A DNA stretch of 37,867 nucleotides, from the NCBI GenBank assembly GCA_002839375.1, contig PGXY01000004.1, forward strand, positions 341,817-379,683, in the 5' to 3' direction. The position numbers were made by a program, and so were the translations under genes. This document shows, one piece after another, positions 1 through 37,867 of this stretch. The first letter of the stretch is position 1. The number at the start of each line of letters is the position of its first letter. Source of the stretch: Spirochaetae bacterium HGW-Spirochaetae-1 (GTDB lineage Bacteria > Spirochaetota > UBA4802 > UBA5550). A model generated the notes under the pieces. It worked only from the letters and a program-made list of their open reading frames with translations, was not told the origin of the DNA and searched no databases.

Positions 1-117
1 GCAGTAGGAATCATTGTGTTATCTCTGGGCGGGAGCCAGACGATCCTGTCTCAGGAAAAGCTGAAAAACAAGGTTGAAAGAATGGGACAGGTTTTTTATC
101 AGGGCCTGTTAAAATAG
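1..117 (+). CDS. C-terminal fragment of an unidentified protein
   Basis: An open frame runs from the first base to a TAG at 115-117 and gives 38 residues ending in VERMGQVFYQGLLK. The peptide has a short hydrophobic strand (VGIIVLSLGG) followed by an amphipathic helix. That strand-plus-helix pattern resembles the end of an IclR-type effector-binding domain, but the piece is too short to assign. The start lies outside the window. The next gene on the same strand begins 50 bases downstream, so the two could be cotranscribed. I am fairly confident that it is coding and not confident about the family. Confidence 0.45.
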   Translation, partial: AVGIIVLSLGGSQTILSQEKLKNKVERMGQVFYQGLLK

Positions 118-166
118 ATGAACGGTGAGAACAGTTTTTCAAACCGGGGAAATGTATGTTAAATAA

Positions 167-721
167 ATGAAAAAATTTTATTTTAAATGTTTGATAGTAT
201 TCTTTATCCTGAATATCAACACCGTCTCTCATGCTGAAATACAGTATGGGACCTGGGGAGGCTGGAATTTTCCCATATCAAAGTTAATTGATAACAAAAA
301 AAAGAATCTGCTCGAGGACCAGAAGTTCGGCTCAGGAGGGATATCGACCGGGGCCTTTGTTCTGTTCGGGAACAAGAAAGTATCTGTCGGCCCGGAAATT
401 GCATACATTCCTATATATGAGCTTGGACAATCAGGTGACATGCTGGATTTTCGGGCATACATGCCAATATTTGTTATATTCAAAATCTCTTCGAAAAAAG
501 GGCTTTATGGTGGAATCGGGACGGGTTATTGTAATAGAATAAAAGATACATGGATGCGTCAGATGAAAGGAGGTGCTTTCGGCACCGAATTATTTCTAGG
601 ATATAATCATATGATTACCCAGAGATTTTTTCTCGGGCCGGCTTTGAAAATTATGACTATATTTGATGAAAAAGTTGTGTATAATTTTATACCGTTGCTT
701 AGTATCAGCTATATGTATTAG
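167..721 (+). CDS. Exported beta-barrel-like hypothetical protein
   Basis: The 184-residue product opens with a lysine followed by a hydrophobic stretch and a cleavage site of the SHA|E type near residue 24, so export by Sec is likely. The mature part is rich in Gly, Tyr and Phe and alternates polar and hydrophobic residues (for example GLYGGIGTGYCNRI). It ends in the aromatic residues YMY, which is typical of small outer-membrane barrels that finish with an aromatic strand. No catalytic motif is visible. The ribosome site before the ATG at 167 is weak. I do not recognise a named family. The best description is a small outer-membrane beta-barrel of unknown function. Confidence 0.7.
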   Translation: MKKFYFKCLIVFFILNINTVSHAEIQYGTWGGWNFPISKLIDNKKKNLLEDQKFGSGGISTGAFVLFGNKKVSVGPEIAYIPIYELGQSGDMLDFRAYMPIFVIFKISSKKGLYGGIGTGYCNRIKDTWMRQMKGGAFGTELFLGYNHMITQRFFLGPALKIMTIFDEKVVYNFIPLLSISYMY

Positions 722-869
722 AATAATACCTGCGACTTTTTTCATTTTCCTGCTTGCATAAAAGTCCGTTTTCAGGCATGATAAAACCTAGTGCCGGTTC
801 CCGGCGGATTTTTCCGTTCTCCGCTGTCATATTCCATGCCGGCAATACAATCAGAGAGAGGTCGTTCCG

Positions 870-1688
870 TTGAAAAAGAAATTGCTGCTCATACTCTTTT
901 CGGCATGTGGGATTATTTCAACGCTGCTTCCCCTGCAGGCCGCGTCCGCCGATGTATACGGAAAAATAATTTCCCGTGGAGAACTCCGCATCGGCGTGTC
1001 CCTGCATTACCCTCCCCTGAACTTTGACAGTGGTAAAGAAGGGGTCGAGGTGATGATGGCCAGGAAGCTGGGAGAGTTCCTGGGAGTAAAAGTATCTCTT
1101 GTGTCTCTCAAGGTGTCGGAGTATGTAACGGCCCTGGAGAAAAATCAGGTGGATATTGTCATTGCCGGATTTTCCCGGAACCTGCAGCGGGGAAGGACCA
1201 TATGGTTTTCCGACCCCTATCTTACGGTAACGCCCGGCGTCCTGGTGAACAACCGGGCCCTGCCGCAGCGCCGCTTTGGTGATGAATTTGAACAGAACCC
1301 CATCAATACCATCTGGGACCTGAAGAACCTGTCCCGTTTCACTTTTGCCGTCAAGAAGGGAAGTTCCTACGAGATGCTTCTGAACGAACAATTCCCCTCC
1401 ATGTCAATCACCCTTATAGAAAAGAATGAAGAGGGTGTTGCACTGCTGGAAAAGGGAAAGGTTGATGCCTTTGTTCACGATTCTCTCTATCTGCAGTACC
1501 TGTACAATACCAGCGCACAGTTCAGGGGTTCCTTCCGTCTTCTGCAGGGCGGCAAACAGACCGAGGCCATCTGTATCGGTCTCCCTTTCGGGGACACGGT
1601 CCTGAAAAACCAGATCAATCTATTCATTGCCGAACTGATCCGGCAGGGTCTTATCGATGAATGGCTGAATACATACAATAGCAGATAA
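870..1688 (+). CDS. Periplasmic solute-binding protein, family 3 (orphan)
   Basis: The 272-residue product begins at a TTG codon preceded by a purine-rich GAGAGAGG element. It has a signal peptide that ends near AASA (about residue 27). The mature chain opens with RGELRIGVSLHYPPLNF, the hallmark start of family 3 amino-acid-type binding proteins. It continues with the expected two-lobe pattern, including QVDIVIAGFSRNLQRG (first lobe) and GKVDAFVHDSLY (return to the first lobe). Proteins like this bind a small polar solute in the periplasm, feeding an ABC importer or a sensor. No permease or ATPase of an amino-acid importer is adjacent. Instead a porin follows 9 bases later, so the partner must be elsewhere or the protein acts as a sensor. 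The ligand cannot be predicted from sequence. Confidence 0.85.
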   Translation: MKKKLLLILFSACGIISTLLPLQAASADVYGKIISRGELRIGVSLHYPPLNFDSGKEGVEVMMARKLGEFLGVKVSLVSLKVSEYVTALEKNQVDIVIAGFSRNLQRGRTIWFSDPYLTVTPGVLVNNRALPQRRFGDEFEQNPINTIWDLKNLSRFTFAVKKGSSYEMLLNEQFPSMSITLIEKNEEGVALLEKGKVDAFVHDSLYLQYLYNTSAQFRGSFRLLQGGKQTEAICIGLPFGDTVLKNQINLFIAELIRQGLIDEWLNTYNSR

Positions 1689-1697
1689 ACATGGTGA

Positions 1698-3053
1698 ATG
1701 ATGAAACAATCGTACAGAGTAAGTATCATACTTTTTCTTTTTATTTCAGTTTTTATGGGGGATATTTCCGCGGCGCAGCTGGATCCCCTCCTGGAGAAGC
1801 TGACGCTCTCGGGTTACATGCGCATGCGCACCTGGTACACCGGGAGCAGCATAAAGATTCCTGGTTATTTTCCCGGGTCCGGCGATTTTGAGCAGGTGAA
1901 CTACGAAGACCTTTTTTTCCGGAACCGCATCTATATCAGCGTCCTACCCGAACTGGAGATACGCTCGGTTTTTGATATCAGTTCTAAGTTCGGCCACGAT
2001 GACTTCGCCATGGGGCAGGGCGGTACCAACCTGGTCACCCGCGATGTTTATGCCCTTTTCAGGCCCGGTGAGAACATGGAGTTTTCCCTGGGGCTTATGC
2101 CCTTCAGTCTGCCGGGAGGATATATACTGGCCCGGGACGCCACGGGGCTCCGGTATCAGCACGATCTGCTGAATAAAAGGCTGAAGCTCTATGTGTCCCT
2201 CATACGAGCCTTTGATGATGCCGACACGGGATATAACGACACCACGGACATTCCCAGCTACGCCGATGACAATATTTTCATTTTCGGCGGCGACCTGGCC
2301 CTTCTCCAGGACCTGGAATCGCAGGTCTATTATGTTCTGGAGGTGGACCGGTACACATCATCGGGTGATGAAGACCCTGATTTTCTCACGCATTATTTTA
2401 TCGATGATGGAAGGCAATCGACCCTCCATTGGCTGGGGATACACAATAAATACATTATCAATGATTTCAATCTTAAATTCGGTGCTATACTCAATGCCGG
2501 GTATATCAGAACAAAAGCTGAATATACCGATGAGCCCTTTATCCGTACCGATATCCTGGCCTGCCTGTGGGAATTCGAGGCTGCCTGGAAATGGCGCGAC
2601 CTGCAGGTATCCCTGGCTGCCGAAGGGGCCACGGGAGATCCGCGCGATGCCGCATCGGGCGGATCATTCCAGGATATCAAGGCAAGTCACGGCTTTTCAC
2701 TCATAGCCGTGGATAATACGGGCGGCCTCGCCATCCGGGGAAGCGGTGAATCGAGCTGGTACGGCCTGGCAGGCCAGGGCCTGAAGTTTCAGTACACCCT
2801 TTTCAACGCCGTGCTGGTTAAACTGGGAGCGGTGCATGTCCGCACATTGAAAAACATATCATGGAACGGTTCATCTTCCACCTGGTACGGCGATGAGTGC
2901 GACCTGGAAGCCGAATATAAATACCGCGAGGTGTTGTCAGTAACAGCGTCTGCTGCGGCCTTCTTCCCCGGTGACGCCTACAGGGGAATTGTTCAGGATA
3001 GCAGTCATGGTGTCATACTGGAGTGTATGCTGGGGGCTTCGGTTACGTACTAA
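1698..3053 (+). CDS. Outer-membrane porin-like beta-barrel protein
   Basis: The 451-residue product has a signal peptide (cleavage near ISAA, about residue 26) and then a long run of amphipathic strands starting with LTLSGYMRMRTWY. This start is typical of alginate-export/OprD-like barrels that open with a 'GYxRxR' strand. The chain is rich in Tyr, Trp, Gly and Asp and ends in GASVTY, so an aromatic terminal residue is present for BAM recognition. Two adjacent ATG codons (1698 and 1701) could start it. It lies 9 bases after the binding-protein gene and is probably cotranscribed with it, which suggests a channel feeding the same periplasmic ligand. Its stop overlaps by 4 bases the stop of the convergent lipoprotein gene. 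The substrate is unknown. Confidence 0.8.
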   Translation: MMKQSYRVSIILFLFISVFMGDISAAQLDPLLEKLTLSGYMRMRTWYTGSSIKIPGYFPGSGDFEQVNYEDLFFRNRIYISVLPELEIRSVFDISSKFGHDDFAMGQGGTNLVTRDVYALFRPGENMEFSLGLMPFSLPGGYILARDATGLRYQHDLLNKRLKLYVSLIRAFDDADTGYNDTTDIPSYADDNIFIFGGDLALLQDLESQVYYVLEVDRYTSSGDEDPDFLTHYFIDDGRQSTLHWLGIHNKYIINDFNLKFGAILNAGYIRTKAEYTDEPFIRTDILACLWEFEAAWKWRDLQVSLAAEGATGDPRDAASGGSFQDIKASHGFSLIAVDNTGGLAIRGSGESSWYGLAGQGLKFQYTLFNAVLVKLGAVHVRTLKNISWNGSSSTWYGDECDLEAEYKYREVLSVTASAAAFFPGDAYRGIVQDSSHGVILECMLGASVTY

Positions 3054-3814
3054 TCTTCTACGTGATTATATTGAACTTCCTTTTGCCATTCAGTAATTGT
3101 GCCTGAAGAACGGAATTGCAGTTTGATTGTTTCTTTCTTCCCGTCATCAGTTTCATAGGTGATAAGAAAAAAATTCAGGAAGCCGGTTTTCCTGTGGTTC
3201 GTTGTATTGAGAAGAACCCACTTCTTGGAGAACAATCCCGGCGGAACAACAAATTCTTCTGCGAACAGGTGATTCCTGGGAAATATTTTCGCGTTCTCGA
3301 TATTATGCAGCACTTTATTGTATTCATTGACTGTCAGTGAGGTTAAAGCGCCCAGTCCTGTGAATGCGCCTGCCGCTTTTAAGGCTTTGTTGTCGCTGCT
3401 CATGGCAACTGTTGTACCGATAATGGCTACTGAGGCAAGGAACATATCCCTGTTGTGCTCACGTATCTCATTTCTTTTTATTATAGCTTCCTGCCAAAGG
3501 GCAAGGTCATTACCTGAGGTAAATTTAACATTTTCATTTGCCACTTCGGAAAAAAAATCTATAGTTACTTTCTTTATTCTGATCCAGCCCTGTGATTTAT
3601 TTTCAAAGGTAAGATTAACAAGACCGAAGTATTTACTGGATAAATCAGTGTCTTCCTTCGCACTGACAACTAAACCTATATCCGTTTTTTTCTTGTTTAT
3701 AACCCTGCCATTATCATCAATCTGCTCTGCGTAATATCCCGAGTGTATACTTGCACAGGATATGAGACCGATTAAAACTATAAATATGAGGGCTTTGATA
3801 TAAAAGCTTTTCAT
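3050..3814 (-). CDS. Lipoprotein of unknown function
   Basis: The 254-residue product has a type II signal peptide with lipobox LISC and Cys20 as the lipidation site. The next residue is Ala, so by the E. coli +2 rule it would go to the outer membrane. A good ribosome site (GGGAG) sits 8 bases before the ATG. The first 110 residues look like a beta-rich domain (SSKYFGLVNLTFENKSQGW). A hydrophobic Ala/Gly-rich segment at about residues 130-160 (VAIIGTTVAMSS, AAGAFTGLGALTSL) could be a buried helix or a membrane-inserting hairpin. The last 60 residues are again beta-rich and basic. I do not recognise the family. The gene is convergent with the porin and separated by 72 bases from the large HEAT-like gene on the same strand. 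Confidence 0.75.
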   Translation of the reverse strand: MKSFYIKALIFIVLIGLISCASIHSGYYAEQIDDNGRVINKKKTDIGLVVSAKEDTDLSSKYFGLVNLTFENKSQGWIRIKKVTIDFFSEVANENVKFTSGNDLALWQEAIIKRNEIREHNRDMFLASVAIIGTTVAMSSDNKALKAAGAFTGLGALTSLTVNEYNKVLHNIENAKIFPRNHLFAEEFVVPPGLFSKKWVLLNTTNHRKTGFLNFFLITYETDDGKKETIKLQFRSSGTITEWQKEVQYNHVED

Positions 3815-3886
3815 TAACGGATCTCCCGAGAATGGTTAGAATGTTTTCAGCCAAGTGATATCATGCTCAAATAAAGTGCAAGTACT

Positions 3887-6800
3887 TTATTCAATGATGA
3901 GCCGCGAGATCTCCACCTTGTACATATTGTAGACATTGACCAGCATCTTCCGCAGGTTCCGGTTCAGCTCACGGTCCGTGGAGCGGCGCTGCACATATTT
4001 TTCGATCTCGTTGAGATGATCCAGGAGCAGGTTCCCCAGGTTTTCCAGGTCGCGGGTCACTGCCGCCGACGACGTGGACCGTCCCCCCCGGCGAATGTTT
4101 TTCAGCTCCGTCTCCAGTTCCTCCTCCAGATGCTTTTTTGTCTCGCGGTCCCTGAAGAGGCTGTCCAGCACCGATTCGGCATAGTCCTTAAAATTAACGG
4201 GACTGCTGATCTCGTAATGCTTCACTGCTGACACGGTGCTGCTGAAGAGCAGTTCGGATATGATCTTGCCGGCGAAGCGCTCCTTCACCATGGACCAGGT
4301 GCTTTCATCGATGATTACAATATCGTACAGCGTTTTGTCCAGAACCGGATCGATTATATACGAAGGATAATGCACCAGTTCGTCGCCGATACGGTCCACT
4401 GGGACCGTTATGATCTGGTTGAGGACATGGATGCGGTTTTTAAAAATTTTGCCCGAGCTGTAAGACTTTATGTTCTCAACGATCCTCAGGGAGGCATTGA
4501 CGGCGTCGGCGGGATCATTGAAGTATGATGTGATCTGTTCATTTGTTATGCGCGATATGATTCCACGGTGTTCGGTGATGGCCGAGGAGATAAAGGATTT
4601 TACACGGAGGTTCATTCTTATCATCTGGGCCACGCTGGAGCCCTTGAGTTTCTGGTCCTCGCCAATGACGTTTATGTTAACGATGGTGACGGTATCGTGT
4701 TTCAGGTTGTCGACCCGTATGGTCTGTTTTGTTTCCGTGAGATTCAGGTCACCGAAATCGGGAGCCTCGAATTTCCTGAAAATGTTGACGATGAACCCGT
4801 CGATTTCCTTCAGGTCCTCTTCGGGCAGCAGTTTCAGCACGGCTGTTATGTCGTCGCTCATGCCGTATTCCTCTTTGAGGAGAGATACCAGGAAAAAGGA
4901 AAACTCGATGGAACGGAGCTCTCCCAGGATGGTGAGAATATCCCGCTGTATTATCTTGTTCTTGATGATGAGCATGTCGCGTATGGAGCGAAGGGCCTCG
5001 TTATCACCCATTTTTATAAGGCAGAGGCACGAGTATATCCTGACCCGTATTCCCGGATCTTTCAGGTATTCATGGAAATAACGGGTCACCTGCCGCTTGT
5101 TGTATTTTTCCGAGGTGAATATAATTTCCCCCATGGCGCGGACGATCATATCCTTGCCTTCGCTGTTGTTCATGGTGAAAAAGAGTTCATTGAGATAGTC
5201 TATATCGCCGTCAAAACCGCATTTCCCCAGGCCGAGAATGGCCTGGTTGCGTATCGACTGCATCGTGTTATTCTCTATTATTTTTTTGAATATCTGGTTC
5301 GCCGTCATGTTGTTGACGATGTCACGTTCGAGCATTATTTCCAGTGCAGTTTCTATGATTCCCGATTCCTCCGTGACCCTTGTCTGTAGAAACTCAAAGA
5401 GAATATTCAGGGAGCGTTGTTCCGTGTAGAACGAGATGAGCCCAAGCGCCTTTAACTGTTCTTCGGGGACGCCCGTAGTCAGGAGTATCTCTATCTCGCC
5501 CAGCATGTAGGAATAATTGAGTATGGCAAGGGTCTGAATTATGGTATGTATAAGGTCCTGGTCGGGATATTTTTTCAGGTAGTTATAGATGTTCACCAGC
5601 GGGGATGCGGCTTCCTCAATATGAAGAAGGGCGATGATATTGCAGAGCCGCAGAATCCTGTTGCGGAGATATCGTTTTTCGAACTCAATATCCTCGATGC
5701 GCGACGCGGAATTTTCCCTGGATTTTTTATCATCATCGAAAAGAATTTCTATAAGATGATGGAGCTGTTCCTTTTCATGTTCGCCGATGAAGGGTATCCA
5801 GCCCGCATAATCCTTTATGATCAGGTGCGTGTTTCTCGATTCGTCCGATGAGAGAAAATAGATCGTCCGTTTCTTCAGTTCCGGTGTCATGTTCTCCAGA
5901 ATAAATTTTCTCAGCATCTGGAAACTCTCGGGATAGCTCTTTTCCGCGACACTCCTGATCATGTATTCCTTGCGGTAGGTTTCAAAATAAGATTCCAGCG
6001 TCACCACGATATAACTGAAAAGCTTGTCTTTAAGAATATGATATTTTCTTTCCTCACCGATTCCAGTGAAAAATTTAATAAACATCTCAACAATGAGTTC
6101 ATTGTCACGCTGTGATTCGGTCGATAGGGCGATGAGATTTCTGAAGAGCTTGTCCGGGTCCTTGAGTTTTTCGATGTTCGTGTTGAGCGCGTACAGCGTC
6201 ATGCTGATGAGCTCGGTGTTTTTCGAGGTAAGAGCTTTCATGACATAGATGAGGTATTCCCGGTGATTGCATGAGACCATGGCGGTAATGAAGGCCACTT
6301 TTGTTCCCGTTGAATAATTCTCGAAACGCGGAGACATCTTACCCAGGAGGACGCGGATATCCAATATTATTTTGTCTTCGTCGGTCTGGCTTGTCGAGTA
6401 CGTATACAGATCGGTTTCATCGGAACCCATGGCTCGTCCCGCGGCGATATTGAGCTGATTGTTCATGTCCGCGATGGTCCGGTATACATAATAGCTCAGT
6501 GTGTCATTGTTCATTTTCAGTATTTCCTCGAGAACGGAAATGATCCTGAAAGATGACAGAGACAATATAGCCTCGCATTGAAAGTGGATATGGGGTTCCG
6601 GAGTGTCTATCATATTAATGAGGAAATGCATCACTTCATCGGACTGCGCTCCTATGGTCTGGATCACCCTGAAGGCTTTGGTGAGAATAAGCCGTGACAC
6701 AGTTTCCGCATTCTGCTCCTGGATGAATGACATGACCTCGGGCACATCATCGGCGCTTCCGTATTTCTGGATATGGTCGAGTATGAAGATTTTTTCATTG

Positions 6801-7054
6801 TCAGTCAGACTTTTCGCCAGCAGAGGCTTTATGGCCGTCAGGATCTGCGGTTTGGGGATGTCCGTAAAAATGGCCAGGGCGCTTTCACGTATATCGGGGC
6901 CCTTTTCCAGCTCCTTGAGAAGGATGCTCACGCCGATATCGGTTTTCAGCATACCCAATATCTTGTGAAAGGCCAGGCGTTCGTAGGGTACCAGCTTGAA
7001 ATTTCTGCTGATTTCCAGCTTGATGCTCTGTAAAAGGTTTTTGTCCTGTTCCAC
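3887..7054 (-). CDS. HEAT-like repeat protein with a degenerate class III nucleotide cyclase-like C-terminal domain
   Basis: The product is 1055 residues, starts at GTG (AGGA 8 bases upstream) and has no signal peptide. Residues about 30-770 are paired amphipathic helices of the HEAT/armadillo type (for example IRNQAILGLGKCGFDGDID and RVRIYSCLCLIKMGDNEALR), a scaffold for binding other proteins. Residues about 785-945 resemble a class III adenylate/guanylate cyclase domain. VTIVNINVIG takes the place of the usual 'VxxxFxDIxGF' strand, and ITNEQITSYF takes the place of 'IGDxxMAxF'. The two metal-binding Asp positions are Asn795 and Glu839, 44 residues apart as in true cyclases, so catalysis is unlikely. 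Residues 950-1055 are charged helices. It is probably a cytoplasmic scaffold or nucleotide sensor. It is divergent from the FlgT-like lipoprotein gene. Confidence 0.8.
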   Translation of the reverse strand: MEQDKNLLQSIKLEISRNFKLVPYERLAFHKILGMLKTDIGVSILLKELEKGPDIRESALAIFTDIPKPQILTAIKPLLAKSLTDNEKIFILDHIQKYGSADDVPEVMSFIQEQNAETVSRLILTKAFRVIQTIGAQSDEVMHFLINMIDTPEPHIHFQCEAILSLSSFRIISVLEEILKMNNDTLSYYVYRTIADMNNQLNIAAGRAMGSDETDLYTYSTSQTDEDKIILDIRVLLGKMSPRFENYSTGTKVAFITAMVSCNHREYLIYVMKALTSKNTELISMTLYALNTNIEKLKDPDKLFRNLIALSTESQRDNELIVEMFIKFFTGIGEERKYHILKDKLFSYIVVTLESYFETYRKEYMIRSVAEKSYPESFQMLRKFILENMTPELKKRTIYFLSSDESRNTHLIIKDYAGWIPFIGEHEKEQLHHLIEILFDDDKKSRENSASRIEDIEFEKRYLRNRILRLCNIIALLHIEEAASPLVNIYNYLKKYPDQDLIHTIIQTLAILNYSYMLGEIEILLTTGVPEEQLKALGLISFYTEQRSLNILFEFLQTRVTEESGIIETALEIMLERDIVNNMTANQIFKKIIENNTMQSIRNQAILGLGKCGFDGDIDYLNELFFTMNNSEGKDMIVRAMGEIIFTSEKYNKRQVTRYFHEYLKDPGIRVRIYSCLCLIKMGDNEALRSIRDMLIIKNKIIQRDILTILGELRSIEFSFFLVSLLKEEYGMSDDITAVLKLLPEEDLKEIDGFIVNIFRKFEAPDFGDLNLTETKQTIRVDNLKHDTVTIVNINVIGEDQKLKGSSVAQMIRMNLRVKSFISSAITEHRGIISRITNEQITSYFNDPADAVNASLRIVENIKSYSSGKIFKNRIHVLNQIITVPVDRIGDELVHYPSYIIDPVLDKTLYDIVIIDESTWSMVKERFAGKIISELLFSSTVSAVKHYEISSPVNFKDYAESVLDSLFRDRETKKHLEEELETELKNIRRGGRSTSSAAVTRDLENLGNLLLDHLNEIEKYVQRRSTDRELNRNLRKMLVNVYNMYKVEISRLIIE

Positions 7055-7250
7055 GATGATTATCCTGTTTCAATCTGACTGTTGCCGCTGATTTGAGAAT
7101 GAAGTAACAGGGAGAAATCCCCTGAAAAGCCCTTGAAGGGCAGTATTCAGTATTCATGGAATAATATGCCGGAGGGAATTGCAACCAATTTATACTGTAC
7201 CGGCACTCATATTATGGAGTTAATTTTAAATCAATAAACCTGAAAATACA

Positions 7251-7280
7251 TTGACTCAAACACCTTTTAATGAGTATATT
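7251..7280 (+). promoter_or_regulatory. Sigma-70-type promoter for the FlgT-like lipoprotein gene
   Basis: TTGACT at 7251-7256 and TATATT at 7275-7280 are separated by 18 bases, a near-consensus housekeeping promoter. Transcription would start near 7287, giving a leader of about 40 bases with AGGAG just before the ATG at 7330. It lies in the 275-base gap between two divergent genes. Confidence 0.6.
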
Positions 7281-7329
7281 AACTCCTGGATATTTTAATC
7301 TATAACATTGTCGGGCAGGAGAGTTGATA

Positions 7330-8574
7330 ATGAAAAAAGGACTTGTCATCATACTCAGTATTTTTTTAGTCGCAGGGACTGTTTCATGCGGAGGCGGTAA
7401 GCAGACCAAGGGCAGCAAATCGTCTTCCTCAAAGCAAACGCTTCCGGCGAACCGGGGTCAGGCCACGGGTTATGCTACTATTTATGACAGCGATACGGCC
7501 CTGGCCAGGGACCGCGCCACCGATGACGCCAAGAGCAAGCTGGTGCGTCAGGTTCTGGGTGAAACCATCGAAGGCAGAAGCATCATGAAGAACTTCGAGC
7601 TGGTGGAAAGCATCGTGGAAGCCAAGTCAATCGGTCTGGTCAAGCATGACAAGATCATAAAGCAGTGGCAGGCCGGTTCGGAGTATTTCGTAACACTCGA
7701 AGGAACGGTGGAGCCCACGGCAGTAGCCGATGCCATAGCCGATATCCTGAATACCTACGGTCGGCCCAAATTTATGGTGCTGATCCAGGAGACCTTTGAA
7801 GGGAAAAAGCAGATGCCCGGTTTCACCGAAACGGAAATGATCATTCAGGAGATCATGGGTAACTCGGGATTCGAGTTTGTCGATGCGGGGATGACCCAGC
7901 AGCTCATGAAGCGTGACCGGCAGAAAATGACCAGGGCCATGAACGGCCAGGTCAGCGATGATGTCCAGGACCTTCTGCTCAATGACGTGGGAGCTGAAGT
8001 AATCATCATAGGAACGGCCCAGACTAATGACCAGTCAGCCGCCCTCAGCGCTTACGGCGCCACGAACATGAAGTCAAAATCGGCCATTGTCCGCCTCAAA
8101 GCCATCGATGTGTATACGGGCCGCATCATCGCCACCATCAGCAGGAATGCCCCGGGAGTCCATATCGATAATGACACGGCATCCAAAAAGGCCATAGAGA
8201 AGGTTTTCCAGCTTATCCTGGGTAAAACCGACCCCGATACGGGCAAGTTTTCCATCGGGCCCTTCATGGAAACCATAACCAACAGTTTTGTCAAGGCAGC
8301 CTCGGAGCGCCAGATCAATCTTCTGGTCTCAGGGCTGGAATATAATGATCTGACGAAATTCAGGAATGACCTGGCACAGCGTATCCGCGGGGTGAAAAAT
8401 GTGAATCCCAAGGGACAGGCCGGGAAGGCAGCAAAACTGGAGCTCTATTTCGCCGGTAAAACCAATGACTTTGCCGATGAACTCGTAGCAAAAGCGGGCA
8501 ATATGGGATATAACATCCAGGTAAAGGAGAGCTATCCCAATAAGCTGGTGCTTGTGGTAAAATTGAATAAATAG
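7330..8574 (+). CDS. FlgT/LPP20-like lipoprotein with a CsgG-like middle domain
   Basis: The ATG at 7330 is chosen because AGGAG sits 8 bases before it; an in-frame TTG at 7324 is less likely. The 414-residue product has lipobox TVSC with Cys20, followed by a Ser/Lys-rich linker. Residues about 45-130 contain GYATIYDSDTALARDRATDDAKSKL, the pattern of the FlgT N-terminal/LPP20 domain (an Ala-rich helix after a short strand). Residues about 140-320 (MVLIQETFEG, GAEVIIIGTAQT, SAIVRLKAIDVYTGRII) resemble CsgG/TolB-N-type folds found in envelope assembly lipoproteins. A third alpha/beta segment closes the chain. Such proteins sit in the outer membrane and, in Vibrio, support the flagellar H/T-ring. 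Assignment to flagella here is inference. It is a single-gene transcript with its own promoter and terminator. Confidence 0.7.
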   Translation: MKKGLVIILSIFLVAGTVSCGGGKQTKGSKSSSSKQTLPANRGQATGYATIYDSDTALARDRATDDAKSKLVRQVLGETIEGRSIMKNFELVESIVEAKSIGLVKHDKIIKQWQAGSEYFVTLEGTVEPTAVADAIADILNTYGRPKFMVLIQETFEGKKQMPGFTETEMIIQEIMGNSGFEFVDAGMTQQLMKRDRQKMTRAMNGQVSDDVQDLLLNDVGAEVIIIGTAQTNDQSAALSAYGATNMKSKSAIVRLKAIDVYTGRIIATISRNAPGVHIDNDTASKKAIEKVFQLILGKTDPDTGKFSIGPFMETITNSFVKAASERQINLLVSGLEYNDLTKFRNDLAQRIRGVKNVNPKGQAGKAAKLELYFAGKTNDFADELVAKAGNMGYNIQVKESYPNKLVLVVKLNK

Positions 8575-8606
8575 TTCTGATTTCGCCGACAGCGGTGCTA
8601 TATTAC

Positions 8607-8665
8607 ATAACCCCTTCCCGTCCTTTTATAAAATGGGACTTATCCGGAAGGGGTTATTTATTTTT
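8607..8665 (+). terminator. Rho-independent terminator after the FlgT-like gene
   Basis: A perfect 12-bp inverted repeat (ATAACCCCTTCC at 8607-8618 and GGAAGGGGTTAT at 8646-8657) is followed by a T-rich tract to 8665. The 27-base interval can pair further (GTCC with GGAC around an AT-rich core). The position 33 bases after the stop codon fits transcript termination. Confidence 0.85.
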
Positions 8666-8776
8666 ACATTAACAGACTGAATGTAAAATCAAAGCTTCAA
8701 AAGTGCGACTTATAAATCTTCACCAGATAGTATTCCATTTTTTTTATTAATAATACATATTTTATGAGCAGAGCAC

Positions 8777-8805
8777 TTGACGATAAATAGTCTTTTCAGT
8801 ACAAT
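8777..8805 (+). promoter_or_regulatory. Sigma-70-type promoter of the TetR/efflux operon
   Basis: TTGACG at 8777-8782 and TACAAT at 8800-8805 are separated by exactly 17 bases. The predicted start of transcription, near 8812, falls inside the palindrome at 8806-8821, so a repressor bound there would block initiation. Confidence 0.7.
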
Positions 8806-8821
8806 CTAACTAAATAGTTAG
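8806..8821 (+). promoter_or_regulatory. Candidate TetR operator overlapping the transcription start
   Basis: CTAACT-AAAT-AGTTAG is a 16-bp inverted repeat with 6-bp perfect arms directly after the -10 box and 2 bases before the first ATG of the TetR-family gene. TetR-family repressors commonly bind palindromes of this size in their own promoters. Binding by the adjacent gene product is inferred, not shown. Confidence 0.6.
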
Positions 8822-8823
8822 TT

Positions 8824-9453
8824 ATGAGGGGGATGATGGAAGAGGACAACACTTTTGAGAAGATCGAAAAAGGGGCAATTATGGAATTTTCTCAATTTGG
8901 CTTTGAGGGAGCCAGAATAGACCGTATCGCGCAAAAAGCGAAGATAAACAAGGCCATGATATATTACCATTTTAAAGGGAAGGAGGCCCTCTATGAGCAC
9001 ATCGTCAAGAGAATTGTGTCGGGTATTTATGATACCATCAGCCCATTGATACCTGAAAACCCTGAATCCGTAGCGGATTTTGAGCGCCTGCTGCGGGGAT
9101 ATTCGTCCTATATGGGCAGCCTGGATGAGAACTATATCAAGATCATGCTTCGTGAGATTGCCTCGGGAGGAAAGTATTTCAAAAAAATAACGGTCCCTAT
9201 TCTTTTGCAGCCGGTCATGAAAAATGTAATGGATATGTTCACCAGCGGTAAAAAGAAAGGACTATTTGCCGATATTCATCCTCTCTATACCATGCTGCAG
9301 CTTATGGGTTCTGTTGTTTTTTTTAACATGCTCAGGACTACCATCAGGGATACCGCCATCGCGGACCTGATATTTCAGGAAGATTTTATAAACAAGTACG
9401 CGGAAAATCTGCTCAAAATATATTCCGGCGGAATTTTCGTCGATAAGAGGTGA
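8824..9453 (+). CDS. TetR/AcrR-family transcriptional repressor of the efflux operon
   Basis: The product is about 209 residues, the usual size of the family. The N-terminal DNA-binding domain is clear: IDRIAQKAKINKAMIYYHF (about residues 33-51) is the helix-turn-helix, followed by KGKEALYEH. The C-terminal all-helical part (about 70-209) is the ligand and dimer domain and is variable. The start is uncertain. ATG codons occur at 8824, 8833 and 8836; GAGGGGG at 8826-8832 could serve as ribosome site for 8836, while 8824 has none and lies near the predicted transcript start. The gene heads an operon, with its stop codon just before the TolC-like gene, and the layout matches E. coli cecR next to ybhGFSR. 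It probably represses itself and the exporter until an exported compound binds. Confidence 0.9.
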   Translation: MRGMMEEDNTFEKIEKGAIMEFSQFGFEGARIDRIAQKAKINKAMIYYHFKGKEALYEHIVKRIVSGIYDTISPLIPENPESVADFERLLRGYSSYMGSLDENYIKIMLREIASGGKYFKKITVPILLQPVMKNVMDMFTSGKKKGLFADIHPLYTMLQLMGSVVFFNMLRTTIRDTAIADLIFQEDFINKYAENLLKIYSGGIFVDKR

Positions 9454-9458
9454 TGCTT

Positions 9459-10856
9459 ATGCTGAAGAGGAAAGCCCTGTTCGTTATAATAACGGCATTG
9501 ATACTGTCATATAATGTCAAAGCGGCAACGGCACAGGAGAAGCCCGCCATTTCCGTTGATGAGGCCGTGATCATAGCATTGGGAAATAATCAGGATTACA
9601 AAATTGCCTCTCACAGACTGGAGGAGGCCGATGAAAAAGTCAATGCCGTCTGGGGCCAGCTTCTGCCGGCCCTGGAATCGGAGGCCTCCATCCTGAGGCA
9701 GGGCGCAGACACCGGACCCATGAGTCTCAGTGACGGTCAGTATGATCTGAAGTTCATACAACTCCGCTTCGGCATAAATCCCGGCGCCTTTTATCATTCA
9801 TTGAAGCAGTCTCATGCGGGATATGCTCTGGCAAAAGAGGAACTGCGCAGGATCAGGCACGAAGTGGAATTCAATGTAATCAAGGGCTATTTTGACGCCA
9901 TCCTGACAGGAGAGACAGTCACCCTGCGAAGTAATTCCCTGCAGGTACTGCGGGAAAACCTGAAGGATGTGCGGAGGATGTATCAGACCGGCAGCGTGCC
10001 CAGGTTCGAGCTGCTCCAGGCCCAGGTACAGCTGCAGAATCAGGAGCCTGTTATGCGTGAAGCCGAAAATAATTACAGGACAGCCCTGGAAATATTTAAT
10101 TATCATCTGGGATTTAATGCCATTACATATACGGTAAAAATTGATGATGTTGATAAGAGCACCATCAGGCTCCCAGCTGAAGAGTCTGTAATACCCGGGC
10201 TGATAAACGCAGCTATGAAAAACAGACCTGAGGTTTTGCAGGTATCTCTTCAGAAGGATGCCCTGAATCATTCACGAAAAGTCCACCAGTCATCGTATCT
10301 GTGGCCTACCTTTTCTGTTTCCGGATACTATGGAAAAACATATCAGCTTCCTAATCCCGTTAATATTAACCTGGGAGGGGGACCTTCACCGGACCTTTCG
10401 CAGATTACCGGATCAAAGGACTGGCAGGATACCTGGCAGGTTCGTTTTGCGGCGACATACCGGTGGGGAACCCTGATACCCTTTGATTCTCAGCGTGCCC
10501 TTGAACGGGAGGAACGTGAGAAGATACAGGAGACAGAACAGAAACTACTGCAGATACAGCGGCTGACGGGGATAACCATACGTACCAGTTTTGGCAGGCT
10601 GAGTACGTCCTATGAAACGATCCTGAGCCAGGAGAAGAACCTGGAGACCGCGGAAGAGGGACTTCGGATTGCCAGGGAAAGCTACAGAGCCGGCGTAATA
10701 AAAAATGCCGATCTTCTCAATGCCGAACTGGCCCTCACGAGTGCCAGAACAGGATACGTGAAGGCCCTCTATGATTATTACATGAGCAGGGCGGAACTGA
10801 ACAGGGAAATCGGTGTTAACAGTGATACAGTATTATTCCGGGAGGATTCGAAATGA
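9459..10856 (+). CDS. TolC-family outer-membrane efflux channel
   Basis: The ATG at 9459 is preferred because AAGAGG lies 8 bases upstream; GTG at 9450 and ATG at 9453 are alternatives. The 465-residue product has a signal peptide (cleavage near AATA). It then shows the two-fold outer-membrane efflux protein pattern: SVDEAVIIALGNNQDYKIA at the start of the first half and IRTSFGRLSTSYETILSQEK...GVIKNADLLNAELALTSART in the second half, with long coiled-coil helices between strands. The conserved 'YRAGVxxxxDLLxAE' motif is present. It forms the trimeric exit duct of a tripartite exporter whose adaptor is encoded next with a 4-base overlap. The membership of an outer-membrane channel in this operon differs from E. 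coli ybh, which uses a channel encoded elsewhere. Confidence 0.9.
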   Translation: MLKRKALFVIITALILSYNVKAATAQEKPAISVDEAVIIALGNNQDYKIASHRLEEADEKVNAVWGQLLPALESEASILRQGADTGPMSLSDGQYDLKFIQLRFGINPGAFYHSLKQSHAGYALAKEELRRIRHEVEFNVIKGYFDAILTGETVTLRSNSLQVLRENLKDVRRMYQTGSVPRFELLQAQVQLQNQEPVMREAENNYRTALEIFNYHLGFNAITYTVKIDDVDKSTIRLPAEESVIPGLINAAMKNRPEVLQVSLQKDALNHSRKVHQSSYLWPTFSVSGYYGKTYQLPNPVNINLGGGPSPDLSQITGSKDWQDTWQVRFAATYRWGTLIPFDSQRALEREEREKIQETEQKLLQIQRLTGITIRTSFGRLSTSYETILSQEKNLETAEEGLRIARESYRAGVIKNADLLNAELALTSARTGYVKALYDYYMSRAELNREIGVNSDTVLFREDSK

Positions 10857-11659
10857 AAATAAATAAAAAATTTGTTCCACTGGCCATAGCCATAATCATC
10901 ATCACCGGGGCGACCCTTTACTTCGAAGTGTTCAGGGACCTGGGAGAAAACGGCAACACTATAAAGGGCAGCGGAACCATTGAGGTAACGGAAATTGAGA
11001 TCGCCTCAAAGATAGCCGGCAGGGTCATGGCTCTTCCCCACGAGGAAGGCGACACGGTGAAGGAGGGAGGACTGCTGGTGAAACTTGCCTATGATGAACT
11101 TGACGCTCAGCGTCTTTCTGCCGTGGCCAATATGAATAATGCGGAAAAAAACCTGAAGCGGGTACGGGATCTGAATGCCACCGGTTCAATTTCCAAAAAG
11201 GATCTGGATAACGCAGAAATGGTCTATCGTGTCGCCAGGGCCAACTATGAGTATGTTGCTGCAACCATTGAACAGGCTGTTATCTATTCTCCCGTCAATG
11301 CAACCATATTGGAGAGAAACCTTGAAGTAGGAGAACTGGCCTTTCCGGGCACGCCGGTAATCACCCTGGCCGATCTTACGAGGCCGTGGATAAAGATATA
11401 TGTGCAGGAAAAACGGATCGGGAGGGTAAAACTTGGTCAGAAGGCCGTTATAACCGTTGATTCATTCAAAGACAGAAATTTCAGCGGGAAGGTTGTTTCC
11501 ATAGCCAACAAGGCGGAGTTTACTCCCAAGACAATCCAGACAAAAGAGGAACGCGTGAAGCTCGTCTTCGCCGTGAAGATAGCCGTGGAAAACCCCGGCA
11601 TATCCCTGAAGCCCGGGATGCCGGCCGATGCGGAAATCATTTTGGGAGAAGAGAAGTGA
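10853..11659 (+). CDS. HlyD/YbhG-like periplasmic adaptor (membrane fusion protein)
   Basis: The 268-residue product starts at an ATG overlapping the TolC-like stop (ATGA), a sign of translational coupling. One N-terminal membrane anchor (residues 7-25) is followed by the split lipoyl domain (GSGTIEVTEIEIASKIAGRV ... LPHEEGDTVKEG ... LVKL). A short coiled-coil hairpin of about 60 residues comes next, then the second lipoyl half (IYSPVNATILERNLEVGE) and a beta-barrel domain (PWIKIYVQEKRIGRVKLGQ). At 268 residues it is compact for the family. It links the inner-membrane ABC transporter to the TolC-like channel. The ATPase gene overlaps its stop by 4 bases. Confidence 0.9.
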   Translation: MKINKKFVPLAIAIIIITGATLYFEVFRDLGENGNTIKGSGTIEVTEIEIASKIAGRVMALPHEEGDTVKEGGLLVKLAYDELDAQRLSAVANMNNAEKNLKRVRDLNATGSISKKDLDNAEMVYRVARANYEYVAATIEQAVIYSPVNATILERNLEVGELAFPGTPVITLADLTRPWIKIYVQEKRIGRVKLGQKAVITVDSFKDRNFSGKVVSIANKAEFTPKTIQTKEERVKLVFAVKIAVENPGISLKPGMPADAEIILGEEK

Positions 11660-12579
11660 TCGCCGTTCGATCATTAACAAAATCATTCGGGGACCTGCGA
11701 GCCGTTTCCTCCCTGGATTTTGACGTGCGCAGAGGGGAAATTTTTGGCATAGTGGGTCCCGATGGCGCCGGCAAGAGTACGATTCTTCGCATGTTGTCAA
11801 CAATACTGGTTCCCGAAGAGGGGAATATTAGTATTGATGGTATGGATATTTTCCGGAACCAGAATACCGTCAAGGAGATGATTGCCTACATGCCGCAGCG
11901 TTTCGGTCTTTACGAAGACCTCACTGTTGAGGAAAATATCTTTTTTTTCGGCAGGCTCTTCGGGCTGAAGAAAAAGCAGATCAGGGAACGCCTTCCCGTG
12001 CTCTATGGTTTCAGCAGCCTGGGGCCCTTCAGCGACAGACTGGCGGGAAAACTTTCAGGCGGGATGAAACAGAAGCTGGGCCTGGCCTGCTGCCTGGTCC
12101 ACAGGCCCCGTCTTATTCTCCTGGATGAACCTACCAACGGAGTCGATCCCGTGTCCCGGAGAGAATTCTGGAAGATACTCTATGAGCTGCTCAGCGACGG
12201 CGTGACCATCGTGGTGAGCACGGCCTATCTCGACGAGGCGGAACGCTGCAGTCGTGTGGCCCTCATGTACCAGGGTAAATTCATTCGCATCGGTGAGCCC
12301 CGTGAGGTAAGGATGATGATCGGCGAGTACCTCCTGGAGATACTCTGCGACAGGCCCCGGGAGGCCGAGGAGGTTCTCAGGACAGTGAAGGAATACAGGA
12401 AGATCATCAGGAGCGGGGAGTCGCTGCGTATTTTTGTCGGCAATGCACAGCGCTATAAAAAGGCAATAGAGTCCCTGCTTAAAGCAAAGGGAATTACCGT
12501 CAGGGAAATACGGACCATTGCTCCTTCCCTGGAGGACACCTTTGTGGAAGTCATCGTGAGGGAGGAATCACTGTCATGA
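11656..12579 (+). CDS. ABC exporter ATPase, YbhF N-terminal-half type
   Basis: The 307-residue product starts at GTG overlapping the adaptor stop. Walker A is GPDGAGKST at 34-42, with Asp where most ATPases have Asn. The Q-loop is in AYMPQRFGLYEDLTVEEN, the signature LSGGMKQKL starts at residue 133, Walker B is LILLDEP with Asp157 and Glu158, and the His switch position is altered (VSTAYLDEAERC, Tyr in place of the usual His). The GPDGAGK form and the missing His also suggest relation to the first half of E. coli YbhF. The C-terminal 90 residues form the usual regulatory tail of ABC-2 exporters. It probably pairs with the ATPase at 14899-15825 as a heterodimer with one degenerate site. Confidence 0.88.
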   Translation: MIAVRSLTKSFGDLRAVSSLDFDVRRGEIFGIVGPDGAGKSTILRMLSTILVPEEGNISIDGMDIFRNQNTVKEMIAYMPQRFGLYEDLTVEENIFFFGRLFGLKKKQIRERLPVLYGFSSLGPFSDRLAGKLSGGMKQKLGLACCLVHRPRLILLDEPTNGVDPVSRREFWKILYELLSDGVTIVVSTAYLDEAERCSRVALMYQGKFIRIGEPREVRMMIGEYLLEILCDRPREAEEVLRTVKEYRKIIRSGESLRIFVGNAQRYKKAIESLLKAKGITVREIRTIAPSLEDTFVEVIVREESLS

Positions 12580-13724
12580 AAGCAGTCAGATCTTTGCAGA
12601 GGATCATGGCCCTGGCAGATAAGGAATGGATACAGATCCGGCGTGATGCCCGCAGCCTCATACTATCGCTCATCGCACCGGCTCTGCTGGTTGTGCTTTT
12701 TGGCTATGCTCTTAATATGGATGTTAAGCATGTTTCCATAACGATCATGGACCAGGACAGAACCGCCTTTTCTCGGCAGATGATCGAAAAATTTTCACAC
12801 ACGGAGTATCTGCAGATACACGGCTATGCTAAGACTTACAAAGAGATTGATAAGCTTCTGAACAGCGGCGAGGCTTCCCTGGCCCTGGTAATTCCTCCTG
12901 ACTTTACGCGGCGAGTAAAGGCCGGTCGAAAAGCAAAACTGCAACTTCTGGTGGATGGTTCCGATTCCATGTCTTCTACGGTGGCGGCAGGATATGTACA
13001 GGCCATTCTTATGGAATTCAATCTGGATGTGCAGATGAAAGGCCTGAATCGCGCCGGAATATCAAAACTGCGCCTACCCCTGGATGTCAGGAGCCGTGTC
13101 TGGTATAACGAGGAGTTGCAGAGTAAGAACCTGATTATTCCGGGAATTATCGTCATCATCCTTGCTATCATTTCGGCCCTAATTACGTCGCTGACTATAT
13201 CGCGCGAGTGGGAGCGGGGTACCATGGAGACCCTCATTACAACGCCGGTACGACCCTTTGAGGTGATGACCGGGAAGCTCATCCCCTATCTCATAATAGG
13301 GACCTTCGATGTGGTTATGACGTTTCTTGTGGGATATTTTTTCTTCGGCATTTACCTGAGAGGCAGCTTTATTGAACTGCTGCTGCTCTCGGTGCTTTTT
13401 CTTATCGGCACTTCCACCCTGGGGATACTGATATCCTCGGTTACGAAGGTACAGGTCCTTTCCATACAGGCCGCCGTGGTGGTGACCTATCTCCCGTCAT
13501 TCATCCTTTCAGGATTTGTTTTTCCCATTCAGAATATGCCTATGGTAATCCAGGCAATCACCTATCTCATCCCGGCAAAATATATGATAACCATAATCAA
13601 GGGAATTGTCCTGAAAGGAACGGCCGCGTCGCTTCTTGCAACCCAGATTGTTTTCATGGCGGTCTTCGCCGTGGTGGCCGTGCTTATTGGAATCCGGAAA
13701 TTCAGGCTTACGATCAATGATTGA
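12576..13724 (+). CDS. ABC-2 type permease (YbhS-like)
   Basis: The 382-residue product begins at an ATGA overlap with the ATPase gene. It has an N-terminal membrane helix (LILSLIAPALLVVLFGYALNM, about residues 27-47) and a periplasmic domain of about 130 residues that starts with VKHVSITIMDQDRTAFSRQM. Five C-terminal membrane helices then include LIIPGIIVIILAIISALIT and SREWERGTMETLITTPVRP, the conserved cytoplasmic 'E-R-G-T-x-E' motif of ABC-2 permeases. The layout matches YbhS/YhhJ-type half-permeases, which pair with a second permease. Its partner is encoded directly downstream. Confidence 0.88.
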   Translation: MKAVRSLQRIMALADKEWIQIRRDARSLILSLIAPALLVVLFGYALNMDVKHVSITIMDQDRTAFSRQMIEKFSHTEYLQIHGYAKTYKEIDKLLNSGEASLALVIPPDFTRRVKAGRKAKLQLLVDGSDSMSSTVAAGYVQAILMEFNLDVQMKGLNRAGISKLRLPLDVRSRVWYNEELQSKNLIIPGIIVIILAIISALITSLTISREWERGTMETLITTPVRPFEVMTGKLIPYLIIGTFDVVMTFLVGYFFFGIYLRGSFIELLLLSVLFLIGTSTLGILISSVTKVQVLSIQAAVVVTYLPSFILSGFVFPIQNMPMVIQAITYLIPAKYMITIIKGIVLKGTAASLLATQIVFMAVFAVVAVLIGIRKFRLTIND

Positions 13725-13738
13725 GGGGTAGGGGAATA

Positions 13739-14896
13739 ATGAACTTTATAAATCCCATGAATGTCCGGAGCATGCTGAAAAAGGAATTCAAGCAGCTTTT
13801 CCGGGATCCGCGTATGCGGGCCATGATTGTCGGGCCCCCCATTATCATGCTCATGCTCTTCGGATACGCCGTTAATACCGATGTAAACGAGGTAAGGATG
13901 GCCGTAATAGACGGGGACAGGACCGCCATGAGCAGGGATTTCATAAGCGCCTTCACATCATCGCCTACTTTTGAGTTCTACGCCTATGTTGATTCCCCGG
14001 CAAAGGCCGTAGAGATGCTGGACCGGGGAGATATTGATTTTTTCATGCAGATCGAGAGGGGCTTTTCACGTAATATAAGAAAGGGCCTTACTGCCGGTGC
14101 GCAGGTGATCATTGACGGTTCAGACTCAAGCCGGGCTTCGGTGATTATTTCATATATCAATGCCGTGATTCTGGCCCGCACCCAGGATTTCATGAAGGAC
14201 AGGATCAGGCTGGCCGTTCTGCAGCAAGGGGCTGCGGGCCGGAAAATGCCCGGTAGTATCAATCTGGAGCAGAGAATATTTTTCAATCAGGATCTTACCA
14301 GCAGAAATTTCTTTCTTCCCGGCGTTATCGGGCTGCTCATCGCGCTGTTAACCATTATGGTAACATCCATGTCCATTGTCAAAGAAAGGGAATCAGGGAC
14401 CATTGAGCAGATTAACGTGTCTCCCCTGCGCCCCCTTGAGTATATCCTGGGGAAGATGATCCCCTTTGCACTGGTGGCTTTTGTCGACATCTGCATTATA
14501 GTATTCCTGGCAATTACATGGTTCAATGTCCCCTTTCAGGGCAGTTTTATTTTTCTGCTCTTCAGCGGCGTTGTATTCATTCTTTCAACGCTGGCCGTAG
14601 GGCTTTATATTTCCACTATCTCGACGACACAGCAGCAGGCCATGCTCTCTTCATTTTTGTTTTTTTTACCCGCCATGCTGCTCTCAGGATTCGTTTTCCC
14701 CATATATTCCATGCCGGAAAGCATCCAGCTCGTAACCTATTTAAATCCACTGCGGTATTTTATGACGATAATACGTTCTGTTTTTCTGAAGGGAGGCAAC
14801 ATCATGATATTATGGAAGGATCTTTTTCTTTTACTTCTCCTTGGAGCAACGCTCCTGTTCATGAGCGTTAAACGATACAGCAAGAGGATGGCCTGA
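13739..14896 (+). CDS. ABC-2 type permease (YbhR-like)
   Basis: The ATG at 13739 is preferred, with GGGGTAGGGG just upstream; an in-frame TTG at 13721 overlaps the previous stop. The 385-residue product repeats the architecture of its neighbour: a first helix (MIVGPPIIMLMLFGYAVN), a periplasmic domain beginning VNEVRMAVIDGDRTAMSRDF, and five C-terminal helices with KERESGTIEQINVSPLRP as the conserved motif. The two permeases are clearly related to each other along their length and probably form a heterodimer. The next gene, 2 bases downstream, encodes the second ATPase. Confidence 0.88.
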   Translation: MNFINPMNVRSMLKKEFKQLFRDPRMRAMIVGPPIIMLMLFGYAVNTDVNEVRMAVIDGDRTAMSRDFISAFTSSPTFEFYAYVDSPAKAVEMLDRGDIDFFMQIERGFSRNIRKGLTAGAQVIIDGSDSSRASVIISYINAVILARTQDFMKDRIRLAVLQQGAAGRKMPGSINLEQRIFFNQDLTSRNFFLPGVIGLLIALLTIMVTSMSIVKERESGTIEQINVSPLRPLEYILGKMIPFALVAFVDICIIVFLAITWFNVPFQGSFIFLLFSGVVFILSTLAVGLYISTISTTQQQAMLSSFLFFLPAMLLSGFVFPIYSMPESIQLVTYLNPLRYFMTIIRSVFLKGGNIMILWKDLFLLLLLGATLLFMSVKRYSKRMA

Positions 14897-14898
14897 CA

Positions 14899-15825
14899 AT
14901 GGAATATTCCGTTGATGTACGAAACCTGACACGGACCTTTGGCGATTTCACCGCCGTGAACAATGTGAGTTTTTCGGTCAAAAAAGGCGAGATATTCGGT
15001 TTTCTGGGTCCCAACGGCGCCGGGAAAAGCACCACAATTAAAATGCTCTGCGGCCTCCTCATGCCCTCTTCCGGCGAGGGGCATGTTGCCGGCATGGACA
15101 TCATGGACCAGCAGGAGGAGATCAAAAAAATAATCGGGTACATGTCCCAGCGTTTTTCACTGTATGACGATCTATCGGTAAAGGAGAACCTCGAGTTTTT
15201 CGGCAGCATCTATGGGCTGCAGGGAGCGAGGCTCAGGGAGAGGATGGAATTCGTTATTGATATGGTGGGTCTGGAAGAACGACGTGACTCATTGGTTAAA
15301 AATCTTCCCGGCGGTATAAAACAGCGGCTGTCACTGGGAACGGCCATAATCCATGATCCGCCGGTTCTATTCCTCGATGAACCGACATCGGGAGTTGACC
15401 CCCTCATGCGCCGGACATTCTGGGAACAGATATACGCCTTTTCAGCCCAGGGCAAGACCATTTTCGTGACAACGCATTATATGGATGAGGCGGAGCATTG
15501 TGACCGGATAGCCCTCATTATAGCCGGAACCATCATTGCCCTGGATACGCCCGACAGCCTGAAAAATACAATTCCCAGTGATGTTTTTCTCATCCGGAGC
15601 GATTCATTTCTTGATACCTTTGAGATTCTTTCCCGGCAGGATTTTGTCCAGGAGGCTGCACTTTTCGGAACAGATATACACATTATAGTAAAGGACGGTC
15701 GGGGAATAACGCAGCGCATTCGTTCCCTCTTAGAGGAAAAGGATGGCAAGCGTATCATGATACGGAAAATCAGGCCCTCCCTGGAGGATGTTTTCGTTGT
15801 CCATTCAAGGAATTATGGTCTGTGA
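14899..15825 (+). CDS. ABC exporter ATPase, YbhF C-terminal-half type
   Basis: The 308-residue product has Walker A GPNGAGKST at 37-45, a Q-loop in GYMSQRFSLYDDLSVKEN and a signature written LPGGIKQRL instead of LSGGQ. It also has Walker B VLFLDEPTSGVDP and a normal His switch (VTTHYMDEAEHC). The replaced signature Ser and the intact His are the reverse of the other ATPase in the operon. The two would therefore complement each other as a heterodimer with one full composite site. It lies 2 bases after the second permease and closes the operon; the convergent chemoreceptor gene ends 10 bases further on. No terminator hairpin fits in that gap. Confidence 0.88.
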   Translation: MEYSVDVRNLTRTFGDFTAVNNVSFSVKKGEIFGFLGPNGAGKSTTIKMLCGLLMPSSGEGHVAGMDIMDQQEEIKKIIGYMSQRFSLYDDLSVKENLEFFGSIYGLQGARLRERMEFVIDMVGLEERRDSLVKNLPGGIKQRLSLGTAIIHDPPVLFLDEPTSGVDPLMRRTFWEQIYAFSAQGKTIFVTTHYMDEAEHCDRIALIIAGTIIALDTPDSLKNTIPSDVFLIRSDSFLDTFEILSRQDFVQEAALFGTDIHIIVKDGRGITQRIRSLLEEKDGKRIMIRKIRPSLEDVFVVHSRNYGL

Positions 15826-15835
15826 TGGGGATAAT

Positions 15836-17188
15836 CTAAGATCCTTTTACCACAACAGCAGTTCCGCTAGTATCGGCCCTGTACAGGGATTTCATGACGG
15901 ACTGAATCTCCTCGGCATTTTTATTGAGCACCGTGGAAAGCGATGACAGCTCCTCTGAGATGGCCGCGTTGTTCTGACTGATCTGGTTCAACTGGTCCAT
16001 GCCGGCGCTCACCTGTTCGATCCCCGTATCCAGCTCTTCCGTGGCAGAATTCACCTCCTGGACCAGGGAAGCCGTTTTTCGTATGCTGTCGAAGATATCA
16101 TTAAGCAGCACACGGGCCTGACCGGAAACGCCGACACTGTGTTGGGCCAGCTCGCTTATTTCTTTTGATGCATTCTGGCTCTTTTCCGCCAGTTTGCGCA
16201 CCTCGCCCGCTACAACGGCAAACCCCCTCCCGCTTTCACCGGCCCGTGCGGCCTCGATGGCGGCGTTCAGGGCGAGGAGATTGGTCTGATAGGCTATGTC
16301 TTCTATGATGCTGATCCGCTTTGATATCTTATTTATCGCCTCGATGGTTTCACCGATGACGATGCCGCCTTCTTCGGCCTTCCGGGTTGTCTCAACGGCT
16401 ATACTGTCGGTTTTCCGCATGTTGCCGGCTGTCTGTTTTACCATGGCCGCCATCTCCTGAGAGGATGATGATATCTGTTCCACGTTGGAAGCCTGGGAAT
16501 TGGCGCCGTCACTAAGCTGGGTTGATGTGGCGTTTATCTGGTTCGAGGCCTCGGCGAGCCTGCCGATCATATCGCCCATGGACCGGATAAGATTATCCTG
16601 GTTTTTCATGATATCTTCCATGTCCTGCCTTTTCTGCAGTGAATCGGAAATGGCAGTTTTCATAATGCGGATGATGAGGATGCAGATGAGCGTTACAAAG
16701 GAGATTACGGAGGCATAAACGGTTATCTGTGTAGACCTGATAACGGATTCAAGATCTGCCTGGTTGAGAACCACGATGGTCATGATGACTGAGGATAGGG
16801 ATATGACAGCGATGGTGATTATATCGCTGAAAAGGGCAGCCAGGACAATCATTACCATGAAGAGGATGGGGGTTACCGAACCGCCGGTCCTGTTTGCGTA
16901 CACTAAGAGCATGGTGGGCAGGTGGGAGCCGTAAACAATGGCGTAGGAAGCCATACGGTATTTCCCGGCACGAAGAAGCAGCAGAACGAAGATCAGCATG
17001 ACATAAAGACTTATTCGGAATACATAATCGACGGCTTTGAATCCCCGCATAGAGCTGGCTATCATTTCAGGAAGAAGAAGCAGGGCGCTGATGAACATGT
17101 AGTACATCAATGTTCTTGCCTTAAGCTGAACATCTATCGAGCTGTCCTTAAATCTTCGTAGGAAAAAGTTCTCAAGTGTTTGAAACAT
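15836..17188 (-). CDS. Methyl-accepting chemotaxis protein with a multi-helix membrane sensor domain
   Basis: The 450-residue product starts at an ATG with GGAGG 7 bases upstream. Residues about 25-190 contain about six membrane helices with short loops, so there is no large periplasmic ligand domain and no obvious HAMP. Residues about 205-440 are the cytoplasmic signalling coiled coil. Its conserved hairpin tip reads [20 protein letters not shown] ... [18 protein letters not shown] (around residues 290-330), the CheA/CheW contact region. There is no C-terminal NWETF-like CheR tether. It probably senses a membrane-linked state such as redox or a hydrophobic ligand. It is convergent with the efflux operon and has its own promoter. 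No che genes are nearby. Confidence 0.92.
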
Positions 17189-17238
17189 GGGTTTCCTCCG
17201 CTGATTATGCTGATATGTGGTTTATATGAAACTGCCTC

Positions 17239-17267
17239 AGTATAGATCAAAAACAGAGGGCCATCAA
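17239..17267 (-). promoter_or_regulatory. Sigma-70-type promoter of the chemoreceptor gene
   Basis: On the minus strand TTGATG (17267-17262) and TATACT (17244-17239) are separated by 17 bases. Transcription would start near 17232, leaving a leader of about 45 bases with the GGAGG ribosome site. Confidence 0.6.
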
Positions 17268-17318
17268 TATAATTATCCAGAAATCAGCAAATTAATCCAC
17301 GTGATGCATGGCATTGTC

Positions 17319-17346
17319 TTGACTGCTTCCGGATGTATGATATGAT
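17319..17346 (+). promoter_or_regulatory. Sigma-70-type promoter of the DUF898 gene
   Basis: TTGACT (17319-17324) and TATGAT (17341-17346) are separated by 16 bases, and the start codon lies about 40 bases beyond the predicted transcript start. The region is shared, back to back, with the chemoreceptor promoter. Confidence 0.55.
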
Positions 17347-17393
17347 ATTCGTGCCTTTATAAGTGCTCAAAGGGGAGGAAATAAGAAAAAGAT

Positions 17394-18368
17394 ATGGAAG
17401 ATAACAAAAAATTATCCCTGCAGTTTACCGGTAATGGCGGCGATCTGTTTATCATTTATCTGATCAACGCACTACTGATACCTTTCACTCTGGGAATTTA
17501 TTTTTTCTGGGGAAGCGTGAAGATTAAAAAATATTTTCATGAAAACCTGGAATTTTTAGGCGGCCGGTTCGGCTATCATGCCACGGGGAAGGAGCGATTT
17601 TTCGGTTTTCTCAAGGCAGTAGCAATGGTCATTGTTCTGGGTGCTGCTATGTTTGTCTTGATGAAACTGCTGTCATTCATCGTTGGAGAGAAGGCAGCAG
17701 CCATTATAATAATGATTTTTTTATACGGCGGAATTATAATACTTATTCCCGTCATACAGGTGGGAACACTGCGGTATAATCTGAGCAGGACCTCGTGGAA
17801 GGAATACCGTTTCCGCTTTACCGGAAGGCCCTCAGATATGTTGGTTATCTATATCAAGGGTCTTGTTCTTACAGCAATAACACTGGGAATATATGCTCCA
17901 TGGTTCATCTGCAGTCTTTCGGCCTTTATCATGGGCAATACAAAAATAGGGAATGAAAGTTTTGAGTATACGGGGAACGGGAAGGATCTTCTTTTCAAGG
18001 TTGTAAAAGGGATTCTTCTTTCAATTATAACCCTGGGCATATATGTGCCGTGGTACATCGCGGACATTGAAAGGTACAACTGGGAACATACGCTGTTTCA
18101 GGGCAAGCCTTTCAAATCCGACATGACGGGAGGACAGCTTTTTGGAGCCATGCTGATATCAACCATACTGGTTATGTTCACGTTTGGAATCGGCTTCGCC
18201 TGGGCCGTTGTGCGGATCCGGAAGGTTTATCTCGATTCCCTGTCCATAACGGCTGAACCCGATATTATCGGTCTTGTTAATATCGATGATAAGGATGCCT
18301 CGGCGACTACATCGGGGGTAGAGGATCTGGGATCTCTTCTTGATACGCTGGCTGATTTTATCGGCTAA
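17394..18368 (+). CDS. YjgN/DUF898-family integral membrane protein
   Basis: The 324-residue product has the repeating signature of the DUF898 (YjgN) family: a soluble 'F-x-G-x-G-x-D' turn followed by a membrane helix that ends in TLGIY and an aromatic 'W' element. I see TLGIYFFWG at residue 32, TLGIYAPWF at 163, TLGIYVPWY at 213 and the degenerate TFGIGFAW at 263. The last three are spaced exactly 50 residues apart, which points to internal duplication. A C-terminal tail of about 45 residues is acidic and soluble (VNIDDKDASATTSGVEDLG). The family is widespread in the inner membrane, but I know of no established function. An AGGGGAGG box lies upstream but about 15 bases from the ATG, an unusually long spacing. 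Confidence 0.85.
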   Translation: MEDNKKLSLQFTGNGGDLFIIYLINALLIPFTLGIYFFWGSVKIKKYFHENLEFLGGRFGYHATGKERFFGFLKAVAMVIVLGAAMFVLMKLLSFIVGEKAAAIIIMIFLYGGIIILIPVIQVGTLRYNLSRTSWKEYRFRFTGRPSDMLVIYIKGLVLTAITLGIYAPWFICSLSAFIMGNTKIGNESFEYTGNGKDLLFKVVKGILLSIITLGIYVPWYIADIERYNWEHTLFQGKPFKSDMTGGQLFGAMLISTILVMFTFGIGFAWAVVRIRKVYLDSLSITAEPDIIGLVNIDDKDASATTSGVEDLGSLLDTLADFIG

Positions 18369-18386
18369 TGATATGAAATCTGTTTA

Positions 18387-18421
18387 CATTCCATGGCACC
18401 GGTCCTGCCGGTGCTGCGGAA
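18387..18421 (+). terminator. Hairpin after the DUF898 gene, possible terminator
   Basis: GCACCGG (18395-18401) and CCGGTGC (18407-18413) form a 7-bp stem with a 5-base loop. ATTCC (18387-18391) and GGAAT (18417-18421) add an outer stem across a 3x3 internal loop. Only a weak T stretch (ACTTTTC) follows, so it may be a poor terminator or an mRNA-end stabiliser. Confidence 0.5.
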
Positions 18422-18559
18422 TGGATCGTACTTTTCATGTAACAGCCTCCTCTCTGACAAATTTGATTACTATTTGACAAAATTATTTATGTTCCAGACT
18501 ATAACTCCAATTGCACTTTAACAGTTGCATCACCTGGTGAAGCATTGAAGGATTGGAAT

Positions 18560-19477
18560 ATGAATACCGGTATTAAGCAGATACCTGATCCGGCACGTGA
18601 AACGAGGCGTATAACATGGATCGGTCTTGGCGTTAATCTTTTTCTTACTGCCGTTAAGTTTATTACCGGTATTGCCGGGTCAAGTCAGGCTGTAATTGCC
18701 GACGCCTTCCACAGTTTTTCCGACATAATAACCGATGTTGCCGTACTCTTCGGAGTCCGGTACTGGTCAGCCCCGGCCGACGAGGATCATCCCTACGGGC
18801 ATTCGCGTATTGAAACGATCATTACGGCTTTTATCGCCCTTGCTCTTTTTACTGCAGGCATTGGTATCGGGTGGAATGCCATTTCCACCATACGGAATCC
18901 CGATGTGGTGCGGCCCAGACTCATCGCCGTTATTGGCGCCGCATTCTCCATAATACTGAAAGAATATCTCTACCACTGGACGGTTCGTGTCGGAAAAAGA
19001 ATAAAATCCCAGGCACTCATCGCCAACGCCTGGCATCACCGGTCCGATGCATTCAGTTCAATCCCGGCTCTTATAGCCGTATTGCTGGCATCACTTTTAC
19101 CCGGCCTGGCATTCATTGACCACCTGGGCGCCTTCATTGTATCTCTTTTTATAGCTAAAGTTTCGTGGGATCTTATTAAACCGACTCTATCGGAGCTCAC
19201 TGACCGCGGCGCTGATCAGCGGGATATTGAGAGGATAAAAACAATAGCCCTGGAGGTGGAGGGAGTAAAAGAGGTTCACGCCATTCGTTCACGGCGCCAC
19301 GGCAGGGGGTTTTTTCTTGACCTGCATGTGCTGGTGGACGATGATAAGACGGTCCGTGACGGACATGAGATCACCCGCACTGTTAAACACCGGCTTCTTG
19401 AAAGCGGGCCGGGAATTATTGATGTAATAATACATCTGGAACCCTTCATTGCATGCACGCGGACACTAAAGCGGTGA
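18560..19477 (+). CDS. Cation diffusion facilitator (zinc/iron-type efflux)
   Basis: The ATG at 18560 is preferred (AAGGA upstream); an in-frame TTG at 18545 would add five residues. The 305-residue product has the six membrane helices and C-terminal metallochaperone-like domain of the CDF family. The transport-site motifs are ADAFHSFSDIITD (His51, Asp55, Asp59) in helix 2 and WHHRSD in helix 5. The HxxxD pair in both helices is the pattern usually linked to zinc, with cadmium, cobalt or ferrous iron possible. The C-terminal domain (about 205-300) begins at the helix-loop after LSELTDRG and carries HAIRSRRHGRGFFLDLHVLV, the dimer-forming ferredoxin-like fold. It exports divalent metal from the cytoplasm. 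It appears monocistronic. Confidence 0.92.
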   Translation: MNTGIKQIPDPARETRRITWIGLGVNLFLTAVKFITGIAGSSQAVIADAFHSFSDIITDVAVLFGVRYWSAPADEDHPYGHSRIETIITAFIALALFTAGIGIGWNAISTIRNPDVVRPRLIAVIGAAFSIILKEYLYHWTVRVGKRIKSQALIANAWHHRSDAFSSIPALIAVLLASLLPGLAFIDHLGAFIVSLFIAKVSWDLIKPTLSELTDRGADQRDIERIKTIALEVEGVKEVHAIRSRRHGRGFFLDLHVLVDDDKTVRDGHEITRTVKHRLLESGPGIIDVIIHLEPFIACTRTLKR

Positions 19478-19544
19478 TGTATTAATAAATGAAAGGTCTT
19501 TTCACGCGGTGCAGGTAAAAAATTGATGAATACCTGTTCCGGGG

Positions 19545-20672
19545 TTAAATATAGTTGGTGAGTATTTCCAGCATGGCGGCGTCAAGGGAGCCATACCTGT
19601 TTTTAAGGTCCTGTTTCAGGATTTCCGTTTCCCGGTCGGGTCTGAAGTCCCGGAGATACCGGTACCGTCCTGTCCGTCTGCCAACGATGTAGGTTTCCCT
19701 GTCATCGGGATCCATATTAAAAAATGAATCAATAACTCCAGTCATGATAGATCGGTCTCCGGGAAGAGAGCCTTCGATGTCCTCGATGAGATTCATGATG
19801 TGGTCACTTTTCAAAACGCTTGTTATGTTGTCGAGATTTTCAATGAAGAGGCGTATTTCCCTGACTTTATCCTCCTCGGGTACCGGGGTCCATTTTCCTG
19901 CAAGCATGAGATCGTGAAGCGGTGTCCCGGGAACGGGAATCGTGCTGCGCAGGCGGATGAAAGTGGGATTGATGGCGCTCAGAACACGGGCCGATTCCCG
20001 GGCGTTTTCCCCGGAGAATTCAGTGCCGCCTGATCCCGGCATAAAATACTGGGAAAGTTCAAATCCGGCGTCCATGGCTTTTTTACCGGCGTCGATCTGC
20101 CTTTCGGCAGTTACTCCTTTCTGTATCATTTCCAGTACGCTGTCCGATCCGGATTCCATACCGATGTGTATGCGGTTAAGACCCGCTTCCCTGAGTTGGC
20201 GGAGTTCCTCGGGGCTTTTACGGCTTACAGTGTGCGCCCTTGCATAAGATGTTATGCGTTTTATGGTAGGAAACTTTTCACGTATATATTTGAGAATATC
20301 CGCGAGCTCCGTAGTTTTCATTATAAGTGAATCGGCATCCTGCAGGAACAGGCTCTCCATGCCGTGATGAAGCCAGAAGGCAACCTGCTGAATATATTCA
20401 GTCCCGATGCCATGGGTTGAAGCAATGTCCTGCATCAGTGATCCGTTGATGATCCCCGATTCACTCGTGCATTTCAGTATTTCAGCGGCAATAAAATACA
20501 TACTGTCAATATCATGCCTGATCTCTTCGGGGGTACGCAGGGAAAATTTTTGTCCCTTGTATACCGGGCAGAAAGCGCAGCGGTTCCAGGGGCAGTTTCT
20601 TGTAAGTCTCAGCAGAATGCTCGAGGCTTCGCTGGGAGGCCTGATGGGACCAAGTTCAAAAGTGTAATGCAT
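19545..20672 (-). CDS. Radical SAM protein with CxxxxCxxC cluster motif
   Basis: The 375-residue product has the iron-sulfur motif at Cys27, Cys32 and Cys35 within RNCPWNRCAFCPVYKGQKF. The first spacing is four residues, one more than the standard CX3CX2C. The following SAM-binding signs are present: a DADSLIMKT segment in place of the glycine strand, RITSYARAHTVSRKSPEELR, and GLNRIHIGMESGSDSVLEMI, which is the Elp3/MiaB-type substrate strand. The residues ending near FMPGSGG and RLRSTIPVPGTPLHDL also match the COG1032-like group. The C-terminal 100 residues are helical. I recognise the superfamily but not the reaction. It is convergent with the CDF gene and has no cotranscribed partner. Confidence 0.85.
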   Translation of the reverse strand: MHYTFELGPIRPPSEASSILLRLTRNCPWNRCAFCPVYKGQKFSLRTPEEIRHDIDSMYFIAAEILKCTSESGIINGSLMQDIASTHGIGTEYIQQVAFWLHHGMESLFLQDADSLIMKTTELADILKYIREKFPTIKRITSYARAHTVSRKSPEELRQLREAGLNRIHIGMESGSDSVLEMIQKGVTAERQIDAGKKAMDAGFELSQYFMPGSGGTEFSGENARESARVLSAINPTFIRLRSTIPVPGTPLHDLMLAGKWTPVPEEDKVREIRLFIENLDNITSVLKSDHIMNLIEDIEGSLPGDRSIMTGVIDSFFNMDPDDRETYIVGRRTGRYRYLRDFRPDRETEILKQDLKNRYGSLDAAMLEILTNYI

Positions 20673-20963
20673 GATTATTCCCGCTTAAAATAGTATAGTG
20701 TATGATATGATCGCTTCCTATAGTATTTGTTGCAAGTAAATTTATATAATAAAAAAGTTCTTGTATCTGATTGAAACCATGCTAATATATTTACAGATTT
20801 GAAAACCACTGAATGCGGGAAGTACACAACCACCGAGTTTGTCGATTACTTATTTTTATTTACCTCTGTCTGTGCAGTCCCCGTCAAAGACCGTGGTGCA
20901 ATTATGCTGCCGCCATTTGAGAAAATCGCCTTGGCTGATTCCCGGGCGTAAAAAGTCTGTTTT

Positions 20964-21010
20964 TGTCACCGGCAGGAAGGCAGGATATTCTGCCTGCCGT
21001 TAGTGTGACA
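20964..21010. repeat. Extragenic compound palindrome
   Basis: Outer arms TGTCAC (20964-20969) and GTGACA (21005-21010) enclose CGGCA/TGCCG (20970-20974 with 20995-20999) and GGCAG/CTGCC (20979-20983 with 20990-20994). A GGAA bulge interrupts the left side and the loop is GATATT. The two inner stems stack into about 10 base pairs. No T-run follows, and it lies over 300 bases from the nearest stop codon in the correct orientation. A REP-like repeat or a small structured RNA are the options. Confidence 0.5.
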
Positions 21011-21127
21011 TCCGTAACGTTGATATCCATGTAATATCTAAAATCACGTGGCTAAACCAAAAGTAAACACTCCAGGAAAACGACGGGATTGTTATACAAA
21101 TAATAGCTGATAATATAAAGACATTGC

Positions 21128-21156
21128 TTGATATATTTGATGGCATTTATTATAAT
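21128..21156 (+). promoter_or_regulatory. Sigma-70-type promoter of the PilZ gene
   Basis: TTGATA (21128-21133) and the exact TATAAT (21151-21156) are separated by 17 bases. The predicted transcript start near 21163 gives a leader of about 38 bases before the ATG at 21201. Confidence 0.7.
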
Positions 21157-21184
21157 AATCACAGTAGAAACCAGGTATAAAAGC

Positions 21185-21200
21185 AAGAGAGGTAACTCTT
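21185..21200 (+). promoter_or_regulatory. Hairpin around the ribosome binding site of the PilZ gene
   Basis: AAGAG (21185-21189) and CTCTT (21196-21200) can pair, with the AGGTAA loop holding the ribosome-binding purines. The stem ends on the base before the ATG. The stem is only 5 bp, so its effect on translation is uncertain; it could modestly tune initiation. Confidence 0.35.
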
Positions 21201-21572
21201 ATGGACGAAAGAACCAGGACCCGTGTGCCATTTCACGTCAGGGCTTCTATTCAATATAACGGCAGGAACATTGAGGGCGATGTGGAAAATCTCAGCCTTA
21301 ATGGCCTTTTTATGAATACGAGGGAAGACCTGAGCTTAAATACTATTACCAAAATAATCGTGCATCTTTCAGGTTCCTCTTCAGAACTCAGTCTTAATCT
21401 CCAGGGGAAAATAATCAGGAAAGAAGAAGCCGGTATAGCCTTCAGCTTCATGGAAATGGACCTTGATTCCTACATCCACCTGCGCAATATAATGACCTTT
21501 AACAGGACAGACAGTGGGAAAATTATTCAGGAATTTGAAGAGGCGCGTGTAGATACGGAAATCAAGGATTGA
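21201..21572 (+). CDS. PilZ-domain protein (predicted c-di-GMP receptor)
   Basis: The 123-residue product is essentially a single PilZ domain. It has RxxxR at Arg4-Arg8 in ERTRTRVPF and the second motif (D/N)xSxxG as Asn30-Ser32-Gly35 in VENLSLNGLF. Both are the residues that contact cyclic di-GMP in this fold, so binding is likely. The strands that follow (ITKIIVHL, LSLNLQGKIIRKEEAGIAFSFM) fit the six-strand barrel. A short acidic helix ends the chain. It would act as a cytoplasmic effector, possibly through the unrecognised protein encoded 12 bases downstream. Confidence 0.9.
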   Translation: MDERTRTRVPFHVRASIQYNGRNIEGDVENLSLNGLFMNTREDLSLNTITKIIVHLSGSSSELSLNLQGKIIRKEEAGIAFSFMEMDLDSYIHLRNIMTFNRTDSGKIIQEFEEARVDTEIKD

Positions 21573-21584
21573 CGGTAAGGCTTT

Positions 21585-22508
21585 ATGATTCGCAGTTATA
21601 TCGATGATGTCTTCAATAATATACTCCGCATCAACAGGAAAGAAAACCGTGATGCTATTCCCCATTCCGATGTTTTTTTTAAGGAATATACGGCCGCTAC
21701 CGGTATCGAACCGGATCTGCTGGTGCAGATTATCGCTATCTTACGGGAATCACATAAAATACTCTCCTTTGAAATACTCAAGGAGGATAAGCAGCGTAAT
21801 GTAAAAAAAATTGAGGCTTATCTGGATGCGGACCTGACTACGATTCGCAGGTTGAAGCATTTTTTCCAGGATCTTCTTGTAGAATTTTATCAGGAGGAAT
21901 ATGGGAAGCCCCTGATGGTCCATCAGATCATACAGGAGCTCTTTCCCAAGATTCATATTATAAGCAATACACCCATGGGTTTTATAGCCAACAAGGCTAT
22001 CATGCTCGATGAATACGAGAAGCTCCTGGAAAAGAATTACAATGAATACACCGAGGACTTCAAAGAAAAAAAGCTGCTCGAAATTCTCGAGGAAAAGGGC
22101 GAGTTCCTCGACGAAAGGGTAGCTGCCGGGATGGGCAAGAGTTTGAAGCCCGTTGCCGGGGAGGTCGTGCAGAAACCGGAAGAACGGGGAAAGCGGAGGG
22201 CTGTAGATACCAATGAGTTCCAGGAATATGACGAAAAACGATCACAGGTACCGGTGGAAACCCTCCTGCGGATTTACGGCGTTGATTTTTTTTACCGGGT
22301 CCATTTGCGGAAATACGATTTTGATTATTTGAAGCAAGTCATTGAGAGCGGTGTCATCAACAGGAAGGCCGATCTGACTAAACTTAAGCAGATGATTCAG
22401 ACCGTTAAGGAAAACATGGAACGTGACACAGGCCTTGCCGAGCATATGACCGAGCTTTACAGGCTCGACAGGACAGTTTCACAGGCCATTCATTTCGCCA
22501 GGGTATGA
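21585..22508 (+). CDS. Hypothetical protein cotranscribed with PilZ
   Basis: I do not recognise this 307-residue protein. It has no signal peptide or membrane segment and is rich in charged residues, so it is probably cytoplasmic and mostly helical. The N-terminal 130 residues are helix-rich (VQIIAILRESHKILSFEIL, LKHFFQDLLVEFYQEEYG). A Lys/Glu-rich linker at about 150-215 (EKKLLEILEEKGEFLDERV, KPEERGKRRAV) looks flexible. The last 80 residues (VETLLRIYGVDFFYRVHLRKYDFDYLKQVIE) form a second helical domain. It starts 12 bases after the PilZ stop with GGTAAGG as ribosome site, so the pair is an operon and may work together as receptor and output. Confidence 0.8.
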   Translation: MIRSYIDDVFNNILRINRKENRDAIPHSDVFFKEYTAATGIEPDLLVQIIAILRESHKILSFEILKEDKQRNVKKIEAYLDADLTTIRRLKHFFQDLLVEFYQEEYGKPLMVHQIIQELFPKIHIISNTPMGFIANKAIMLDEYEKLLEKNYNEYTEDFKEKKLLEILEEKGEFLDERVAAGMGKSLKPVAGEVVQKPEERGKRRAVDTNEFQEYDEKRSQVPVETLLRIYGVDFFYRVHLRKYDFDYLKQVIESGVINRKADLTKLKQMIQTVKENMERDTGLAEHMTELYRLDRTVSQAIHFARV

Positions 22509-22679
22509 AATTTTCAATATTTTATTGTTAATGAAAAAAACTGATTTTTAGAGGTGCCTATAACATCGTAACTTTTGTTTATCTACAGGCACTCATCCGC
22601 TTACATGCTGAAAAGGTTCTAGAGAGGAACCTCTTCAATTACAACGTCGGTTATAACATTAACAGTGAGGAGGAAGGCC

Positions 22680-23180
22680 ATGTCGGAAATTACATTAAAA
22701 GGAAATATCATACATACAACGGGGATACTTCCCGCAGTAGGAAGCCCGGCTCCGGATTTCATGCTGACAAAGACGGACCTCTCCGATATATCCCTCAGGG
22801 ATTTCAGCGGGAAAAGGATAGTCCTGAATATTTTTCCCAGCCTTGACACAAGTGTTTGTGCCACATCGGTGCGCCGGTTTAATGTTGAGGCGGGTAAGAT
22901 GAAAAACACCCGGGTGCTGTGTATCTCCATGGATCTACCCTTCGCGCACAGCCGCTTCTGTACGGCCGAAGGAATAGAAAACGTAGTTTCTCTCTCGGAG
23001 ATGCGGAAGAGATCCTTCGGTGAGGATTATGGCGTACGTATTACGGATGGCCCCCTTGCGGGACTTTTTTCCAGGGCCGTGGTGGTCATTGATGAAAAGG
23101 GAAAAGTCATTTACACGGAACAGGTTCCCGAAATTGCCCAAGAGCCCGATTATGAGGCTGTTATAAAGATGCTGGCTTGA
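22680..23180 (+). CDS. tpx: Thiol peroxidase (Tpx-type peroxiredoxin)
   Basis: The ATG at 22680 is chosen for the strong GAGGAGGAAGG just upstream. The 166-residue product matches the atypical 2-Cys Tpx family along its length. The peroxidatic Cys60 lies in SLDTSVCATSVRRFN, the resolving Cys94 in AHSRFCTAEGIENV, and the C-terminal strand AVVVIDEKGKVIYTEQVPEI is present. The enzyme reduces hydrogen peroxide and small alkyl hydroperoxides in the cytoplasm or periplasm using thioredoxin. No signal peptide is visible, so it is cytoplasmic here. It lies alone, about 170 bases from the previous gene and upstream of a compound palindrome. Confidence 0.95.
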   Translation: MSEITLKGNIIHTTGILPAVGSPAPDFMLTKTDLSDISLRDFSGKRIVLNIFPSLDTSVCATSVRRFNVEAGKMKNTRVLCISMDLPFAHSRFCTAEGIENVVSLSEMRKRSFGEDYGVRITDGPLAGLFSRAVVVIDEKGKVIYTEQVPEIAQEPDYEAVIKMLA

Positions 23181-23220
23181 TCAGCCTGAATCGTTATTAA
23201 AATACCAATATCGGCGCTCG

Positions 23221-23284
23221 CCGCCCCCTATATCCCCCGGAGGGGGACTGTTAAACAAGTTTAAACCCCTCTCAGGGGTGGCGG
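23221..23284. repeat. Compound palindromic element (three hairpins inside outer arms)
   Basis: Outer arms CCGCC (23221-23225) and GGCGG (23280-23284) enclose three inverted repeats: TCCCCC/GGGGGA (23233-23247), TTAAAC-AA-GTTTAA (23251-23264) and ACCCC/GGGGT (23265-23279). It sits 40 bases after the tpx stop and well ahead of lysS. The clean modular layout is typical of dispersed extragenic repeats or small non-autonomous elements. I see no second full copy in the window. It could also stop or stabilise the tpx transcript. Confidence 0.6.
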
Positions 23285-23456
23285 CTGTCAGTTTATGTAT
23301 AGATTGGTTATCTTCGCCGGGGTTTACTCTTCCTGTAAAAGACATTCACACCCGGGTCATCACTTCCATAAAATTACAAAATTAATTTGACATGGAACAC
23401 TTTACCAAAAAAATGCAGTATCCTCAGTGAAAAATTGCAGCCGGGCAGGAATGATC

Positions 23457-24944
23457 ATGGAAGAAACAAGCAGTCTGATAAAAATACGAAAAGACAAGAT
23501 TAAAGAAATTAGGGATGAGATGAAGATCAATCCCTTTCCCTACCGCTATGATGTCACACATTATTCTTCCGGAATCGTTGAAGGGTTTGATTCATTTTTC
23601 GAGTCCCAGACCGAGGTCAGTGTGGCCGGACGGATCATGGCCCAGCGGATCATGGGGAAGGCCAGTTTCTGCACCATCCAGGACAGAAACGGAAGAATTC
23701 AGCTCTATGTGTCGGATAAGAACATCGGCGAGGAAAAATATAAACTTTTCAAAAAGCTCGATATCGGCGATATCATCGGTGTCAGGGGAACGGTAAAAAA
23801 GACCAATGCCGGTGAAATCAGCGTATTTATCACCGAACTGACTCTCCTTGCCAAAAATATCAGGCCCCTTCCCATCGTTAAGGAGAAGGACGGTGAAACC
23901 TTTGATCTTTTTGCCGACAAGGAGCTGCGGTACCGCAACCGGCACGTGGATCTCATTGTTACCCCCGGTGTCCGGGATACCTTCATTGACAGGATCAGGA
24001 TAATCAGGCATATAAAAAACCTGCTCAACGAGCGCGACTTCTATGAGGTTGAAACTCCCATACTCCAGCCCATCTACGGCGGTGCCGCCGCATCGCCCTT
24101 TACGAGCCATCACAATGCCCTGAATATCAAGCTCTATCTGCGTATTTCCCTGGAGCCCTATCTGAAAAGACTTATCGTGGGCGGGTTCGACCGTGTGTAT
24201 GAAATTGGCAAGTGTTTCAGGAACGAGGGTATCGACAGGACTCATAATCCCGAGTTCACCATGCTCGAACTCTACCAGGCCTACGCCGATTACGAAGACA
24301 TGATGAAGATCACCGAGGATATTTTCGAGCAGACGGCCCTTGCCGTGCATGGAAAGACGAAACTTGAATTTGACGGGAAGGAAATCGAGCTCAAAACGCC
24401 GTGGCGGCGGCTCAAGGTTGTGGATGCCCTGAAGGAATATGCCGGACTTGATGTGATGGCCATGAGCGACGATGAACTGGAAAAGGCCGTTGATAAACAC
24501 GGCGGCGTCATAAAGGGAGAGTACATCCGGGGGCTCGCCATTGACCAGCTTTTTGAATTGCTCGTGGAGGACAAGCTCGTTCAGCCCACGTTCATAACGC
24601 ACCAGCCCGTGGAAACCACGCCCCTGTGCAAACCCGATTACAATGATGAGCGGTTTTTACAGCGCTTCGAGCTTTTTATAAACGGAACAGAGTTTGCCAA
24701 TGCCTACAGCGAGTCCAATGATCCGGTTTTCCAGAGAAAGACATTGTACGAACAGTCCCTGCGAAGAGAGGTTGATGAAGAGGCCCCGCCCATGGATGAA
24801 AATTTTGTTCAGGCTATCGAGGTGGGGATGCCGCCCACGGGTGGCCTGGGAATCGGCATTGACCGGCTTGTCATGCTGCTTACCGGTGAAACGTCGATAC
24901 GGGACGTACTCCTTTTCCCCACCATGAAGCCGGAACAGGAATGA
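23457..24944 (+). CDS. lysS: Lysyl-tRNA synthetase, class II
   Basis: The ATG at 23457 is preferred with GCAGGA 6 bases upstream; GTG at 23427 and ATG at 23451 are in-frame alternatives. The 495-residue protein has the N-terminal anticodon-binding OB fold (SVAGRIMAQRIMGKASFCTI, about residues 50-130) and then the class II catalytic core. Motif 2 is FRNEGIDRTHNPEFTMLE and motif 3 is GLGIGIDRLVMLLTG near the C terminus, ending TMKPEQE. It charges tRNA-Lys in the cytoplasm. The class II form is common in bacteria; some spirochaetes instead use a class I enzyme. It is a single gene here. Confidence 0.97.
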   Translation: MEETSSLIKIRKDKIKEIRDEMKINPFPYRYDVTHYSSGIVEGFDSFFESQTEVSVAGRIMAQRIMGKASFCTIQDRNGRIQLYVSDKNIGEEKYKLFKKLDIGDIIGVRGTVKKTNAGEISVFITELTLLAKNIRPLPIVKEKDGETFDLFADKELRYRNRHVDLIVTPGVRDTFIDRIRIIRHIKNLLNERDFYEVETPILQPIYGGAAASPFTSHHNALNIKLYLRISLEPYLKRLIVGGFDRVYEIGKCFRNEGIDRTHNPEFTMLELYQAYADYEDMMKITEDIFEQTALAVHGKTKLEFDGKEIELKTPWRRLKVVDALKEYAGLDVMAMSDDELEKAVDKHGGVIKGEYIRGLAIDQLFELLVEDKLVQPTFITHQPVETTPLCKPDYNDERFLQRFELFINGTEFANAYSESNDPVFQRKTLYEQSLRREVDEEAPPMDENFVQAIEVGMPPTGGLGIGIDRLVMLLTGETSIRDVLLFPTMKPEQE

Positions 24945-24950
24945 TGCCGG

Positions 24951-26654
24951 TCACTTCGGGAATCGCTTGTTCCGATAGACGATCCTGCCGCCCGATATGG
25001 TCATGAGAATTTCGATATCCTTGATCTTTTCCGGCTTCACTGCCGTGAGATCATCGGAGAGGATTACCAGATCGGCCACCTTGCCGGCAGTTATGGAACC
25101 CTTTTTATTTTCCATGAATTCGGCATAGGCTGATCCCATGGTATAGCAGTAGAGGGCTTCATACGGAGAGAAACGTTCCCCGGCATTGAGAGGGCCGTGT
25201 TTCCCATCCTTGCTTTTTCTTGTAACCGCATAATAGATGCCCAGAAGGGGGGTAAAATCCACTTCCGCGGGAGCGTCGGAACCGAAGGCGAGAGGCACCC
25301 CCTTTTTAAAAAGGGAGTGGAAGGGATATGCCCTCTGTGCCCGCTTATATCCCAGGAGCTTATTGTCCTTTACTGGATCACACATGGCAAAGGGCTGAAC
25401 ACATGCCACCACACCGAGTTTCCCGATCCTTTCAATATCTTCAGGAGCTACAATCTGGACGTGTTCCATGCGGAAGCGCAATTCTTTTGTCCAGGGATAC
25501 AGGGACTGTGCTTTTTCCACGGCATTGAGAAACTGGCGTACCGCAGCATCGCCGATGGCATGGAAGGTCAGCTGTTTTTTATCCCGGGCGGCCTTCAGGA
25601 CTATCTCGTTCATTTCAGCATCGCTGTAACGGGGACTGCCGAAGTTGCCCGGTTCATCGGCATAGGCCTTGTCAAGGAGCCATGCCGTGCGAGTGGAAAA
25701 GGCGCCATCGGCAAAATATTTTAAAAGACCCGGCCGTATCCATTCATCATCATAGGATACGGCTTTCATGAGTACCTGCGCCATGGACGGTTCGCCTATG
25801 GGCCAGCAGGTGAAGCGGCAGGTGAGGCTGCCGTCGTTCCGGTATTCCGCTAAAAGACGCCCCGTAAGGGGCTCCCAGGTATTGTCCTGGACGGAGGTGA
25901 TCCCCGCCTCGCGGTATTTCTCCAGCATGACATCGATAACCCGGCGGTGGTTTTTGCCGATAAGAAGGTTAGATGTATACTGGGAATATCCCGAGGTTCC
26001 CATGGCCGTGTCCCTGAGGATGCCCGTGGGTTTGCCTTTTTCATCCCTGACGATCTGCCCTCCTTTCGGATCAGGCGTATTCCCGTTGATATCCATTTCT
26101 TCGAGTTGCCGTGAATTCACCCATGCGGCATGGGCCGAGAATTGTATCAGCATGACGGGGTTATGCGGCGCTGCTTTGTCCAGCATGGATTTATGGGGCT
26201 TCGGGCAGGTCGTATAGTCCCAGGAATTTCCCGTTATCAGCTCGCCGGGTTTTTTCCGTGAGGCCTCGAGTTTTATTATATCCCCTATCTCCTCACAGCT
26301 TTTGCCCCAGAGAACCGGCGATTCATAGAAGATTCCGGCGGCAAAGGTATGGGTGTGATTATCGTTAAACCCCGGGATGAGGGTTCGTCCCTTGAGGTCG
26401 ATCCGGTCTGCGTTTGCTGATACGCGGGTTTCCGCCTCCTTCAGTGATCCGGCGAAAAGAATTTTCCCTTTTAAAAGAATAACGGCCTCTGCGGAGGGAT
26501 TGTTTTTGTCGACCGTTAGTATCTTCCCGTTGAAGAGGAGTGTTTCCGGACCCGGTTCGGGCAGCGATATCGATGACGGTATAACGGCGTATACGGCGGC
26601 GGCAAGGACGAGGACGGCTATAAGAAATCCTGTTCTTTTCTTCGTGAGTTTCAT
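24951..26654 (-). CDS. Exported amidohydrolase, YtcJ-like (amidohydrolase family 3)
   Basis: The ATG at 26654 is preferred (AAAGGA upstream); a TTG 21 bases earlier is possible. The 567-residue product has an N-terminal hydrophobic segment (GFLIAVLVLAAAVYA) that is either a signal peptide or an anchor, so it probably acts in the periplasm. The metallohydrolase core follows: TLIPGFNDNHTHTF (metal-binding HTH), FADGAFSTRTAWLLDKAY, FHAIGDAAVRQF, RMEHVQIV and LAFGSDAPAEV, the metal-ligand and catalytic strands of the TIM barrel. Family members hydrolyse amide or related bonds of varied, mostly unknown substrates. It follows directly after the STAS-like gene on the same strand. Confidence 0.9.
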   Translation of the reverse strand: MKLTKKRTGFLIAVLVLAAAVYAVIPSSISLPEPGPETLLFNGKILTVDKNNPSAEAVILLKGKILFAGSLKEAETRVSANADRIDLKGRTLIPGFNDNHTHTFAAGIFYESPVLWGKSCEEIGDIIKLEASRKKPGELITGNSWDYTTCPKPHKSMLDKAAPHNPVMLIQFSAHAAWVNSRQLEEMDINGNTPDPKGGQIVRDEKGKPTGILRDTAMGTSGYSQYTSNLLIGKNHRRVIDVMLEKYREAGITSVQDNTWEPLTGRLLAEYRNDGSLTCRFTCWPIGEPSMAQVLMKAVSYDDEWIRPGLLKYFADGAFSTRTAWLLDKAYADEPGNFGSPRYSDAEMNEIVLKAARDKKQLTFHAIGDAAVRQFLNAVEKAQSLYPWTKELRFRMEHVQIVAPEDIERIGKLGVVACVQPFAMCDPVKDNKLLGYKRAQRAYPFHSLFKKGVPLAFGSDAPAEVDFTPLLGIYYAVTRKSKDGKHGPLNAGERFSPYEALYCYTMGSAYAEFMENKKGSITAGKVADLVILSDDLTAVKPEKIKDIEILMTISGGRIVYRNKRFPK

Positions 26655-26675
26655 GGGAAATATTCCTTTTATCAA

Positions 26676-27047
26676 CTATCTGTTTTTATCGATGAAGACT
26701 ACTGCCTCATCGATAGAGGGGAAAACGGCATAATAGTCGAACAGAACGGGATGACGGACCATGACATCCTGAAGCAGATCTTCCGAGATAACAAGGATCA
26801 TATAATTTTTGGCCTTTTTTACCAGGCCCATTGATTTCATGAGAATTCCCAGGGCAGGATCGGAGACTTCCCTGACTTTAACCACATCAAGAATGAAACC
26901 CTCGTGCTCAGGCTGGGACGGTAGTTCTTTTTCAGATATGGCGAATACCGCATCGGCTTTATCTTTATCGAGTACGGATTCGTTTACGTGAGCAATAAGT
27001 ATTTTTTTATCTTTGAGATAGGTGAACGAAAGGCTTTTTTCAGTCAT
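26676..27047 (-). CDS. STAS-like domain protein
   Basis: The 123-residue product resembles a STAS (anti-anti-sigma factor) fold: an opening strand KKILIAHVN, then GFILDVVKVREVSDPALGILMKSMGLVKKAKN, which lines up with the central strand and helix of SpoIIAA-type proteins. At the position of the phosphorylated Ser (the first Ser of 'DSSG') this protein has Asp63 in SDPALGIL, so regulation by Ser phosphorylation is unlikely or is replaced. The C-terminal part ends FPSIDEAVVFI, a familiar last helix of STAS domains. Its stop lies 21 bases before the amidohydrolase ATG. The partner of the STAS protein is not in the window. The family call is moderate. Confidence 0.65.
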   Translation of the reverse strand: MTEKSLSFTYLKDKKILIAHVNESVLDKDKADAVFAISEKELPSQPEHEGFILDVVKVREVSDPALGILMKSMGLVKKAKNYMILVISEDLLQDVMVRHPVLFDYYAVFPSIDEAVVFIDKNR

Positions 27048-27088
27048 GGGCTGCTCCTGTCTGTAATTATATTCTTACTGTTACGCTT

Positions 27089-27931
27089 TCAATAGATATA
27101 GAAGCCCCGGCCTGTTTTTTCGCCAAGCCAGCCGGCCGATATATATTGGCGGAGAAGGGGACAGGGACGATATTTGGGATCACCGTATCCCCGGTACATC
27201 TCTTCAAGAACGGCCAGGATAACATCAAGTCCTATCATGTCCGCCAGGGCCAGGGGACCCATGGGCTGATGCAGCCCCTGTGTCATTACCTTGTCGATTG
27301 TCTCAGCCGGCGCCGCACCTTCATAGAGGAGCTGAATTGATTCATTGATCATGGGCATGAGCATGCGGTTTACCAGGAATCCGGGGAAGTCCCGGGCCTC
27401 CACGTGTTTTTTCCCCAGCTTTTTCACTGCCTGCCGGGTCATCTCAAAGGTTTCCCTCGTGGTGGAGAGACCGCTGATTATCTCCACCAGGTTCATAGTT
27501 CTGGCAGGGATAAGAAAATGTATGCCAATCACCGATTCCGGCCGTTTCGTCGCCGAGGCGATGGCCGTTACGGAAATTGAGGAGGTGTTGGTAGCGAGCA
27601 CCGCATCGGCCTTGCATGTTGCATCGAGTTCCCTGAATACCTGCTTTTTCGTGGCCAGGTCTTCCGATACGCTTTCGATCACAATATCGGCTTTACATAG
27701 ATTCTTCATATGTGGGAAGAATTTAATCCTCGTGGTGATTTCACCGACCCGTTCCTTGGGGACACGGCCCTGCTGGACATAGCGGTTAAAACGGTCCTGG
27801 ATGGTGTTGAAGGCATTGCGGGACTGTGTCTGGTCAATATCATACATGAAGACCTCAAAACCCGCTTCCGCGGCGATGTGGGCGATATCCGTCCCCATGG
27901 TCCCTGTTCCGACTATGCCAAAAATTTTCAT
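27089..27931 (-). CDS. 3-hydroxyacyl-CoA (3-hydroxybutyryl-CoA) dehydrogenase
   Basis: The ATG at 27931 has GAGGA 6 bases upstream and is preferred over an in-frame TTG or GTG further out. The 280-residue length is that of hbd-type enzymes. The NAD-binding loop is GIVGTGTMGTDIAH (Gly-rich GxGxxG), followed by MYDIDQTQSR. Catalytic residues are present: the His and Glu of IHFLIPARTMNLVEII (12 apart), Ser in NTSSISVT and the Asn of PGFLVNRML. The usual 'FNP' after the catalytic His is here 'LIP'. It interconverts 3-hydroxyacyl-CoA and 3-oxoacyl-CoA, for example in butyrate or fatty-acid pathways. No other beta-oxidation gene is nearby. Confidence 0.93.
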   Translation of the reverse strand: MKIFGIVGTGTMGTDIAHIAAEAGFEVFMYDIDQTQSRNAFNTIQDRFNRYVQQGRVPKERVGEITTRIKFFPHMKNLCKADIVIESVSEDLATKKQVFRELDATCKADAVLATNTSSISVTAIASATKRPESVIGIHFLIPARTMNLVEIISGLSTTRETFEMTRQAVKKLGKKHVEARDFPGFLVNRMLMPMINESIQLLYEGAAPAETIDKVMTQGLHQPMGPLALADMIGLDVILAVLEEMYRGYGDPKYRPCPLLRQYISAGWLGEKTGRGFYIY

Positions 27932-28066
27932 TTTATTCCTCGCCCCCCCCGTGATGTAGCGGATACTATGAAACGACAAAAATAATAAAGCAAGAAAAAA
28001 ACAGGGGGATTTAACAGTAAGGGTGGAAGTTAAGTGGACAATGGTGGAAATGGCGAACTTGTTAAT

Positions 28067-28318
28067 TTAATTTTCAGATGGATCATCTTCACGCCGTCGG
28101 TTATTTCTTCTATCCTTTTTCCGTCGTTCTTCAAAATACTCGAGGTTGGCAAAGGCGTCATTTACGCGCCGTTCGTAATTTGATTGTCTTCTTTCGGTAT
28201 TGCGGCGCTCCTGGAGCGGGTTATTTTGATTCTTGTTCCTGGTGACTATGACAAAGGATAGGAAAAGAATAACCACTATAACAACAGAGGCGATCAACAT
28301 ATAGAAATGCTGCTCCAT
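28067..28318 (-). CDS. Small membrane-anchored Arg-rich protein
   Basis: The ATG at 28318 lies 9 bases after GGAGG. The 83-residue product starts with one membrane helix (MLIASVVIVVILFLSFVIV, about residues 7-25) and continues with a highly charged tail, RRNTERRQSNYERR and EERRKKDRRNNRRRED. By the positive-inside rule the tail faces the cytoplasm. The tail has repeated 'ERR' units and could bind acidic proteins, RNA or anionic lipids. I do not recognise a family. It is monocistronic or read from the gap to its right, which holds no other gene over about 217 bases. Confidence 0.65.
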   Translation of the reverse strand: MEQHFYMLIASVVIVVILFLSFVIVTRNKNQNNPLQERRNTERRQSNYERRVNDAFANLEYFEERRKKDRRNNRRREDDPSEN

Positions 28319-28544
28319 GTAAAGCAACCTCCACGCGGAAATAATAAACAGCCAATCTCTAAAAGAATAATAAATTTTGTACTAAATGTCAATGTCAAAA
28401 ATTACACTCAATCCAAAAGCGGGTTTTAATGTATGTAATACACTGTATTGATGTATAAAAATGCGCAATACATGCAATTATAGGAATGCAAATGACTGAA
28501 AGAATTTCAAAGCGGGCTGGTTGGATAGGGTTTTCCGGTATAAT

Positions 28545-28748
28545 TTATTCTTCTGTATAAAAATCAACAAATCTCTCGGCGATAACAAGTATTTCATCAT
28601 AGGAGAAATTGGAGTTTTTGTTTTTTACTTCGTTTATGAATATGTGCACCTGGTCCATGTAGCCGGCCTCTTTTAGTTTTGCTATGGTGAGGCCGATGAG
28701 ATGGGACGATTGTATGATGTCGGGCAGTTTACATTTTGGTTTTTTCAT
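28545..28748 (-). CDS. Small hypothetical protein
   Basis: This 67-residue frame (MKKPKCKLPDIIQSSHLIGL...) has a plausible composition with two helical segments (IGLTIAKLKEAGYMDQVHIFI and SYDEILVIAERFVDFYTEE). A weak GTGAAG lies upstream. It sits 77 bases after the TPR gene on the same strand, so it may be the last gene of that operon. No family is recognised. The charge pattern and the lack of low-complexity sequence favour a real gene over chance. Confidence 0.5.
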   Translation of the reverse strand: MKKPKCKLPDIIQSSHLIGLTIAKLKEAGYMDQVHIFINEVKNKNSNFSYDEILVIAERFVDFYTEE

Positions 28749-28825
28749 AGTTAGACTTCACGTTCTTATTAGATTTACCGTATAATCAACGGGCATTAAT
28801 TGCAAGTCAAATTACACAAGACCTG

Positions 28826-29659
28826 TTAATTTAAGAGCCTTTTCCTGGCCTCAAAAAGATAGTCCAGGGCTGCATCCGTTTCACCCTTGAAAAGATGGCA
28901 CAGGCTGAGACTGATAAGACTGCTGCTGTCATGCTCCGCCTTTTCATGGAGAATGTCGATCTTTTCCTCAATGGTGCCGAAACGGTCCGTCAGTACTTCT
29001 ACGGGGACTGATTTAATAAAATCATTATAAAGGCGGCAGCCATCGGTGACCCGGCTGATGTTTTTTATCTCTGCTGCGGATTCAACCATTCTGCCGGCAC
29101 GGAACAGAATGGTTGATTTGAATTCGCGGATCTTGAAATTATTCTGATTCAACTCAATGAGCCTGTCCACCAGTTCCAGGGATTTGTCAAAGTTGCTTTG
29201 ATTGAAATAGATTATTGAGAGCGCCGTAAGGGCGACGCGGTTTCCCGGCCACATGGAAAGTACTTTCTGAAAATTTTCTTCCGCGGCCCTTATATTATTC
29301 ATGCGGCTGTAGCAAAGGCCTATTACCAGTGTTGAAAGGGAAAACCTGCCGTTGATTTTCCTGGACCGCTCCAGGTTTATAACGGACTTTTTATAATCAC
29401 CGGTCTTGTAATAGATGCTGCCGATATTGAAAAATATAAGATAATCACTTCCCAGCTTCAGGGCAGACTCATAACATTTAAGTGCTTCCGGGTATTTCCC
29501 CAGTAGAGAATAGACATATCCCAGACTCAGGTGCGCTTCACGATGATGGGTGTTTTCCGCAATTATGGATTTATATTCACTGACGGCTGTCATGTAATCG
29601 CCGCCCTTTTCCAGTTTCTGTGCGTGAACCATTCGTTCTGTCAGAGCTGAATCTATCAT
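28826..29659 (-). CDS. Tetratricopeptide-repeat protein, cytoplasmic
   Basis: The ATG at 29659 (GGAG 9 bases upstream) is preferred; an ATG at 29674 would add five residues. The 277-residue product has no signal peptide. TPR units cover about residues 15-195: AHLSLGYVYSLLGKYPEALKCYESAL, LIFFNIGSIYYKTGDYKKSV, VALTALSIIYFNQSNFDKSLEL, each with the usual 34-residue helix pair and Gly/Ala at positions 8 and 20. The C-terminal 80 residues are helical but not TPR. TPR proteins are scaffolds. It follows the diguanylate cyclase gene after 46 bases, so a role as protein partner in c-di-GMP signalling is possible. Confidence 0.85.
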   Translation of the reverse strand: MIDSALTERMVHAQKLEKGGDYMTAVSEYKSIIAENTHHREAHLSLGYVYSLLGKYPEALKCYESALKLGSDYLIFFNIGSIYYKTGDYKKSVINLERSRKINGRFSLSTLVIGLCYSRMNNIRAAEENFQKVLSMWPGNRVALTALSIIYFNQSNFDKSLELVDRLIELNQNNFKIREFKSTILFRAGRMVESAAEIKNISRVTDGCRLYNDFIKSVPVEVLTDRFGTIEEKIDILHEKAEHDSSSLISLSLCHLFKGETDAALDYLFEARKRLLN

Positions 29660-29705
29660 CCTTTTTTTCTCCATATTTTTTCAATGTTCTGCGCCGCTTT
29701 ATTTT

Positions 29706-30794
29706 TCAGCCTTTATGGGCAACGACCTTGTTCCTGCCCGATTCCTTTGCCTTGTACATGGCGGAATCGGCGCGGCCGATAAGGTCTTTTTTATCAAAAT
29801 CAATTTCGGGATTATACATGGCCACACCGAGGCTGATAGTGACATGCAGGGGTGTGTCCTGTCCGGGGAATTCATGCTCCTCGATAACCTGTCGGAGGCG
29901 CTTTGCGATATTGATCCCTGCCGTCAGATCTGTTTCCGGCAGTATAATGGCGAACTCCTCTCCCCCGTAGCGCGCGGGTATGTCGATACTTCGTGTGTTG
30001 TTCCTGAAGAGCCGTGCCGCCTCTTTGAGGACGATATCACCCTGTTGATGTCCGTAGGTGTCATTGAATTTTTTAAAATGATCGATATCGGACATGATGA
30101 TGGTAAGGGGAGTCTTCCCCCTGTTGGAACGTTTGATTTCCTCGACGAGCCGTTCCTGGAAATAGTGATGTATGAAGAGACGGGTCATCCGGTCCAGAGT
30201 CGCCATCCGGTAGAGACGTGAATTCTCCACGGCAATGGCCGCAAATTTTGCCAGATCCTGAAGAAATTCAATTTCACTATACGTTATTGATTCGCCCGTG
30301 AGTTTGCTGCCGAGAATGATCAATCCATTGAGAGAGTTTTTTGATTTCATAGGTACAATCAGATTGGGCTGCAGCATGGAGAGTTCATTGAGATCACCGG
30401 TTAGGTCACTGTTCTGCATGAGTTCATCGAAAAGAGAGGGAAAGGGATTTTCAGACAGAGCCTTGAGGAGAGGGGAATCGCTTTTCAGAATTATACGATC
30501 TCTGTTGAATTCCTCATCGTAACCCTTGGCCATATGTATATAGTAGTTGTCCACGTCGATGTCCACCTGGAGGAGAATGACCACTTTATCAAGAAACAAC
30601 TGACCAATGCAGCTGTAAAGGATTGATTCCACCAGGCTCTCAAAGTCCAGGTTGGAGGAAAGGCTGATTCCCAGGTTGATCAGGTTTTTAAGGTCATAAA
30701 TCTTCCGCTCATGCTCCTGTACTTTCCGTTCATACATGGACATGTTCCCGGCAGCGAAGGAATTATTTTTTTCATCAAAATCTTTCTCTGGCAT
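29706..30794 (-). CDS. GAF-GGDEF diguanylate cyclase
   Basis: The 362-residue product has a GAF-like sensor domain (about residues 38-200, FESLVESILYSCIGQLFLDK ... KSKNSLNGLIILGSKL) and a GGDEF domain (about 205-360). The catalytic motif is GGEEF at 277-281, the metal-binding Asp lies in SDIDHFKKFNDTYGH, and the inhibitory I-site RxxD is intact at Arg268-Asp271 (RSID), five residues before GGEEF. It should therefore make c-di-GMP from GTP and be feedback-inhibited. No membrane segment is seen, so it is cytoplasmic. The GAF ligand is unknown. It lies just upstream of the TPR gene on the same strand. Confidence 0.93.
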   Translation of the reverse strand: MPEKDFDEKNNSFAAGNMSMYERKVQEHERKIYDLKNLINLGISLSSNLDFESLVESILYSCIGQLFLDKVVILLQVDIDVDNYYIHMAKGYDEEFNRDRIILKSDSPLLKALSENPFPSLFDELMQNSDLTGDLNELSMLQPNLIVPMKSKNSLNGLIILGSKLTGESITYSEIEFLQDLAKFAAIAVENSRLYRMATLDRMTRLFIHHYFQERLVEEIKRSNRGKTPLTIIMSDIDHFKKFNDTYGHQQGDIVLKEAARLFRNNTRSIDIPARYGGEEFAIILPETDLTAGINIAKRLRQVIEEHEFPGQDTPLHVTISLGVAMYNPEIDFDKKDLIGRADSAMYKAKESGRNKVVAHKG

Positions 30795-31300
30795 AAGATG
30801 TACTATTCCCTTTCAGGTAATATCGGACATAATCAAAAAAAATTATACCAATATTACAGCTAATTGAATAATGCCGTAATAATAGGCTGTTTATGCATCA
30901 TTAAGGTCTTATCCGGACATGTACCTCCTATGGTAACAGACATTATATGTCACGGCACGCCTTTTTTTAATAGAAATGAATTTTAATCAGCGGAAAATAA
31001 TCATTATCAATGGTGAGCGACAACTCACTATTTTGCATAAAATAATAATGTAAAGAGCTTGCAAAAAATGGCGGTCCATGATAATACAAGGGGGAAAATA
31101 ATAAAAACCAACGGCGAAAAAAATCTTTACACAGAATATCCGGTAATTACATTAGTTCACGATTTTAAATACCTGCTGGGCAGTTTCACGAAAATTATAT
31201 CTTTTCAGGATCAAGAATATATTTTTATGAGAAGCCCGCTGATCTCTGTTATCTTCTTAAAAAACAGAAAATAAATTTTATCAATAGAGGAGTAACGCAC
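30795..31300. other. Divergent intergenic region between diguanylate cyclase and ppdK
   Basis: This AT-rich stretch of 506 bases separates two divergent genes. A 71-codon frame at 31059-31274 starts with a TTG, lacks a good ribosome site and looks like chance. The region holds small palindromes (GACAT-TAT-ATGTC at 30939-30951 and GTGAG/CTCAC at 31013-31028) and a Fur-like core at 30997-31008. TTGCAA (31059) and GATAAT (31080) are possible promoter boxes, but they are 15 bases apart, which is short. I cannot define the ppdK promoter with confidence. Confidence 0.5.
30997..31008. promoter_or_regulatory. Possible Fur-like box
   Basis: ATAATCATTATC contains a perfect ATAAT-C-ATTAT palindrome and matches the second half of the E. 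coli 19-bp Fur consensus. The first 7 bases of the consensus are not matched. AT-rich intergenic DNA can give such a match by chance, so this is a weak call. Confidence 0.2.
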
Positions 31301-34012
31301 ATGGCAAAACGAGTTTATGTATTTGGCGGCGGCAAGTCCGAGGGAAAAGCCGATATGAAAAATCTCCTTGGCGGAAAAGGGGCCAACCTTGCCGAGATGT
31401 CCAATCTGGGTATACCTGTTCCTGCCGGTTTTACCATCACCACCGAGGTTTGCACTGAATATTATGATAATAACAAGCAGTATTCCGCAGGACTGAAGAC
31501 AGAAGTTGAAACTGCGTTGAAAGAAGTCGAAAAGATCATGGGCGCAAAATTCAATGATCCAGAGAATCCTCTCCTCCTTTCGGTCCGATCGGGAGCGCGC
31601 GTTTCAATGCCCGGCATGATGGACACGGTTCTGAACCTGGGACTCAATGATGAAACGGTGCAGGGCATTATCAGAAAATCCGGCAATGAGCGTTTCGGAT
31701 GGGACTCCTACCGGCGTTTTGTACAGATGTACGGCGATGTTGTCATGGATATGAAACCGGAGAACAAGGAAGATATCGACCCCTTCGAGGAAATCATGGA
31801 TCACCTCAAAGAAGAGAAGGGAGTAAAACAGGATCTGGAGCTTACCGTTGATGATCTGAAGGAACTGGTGAAACGCTTCAAGGCCATGATCAAAAAACGT
31901 CTCGGCGTTGATTTCCCCACGGACCCGTGGGAGCAGCTCTGGGGCGCCATTGGAGCCGTTTTCGGTTCCTGGCACAATGACCGAGCCGTTCTTTATAGAA
32001 AAATGAGCGGCTATGATGACAGCTGGGGAACGGCAGTCAATGTTCAGGCCATGGTTTTTGGCAACATGGGTGAAGACTGCGCCACGGGTGTTGCCTTCAC
32101 ACGCGACCCGGCCAATGGAGATAACCGTTTCTATGGAGAATATCTTATCAATGCCCAGGGCGAGGACGTTGTGGCGGGCATCAGGACTCCGCAGCAGGTA
32201 ACCGTGGTCGGTTCCCAGTTATGGGCCAAGGATAATGGAGTGTCCGATTCCGACCGCAAGAACAAATACCCCTCACTTGAGGAGACCATGCCGACAGTAT
32301 ACAAAACCCTGGTGGATGTGTATACCAAACTGGAAAAGCATTATAAGGATATGCAGGATATTGAATTCACGATCCAAAACGAGAAACTCTGGATGCTTCA
32401 GACCCGGAACGGCAAACGGACTGCGGCAGCCGCGGTAAACATCGCCGTTGACATGGTGAATGAGGGCCTCATAGACAAGAAGACGGCTCTTCTCAGGATC
32501 AGCCCCGATTCCCTTGACCAGCTCCTTCATCCCACCTTTGATCCCGCGGCGCAAAGGAAGGTTATCGCCAGGGGACTGCCGGCTTCTCCCGGAGCGGGGA
32601 CAGGCAAGGTGGTGTTCCATGCCGATGACGCCGATGAGATGAATAAGAAAGGAGAAAAGGTAATCCTGGTAAGGATTGAAACATCCCCCGAGGACCTGAA
32701 GGGCATGAGCGCAGCACAGGGAATTCTGACCCAGCGCGGCGGTCAGACCTCACACGCTGCTGTTGTTGCGCGCGGTATGGGCAAATGCTGCGTATCGGGC
32801 TGCGGCTCCCTGGATATCAGTTACAGTAAAAAGGAGATCCGTGTCGGCGGAAATGTTATCAAAGAAGGAGAATATATCTCCATAGACGGAACAACGGGTG
32901 ATGTGATGATGGGCGAGGTTCCCACGATTGACGCGGAGCTTTCCGGCAATTTCGGTATCATCATGCAGTGGTCCGATGAAATGAAGCGTCTTGCTATCAG
33001 GACAAACGCCGATACTCCCCATGACGCACAGGTTGCCCGCAATTTCGGCGCCCAGGGTATAGGCCTCTGCCGCACCGAACATATGTTTTTCGAGGGAGAT
33101 CGCATCAAAGCGGTCCGCGAGATGATTCTTGCCGATGACCTGAAGGGCAGGAAGAAGGCGCTGGAGAAACTGCTCCCCATACAGCGCGGCGATTTTTACG
33201 GCATCCTGAAGGCCATGGAGGGATTCGGCGTGACCATTCGTCTCCTCGATCCCCCTCTTCATGAATTCGTTCCCCATGAAGAGGCACAGCAGAAGGAAAT
33301 GGCCAAAGAGATGGGCATATCGGCTGAAGCGGTAAAAGCCAAGGTGGAAGCACTTCACGAATTCAATCCCATGCTGGGACACCGCGGCTGCCGTCTCGGA
33401 ATCACCTATCCGGAAATTACCGAAATGCAGGCACGTGCAATATTTGAAGCGGCATGCCAGCTTAAATCCGAGGGTGTGAATGTGAAACCCGAGGTAATGG
33501 TGCCGCTTGTTGGTGCCGTGAAGGAACTTTCCCTGCAGAAGGAAATAATCGTTCAGACGGCAGAAAAGGTCATGGCAGAGAAGGGCATCAAGGTCGATTA
33601 CATGGTGGGAACCATGATCGAGATTCCCAGGGCCGCTCTTACCGCCGATGAGATCGCAAAAGAAGCACAATTCTTCTCATTCGGCACCAATGACCTTACC
33701 CAGATGACCTTCGGCTACAGCCGCGACGACTCCGGAACGTTTCTCCCGGAATATGTCGATAAGAAAATACTTGCCGCCGATCCCTTCCGTGTTCTGGACC
33801 AGGAAGGTGTGGGGCAGCTGGTGAAAATGGGTGTTGAAAAGGGACGCAGTGTAAAGAAAGACCTGAAGGTCGGCATTTGCGGTGAACACGGCGGTGAGCC
33901 CAGTTCCATAGAGTTCTGCCACAAGGTAGGGCTTGATTATGTGAGCTGTTCACCCTTCAGGGTTCCCATTGCCCGTCTGGCTGCGGCACAGGCTGCAATT
34001 AAAAATGGATAG
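31301..34012 (+). CDS. ppdK: Pyruvate phosphate dikinase
   Basis: The 903-residue product starts at an ATG with GAGGAG 9 bases upstream. It has the usual three domains. The N-terminal ATP-grasp domain (about 1-350) carries [21 protein letters not shown] and [20 protein letters not shown]. The swivelling phosphohistidine domain has [15 protein letters not shown] with His485. The C-terminal PEP/pyruvate barrel has [19 protein letters not shown] and catalytic Cys860 in [10 protein letters not shown]. The enzyme interconverts pyruvate, ATP and phosphate with PEP, AMP and pyrophosphate, and in anaerobes often runs glycolytically. It appears monocistronic, with a strong terminator 18 bases after the stop. 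Confidence 0.97.
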
Positions 34013-34029
34013 TAACAGCTGATATACGG

Positions 34030-34060
34030 CAAAGGCGAAGATGAATATCTTCGCCTTTGT
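34030..34060 (+). terminator. Rho-independent-like terminator after ppdK
   Basis: A perfect 13-bp stem, CAAAGGCGAAGAT (34030-34042) with ATCTTCGCCTTTG (34047-34059), closes on a GAAT loop. The following TATTTAATTAA is T-rich but has no long T-run. The stem is strong and placed just after the ppdK stop, so termination is likely. Confidence 0.8.
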
Positions 34061-34089
34061 ATTTAATTAATATAATGCAGGGGACAATG

Positions 34090-34815
34090 ATGAAAAAAAT
34101 CGCCGCTACTCTAACCATCCTTTTTATGACCGTCAACCTTTTTGCCTCATATGATGAGGCCCTGAAGCTTTTCAAGGAAAAGAAGTATGATGAGTCTCTG
34201 AAAAAACTGGGTGATGAACTTGAAGTAAGCAGGGACATGGAAGCAGGGGCCCCTAATTACAAAATACGATTCCTGGCCGCCCACAACCACTGGAAACTGG
34301 GAAACAGGGAAGCGGTGATATCCCATTTCAAACGATGTATGGATATACAAAAGGACACCGTAGATCCCTATATTGACCTGTCGCTTTTTCTTGCTGAACA
34401 GGGACTGTTGAACGATGCCGAGACCTATGCCAGGAAGGGACTGACTGTAAAAGATAGCGCCATGCTCTATTATGTCCTGGGGAAGGTCTCCCTGATCAGG
34501 CAGAATTACTGGCGGGCCAAGGAACTCTTCGAAAAGGCAAATTCCGTGGATCCCGAGATCTACATGTCCTATAATGGTCTGGGAATCGCACTTATGAAGC
34601 TGGAAAAATATGGCGACGCCAATACGGCCTTTACCGTTGCCCTGGCAATACGGCCCGATTCATCGGAGATTCTCAACAACATGGGTCTGAGCCTGGAAAA
34701 GCTGGGGAAGAACAAGGAGGCCTATGAATATTATAAAAAGGCCAATTCACTGGACATGGAAAACAAGGTGATCCTGGCAAATATGCTGCGTGCGAAAAAA
34801 CTGGCTGAAAAATAA
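34090..34815 (+). CDS. Exported tetratricopeptide-repeat protein
   Basis: The ATG at 34090 (AGGGGAC upstream) is preferred; an ATG at 34087 is equivalent. The 241-residue product has a signal peptide (KKIAATLTILFMTVNLFA, cleavage near residue 19) and so is periplasmic. TPR-like units fill most of the rest: YDEALKLFKEKKYDESLKKL, DPYIDLSLFLAEQGLLNDAETYARKGL, AMLYYVLGKVSLIRQNYWRAKELF, YMSYNGLGIALMKLEKYGDANTAF and EILNNMGLSLEKLGKNKEAYEYY. Such proteins are scaffolds in the envelope. It lies 12 bases before the aminotransferase gene with good ribosome sites on both, suggesting one operon. Confidence 0.85.
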   Translation: MKKIAATLTILFMTVNLFASYDEALKLFKEKKYDESLKKLGDELEVSRDMEAGAPNYKIRFLAAHNHWKLGNREAVISHFKRCMDIQKDTVDPYIDLSLFLAEQGLLNDAETYARKGLTVKDSAMLYYVLGKVSLIRQNYWRAKELFEKANSVDPEIYMSYNGLGIALMKLEKYGDANTAFTVALAIRPDSSEILNNMGLSLEKLGKNKEAYEYYKKANSLDMENKVILANMLRAKKLAEK

Positions 34816-34827
34816 AGGAGACCGCAT

Positions 34828-36006
34828 ATGTCCATCGCAAAAGGTATAAGGGATTCCATAGAAAAATCATCGTGGATTCGCAAGATGTTTGAGGAAGGGG
34901 CAAAGATGAAGGCGCAGTTTGGCGCCGAAAATGTCTTTGACTTCAGCCTGGGAAATCCCGACCTGGAGCCGCCGGAAGAATTTTTTTCCACTCTGCAGAC
35001 CATGTTGAGGGAGAGAAAACCCGGTTCTCACGGATATATGCCCAATGCCGGTTTCTTGTCGGTGCGTGAAGCCATTGCGGGGAAGGTTTCCCGGGAACAC
35101 GGCGTAATGGTCAGGCCGGAAGGTATCATCATGACCTGCGGCGCTGCCGGGGGCATGAATACGGTACTGAAGACTATACTGAATCCCGGTGACGAGGTAA
35201 TAGTACTTAAACCCTATTTCGTGGAGTATGGGTTCTACATTGGCAATCATGGCGGGAAAATGGTGCTCGTTGATACCGCTGCTGATTTTTCAATAAATGT
35301 CGGGAATATCAAACAAGCCATAAACGAAAAAACCCGGGCAGTCATTATCAACTCACCCAACAATCCTACGGGGAAGATATACAGCAGGCAGGAGATCAGC
35401 GATCTTACGGAAATGCTCCGTGCCACGGGACAGACTATCTTCCTCATTTCCGATGAGCCTTACCGCGAAATAGTGTACGATAATGCCGAGGTCCCCAGTA
35501 TTCTGGCCTTTTATAATGAATCGATAGTGATTACCTCCTACTCAAAAAGTCTTTCTCTCCCGGGCGAACGCATCGGATACCTGGTTCTCCATCCTTCATG
35601 TAAGGACTTCGACCTTGTGATGGCGGGGATGATCCTGAGCAACAGGATACTGGGATATGTCAATGCGCCGGCCCTGATGCAGCGTGTCGTGGCCGAACTT
35701 CTGAATGTAACCGTGGATGTGGGCATATACAAGAAAAAGCGCGATATTTTCATTGAGGGCCTTTCGTCTGCCGGGTATGATTTTATCACGCCCGAGGGAG
35801 CCTTCTATCTTTTCTGTAAAGCGCCTACCGATGATGACGTGGCCTTTGTCCGGCATCTCCAGAAATTCAATGTACTGGCAGTGCCGGGAGTCGGTTTCGG
35901 CGGGCCGGGCTATTTCAGATTAGCCTATTGTGTGCCCGAATCGACCATCAGGAAATCGATTCCGAAATTCAAAGAGGCCCTGGAATCATACGATACAAAG
36001 GCATGA
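34828..36006 (+). CDS. Class I/II PLP-dependent aminotransferase
   Basis: The 392-residue product has AAAGGAG before the ATG. The fold-type I aminotransferase signs are present: GNPDLEPPEEFF near the N terminus, GAAGGMNTVLKTILNPGDEVIV (cofactor phosphate region), NSPNNPTGKIYS, ISDEPYREIVYD with the pyridine-N-binding Asp, and the Schiff-base lysine at Lys240 in SYSKSLSLPGERIGYL. The C terminus carries the substrate Arg in GYFRLAYCVPE. It resembles aspartate/aromatic-type aminotransferases, but the amino-acid substrate cannot be fixed from sequence. It is followed by a 4-base overlap with the PilZ-like gene. Confidence 0.93.
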   Translation: MSIAKGIRDSIEKSSWIRKMFEEGAKMKAQFGAENVFDFSLGNPDLEPPEEFFSTLQTMLRERKPGSHGYMPNAGFLSVREAIAGKVSREHGVMVRPEGIIMTCGAAGGMNTVLKTILNPGDEVIVLKPYFVEYGFYIGNHGGKMVLVDTAADFSINVGNIKQAINEKTRAVIINSPNNPTGKIYSRQEISDLTEMLRATGQTIFLISDEPYREIVYDNAEVPSILAFYNESIVITSYSKSLSLPGERIGYLVLHPSCKDFDLVMAGMILSNRILGYVNAPALMQRVVAELLNVTVDVGIYKKKRDIFIEGLSSAGYDFITPEGAFYLFCKAPTDDDVAFVRHLQKFNVLAVPGVGFGGPGYFRLAYCVPESTIRKSIPKFKEALESYDTKA

Positions 36007-36629
36007 AAAAACTCGAATCGACAAAACGCATTCCCGTGGACAGTGTTCTCAGGGTCTATAAAAAAGGCTTTGGATATTCAAGGCTGACTATTATAGATAA
36101 TAATGACAGATACATGGCAACCCTGTCCGATGAGGATTTTTATAATTCTATTCCCGACGGAAGTTCCATTGAAGCGTACCTGTGGGTGGAAGATGTGGCC
36201 TCATATGAATTTTCCTGCACGATTACGGGAAGGATAACGCAGGGAGAGAGGATACTTTTTCTCAGCCATACCGAAGAGATCAGGCGCAACGAGGAGCGGC
36301 TATGTCTCACGGCACAGGTTTCAGTTCCCTTTCAATTTTTTATTTTTAATTCAAAGAAGATTGAAAAAAGTTTTACCAGTGAAGAAATTAAATTCCACAC
36401 GGGGCTTATCACGGAAATGAGTGACCGTGAGATGGTTTTTACCTGCACTGATAATCTTTCAGCCGTCAGTCTGCTTTACGGACACATCCATGTTTTTGAT
36501 GAAGATGTTGAAATTGTCGGGAAATACGAAGAAAGAGGAGAAGGAACATATCTCGTCAGGCTCACCGGCATGAGTGAAAGGGACCGCGGTAAAGTTCTGG
36601 ACTATATCTTCAGCGTGTACCGCGAGTAA
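36003..36629 (+). CDS. PilZ-domain protein with a YcgR-like N-terminal domain
   Basis: The ATG at 36003 overlaps the aminotransferase stop (ATGA), so translation is probably coupled. The 208-residue product has a beta-rich first half (VDSVLRVYKKGFGYSRLTII ... AYLWVEDVASYEF ... TGRITQGERILFLSH), like the YcgR_2/PilZN domain. The second half is PilZ-like. RxxxR is present as RNEER, then VSVPFQFFIF and TGLITEMSDREMVF, where the (D/N)xSxxG motif is degenerate (Glu for Gly). The end, GMSERDRGKVLDYIFSVYR, fits the last PilZ helix. Cyclic di-GMP binding may be weak or lost. Pairing with an amino-acid enzyme is unusual. Confidence 0.75.
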   Translation: MKKLESTKRIPVDSVLRVYKKGFGYSRLTIIDNNDRYMATLSDEDFYNSIPDGSSIEAYLWVEDVASYEFSCTITGRITQGERILFLSHTEEIRRNEERLCLTAQVSVPFQFFIFNSKKIEKSFTSEEIKFHTGLITEMSDREMVFTCTDNLSAVSLLYGHIHVFDEDVEIVGKYEERGEGTYLVRLTGMSERDRGKVLDYIFSVYRE

Positions 36630-36680
36630 CCCTCGGCAGGTTCTTCCCGTATTGGATGCTATCGTTTTTTAGATTGATTA

Positions 36681-37601
36681 TTATTTCCTTCGAGGTTGCC
36701 ATACTTTGTCAATGCGGGTCAGACCATGCTTCTGTGCCCACCCCACAGCTTCATCGAACTCATCAAGCGTAATTCTTCGCCGCAGATCAAAGCATTGTTT
36801 CGCATTAAATTCGGGATGATACTGATCCATTATATTTACGTAGGTGTCCGGGGACAGAGCAGCCAGAAAGGCCAGAACCCGGTCGGTGCCTGCCATGTTA
36901 TTGGGAAGTACCAGGTGGCGTACAAGAAGCCCCCTGACAGCTATGCCGGTGTTGTCAAAACGAAGGTCGCCTGCCTGGCGATACATTTCCCGCAATGCGG
37001 CCATGGCAATAGCTGGATAGTCCGGGGCGCCGCTTAGTTCCCCGGAGACATGGGAATCCATATATTTCATGTCAGGCATGTATATATCGAAAATATCCGA
37101 AAGGAGCTCGATAGTTTCAACGGCATCGTATCCCCCGCTGTTGTAAACCAGGGGCAGTTTCAGTCCCCTGGGGATGGCACTTTCCAAGGCACGGACAATA
37201 GGATAGACCATATGTGAGGGGGATACACAATTTATATTATGGCATCCCTGAGTCTGAAGAAGAAGCATTATATCTGCCAGTTCTTCACAGGTAACCTCTT
37301 TGCCGGCACTGAGATGGGAGATTTCATAATTCTGGCAGTAAATGCAGGCCAGGTTGCAGTTGGCAAAGAATATGGTGCCAGACCCCCCACGGCCAACAAG
37401 GCATGATTCTTCGCAAAAATGAGGACTATATGATGAGACAATGGGAAGTATGCCACTGCGACATTTACCCCCCTGACCTTTAGTCCTGTCAACCCGACAC
37501 TGATGTGGACAGAGCGTGCATTTTTTCAGGATTTCATACAGTGCATCGGCACGCCGTGACAGTTCTCCTGATTCAAAGAGTAAGATATAGCCTGGATTCA
37601 A
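36681..37601 (-). CDS. PflX-like radical SAM protein
   Basis: A TTG at 37601 with GGAG 7 bases upstream is the only in-frame start that keeps the conserved N terminus. The 306-residue product has CTLCPHQCRVDRTKGQGGKC (Cys28, 31, 35, 47) before the radical SAM motif CNLACIYC (Cys82, 86, 89). This matches the COG1313/PflX group, related to pyruvate-formate-lyase activating enzymes but with an extra N-terminal Cys cluster. The SAM strand NINCVSPSHMVYP and the C-terminal DQYHPEFNA are also typical. The target is not known. No pyruvate-formate lyase gene is in the window. Confidence 0.88.
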   Translation of the reverse strand: MNPGYILLFESGELSRRADALYEILKKCTLCPHQCRVDRTKGQGGKCRSGILPIVSSYSPHFCEESCLVGRGGSGTIFFANCNLACIYCQNYEISHLSAGKEVTCEELADIMLLLQTQGCHNINCVSPSHMVYPIVRALESAIPRGLKLPLVYNSGGYDAVETIELLSDIFDIYMPDMKYMDSHVSGELSGAPDYPAIAMAALREMYRQAGDLRFDNTGIAVRGLLVRHLVLPNNMAGTDRVLAFLAALSPDTYVNIMDQYHPEFNAKQCFDLRRRITLDEFDEAVGWAQKHGLTRIDKVWQPRRK

Positions 37602-37790
37602 AGCAGGGCTCCGGTACCTGTACGTTGATTGGTGTTTGATGTTATATATGATATAAATCTGTCTGGAATACTATAATAGACAGAGTGTAACTTAAATTTA
37701 TCACAGAATAATTCAAAATGCAATACATTAGATAGGACTTTATGTGCAAATATGAGATAACATAGTGATTGCTCTGACCCGGCATATTTT

Positions 37791-37867
37791 TTAAAAATAC
37801 AACGCCAGCCTTTTACGATATGCCTCTTCAAACCAGAGAAATTTCTCCACACACTGCTCAAAGGTCT
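37791..37867 (-). CDS. C-terminal fragment of an unidentified protein
   Basis: On the minus strand a frame enters from the right edge and ends at a TAA (37793-37791), giving 24 residues that finish EEAYRKRLALYF. The sequence is rich in Glu, Phe and basic residues and reads like a protein end. The competing frame over the same bases (stop at 37598) looks like translated AT-rich DNA. The family cannot be named from this piece. It is 189 bases upstream of the PflX-like gene on the same strand. Confidence 0.5.
   Translation of the reverse strand, partial: TFEQCVEKFLWFEEAYRKRLALYF

Follow-up and report, generated by a model that had tools for sequence, protein, structure and literature searches.

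A predicted HEAT-scaffold pseudo-cyclase conserved across an uncultured order of Spirochaetota

What does a bacterium keep when a nucleotidyl cyclase borne on a long helical scaffold no longer has its catalytic residues? This question is raised by a gene in a 37,867-nucleotide stretch of contig PGXY01000004.1 from Spirochaetae bacterium HGW-Spirochaetae-1, referred to here as the window. The open reading frame reported in a preliminary description of the letters alone is indeed present at 3887..7054 on the minus strand, as are all of its parts given below. It has a GTG start and, with the stop codon included in the coordinates, predicts a protein of 1055 aa; the start residue is the same across the aligned orthologues. 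In a single-sequence Pfam scan, the sole domain above cut-off is HEAT_2 at residues 635-696 (E 5e-8, 33.5 bits against a cut-off of 27.7), and neither PF00211 nor any other cyclase domain is matched even at E 10. PF00211 does not rank among the 25 families that 40 members of the orthologue set match most often, and no NCBIfam family is matched by the protein. Matches to ADPrib_exo_Tox in the domain (E 0.018) and to MLKL_N and DUF3209 in the tail were rejected, being under the cut-off and absent from most orthologues. No signal peptide or membrane segment was seen, and by inspection the protein is predicted to be cytosolic.

AlphaFold2 models were built with an alignment of 40 orthologues, the full-length model starting at residue 2 (mean pLDDT 86.7, pTM 0.81) and a C-terminal model at residue 765 (mean pLDDT 83.5). 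The full-length model consists of paired helices over residues 1-763, an alpha/beta domain over residues 785-952 and three long helices that run to the C terminus. The all-helical first part (4766..7054), which contains the HEAT_2 match, is a predicted HEAT/ARM-type solenoid. It is followed by a linker of residues 764-784 (4703..4765) with pLDDT of about 50 and variable, gapped alignment columns, and the tail helices occupy residues ∼954-1055 (3890..4195). The best structural matches of the full-length model are solenoids of the importin/SF3B1/CAND1 type, with TM-scores of 0.16-0.28 that indicate only the general fold type of the scaffold.

For the C-terminal model, class III cyclases are the top Foldseek matches (E 9e-10) and fill the top 50 structural matches. 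Dozens of them reach VIA-align Z scores of about 20 across 156-176 residues; 3r5g, for example, aligns with Z 19.9 and an rmsd of 2.6 over 169 residues. When the family profile was compared with the sequences of the PDB, class III cyclases again came first, 3mr7 and others being matched at E 1.8e-7 and 2e-4. The window genome itself encodes eight intact PF00211 cyclases, and a profile-profile comparison with these gave a probability of 97% and E 7e-11. Because of the PDB profile matches and the profile-profile score, the likeness to cyclases is not a chance pattern, and in the models residues 785-952 (4199..4702) adopt the class III cyclase fold. Structure prediction on this domain, proposed in the preliminary description as a check, thus recovered the fold, and similarity to PF00211, the other check, is detectable with profiles but not with the single sequence. 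The pattern that had been picked out there by eye is the cyclase domain that the standard Pfam scan missed.

In the alignment with intact cyclases, Asn795 (codon 4670..4672) and Glu839 (codon 4538..4540) fall on the columns of the first and second metal-binding Asp, 44 residues apart, exactly as had been read from the sequence. However, a search for conservation of this pair gave a negative answer, since it was found in the window sequence only. Position 795 is mostly E, V, S, N, D or I among the orthologues, and position 839 is mostly G, with S, H, D and E also found. A conserved, altered metal site is thereby ruled out. Because the Asn/Glu pair occurs nowhere else, the window protein should not be seen as a cyclase whose metal site was altered; that site has drifted freely. 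Neither both metal Asp residues nor the transition-state Asn is present in any of the 40 orthologues, and the phosphate-binding Lys column is scattered, as is that of the transition-state Arg; the alignment is least certain around the transition-state Asn and Arg. Both Asp residues, the Asn and the Arg are present in 6 of 6 HEAT-repeat cyclases from elsewhere in the phylum, described below, and in all 8 cyclases of the window genome. Where the catalytic helix (VNxxxR) would be expected, the models show mostly loop. By these computations every set of catalytic residues tested is lost throughout the order. Loss of the beta4-beta5 hairpin was considered as a lesion and ruled out, the intact HEAT-cyclases having the same short hairpin. 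Fold, profiles and order-wide catalytic loss agree with the earlier proposal of a dead class III cyclase on a helical-repeat scaffold, here of ∼760 residues.

The pseudo-cyclase is present as a single copy in 45 of the 46 genomes examined from this uncultured Spirochaetota order. The exception is a 94% complete genome (G007), from which the gene is missing through either loss or an assembly gap. Most orthologues are full length, with 31-51% identity over that length, and four are cut by contig ends. One further orthologue (L023, G009:C213) is interrupted around residue 180 by a single in-frame TAG, which is either an assembly error or the mark of a pseudogene. Among the genomes examined from other orders, none encodes a protein at this level of full-length identity. 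Querying the genome collection with the single protein found nothing, and querying it with the alignment found 37 loci. No plasmid copy was found, and the named records that include the protein are nearly all from metagenome-assembled Spirochaetes or Spirochaetota.

Across the phylum, 296 genomes were searched with the family profile. Besides ordinary cyclases, this recovered open reading frames 1020-1090 residues long from three other families. These have HEAT_2 and PF00211 both above cut-off and are co-linear with the protein of the order, a solenoid of ∼700-760 residues being followed by the cyclase fold. The HEAT-cyclases outside the order retain both Asp residues, the Asn, the Arg and the Lys; at least 6 co-linear examples (L054 and L131-L135) keep all tested catalytic residues, a count that is a lower bound as two candidates were scored per genome. 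In the nearest intact relative the Asp pair is at residues 805 and 849, a spacing that is also 44. In the class of G060, HEAT-cyclase sequences were found in 6 of 8 genomes, some with several paralogues (L131-L135, L142 and L184-L188), and the catalytic motifs are intact where they were read.

The relationship extends to the scaffold. When scaffold profiles alone were compared, 656 columns were aligned with E 7e-31, and single intact scaffold sequences gave co-linear alignments over 322-637 columns. In control comparisons, the longest alignment was 187 columns for seven other HEAT proteins of the window genome and 89 columns for reversed sequences, the latter without significance. Of the five single intact scaffolds, two (L132 and L134) gave E-values within the control range, though their alignments are co-linear. 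A plain search with the intact L131 protein matched three proteins of the order across both scaffold and domain (E ∼1e-10), and no second HEAT-cyclase of an order genome was seen among the matches listed. By these computations the solenoid of the order is homologous to that of the intact HEAT-cyclases found elsewhere in the phylum.

The dead domains group together as a single clade (100/100) in a phylogeny of cyclase domains, and the stem of that clade measures 2 changes per site. The attachment of this clade is unsure because the stem is so long, and a single group of dead domains and intact HEAT-cyclases is neither rejected (p 0.36) nor resolved. Homology of the scaffolds is better evidence of common descent than the cyclase-domain tree. 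The simplest history would be a single inactivation at or before the common ancestor of the order.

The two kinds of protein differ in where constraint lies. Among the intact proteins, similarity is higher in the cyclase domain than in the scaffold for 10 of 10 pairs (0.36-0.72 versus 0.15-0.50), whereas among the order proteins it is lower in the domain than in the scaffold for 780 of 780 pairs (mean 0.23 versus 0.44); the pairs share ancestry and are not independent, and the direction is uniform. The cyclase domain is the fastest-evolving part of the order protein, and in close pairs its dN/dS is 0.09-0.23, as against 0.04-0.14 for the scaffold. Among the orthologues the domain is 161-169 residues long with a mean identity of 23%, and its well-conserved positions include N866, E892, D916 and N954. 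Because it is under purifying selection and of near-constant length, the dead domain is judged to be a maintained fold rather than a decaying one.

In the tail, residues 1016-1055 are among the most conserved parts of the protein (0.52), and within them lies a motif (residues 1016-1048, 3911..4009) with the order consensus EI-KYVQKRSTDRELI-NV-KML----------E, in which R1024, D1027, M1037 and E1048 are invariant among orthologues. Its YVQKRSTDREL segment is an order-specific C-terminal motif and one of the most constrained parts of the protein, and no counterpart was detected in the tails of the intact HEAT-cyclases. A likeness between the two kinds of tail that was noted by eye lacked support as homology, hhalign giving E 0.05 over 8 columns. 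Computed over the aligned proteins, selection is now tighter on the scaffold and the C-terminal helical motif than on the cyclase fold.

Neighbouring genes of the order loci include no conserved operon partner, and there is no cyclase gene among the recurrent neighbours. Downstream of the pseudo-cyclase gene, 24 of 33 order loci (L029:6115-6972, L056:10185-11447 and 22 others) encode a secreted TPR protein in tail-to-tail orientation, often less than 30 bases away; in the window this place is taken by a small lipoprotein (3050-3814). A DUF6175 lipoprotein-like gene is divergent and upstream in 13 of the 33 orthologous loci, including the window (7324-8574, plus strand), and its product is ∼56-70% identical in closer relatives. 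Neither arrangement implies co-transcription with the pseudo-cyclase gene. Further along the plus strand of the window, 8824-15825 includes genes for a TetR-type regulator, a TolC-like protein, a HlyD-like adaptor and two ABC ATPase/permease sets, which on reading of the translations appear to form an ordinary efflux-type operon, and 17394-18368 predicts a DUF898 membrane protein.

Taken together, the gene product is probably a scaffold or adaptor without catalytic activity, descended from a class III nucleotidyl cyclase with HEAT repeats. An ancestral HEAT-cyclase would have lost catalysis once and taken on a structural adaptor role, in which the solenoid and the tail may provide binding surfaces for putative partners. 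The former cyclase domain might then serve as a folded spacer, or as a protein-binding module, between the two. A fuller version, which we put forward tentatively, is that a catalytic HEAT-cyclase became a near-universal, order-specific adaptor as selection shifted from the active site to the solenoid and a C-terminal helical motif that had newly arisen, the latter docking a conserved and putatively core partner.

The main rival to this adaptor is a regulatory pseudo-subunit, the dead domain pairing with one of the eight intact PF00211 cyclases of the same genome and the scaffold positioning or regulating that enzyme. Dimerisation is the rule among class III cyclases, and mammalian adenylyl and soluble guanylyl cyclases, with their non-catalytic halves, provide a model for such pairing; the retained cyclase fold and the purifying selection on the domain would also fit it. 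However, each half of the known cyclase heterodimers retains part of the active site and here no part is retained. A domain that evolves faster than the rest of the protein, at its low mean identity, is also an ill fit to one conserved heterodimer interface, and the recurrent neighbours lack any cyclase gene. This explanation is considered unlikely.

Sensing of a nucleotide or another small molecule, in which a remodelled pocket binds a ligand without turnover, is distinctly improbable. In its favour are the retained, pocket-bearing fold and the conservation of four residues of the domain (N866, E892, D916 and N954), but a shared ligand should preserve a shared pocket and the metal, transition-state and phosphate-contacting columns all drift between orthologues, the catalytic helix being mostly loop in the model. 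A nucleotide sensor had been suggested in the preliminary description; nucleotide sensing is unlikely because no tested pocket residue is held, the metal, transition-state and phosphate residues being gone or drifting in every orthologue. That the domain has only a general alpha/beta resemblance to cyclases, with no cyclase ancestry, would fit the lack of a Pfam cyclase match for the single sequence at E 10, but is scarcely credible given that class III cyclases take all of the top 50 places, with Z scores of about 20 across 160-170 residues, that the significant profile matches are cyclases, and that there are co-linear relatives with intact catalytic residues.

Dead cyclase domains are known, as are HEAT scaffolds. 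Literature searches found no description of a HEAT plus cyclase architecture or of a bacterial pseudo-cyclase, which is weak evidence of absence; what appears to be new is an order-wide, HEAT-fused pseudo-cyclase with an intact counterpart in other lineages of the phylum. Pseudoenzymes are often recognised singly, without their working counterparts. As a single phylum harbours this architecture in both an intact and a dead version, the consequences of losing catalysis can be read directly, namely a relaxed active site, a retained fold, a tightened scaffold and a new tail. The gene is also near-core in this uncultured spirochaete order, and a standard domain scan would label its product as a HEAT-repeat protein only.

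Among known systems, the class III nucleotidyl cyclases (PF00211; CyaB of P. aeruginosa 3r5g, Ma1120 4wp8 and the Silicibacter protein 3mr7) have the same fold, the same order of strands and helices and, like the intact relatives, the 44-residue distance between the two metal positions, whereas the pseudo-cyclase, at 7-16% identity to them, is without the metal Asp pair, the transition-state Asn and Arg and the phosphate Lys. The HEAT-cyclases of other Spirochaetota share with it the co-linear solenoid and cyclase fold in a total length of 1020-1090 residues, but differ in keeping the catalytic residues, in scoring against PF00211 and in having no detected counterpart of YVQKRSTDREL. In the C1/C2 domains of the mammalian tmAC and the alpha subunit of soluble guanylyl cyclase, the cyclase fold is likewise retained with loss of catalytic residues. 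However, these are obligate heterodimer halves that share one active site, whereas the pseudo-cyclase has no catalytic part left and is borne on a HEAT solenoid. With importin-beta, CAND1 and SF3B1 it has in common a long helical superhelix of the protein-binding scaffold type, a likeness of general fold type only.
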